Of a stretch of DNA of 13,779 bases, positions 1 through 13,779 are shown in pieces. The translations under genes and the position numbers were made by a program. How positions within the stretch are numbered: the first letter of the stretch is position 1; every line of letters starts with the position of its first letter. The stretch lies in the NCBI GenBank assembly GCA_905373195.1, contig CAJPSG010000006.1, positions 1-13,779 on the forward strand, in the 5' to 3' direction. The DNA is from Kingella oralis (GTDB taxonomy: Bacteria; Pseudomonadota; Gammaproteobacteria; Burkholderiales; Neisseriaceae). The notes beneath the pieces are model-generated. The model did no database searches and was not told the origin of the DNA. It worked only from the letters and a program-made list of their open reading frames with translations.

Positions 1-927
1 GATTTGGTGGTTGAAACCTTCGCCTGCGCCCTGCCGCCCGATGTGCACGCCGTTATCCAAGCGCATCGCCCCGTGTGGCTCAACTGGGAATACCTAAGCG
101 CGGAAGACTGGGCAATCCGCACCCACGCCATGCCCAGCCTGCAAGCCAACGGCTGCGAGAAATATTTTTGGCAAATGGGCTTTGTGCCCGAGAGCGGCGG
201 CTTGCTGCGCGAGGCGGATTACGTTGCCCAGATGGCTGCGTTTAAACAGAGGCAGCCTGAAAATACGCCCAGCCCCGAAACCGCCGCCCTGCATATTTTC
301 GCCTTTGGTTACGCCGGCGATATTTGGCCAAAATGGGCCGCCGCGTTAGCCGAACAAGAGCGCGAAATCGTGTTGCACTGCGCGGGCAAGCCCCTGCAAA
401 CCAGTTTGCAAACCTGTTTACAAGCTGGAAGCAACGTTTCAGGCAGCCTGAAAACAGAAAACAGCAACGATGCGCCACAAGCACGCACATTAGGCAGCCT
501 GAAAATCATCAACCAAAACTTTGTGCCGCAAGTGCAGTTTGACCGCGCCCTATGGGCAGCCGATGTGCTGATTGTGCGCGGCGAAGACAGCTTTGTCCGC
601 GCCCAGCTTGCCGGCAAGCCGTTTTTCTGGCACATCTACCCCCAAGCCCAAGCCGCCCATTTAGACAAACTCGCCGCCTTTTGGCACACGCACCACCAAC
701 ACGTCGCTCCCACCGCCGCCGTGCAACACGCCCACCAAGCCCTGTCGCACGACCTCAACGGCGCAGCCGATTTAACCCCCGCCCAACGCCGCCAACATTG
801 GCGCACCCTGCTCGCCCACCTTGCCGACTGGCAACGCAGCGCGCGCGCATGGCAGCAATATTTGCTCAACCAAAGCGATGCCGTCAGTAGGCTGCACGAT
901 TGGTTGCAAACCATCCAGCGCGTATAA
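1..927 (+). CDS. earP: EF-P arginine rhamnosyltransferase, 5'-truncated by window edge
   Basis: The product transfers rhamnose from dTDP-rhamnose to a conserved arginine of elongation factor P, which lets EF-P rescue ribosomes stalled at polyproline. It acts in the cytoplasm. The frame is open from base 1 with no stop upstream, so the TTG at 4 is not a credible start. About 308 codons are visible. The family runs near 380 residues, so the N-terminal part with its catalytic aspartate lies outside. Counting from codon 4, the family segment WLNWEYLSAEDW is near residues 26-37, a KYF..GF..ESGGLLRE block follows, and the nucleotide-sugar binding RGEDS motif is at 192-196, followed by AGKPFFWHIYPQ. 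Three DUS copies lie inside the gene. Two of them fall in a segment that reads like a non-conserved insertion (about 139-170) and are translated as GSLK. efp, often adjacent to earP, is not downstream here. The identification is by recalled family motifs and is strong. Confidence 0.93.
   Translation, partial: DLVVETFACALPPDVHAVIQAHRPVWLNWEYLSAEDWAIRTHAMPSLQANGCEKYFWQMGFVPESGGLLREADYVAQMAAFKQRQPENTPSPETAALHIFAFGYAGDIWPKWAAALAEQEREIVLHCAGKPLQTSLQTCLQAGSNVSGSLKTENSNDAPQARTLGSLKIINQNFVPQVQFDRALWAADVLIVRGEDSFVRAQLAGKPFFWHIYPQAQAAHLDKLAAFWHTHHQHVAPTAAVQHAHQALSHDLNGAADLTPAQRRQHWRTLLAHLADWQRSARAWQQYLLNQSDAVSRLHDWLQTIQRV
250..503 (+). repeat. Three intragenic DUS copies in earP
   Basis: Exact AGGCAGCCTGAA copies start at 250, 441 and 492, all on the + strand. 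The first is read as RQPEN; the other two, 51 bp apart, are in the same phase and read as GSLK. They match the Kingella dialect of the DNA uptake sequence recognised during transformation. Confidence 0.9.
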
Positions 928-931
928 CCCA

Positions 932-976
932 AAGGCAGCCTGAAAATCCCCCTTGCCATCATTTTCAGGCTGCCTT
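932..976. terminator. DUS inverted repeat between earP and tag
   Basis: Two oppositely oriented exact DUS (933-944 and 964-975) extend to a perfect 16-bp stem (932-947 with 961-976) around a 13-nt loop. It begins 4 nt after the earP stop. Paired DUS commonly act as transcription terminators in Neisseriaceae. There is no clear T run after it, so termination efficiency is uncertain. Confidence 0.7.
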
Positions 977-1013
977 ACATTCGCCTCCCCCATACACACA
1001 CCCAAAGCCCCCC

Positions 1014-1547
1014 ATGTCCCAAGCCTACTGCGACTTCTGCGCCACCCTACCCGCCAACACACAAAACCCCAACAAAGCCTACCACGACACCGAATACGGC
1101 GTGCCCGTGCAAGACGACAACCGCCTATTTGAACGACTGGTTTTAGAAATTAACCAAGCAGGGCTAAGCTGGACGACCATCCTCAACAAACGCCCCGCCT
1201 TTCAGGCTGCCTATGCCCAGTTCAACATCGCCACCGTCGCCGCCTTTGGCGAAGCCGACATCGCCCGCCTGCTCGCCAACGCAGGCATCATCCGCAACCG
1301 CCTCAAAATCCAAGCTGCCATCCACAACGCCCAGCAAATCCAACGCCTGCAACAACAATACGGCAGCTTCAAAAACTGGCTAGATGCCCACCACCCACGC
1401 AGCAAAGAAGCATGGGTTAAGCTGTTCAAACAACATTTCAGATTTATGGGCGACGAAATCGTAGGCGAATTTCTGCTCAGCACAGGCTACCTAGCAGGCG
1501 CGCATGAAAAAAGCTGCCCGCAATATCGGCAGCCTGAAAAAGCCTAG
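1014..1547 (+). CDS. tag: DNA-3-methyladenine glycosylase I
   Basis: This monofunctional base-excision enzyme removes 3-methyladenine from alkylated DNA. The chosen ATG gives 177 residues, against about 187 for the E. coli enzyme. The open frame extends further upstream, but only through the DUS hairpin. Visible family features are an N-terminal Cys cluster (C6, C9) and the YHDTEYG motif with H24. The block LEINQAGLSWTTILNKR carries the expected catalytic/base-recognition glutamate (E45) and W53. GIIRNRLKIQA follows (GIIR at 91-94), and a C-terminal H164...C168 pair would complete the family zinc site. A reverse-orientation DUS at 1201-1212 encodes FQAAY, and a near-DUS at 1527-1538 supplies the last residues (QPEK) just before the stop. 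No Shine-Dalgarno is evident before the ATG; the leader is C-rich. Confidence 0.93.
   Translation: MSQAYCDFCATLPANTQNPNKAYHDTEYGVPVQDDNRLFERLVLEINQAGLSWTTILNKRPAFQAAYAQFNIATVAAFGEADIARLLANAGIIRNRLKIQAAIHNAQQIQRLQQQYGSFKNWLDAHHPRSKEAWVKLFKQHFRFMGDEIVGEFLLSTGYLAGAHEKSCPQYRQPEKA
1201..1212 (-). repeat. DUS inside tag
   Basis: An exact reverse-complement DUS (TTCAGGCTGCCT). It is read in frame as FQAA within a conserved helical part of Tag. Confidence 0.85.
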
Positions 1548-1627
1548 CAAGCTCATGGCGCGGCGGCGGCTCGCCGCCAAACAACGTTACCCAGTTCAAC
1601 CCCATCACACACAGCCCAATCATCCAA

Positions 1628-1639
1628 AGGCAGCCTGAA
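1628..1639 (+). repeat. DUS
   Basis: An exact AGGCAGCCTGAA standing alone, 10 bp before the Correia-like element. Confidence 0.85.
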
Positions 1640-1649
1640 AACAAATTGA

Positions 1650-1754
1650 TATAGTCGCTCCAATTAAGCCTTATACAGCGTTGGCTCGCCTTGCTGTACT
1701 ACTTGTACTATCTGCGGCTCGCCGCCTTGTATAAGACTGTGTGGAGCGACTATA
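1650..1754. mobile_element. Correia-like miniature inverted-repeat element, 105 bp
   Basis: The ends are perfect 13-bp inverted repeats, TATAGTCGCTCCA at 1650-1662 and its complement at 1742-1754. Inward they continue imperfectly (shared CTTATACA at +8 on one side and +7 on the other). The internal part has GCGTTGGCTCGCCTTG followed by a TGTACTACTTGTACTATCTG segment and GCGGCTCGCCGCCTTG. From memory this closely parallels the core of the neisserial Correia repeat enclosed element, short form, which is about 105 bp and starts TATAGTGGATTAA. The length, TATA ends and core agree, but the bases inside the TIR differ. Such elements have no transposase, insert at TA, and can carry promoters or RNase III sites. 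None of those functions is demonstrated here. Confidence 0.8.
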
Positions 1755-1778
1755 AATCGCAGCAAAGCTCCAACAAAC

Positions 1779-1814
1779 TTTCAGGCTGCCCTCCCAAAGA
1801 AAAGCAGCCTGAAA
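1779..1814 (-). terminator. DUS-type inverted repeat downstream of proQ
   Basis: Near-DUS copies in opposite orientation (1780-1791 ending CCC, and 1802-1813 starting AAG) give an 11-bp stem about 2 nt beyond the proQ stop. It is a likely terminator for the leftward transcript. The flanks are A/T-rich only on part of each side. Confidence 0.6.
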
Positions 1815-1815
1815 A

Positions 1816-2277
1816 TCAATCCTCAGCCGTTTCCCCATCCACCGCACCAACTGCCTCAACCGCCCCACCTTGCTCCACTTGCGCCGCCTTAGCCGCCGCT
1901 GCTTCCGCACGACGCGCATCCTGTTTCTCAATCGCTTCGCGAATATTCGGCTGCGACAGCGCATACTGCTGCTCCTGCTCGCTCACTTCCCCTTGGAAAC
2001 GGTTATTCAAATTAAACCGCTTGCCACCACGCGCCACCGCTTTCAAATATTTCGGACGACGGCAATGGTTAGACAACACCCGATGAATCAGCACCGCATC
2101 AAACTGCGGCAGCGCCTCCACCAAATCCTTCTCAATGCCAATCGCCAACGGCTTAAACCGCTTAAACACGTCATATTTGCTATACAAATACTCCGCAATC
2201 ATATCCGTTTGCTTTTTTTTGCTCATCGTTTGCACAGCCGATTTCAATGCCGCGCCCAAAGCCGTTTCTTGTGTCAT
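1816..2277 (-). CDS. proQ: ProQ/FinO-family RNA chaperone
   Basis: The product is a small ProQ-type RNA-binding protein that binds structured sRNAs and mRNA 3' ends and affects their stability. It has 153 residues and resembles the minimal Neisseria ProQ, lacking the long C-terminal domain of E. coli ProQ. The N-terminus MTQETALGAALKSAVQTMSKKK matches my memory of the meningococcal protein. The FinO-like domain spans about 20-115, with KYDVFKRFKPLAIG (34-47) and the basic stretch HCRRPKYLKAVARGGKRF (71-88). The tail from about 120 is Ala/Glu-rich and probably disordered. The start is the ATG with TTGGAA upstream. A run of eight A (2213-2220, read on the minus strand) encodes the conserved lysines at 20-22. 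It lies 111 nt downstream of aroB in the same direction and may have its own promoter or be read through. Confidence 0.92.
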   Translation of the reverse strand: MTQETALGAALKSAVQTMSKKKQTDMIAEYLYSKYDVFKRFKPLAIGIEKDLVEALPQFDAVLIHRVLSNHCRRPKYLKAVARGGKRFNLNNRFQGEVSEQEQQYALSQPNIREAIEKQDARRAEAAAAKAAQVEQGGAVEAVGAVDGETAED

Positions 2278-2350
2278 AGTCGTATTCCAAAAATATTAAG
2301 AACTGCGTAGCGCGAGCATCGCCCGCCCTGTTTACTACGCCAAATCCAAT

Positions 2351-2362
2351 TTCAGGCTGCCT
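2351..2362 (-). repeat. DUS between aroB and proQ
   Basis: A single exact reverse-complement DUS, 27 nt past the aroB stop. It is the last exact copy before a gap of about 9.3 kb without any. Confidence 0.85.
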
Positions 2363-2388
2363 ATTGTCTAAACAGCCGCTCCGTTCAA

Positions 2389-3483
2389 TCAATCCAAAAT
2401 AAAAGGCTGCAACGCATCGCGCAAAATCTGCACATCATCCAGCGGCGTTAAAACCGCCCGCCCCAACGCAGACAACGTAACAAACCGCATTGTGCCGCTT
2501 TCTACCTTCTTATCATGCCGCATATGCGCCAACCAGCGTTCAAACGCAAACACAGGCGGCGCATCAGGCAGCTTCGCCTGCCGCATGATGGCGCGCACCC
2601 GCGCCGTATCTTCCGTTTTCAGGCTGTCTAACCGCTCCGACAGCAAACACGCCAACACACAGCCCGCCGCCACCGCCTCGCCATGCAGCCAGTTGCCATA
2701 GCCCATCTCCGCCTCAATCGCATGCCCAAACGTATGCCCCAAATTCAGCAGCGCCCGCACGCCTTGCTCCGTTTCATCCTGCGCCACAATCGCCGCTTTC
2801 ATCTGGCAGCAATGCAGCACCGCCTGCGCCAGCAACGCCTGATTGCGCCCCATCAACCCTGCCATATTCGCTTCCAGCCATTGCAAAAAATCCGCATCGC
2901 CCAAAAGCGCATATTTAATTACTTCCGCCATCCCCGCCGACAGTTCACGGTCGGGCAGCGTATCCAGCGTATCCAAATCTGCAAACACCGCCTGCGGCTG
3001 ATAAAACGCGCCAATCATATTCTTGCCCAGCGGATGATTGATGGCGGTTTTGCCGCCCACCGAAGAATCCACTTGGCTCAACAGCGTCGTCGGCACTTGC
3101 ACAAACGGAATCCCGCGTTGATAAGTTGCCGCCGCAAAGCCCGCCATATCGCCAATCACCCCGCCGCCCAGCGCAATCATCGTGGTTTTGCGGTCGGCAT
3201 GATGGCGCAGTAAACCATCGTAAATTGCATTCAACGAAGCATGGTTTTTATGCTGCTCGCCATCGGGCAACACAATCGCAAACGCCGCCATCCCATTAGC
3301 CCGCAGCGTATTTTGCAGCGTATCCAAATAAAGCGGCGCAACCACATCATTGGTAACAATCGCCACCTTTTTGCCAATATGCGCTTTCAGCAACGCAAAA
3401 TCCGCAAAAATGCCACTGCCGATATAAATCGGATAACGATGCGATGGTGCATCCACCATCAAATTATGCCAAACCTTTTTCAT
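2389..3483 (-). CDS. aroB: 3-dehydroquinate synthase
   Basis: This NAD- and divalent-metal-dependent enzyme of the shikimate pathway converts DAHP to 3-dehydroquinate in the cytoplasm. I use the ATG that yields [22 protein letters not shown] (364 aa), because it aligns best with family N-termini. An ATG 12 nt upstream and another 24 nt downstream are alternatives. Features in this numbering are the nucleotide-binding GGGVIGD at 106-112, [20 protein letters not shown] at about 130-149, and the expected metal ligands E187 (in AEVIKY), H250 (in GHTFGHAIE) and H267 (in WLHGEAV). The gene overlaps the aroK 3' end by 20 nt, which suggests translational coupling. A degenerate DUS (2618-2629) encodes part of SLKTED. 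The C-terminus ends FILD, the usual length for the family. Confidence 0.95.
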
Positions 3484-4000
3484 ATTCCGATGCACACTTC
3501 AAAATCTGCTCAAACGTCGTTTGGCAATCATCCGTCCCCACTTCAATCACAATATGCGCCGTTTCCCGATAAATCGCATCCCGCGCCCGATACAAATCCC
3601 GAAACTTCGCCAACGCATCTTGCACCTGCAACAGCGGGCGGTTTCTATCCTTGCCCACACGCTCAAACAGCGTTTCAGGCTGCACATGCAAATAAACCAC
3701 CAAACCGCGTTGCCTTAAATAATCCCTATTCTGCTCACGCAAAACCGCCCCGCCGCCCGTTGCCAACACAATATTCGGCAGCAGAGTAAGCTCGTTGATG
3801 ATATTGCTTTCCCGATGGCGAAAACCCGCTTCGCCCTCCATTTCAAAAATGGTTGGGATGTTCACACCCGTGCGCTCGCAAATCACTTGGTCGCTATCCA
3901 AAAAAGAGCGATTCAAATGCTGCGCCAGCCGTTTGCCTTGCGTGGTTTTTCCCGCCCCCATTAAGCCCACTAAAAATAAATTGCCTGCTATATGTTCCAT
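3464..4000 (-). CDS. aroK: Shikimate kinase
   Basis: The enzyme phosphorylates shikimate with ATP to shikimate-3-phosphate. With the ATG at 4000 it has 178 residues, typical for AroK. Visible motifs are the P-loop GLMGAGKTT (12-20), the shikimate/Mg-binding DSD at 35-37, R61 in GFRHRE, the GGG at 82-84, and the lid arginine in NRPLL (R121). The open frame extends to a TTG at 4030, but nothing resembling this extension is expected in the family. The chosen ATG sits inside a strong hairpin (3978-4012) and lacks a Shine-Dalgarno, so initiation may be weak or controlled. It follows pilQ by 52 nt and overlaps aroB at its 3' end, as in the Neisseria pil-aroK-aroB cluster. Confidence 0.94.
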
Positions 4001-4012
4001 AGCAGGCAATTT
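3978..4012 (-). promoter_or_regulatory. Hairpin enclosing the aroK start codon (possible attenuator)
   Basis: On the minus strand, AAATTGCCTGCTA pairs perfectly with TAGCAGGCAATTT (13 bp, 9-nt loop). The A of the aroK ATG is the last base of the 5' arm, and the rest of the codon begins the loop. The 3' arm is followed by ATTTTTAG, making a T-rich run. The shape is that of an intrinsic terminator or attenuator located 41 nt past the pilQ stop, overlapping the first aroK codons. Confidence 0.6.
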
Positions 4013-4052
4013 TAACTTAAATTTGCACAATATGCAGATTTTTTACATGATA

Positions 4053-6155
4053 TTAGTAGCGCATTACGCTGGTTTCGCTGCCCATAATGCGAGGCGTAAT
4101 AAAGAACAGCAATTCGTTGCGGCTATTGTTGCGCGAACGTGTTTTAAACAAGTTCCCCAATACAGGCAAATCACCCAGCATAGGCACTTTTTTCACGTTA
4201 TTTTGAATCACTTCTTGATACACGCCGCCAACAACCAAAGTGCCACCATCTTCAATCATGGCTTGTGTTTTCACCGATTGTGTACGGATGCTTGGCTCGC
4301 CTTCTGAGCTTTGGTAAGTGTTATCAGGCGTATCTTTGTTAATGGTAACGTCCATAATAATCTTGTTATCAGGCGTAATGCGTGGCAACACTTTCAAGCT
4401 CATCACCGCATCTTTAAACGAAGTTGTGGTGCTGCCATCGCTATCGCGCGTGGTGTAAGGCACTTGATAACCTTGTTTAATTTCAGCTTCTTGGCGGTCT
4501 TGCGTTAGAACGCGAGGGGTAGAAATGGTTTTACTGCGACCTTCTGCTTCGGAAGCGGAGAGTTCCAAGCCTAAGACACCAGAGCTAAATGAACGCACAA
4601 CAGCAATTGAACCCACCGCAGCAGCCGCAGGAAGATTTACGTTAGGTGCAAATGGAATTCCATTAGATCTAGAGCTTCCACTTCCACCATAACGAGAATT
4701 TCGTTCAATACCATTATTCCAATTGTTACCCCATGAAGTACTACCATTACGACCAGCACCAAATTTCACACCCAATTCACGGGATAAGGTATCCGATGCT
4801 TCAACAATCCGCGCTTCCACCATCACTTGACGCGCAGGTACATCCAATTCCTCAATCAACGCATTGAATTTTTGGATAACGGATTTCACATCATTAACAA
4901 TCAATGTGTTGGTGGCAGGGTCAATCAACGCGCTGCCACGCGAAGTCAAGATAGAATTACTAGAACTGCCTGAGCTTCCATCAGAAATGCGCAGAATTTT
5001 CTTAAATTCTTCAACATTTTTATATTTCAATTGGAAACTTTGAGAAATTAACGGTCCCAAATCATCCAACTCTTTGCGCGCCGTTAATTCTGCTTTATCG
5101 CGTGCCAACATTTCAGCACGAGGCGCAACATTGATGATGTTGCCTACACGGCGCATATCCAATTCACGTGCATCCAAAATCAAATCCAACGCTTGATCCC
5201 AAGGCACATCTTTCAGAGAAAGTGTCATTTTGCCTTGCACGCTATCGCTGGCCACAATGTTCATGCCTGATTCTGTTGCCAAAATTTGCAAAACAGTTCG
5301 CACATCAACATTTTGGAAATCAAGAGAGATGCGTTTGCCTGTGAATTTTTGTTTGGTTTTATTCGCACCAATGCCCAATTCAGTAACATTTTTAGTTGGG
5401 GTAATTTGGATGCTTTGGCGACCATTTTTGCCTGTGATGGTATGTTTCCATGTGCCTTGGTTGCGCAGAGTGATTTGCGTATCGTTGCCCACACGGCGAA
5501 CACTAATTGTGCGAACAGGTGTAGAAAAATCTGTTACATCCAAATTGCGTTGCGCTTGTGCTGGCAATGGATAGTTTTTCAGCGTAATAACCACACGGTC
5601 GCTCTGTGAACGAACCTGAGGCTCCCCTGTGAAGTTTGATGAGAATTCAACCACACCAGAATTATTGCCACCTTTATGGAAATCAATATTGAAAGGAACA
5701 GAAGAAGAATAAGCATTTTGTGTTTGCGCACTTCTTGCGGCAGGAACAGCACTTACTGGCGCAGAATTAGATGAACTCGCTTCGCTCAGCTGAACCCATA
5801 CTTCATTACCTTTTACTTGAACATTGTATTGACCTTCTTGCCCCAACCCCAATAAAACGCGCGTATTGCCTTCGCCTTGTGCAGTTACAATTTGATTAAG
5901 CAAATTGTCATTGAATGTTAAAGTAGGTTGTTTTACTTTTAAATCTGTATTTGCAAAATCCAATGTAATGCGAGCAGGAGATGAAGTAATAAAACCAGTT
6001 GGCTCAACCGCATCTTTATTAAATTTAAATTTAATTACGCGCTGTTTGTTCGGCAAAACAGATACTTTAATATCGGTAATGCTGCCAGCATAAGCCACTT
6101 GTGCGAGCAGACCTGCTACAAGTGCTGATAAAACTTTTACTGAATTCTTTTTCAT
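4053..6155 (-). CDS. pilQ: Type IV pilus secretin PilQ
   Basis: This outer-membrane secretin multimer forms the pore through which the pilus passes and, in Neisseriaceae, through which transforming DNA enters. It has 700 residues. The signal peptide is about 1-23 (cut after AYA). Two AMIN domains (about 25-115 and 150-255) should bind peptidoglycan, joined by a Ser/Ala-rich linker. A secretin/TonB short N-terminal domain is at about 275-345, an N1/NolW-like domain at about 370-450, and the secretin core from about 450 to the end (VEARIVEAS; LLFFITPRIMG). The linker lacks the small basic PAKQQAA-type repeats known from meningococcal PilQ. A Gly/Ser/Asn-rich variable stretch (about 470-505) interrupts the core. 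I see no cysteine anywhere. AGAGG precedes the ATG by about 9 nt. It is the last pil gene of the operon. Confidence 0.96.
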   Translation of the reverse strand: MKKNSVKVLSALVAGLLAQVAYAGSITDIKVSVLPNKQRVIKFKFNKDAVEPTGFITSSPARITLDFANTDLKVKQPTLTFNDNLLNQIVTAQGEGNTRVLLGLGQEGQYNVQVKGNEVWVQLSEASSSNSAPVSAVPAARSAQTQNAYSSSVPFNIDFHKGGNNSGVVEFSSNFTGEPQVRSQSDRVVITLKNYPLPAQAQRNLDVTDFSTPVRTISVRRVGNDTQITLRNQGTWKHTITGKNGRQSIQITPTKNVTELGIGANKTKQKFTGKRISLDFQNVDVRTVLQILATESGMNIVASDSVQGKMTLSLKDVPWDQALDLILDARELDMRRVGNIINVAPRAEMLARDKAELTARKELDDLGPLISQSFQLKYKNVEEFKKILRISDGSSGSSSNSILTSRGSALIDPATNTLIVNDVKSVIQKFNALIEELDVPARQVMVEARIVEASDTLSRELGVKFGAGRNGSTSWGNNWNNGIERNSRYGGSGSSRSNGIPFAPNVNLPAAAAVGSIAVVRSFSSGVLGLELSASEAEGRSKTISTPRVLTQDRQEAEIKQGYQVPYTTRDSDGSTTTSFKDAVMSLKVLPRITPDNKIIMDVTINKDTPDNTYQSSEGEPSIRTQSVKTQAMIEDGGTLVVGGVYQEVIQNNVKKVPMLGDLPVLGNLFKTRSRNNSRNELLFFITPRIMGSETSVMRY

Positions 6156-6190
6156 AATTTAAGCCTCTTTAAAATTTACAATCTGATGAT

Positions 6191-6709
6191 TTATTTACCC
6201 AAGTTACCAGAATCATTTAAAACTATTTCTGCTTCCCTATTCGTCCAATTGCCTGATGCATCTTCAACTACTTCCACAACCTTAATGACATCAGGTGTAA
6301 TACGAACAATCCGACCAAAGTTTTGTCCCACATGATTACCAACATTAACGGTATAAACATGCCCTTCAACTTCAATCATTGCAGATAATGCTTTGCCAGC
6401 CCCAATTGAACCCACATAATTTAGATTTTCTAAACTATAATTTTCTAGCAATTCTTTAGGTCTATTCAAATCAGGTATTTGCGAATTTTGATAAGCTGCA
6501 CGCAATCTTGCTGTGCTAAACGCGTTAGGACCAGATACTTCTGGGGGGAAGTATGCAACTGGTTCTAATTTGGCAGGCTCTTCAACAGGGCGTACCTTGG
6601 TTTTCGCCTCTGCTTTCTTTTGCGTCATCCACTCTTGCACATTTCCACTCTCTTCTGAGCAAGCAGATAGCAAAATAATAGATGATAATAATAAAAGTTT
6701 TGCTTTCAT
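6191..6709 (-). CDS. pilP: Type IV pilus assembly lipoprotein PilP
   Basis: An inner-membrane lipoprotein that links the PilN/PilO complex to the periplasmic domains of PilQ. I chose the ATG at 6709 (172 aa) because AGGA lies 7 nt upstream. The ATG 6 nt earlier (6715) has only 1 nt of spacing. The signal sequence ends in the lipobox LLSAC, with the lipidated cysteine at 17. An extended, Pro- and charge-rich linker (about 25-65) leads to the folded beta domain, about 90-165 (LNYVGSIGAGKALSAMIEVEGHVYTVNVGNHVGQNFGRI). The length is normal for PilP. It lies 26 nt after pilO and 35 nt before pilQ in one transcription unit. Confidence 0.95.
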   Translation of the reverse strand: MKAKLLLLSSIILLSACSEESGNVQEWMTQKKAEAKTKVRPVEEPAKLEPVAYFPPEVSGPNAFSTARLRAAYQNSQIPDLNRPKELLENYSLENLNYVGSIGAGKALSAMIEVEGHVYTVNVGNHVGQNFGRIVRITPDVIKVVEVVEDASGNWTNREAEIVLNDSGNLGK

Positions 6710-6735
6710 TGTCATTTCCTATTCTTACACATTCA

Positions 6736-7362
6736 TTATTCTGCTTGGCTAGCAGCAGAAGCGGCTTTCGCTTCTTTGGAAAGATCTATGGCTTTATATG
6801 TATTAGCCGTCGCTGAAAGCGTTAGCTTACTGCCATCATCTTTTGCGGATTTATTCGCGCTTGTAAGATTGATATTAGCCAATGTAACAATACGAGACAT
6901 TTTGCCCACATCACGAATAAATTGAGAAAGCTGCTCATAGCTACCCGAAACTGAAATCGCAATCGGCAAACGCTCAATCGGTTTTTCTATCACAGACTCA
7001 CCAGGTGTTACATTGGTCATAGTTAGATTATTTTTAGCAGCCGCTTGGTGCAATTCTTGAATAAGCGTTGGAATTTCGGCAGTTGTTGGCAACTGTTTCA
7101 ACAACACATCCAAAGATGCCTCAATCAATTCCAATTCTTTTTTCAGATTGTCTAAGCTAGCAGCCTGAACACTTTTAGTTTCAAAGTCTGCTTTTAACCT
7201 AGTTTCTTCTTCTTGCTTCTCTTTGTATTCATCCCATTGCCCTTGGAATAATACAAAATAACCAGCAACCACAATAACAACTGCAACGATTGCCGCCAGC
7301 AAAAATTGCACTGCTTTGCTTTGCAAATGGAGTTTATCCCATTGAATTTCATTTAAATTCAT
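6736..7362 (-). CDS. pilO: Type IV pilus inner-membrane protein PilO
   Basis: PilO heterodimerises with PilN in the periplasm and forms the alignment subcomplex of the pilus machine. The ATG at 7362 (208 aa) is preceded by AAGGTGAT at ideal spacing, and that site overlaps the pilN stop. A GTG three codons earlier is less likely. A short cytoplasmic N-terminus is followed by one membrane segment at about 19-40 (VQFLLAAIVAVVIVVAGYFVLF), a Glu/Lys-rich coiled coil (about 45-90), and a ferredoxin-like periplasmic domain (about 95-190). The tail is Ala/Ser-rich. A 10-base DUS core (7160-7169) falls in the coiled-coil region. Confidence 0.95.
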   Translation of the reverse strand: MNLNEIQWDKLHLQSKAVQFLLAAIVAVVIVVAGYFVLFQGQWDEYKEKQEEETRLKADFETKSVQAASLDNLKKELELIEASLDVLLKQLPTTAEIPTLIQELHQAAAKNNLTMTNVTPGESVIEKPIERLPIAISVSGSYEQLSQFIRDVGKMSRIVTLANINLTSANKSAKDDGSKLTLSATANTYKAIDLSKEAKAASAASQAE

Positions 7363-7372
7363 TGTAATCACC

Positions 7373-8014
7373 TTATTCTGTTGTTGATGCCGCAGAAGCG
7401 GATGCGGATGTTTCCGTTGAGTTAGCAGATACGGAAGATTGGGTTCCTGTTATTTTTTTCTGCTCTAACAAATTCGCAGTTACCTTAAATTCTTGCCCAT
7501 TATCTGTTTTATTAATGCTATCCAACTTAGGGGTATCAAATACGCCTGTGCTAGGTAATGCAGTCATAAACATAGCAACTTTGTTATCGCTAATTGCTTT
7601 ACCTACCAAAGTATAGGTATTGCTAATTACTGCATCACTACCACCGATATTTTGAATACTTGTTAAATACGCACCCTCTGGAACAAGTTGGTTTACAGTA
7701 TCAACAATTCGAGCACCCTCAAATCGTTTGTTATCCAATTCTTCAACTTTTTGTTTACGCTCCAAGAAACTTTGTTTTTGCGCTTGCAAATCTCTAACTT
7801 TTACAATTTGCGCATCAAGCTCTTTGATACCCGCATTCAGCTCTTCGTTTCTGCCTTCTTGGTTTGTTATCAAGGCTGCCAACGCACCCCAAATTAAGAA
7901 TGCTGCAACACCACCTGCTATCACGCCACCAGCCATAACCAACTGAAATCGTTTCTTTTGCTTTTGCTCTAATATCTCGCGATATGGCAATAAGTTAATT
8001 TTAATTAAGTTCAT
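7373..8014 (-). CDS. pilN: Type IV pilus inner-membrane protein PilN
   Basis: This protein connects cytoplasmic PilM to the periplasmic PilO/PilP assembly. It has 213 residues. The cytoplasmic N-terminus carries the conserved PilM-binding motif INLLPYRE (6-13), then a basic stretch and a membrane segment at about 27-50. A coiled coil (about 52-95) and the periplasmic ferredoxin-like domain follow. The Ser/Thr/Ala-rich tail (about 185-213) looks disordered. GAGAGGG precedes the ATG by about 9 nt, overlapping the end of pilM. Only 1 nt separates the two genes, so translation is probably coupled. Confidence 0.95.
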   Translation of the reverse strand: MNLIKINLLPYREILEQKQKKRFQLVMAGGVIAGGVAAFLIWGALAALITNQEGRNEELNAGIKELDAQIVKVRDLQAQKQSFLERKQKVEELDNKRFEGARIVDTVNQLVPEGAYLTSIQNIGGSDAVISNTYTLVGKAISDNKVAMFMTALPSTGVFDTPKLDSINKTDNGQEFKVTANLLEQKKITGTQSSVSANSTETSASASAASTTE

Positions 8015-8015
8015 T

Positions 8016-9119
8016 TTATACTAACCCTCTCAAAGCCAAACCAAATGCTGTTGTTAATGATGCGGCATCTTTTTCAAATCGTGCGCCATCACCTTTTAGC
8101 TTGTTGATTGCAAAAGAAGCTGGATTTAATTGCTCTGTTGCAATATTTGTTTGCGCATACACCACTTCGGAAATGCCTGGCGCTGCACAACCGCTACCAC
8201 TAATGTAAATATGTTTAACATTAGACATGCTATCCATATTTTGTGTTGCATAGAAGAACTGCATTACACGTTGAACTTCTTGCGCGATTTGCGCATTAAA
8301 GCCATCTACCACCATTGCTTTATAATCATCAGGACGCTTCATTTCGCCTGTAATCATGGCTAATGCCTCGCCATCTGTTACTTGATAAGCGCGTTGCACA
8401 GATTGCACCAATTGCTCCAAACCGAAATTGCTTTCTTGTTTATAGAGAATCTGCCCATTTTCTACAATTAAGGCTTTTAATACCGTATCGCCAATATCAA
8501 ATAACGCAATACGCTGACGACCAAAACTGTCGCCGTTTTGCATATCTGCGTAAGCAAAAGCATTGGCAACGGCGAAAATATCCACATCAACATTAGAGGC
8601 GTTGATGCCTACTTCATCCAGTAAATCCGTTGCGCGCTCAACCGCTTCTTTTTTCGCCGCCACCATTAAAACGGTTTGTTCGCTACCCGGATTGCCTGAC
8701 AAAACCTGCCAGTCGTAATTCATTTCATCAAGAGAACCAATATTTGCCACTTCTAACTCAACAAACTCTTGCAGCGTCATATTGCTGCCTTCTGGCACAA
8801 AGCGTAAATTTTCCTCAATGGTTACTGCGCTTGCAGGCAATGCAATGTTGGCTTGCTTACAATTTGTTTTCATTTTGCTGTAACATTGTTGCAAATGAGA
8901 GACAAGTTGGTCAAAATCTATCACTTCGCCACCTGCAACCACATTGGCAGGCAGCGTAGTAATCGCATATTTTTCAAGCTGAACTTGGCTTAATTGACGA
9001 CCAGATAGTTGCACCATACGAATATGGCTAGGGCTAATGTCCACACCAATGACGCTACGCCCTGATGTAGCCATAGCTTTCTTATTACTGGTTTTTTTTT
9101 CGGTTTTCTTTGAGCGCAT
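8016..9119 (-). CDS. pilM: Type IV pilus actin-like ATPase-fold protein PilM
   Basis: A cytoplasmic actin/FtsA-like protein that binds ATP and the PilN N-terminal tail, giving the machine its inner ring. It has 367 residues. A Lys-rich N-terminal extension (1-20) precedes SVIGVDISPSHIRMVQL (phosphate-1 region, GVDIS at 25-29). FDIGDTVLKAL is the phosphate-2 region, and IYISGSGCAAPG near the C-terminus is the adenosine-binding motif. AAGGAC lies 7 nt upstream of the ATG. Nine consecutive A (9092-9100, minus strand) encode part of the N-terminal lysine patch and could be a slippage site. It is the first gene of the leftward pil operon and is divergent from ponA. Confidence 0.95.
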   Translation of the reverse strand: MRSKKTEKKTSNKKAMATSGRSVIGVDISPSHIRMVQLSGRQLSQVQLEKYAITTLPANVVAGGEVIDFDQLVSHLQQCYSKMKTNCKQANIALPASAVTIEENLRFVPEGSNMTLQEFVELEVANIGSLDEMNYDWQVLSGNPGSEQTVLMVAAKKEAVERATDLLDEVGINASNVDVDIFAVANAFAYADMQNGDSFGRQRIALFDIGDTVLKALIVENGQILYKQESNFGLEQLVQSVQRAYQVTDGEALAMITGEMKRPDDYKAMVVDGFNAQIAQEVQRVMQFFYATQNMDSMSNVKHIYISGSGCAAPGISEVVYAQTNIATEQLNPASFAINKLKGDGARFEKDAASLTTAFGLALRGLV

Positions 9120-9263
9120 GATTTAAGTCCTTACCTAACGCATAAAACATTTATAATGTCATTTGTCGCTTTGGTTTTCATCCAATAACAAATTCATTGC
9201 GATATTTTACTTTATTTAAAAAAACACATGGCGATTTTGTGCATTATCGCTGCGAGAAATTTT
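9120..9263. promoter_or_regulatory. Divergent intergenic region pilM/ponA
   Basis: These 144 A/T-rich bases should carry promoters for both directions. A perfect TATAAT sits at 9152-9157 on the + strand, and the overlapping minus-strand TATAAA lies about 35 nt before the pilM ATG. I see no good -35 hexamer at 16-18 nt for either, so the exact promoters are unassigned. GAGAA precedes the ponA ATG as a weak ribosome site. Confidence 0.4.
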
Positions 9264-11657
9264 ATGATTAAGAAATTGATTACGACGTTTTTGGGGCTGT
9301 TATTAGGTTTATTCCTATTTGCGGTCGGTTTGGTGACTGTTGCAATTTTAGTCACATACCCCAAACTCCCGCCGCTTGATGCGGTAAAATATTACCAACC
9401 ACACGAGCCTTTAACGATTTATTCGTCCGAAGGGGTGGTGATTGGTTCTTATGGTGATGAGAAACGCGCCTTTACGCCTATTGACCAATTTCCCGAGGTT
9501 TTGAAAAACGCGGTGATTGCAGCGGAAGACAAGCGTTTCCGCGAACACTGGGGCGTGGATGTGATTGGTGTGATTCGCGCGGCAATCAGCAATGCGTCTG
9601 GCGGCGCAAAACAAGGGGCAAGTACGATTACGCAGCAAGTGGCGCGTAATTTTTATTTGACCAACGAGCGCACGATGACGCGCAAATTCAATGAAGCCTT
9701 ATTGGCTTACAAAATTGAAAAAACGCTGACCAAAGACCAAATTTTGGAACTGTATTTCAACCAAATTTATTTGGGACAACGCGCTTATGGTTTCGCTTCG
9801 GCGGCGAAAGTGTATTTCAATAAAGAAGTGCGCGATTTAACGCTGGCGGAAGCCACTATTTTGGCGGGGCTGCCCAAAGCGCCTTCTACCTTTAACCCGA
9901 TTGTGAACCCCGAGCGTGCGCGTTTGCGTCAAGAGTATATTTTGAACAATATGGTGGAATTGAACATGATTACACCAGCCGAGCGCACGGCGGCGTTAAA
10001 TGAGCAATTAACGTATGAGCGTTATCGCGTGGATGTGGACCAAAATTCGTTGTATGTGGCGGAAATGGCGCGTCAAGAACTGTTTGAACGCTATGGCGAA
10101 GATGCGTACACCAAAGGTTTGAAGGTTTACACCACCGTGAGCGTGGCAAACCAAAAAGCGGCAACGACTGCACTGCGCAACACTTTGCGCAGTTTGAGCG
10201 CGGGGCGTGCTTATGCGGGTGCGGAACAGCAGTTGGATTTTAGCTCGGTTGAACCCGAAGACATTGAAGATGCGGCGGAGCAATTTCTTGCCAACACTTA
10301 TACCGTTGAGGGGATGGTGCCTGCGGTGGTGATTGAAGCGGGCAAACAGGGGATTGTGGCTTATATGCAAGGGGGCAAAAAGGCGACTTTGAAAATAGGC
10401 GACATGGGCATCGCGCGCAACGCCATCGGCAATAAAAAACTGGGCGACAAGGCAATTAAAGTTGGCTCGGTGATTCGCATCATGAAATTGAAAAACGGCA
10501 GTTGGACGGTTACACAGCAGCCTGAAATTCAAGGCGCGCTGGTTTCTATTGATGCGCAAACGGGCGCGGTGCAGGCTTTGGTGGGCGGTTATGATTTCCA
10601 CAGCAAGACGTTTAACCGTGCAACGCAAAGTATGCGCCAGCCTGGTTCTGCCTTTAAGCCGTTTGTTTACTCGGCGGCGCTGTCCAAAGGCTTTACTGCT
10701 TCTACGCTGGTAAACGATGCGCCGATTACGATTCGTGGCTGGTCGCCGCAAAACTCGGACGGCACTTATTCGGGCATGATTACGCTGCGCCAAGCCTTAA
10801 CGTGGTCTAAAAACACGGTATCGGTGCGGATTGCGCAAGCGATGGGCGTGAGCTATTTGCGCGCTTATGTGCAACGCTTTGGCTTTACAGCAGACCAAAT
10901 CCCGCCTGCGCTGTCTATTGCGCTGGGCACGGCTTCGGTTACGCCGATGCAAATGGCGGAAGGCTATGCTGTGTTTGCCAACGGCGGCTACAAAGTTGCC
11001 CATTATGTGATTGATAAGATTTACGACAGCAAAGACAATTTGCGCGCCGAAATGCAGCCTTTGGTGGCGGGCAAAACCGCGCCGCAAGTGATTGACCCGC
11101 GCAATGCTTATGTGATGACTTCTCTCTTGCACGACGTTGCCACCAAAGGCACGGGCGCGGCAACCAACGCGCTCGGTCGCAGCGATATTGCGGGCAAAAC
11201 GGGTACCACCAACGACTTTAAAGACGCTTGGTTTGTGGGCTACACGCCCAAAATCGTAACCGCTGTTTACATTGGCTACGACAAACCGCGCACGATTGGC
11301 AAAAGCGCGTTTGGTGGCAAAATCGCTCTGCCCGTTTGGATGAACTATATGCGCTTTGCTCTCAAAGGCAAGCCTGTGAGCAAGTTTGTTGAACCCAAAG
11401 GCGTGGTAAAACGCGACGGCGAAGTGTATTTGAAAGAACGCCAAACCACCGACGAGCACTTGCCGTTGGACAACACCACCGACCAACCCGAAGTGGTGCG
11501 TCCGCTGAACCCGCCCAAAGCGCAAGAGCAAGACTTGTCGCCTGTTGATAACGACAGCGGCGCGGGCGAGCGCGAATTGCGCCCTGTGCAAAGCAACACG
11601 CCCAGCCGTAGCCGCAGCACTGGCGATGACGCAGCCAACGCATTTTTTGAAGATTAG
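9264..11657 (+). CDS. ponA: Penicillin-binding protein 1A (class A, bifunctional)
   Basis: An inner-membrane enzyme that polymerises lipid II glycan strands and cross-links stem peptides. With the ATG at 9264 the protein has 797 residues and starts MIKKLITTFLG like Neisseria PonA. The upstream 12-codon extension lacks a ribosome site. A membrane anchor is at about 4-32. The glycosyltransferase domain (about 55-230) includes AAEDKRF with catalytic E88, GASTITQQVARNF, and the ILELYFNQIYLGQRAYG block. The transpeptidase domain has SAFK (462-465, nucleophile S462), a SKN motif in TWSKNTVS, and KTGT at 645-648. The last about 90 residues are Pro/Ser/Asp-rich and probably disordered. A 10-base DUS core at 10517-10526 encodes QPE. 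It is transcribed away from pilM, as in Neisseria, and ends at a strong terminator. Confidence 0.96.
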   Translation: MIKKLITTFLGLLLGLFLFAVGLVTVAILVTYPKLPPLDAVKYYQPHEPLTIYSSEGVVIGSYGDEKRAFTPIDQFPEVLKNAVIAAEDKRFREHWGVDVIGVIRAAISNASGGAKQGASTITQQVARNFYLTNERTMTRKFNEALLAYKIEKTLTKDQILELYFNQIYLGQRAYGFASAAKVYFNKEVRDLTLAEATILAGLPKAPSTFNPIVNPERARLRQEYILNNMVELNMITPAERTAALNEQLTYERYRVDVDQNSLYVAEMARQELFERYGEDAYTKGLKVYTTVSVANQKAATTALRNTLRSLSAGRAYAGAEQQLDFSSVEPEDIEDAAEQFLANTYTVEGMVPAVVIEAGKQGIVAYMQGGKKATLKIGDMGIARNAIGNKKLGDKAIKVGSVIRIMKLKNGSWTVTQQPEIQGALVSIDAQTGAVQALVGGYDFHSKTFNRATQSMRQPGSAFKPFVYSAALSKGFTASTLVNDAPITIRGWSPQNSDGTYSGMITLRQALTWSKNTVSVRIAQAMGVSYLRAYVQRFGFTADQIPPALSIALGTASVTPMQMAEGYAVFANGGYKVAHYVIDKIYDSKDNLRAEMQPLVAGKTAPQVIDPRNAYVMTSLLHDVATKGTGAATNALGRSDIAGKTGTTNDFKDAWFVGYTPKIVTAVYIGYDKPRTIGKSAFGGKIALPVWMNYMRFALKGKPVSKFVEPKGVVKRDGEVYLKERQTTDEHLPLDNTTDQPEVVRPLNPPKAQEQDLSPVDNDSGAGERELRPVQSNTPSRSRSTGDDAANAFFED

Positions 11658-11667
11658 CAATTAAAGC

Positions 11668-11710
11668 AATCGCCAAAGGCAGCCTGAAAACTGCTTTTGG
11701 CGATTTTTTT
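11668..11710 (+). terminator. Intrinsic terminator of ponA with a DUS in its loop
   Basis: AATCGCCAAAGGCAG (11668-11682) pairs with CTGCTTTTGGCGATT (11691-11705), with one G-T pair in 15. The loop is 8 nt and seven T end at 11710. An exact DUS (11677-11688) spans the end of the 5' arm and most of the loop. Confidence 0.88.
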
Positions 11711-11816
11711 GTTTACGCAATTTCAGGCTGCTTATGGTTTTCAGGCTGCCTAATGGCTTATCCAAAGGCAGCCTGAAAACCCTTCTCGCACAGCTCAACC
11801 TCGTTTCAGGCTGCCC
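11677..11816. repeat. DUS cluster: five copies in 140 bp
   Basis: Copies lie at 11677-11688 (+, exact), 11722-11733 (-, one mismatch), 11740-11751 (-, exact), 11766-11777 (+, exact) and 11805-11816 (-, one mismatch). The pair at 11738-11779 forms a perfect 14-bp inverted repeat with a 14-nt loop. The cluster fills most of the gap between ponA and the epimerase gene. Confidence 0.88.
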
Positions 11817-11871
11817 AAACCTGCTAAACTCCCCATCCTCAAAACCCAACCCACAAAGGAATAATCCCGCC

Positions 11872-12804
11872 ATGTCTTTCGCCATCCAAATCACCCCCCA
11901 AACCATCCAAATCAGCCACACCAACCAATATCAAGTAGAAATCTACCCCTTTGGCGCGTTGCTCAACCGCTTCGCCATCCGCCAAGAAAACGGGCAATGG
12001 CACAACATTATCGCCGCCTATTCATCGCCGCAACACGCCGAGCAGTCCATCACCCAACTCTTTCGCGGCGCGAAACTCAGCCCTTTCGTGTGCCGACTGG
12101 ATAACGCACAATACCACCATCAAGGCAGCCTGAAAACCATCCGCAAATTCAAACTGGGCGACAGCGCAATTCACGGCTTAATTTTTGACGCACCCTTTGC
12201 GCTGCAAAGCAGCCACAGCACCGCCACCCACGCCAGCGTTACCCTTGCCCACGTTTACCACAGCGACGACAGCGGCTACCCCTTCGCCTACCAAATCCAA
12301 ATCACCTACACGCTTGAAGCAAACGGCAAACTCCACATCCACAGCCGCGTGCGCAACCTAAGCGACAGCATCATCCCCATCGCCGATGGCTGGCATCCCT
12401 ATTTTGCCGTGGATGGCGACATGGCAAGCTGGCAACTGCAAATCCGCAGCCAAGAACAGCTTGCCTTCAACGAACGTATGCTGCCCACAGGCGAAAAAAT
12501 CGCCCACAACCCCTTCGCCCAAAGCACGCCCATCGCCCAAACCGAGCTAGACAACTGCTTCGTGCTCACGCCCGATTTTGCCCAACCCGCCGTGGTGCTC
12601 AAAGGCGAGCGCATTCAATTGAGCATCACGCCCGAAGAGAGCTACCCCTTTGTGCAAGCCTACACCCCGCCGCAACGCGACAGCATCGCGCTGGAAAACC
12701 TTAGCAGCGCGCCCAATGCGTTTAACAACCACATCGGCTTAATCCAGCTTGCGCCGCAGCAAACGCAGGAGTTTGTTACTGTTTACCAATTAGCAAACCG
12801 CTAA
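11872..12804 (+). CDS. Aldose 1-epimerase (galactose mutarotase) family protein
   Basis: A cytoplasmic enzyme of the mutarotase beta-sandwich family, which interconverts alpha and beta anomers of hexoses or, in some members, hexose-6-phosphates. The chosen ATG gives 310 residues and follows AAAGGA (11855-11860) by 11 nt. The open frame upstream only crosses the DUS cluster. Likely active-site residues are H101 in IHGLIFDAPF, H175 in DGWHPYF (expected acid), D237 in ELDNCF, and E275 in SIALENLSS (expected base). A DUS at 12123-12134 is translated as GSLK (85-88), next to the active-site region. Substrate specificity cannot be told from sequence alone, so I give no symbol. A strong terminator lies 76 nt downstream. 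No neighbour points to a sugar pathway. Confidence 0.88.
   Translation: MSFAIQITPQTIQISHTNQYQVEIYPFGALLNRFAIRQENGQWHNIIAAYSSPQHAEQSITQLFRGAKLSPFVCRLDNAQYHHQGSLKTIRKFKLGDSAIHGLIFDAPFALQSSHSTATHASVTLAHVYHSDDSGYPFAYQIQITYTLEANGKLHIHSRVRNLSDSIIPIADGWHPYFAVDGDMASWQLQIRSQEQLAFNERMLPTGEKIAHNPFAQSTPIAQTELDNCFVLTPDFAQPAVVLKGERIQLSITPEESYPFVQAYTPPQRDSIALENLSSAPNAFNNHIGLIQLAPQQTQEFVTVYQLANR
12123..12134 (+). repeat. DUS inside the epimerase gene
   Basis: An exact AGGCAGCCTGAA in coding DNA, in the same reading phase (GSLK) as the second and third copies in earP. Confidence 0.85.
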
Positions 12805-12808
12805 ACCG

Positions 12809-12877
12809 TTTTCAGGCTGCCTCAATCCCTGTAAGGTGTGCCGCTTGCTGCGCACGCTGTTTAAGGCAGCCTGAAAA
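12809..12877. repeat. Inverted DUS pair
   Basis: TTTTCAGGCTGCCT (12809-12822) faces its exact complement at 12864-12877, with 41 nt between. It could fold as a long-loop stem just after the epimerase stop. Confidence 0.8.
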
Positions 12878-12880
12878 TAC

Positions 12881-12913
12881 AAAAACCGTTTGGTGTTCAG
12901 CCAAACGGTTTTT
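12881..12913. terminator. Bidirectional intrinsic terminator
   Basis: AAAAACCGTTTGG (12881-12893) and CCAAACGGTTTTT (12901-12913) form a perfect 13-bp stem with a 7-nt loop. A/T runs on both sides mean it could work on either strand; it most likely ends the epimerase transcript. Confidence 0.88.
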
Positions 12914-12950
12914 GTTGGATAGATTGAAACCTTTGCAAAACTTGCAACCG

Positions 12951-12974
12951 ATGGAGCGTTGGCGGCTCGCCGAC
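12951..12974. repeat. GC hairpin related to 1555-1578
   Basis: This 24-mer (ATGGAGCG...GCCGAC) matches 1555-1578 at 20 of 24 positions. Both share the core GGCGGCTCGCCG, and a run of six T follows this copy. It may be a small dispersed repeat or the remnant of a larger one. Confidence 0.4.
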
Positions 12975-13000
12975 ATTTTTTCAAGCCAATAACATCCTTT

Positions 13001-13012
13001 TTCAGGCTGCCT
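13001..13012 (-). repeat. DUS
   Basis: An exact reverse-complement copy, unpaired with any close neighbour. Confidence 0.85.
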
Positions 13013-13062
13013 TTGCGTTTGGGGCGATAAAATGGTGGAGCAAGTTGAGTAAGGTTGGGGGC

Positions 13063-13112
13063 GCAGGGGCTTGCCCCTGCTCGTGGTAGGCGGCGAAACG
13101 CCTGCGCTAGCG
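13063..13112. repeat. Row of three small palindromes
   Basis: Three adjacent palindromes: GCAGGGGC/GCCCCTGC (13063-13080), AGGCG/CGCCT around GCGAAA (13088-13103), and CGCTAGCG (13105-13112). Their packing resembles a REP-like intergenic unit, but only one copy is visible here. Confidence 0.45.
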
Positions 13113-13125
13113 AAAAATGAACGAT

Positions 13126-13137
13126 AGGCAGCCTGAA
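13126..13137 (+). repeat. DUS
   Basis: An exact AGGCAGCCTGAA, 88 nt upstream of the RsmB-like start. Confidence 0.85.
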
Positions 13138-13225
13138 AACTCATTTTCGCCCCGCCTTAATCCACCGCACCACCCAAACCAGTTAAAATACCTCTCCTTT
13201 TTCAACCACCACCCCAAACAAAACC

Positions 13226-13779
13226 ATGACCCCCACCCAGCTCAACCACACCGCCACCGTGCTCGCCCAAATGCTCACCTTTGAACAACCCGCCGACATC
13301 GTCCTATCCAACTACCTGCGCAACCACCGCAAACTCGGGCGCAGCGACCGCCACGAAATCGCTGAAACCGCCTTTGCCGCCCTGCGCCATTATCAAAAAA
13401 TCGCCGCCGCCCTGCGCCGCCCCGCCGTGCAATCACGCAAAGCCGCCCTCGCCGCGCTAATACTCGGGCGCAGCGTCAGCATCAGCCAAATAGAATACCT
13501 GCTCAACAACGCCGACAACGAAAAAGAATTCCTCAGCAGCCTCAAAGCCCGCAAAAACGAATTTTCAGGCTGCCTGAACACCGCCGCCGAACTGCCCGAT
13601 TGGCTCATCGCCCGTTTGCAACAACACTACACCGATGAACAAATCCTCGCCTTCGGGCGCAGCGTCGCCCAGCCCGCCCCGTTGGATGTGCGCGTCAATA
13701 CGCTTAACAGCAAGCGCGACAAAGCCCTCGCCCAACTGCGCATCGCCCTACACCTTGCCGCCCAGCGCGAAGAAGACCG
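13226..13779 (+). CDS. RsmB/RsmF-family rRNA cytosine-C5 methyltransferase, 3'-truncated by window edge
   Basis: The visible 184 codons encode the N-terminal part of a SAM-dependent RNA m5C methyltransferase of the Sun/NOP2 type, which modifies 16S rRNA. The ATG at 13226 starts MTPTQLNHTATVLAQML, and the frame stays open to the last base. The early helical region contains LGRSDRHEIAETAFAALRHYQKI (37-59), as in Neisseria RsmB-like proteins. PDWL at 124-127 and the PAPLDVRVNTLNSKRD block (about 150-165) mark the pre-catalytic N-terminal module typical of the family. The SAM-binding and catalytic cysteine motifs lie beyond the window, so RsmB and RsmF cannot be separated and I give no symbol. 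No Shine-Dalgarno is seen; the leader is C-rich. A DUS at 13564-13575 is read as FSGCLN. Confidence 0.87.
   Translation, partial: MTPTQLNHTATVLAQMLTFEQPADIVLSNYLRNHRKLGRSDRHEIAETAFAALRHYQKIAAALRRPAVQSRKAALAALILGRSVSISQIEYLLNNADNEKEFLSSLKARKNEFSGCLNTAAELPDWLIARLQQHYTDEQILAFGRSVAQPAPLDVRVNTLNSKRDKALAQLRIALHLAAQREED
13564..13578. repeat. Composite DUS in the RsmB-like gene
   Basis: TTCAGGCTGCCTGAA contains an exact Kingella-type DUS on the minus strand (13564-13575). It also contains AGGCTGCCTGAA on the plus strand (13567-13578), which matches the dialect I recall for Simonsiella. Confidence 0.75.

Follow-up and report, generated by a model that had tools for sequence, protein, structure and literature searches.

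The element described here lies between two convergent genes of the window, by which we mean the whole 13,779-nt stretch of Kingella oralis DNA that was analysed. It starts 102 bp past a methyladenine-glycosylase (tag-like) gene, which ends at position 1547, and its right edge is 61 bp short of position 1816, where a ProQ/FinO-family (proQ-like) gene ends. The Pfam check of the window genes covered earP, tag, proQ, aroB and aroK only. The open reading frames at 4053-11657 resemble, by eye, an operon of the pilM-Q type and a gene for a penicillin-binding protein. Rfam gave no match in the window. The parts of the element are listed in Table 1.

Table 1. Parts of the Correia-core element, in window coordinates.
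Feature	Position	Strand	Remarks
Correia-core MITE	1650..1754	+	105 bp counting flanking TA pairs
Left terminal inverted repeat TATAGTCGCTCCA	1650..1662	+	outer TA at 1650-1651 is the presumed target duplication
Left arm, inner part	1663..1673	+	runs to TAC at core start
Correia core, 58 bp	1674..1731	+	51/58 identical to L185; core model R1
Central dyad GTAC-N5-GTAC of core	1696..1708		covaries among relatives; neighbouring TA is a recurrent nested-insertion site in relatives
Right arm, inner part	1732-1741		1-nt shorter ACACAG form
Right terminal inverted repeat TATAGTCGCTCCA	1742..1754	-	outer TA at 1753-1754

The unit has the general properties of a MITE: it is short, ends in inverted terminal repeats and is without a transposase gene. 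TA stands on both sides of it. The open reading frames that cross it in the six frames extend past it and include no transposase. A search for TATAGTCGCTCCA allowing up to two mismatches gave two sites in the window, both belonging to this inverted pair, and two or more matches were found in 0 of 200 shuffles. The same pair emerged from a repeat search of the window (13 nt, 100% complementary, arms 79 nt apart). Folded as RNA, the element strand reached -46.3 kcal/mol (z -6.13), a value equalled by 0 of 200 shuffles.

The first-pass annotation had described a unit of 105 bp whose 13-bp ends repeat each other perfectly, with core motifs CTCGCC...TGTACTA...CGCCTTG, all of which are present in the sequence as claimed, and had called it a Correia-like element. 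Compared by blastn with the classical Correia element L185, the core, which reads GCGTTG-GCTCGCCTTGC-TGTACTACTTGTACTATCTGCGGC-TCGCCGCCTTG in the same order, was identical at 51 of 58 positions, and records of N. gonorrhoeae matched it at 93-95%. The best match of the 105-bp unit among 122 related elements scored 101 bits, whereas none of its 200 shuffles exceeded 26.5 bits; the relationship held against shuffled controls, as the annotation had asked. The unit thus has the characteristic core of the Correia element (CREE, nemis), and it resembles the short form in length and in its TATA ends; the size classes given in the accessible text of PMC2649163 are 104-108 and 153-157 bp. Neither element codes for protein. 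The ends are different. The 26-bp Correia repeat (TATAG[CT]GGATTAA...; TATAGTGGATTAA...) is absent from the ends of the unit, which read TATAGTCGCTCCA..., and the AGTAC/AGGAC asymmetry carried by Correia arms is likewise missing from its arms. Since the core matches and the ends do not, the unit is homologous to Correia elements through its core and lacks their defining repeat. It is a Correia-core MITE with an end type of its own.

The annotation had read the unit as a Correia element with replaced ends that diverged in the Kingella lineage, and as far as the conserved core and the unfamiliar ends go this description was right. It was too narrow, as the same pattern is much wider. At an E value of 0.001 the 105-bp unit matched 45 of the 83 Neisseriaceae genomes searched, mostly within the core, and a TATA-core-TATA pattern matched 36 of 83 (with some elements counted twice), compared with 0 of 83 for the reversed-pattern control. 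Elements extracted from 40 genomes and the window numbered 122. Core and arms were compared in 40 rows, one for the window and one for each of 39 genomes with both arms good (G020 was dropped by the arm-match limit). Mean pairwise identity was 92% for a 31-nt stretch of the core and 46% for arm positions 7-24. The left arm nevertheless agreed with the right arm of its own element (0.89, against 0.51 for the right arms of other genomes), and this was reached in 0 of 5000 permutations. Because the elements had been found through the core, genome G047 was sampled by ends alone as a check for bias, and the core was present in 20 of the 20 fetched 106-bp end pairs. Ends differ in most of the 40 genomes and are thus not a peculiarity of Kingella. 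Judged from these sequence comparisons, the Correia-core elements are a wider MITE family, with a core of approximately 58 bp and arms that match each other within an element and differ between genomes. One element of G047 (L282) is a hybrid with one arm from each of two end types, which suggests recombination through the core. The 1-nt shorter right arm with ACACA found at 1732-1754 in the window occurs at the same place in L107, L278 and L105; the elements with this form, the window unit included, have four different end types.

By its ends the window unit belongs with a subfamily of the TATAGTCG[TC]T[TC]CA type, which had 182 sites in G047 and from 2 to 14 in each of seven further genomes searched. 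Elements with these ends in G047 fall into a 106-bp class and a 153-154-bp class, the longer form being 72.6% identical to N. gonorrhoeae over 154/156 bases; both Correia length classes therefore exist with ends of this type. The exact 13-mer TATAGTCGCTCCA was found at five places in 3 of the 83 Neisseriaceae genomes, one of which (in G074) was a single end without a core. As an exact end pair with a gap of 63-93 nt it had 0 matches in the genome contigs and 0 in the viral contigs.

Evidence for the target of insertion came from nested copies. TA stands on either side of the nested insert in L146, L393 and L394 (all G047) and in L399 (G063), where the insert has TATAGTCGTTTCA/TATAGTCGTTCCA ends; in L150 the right flank of the insert is TG instead of TA. 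The TA beside the core centre was a recurrent site of nested insertion, found at eight places by pattern (L284, L287, L390, L393, L394, L399, L405 and L410) and at further ones by eye (also L146, L150 and L223). The inserts at this TA were core elements or an IS630, as in L223, where an IS630 left end sits in a core. The comparison count was made for one other site inside the element (L397, L412, L418, L419) and gives no insertion rate. The target duplication presumed for the window copy is taken from these nested copies elsewhere and not from an empty site of its own: none was found among the 83 Neisseriaceae genomes, in which the tag-like and proQ-like genes match at separate places, and the gene order around the element was matched in none of the genomes searched.

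The centre of the core, GTAY-N5-RTAC, covaries. Both sides were changed in 11 of 123 cores (found in G006, G030, G056, G063, G064, G066 and G067), compared with 1.07 expected if the two sides varied independently, a figure uncorrected for kinship. The centre could be a dyad to which a protein binds, the tip of a hairpin or a favoured target.

The annotation had further proposed that the ends diverged together with the transposase that mobilises the element. Ends that change with a resident IS630-family transposase were seen in other genomes. DDE_3 (PF13358), searched in two sets of 14 and 36 genomes, matched 9 and 16 of them, respectively, with 15 of the latter 16 above the cut-off. From alignments of their copies, several elements of ~880-1125 bp with TATA-type ends were delimited, and NCBIfam (NF033545) assigns these to the IS630 family. 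These elements and their MITEs have the TATA-type ends and TA flanks of the core elements, and in several genomes their arms are closely similar to those of the core elements; the IS ends seen, in contrast, did not include the core. The likeness of IS ends to the MITE arms of the same genome, totalled for 10 IS types, came to 214.5. With genome labels shuffled it was 153.8 (sd 16.5), and the observed level was reached in 1 of 10,000 permutations, which take no account of kinship between genomes. The score left out the IS type of G055, which had no MITE in the set, those of G006 and G028, and other IS copies. Only four of the ten types ranked their own genome first (T01, T04, T10 and T11); for the others it ranked at best 3rd (T03), 6th (T05), 9th (T02), 14th (T07), 18th (T09) and 37th (T06), and neither of the IS types of G051 fits the MITEs of that genome. 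Clear own-genome matches were seen by eye in G005, G013, G041, G059 and G085.

In the IS630 elements of commensal Neisseria (G019 and relatives) the left end reads ...AGTACA and the right end ...AGGACA. The classical Correia arms (...AGTACGG and ...AGGACAA) likewise have AGTAC on one side and AGGAC on the other, at the same offset. DNA of this commensal IS630 matched 20 of the 83 genomes at 1e-10; G017, G021 and G036, for example, have classical Correia ends yet gave no match to it. Two N. gonorrhoeae records (NZ_CP119142.1 and NZ_CP119140.1) contained it at 91.5-91.6% identity, in nine places each, and the one place inspected (L445) was split by a Correia-like insert of ~154 bp ending in TATAGCGGATTAA. 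Both records are labelled plasmids and are ~2.17 Mb, that is, chromosome-sized.

For the window ends, no such partner was found. The annotation had advised looking for an IS whose ends resemble TATAGTCGCTCCA; none turned up, and DDE_3 matched 0 of the 8 genomes with the closest end type, to which the partner search was limited. When compared with the IS types of the first matrix, the arms of the window unit scored no higher than 10.5, which most own-genome pairs exceed. Among the 100 of 182 sites listed for G047, no end pair of IS length lacked a closer partner by eye, and one 714-bp combination of ends encloses a closer 153-bp pair. By eye, 19 single-end stretches in the same genome have a core (mostly reversed) or a nested element beside the end, although a script reading one strand flagged the core in just 4 of the 19. 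Ends in common with an autonomous IS630, by which a MITE of that family would be recognised, were found for core elements of other genomes (e.g. G005, G013, G059 and G085) and not for those of the window unit. This weakens the claim for the unit, although a partner may exist outside the 8 genomes.

The core also reaches beyond the Neisseriaceae, which again does not fit a divergence confined to the Kingella lineage. A core model (R1) built from 15 rows matched 78 of 399 Burkholderiales genomes at 1e-4, at least 9 of the 78 being within the 83 Neisseriaceae genomes. A search of 369 genomes drawn from the class, with an E limit of 1e-5 and stricter filters, gave three matching genomes, of which two also belong to the order set. 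Cupriavidus metallidurans CH34 carries a core with AGAGGCGCTATCAAAATGA ends. Flanking inverted repeats exceeded all 40 flank shuffles at 14 of 24 mostly non-neisserial loci and did not at the other 10. Phage and E. coli collections gave no core match at E 0.01, and a match to a Streptococcus suis plasmid (81%, E 6e-4, beside IS1216) was set aside as possibly due to chance.

In Chromobacterium and relatives, MITEs with the homologous core are 112-114 bp long and, unlike the window unit, have GACCCGCTAACAAAAC ends. Ends like these were present in 15 of the 15 copies listed for Chromobacterium haemolyticum (G004); 13 of these 15 have identical 3-bp flanks, TAA or TTA. At five loci in this genome the same GACCCGCTAACAAAAC-like ends, with TWA before them, lie ~40 bp beyond the ends of IS5-family transposases, one end being seen for each element because the contigs stop before the second. 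Given IS630 ends in Neisseriaceae and IS5 ends in Chromobacterium, the transposase families whose ends enclose this one core number at least two. This wider pattern is the most interesting result, and its support is at the level of sequence only. Other end classes around the core are ACAAAA-like and GGAAGCGTTTGCAAAATGA-like (L316, L321, L322 and L332); the flanking repeats of L321 do not exceed its shuffles.

Taken together, the window unit is probably a non-autonomous Correia-core MITE of a family whose arms in Neisseriaceae are the ends of IS630-family transposases and whose core is kept. These transposases, which are Tc1/mariner-like and target TA, would bind and cleave the arms in trans, and the element would move by cut-and-paste with duplication of TA. 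When the ends of the resident transposase change, the arms would change too and the core would stay. The window copy, with an end of the TATAGTCG[TC]T[TC]CA type, would have landed at a TA between the two convergent genes. As a side effect, such a copy could give both flanking transcripts a strong 3'-terminal hairpin, which RNase III might process; such processing has been reported for Correia elements. A broader account, which we consider evenly balanced between right and wrong, is that the Correia core is tied to no particular transposase and acts as a module of Burkholderiales, joined more than once to the ends of unrelated transposase families (IS630 with TA, IS5 with TWA) and to further end classes. 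Selection would then act on the core, the ends would be exchangeable adaptors to the resident transposase, exchanged by way of the central TA and recombination through the core, and the neisserial Correia elements would be one branch, with the commensal Neisseria IS630 as mobiliser.

It is possible, though doubtful, that there was only gradual co-evolution, in which one Correia and one IS630 lineage drifted together by point mutation with no capture or exchange of ends. Related genomes do have similar arms, and the steps TCGTTTCA, TCGTTCCA and TCGCTCCA coexist in G047, as such drift predicts. The same genome, however, has several end types and the two-armed hybrid L282, and drift from TA-flanked IS630 ends leaves the IS5 ends and TWA flanks of Chromobacterium and other Burkholderiales unexplained. 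Covariation of the arms within elements, the covarying central dyad and the folding of the strand, far better than that of its shuffles, would also suit arms maintained as host RNA or DNA hairpins (RNase III sites or terminators), with the likeness to IS630 a by-product of AT-rich, TA-flanked ends. We consider this unlikely: transposase ends predict arm covariation equally, likeness to the IS630 ends of the same genome exceeds that for shuffled labels, and a left/right asymmetry is common to the arms and the IS.

The occurrence of the core within several end classes, and the cores without an inverted repeat above shuffles (L327, L329, L333 and L083), could be explained if the core were mobile by itself, a small unit entering MITEs that are already in place; the ends would then be those of the target. 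No core was seen to interrupt an otherwise intact known element, and the nested cases run in the opposite direction, with whole MITEs inserted into cores; this explanation too is improbable. That the unit is a chance or ordinary terminator-like palindrome with no relation to Correia elements is hardly credible. The sequence is short and the exact end pair had no copy in the genome contigs, but the bit score lies far outside the range of the shuffles and the reversed pattern found nothing in the genomes where the TATA-core-TATA pattern was common.

A comparable case, by description and not by sequence, is RUP of Streptococcus pneumoniae, likewise a TA-sited MITE, of 107 bp. We know of no RUP core that is common to other end types, and to our knowledge MITEs do not usually combine a conserved interior with ends that are exchangeable. 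The combination raises the question of the role of the core. The accessible text of PMC2229807 describes RUP as a MITE of IS630-Spn1, thought to be moved by the IS630 transposase. For Correia elements, that of PMC2649163 states that the repeat has been found only in Neisseria so far and that the mobilising mechanism is undetermined, and PMC9778887, in its accessible part, lists IS5, IS30, IS110 and IS1595 but no IS630 for gonococci and meningococci. The comparison of ends names a candidate mobiliser, the IS630 of commensal Neisseria, which is also present, interrupted, in N. gonorrhoeae. A literature search that covered few of the subscription journals found no publication in which Correia elements are connected with IS630 or with Chromobacterium. 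Published Correia search patterns are based on the element ends, as far as the accessible text of PMC2911385 describes them, and surveys of this kind would miss relatives such as the window unit.

The window also contains 17 copies of AGGCAGCCTGAA in its 13.8 kb, which we take to be kingDUS and which is likely a DNA uptake sequence of the Kingella oralis or Simonsiella type. According to the accessible text of PMC3630211, in which the 12-mer itself does not appear, kingDUS is present in Kingella oralis and Simonsiella muelleri.
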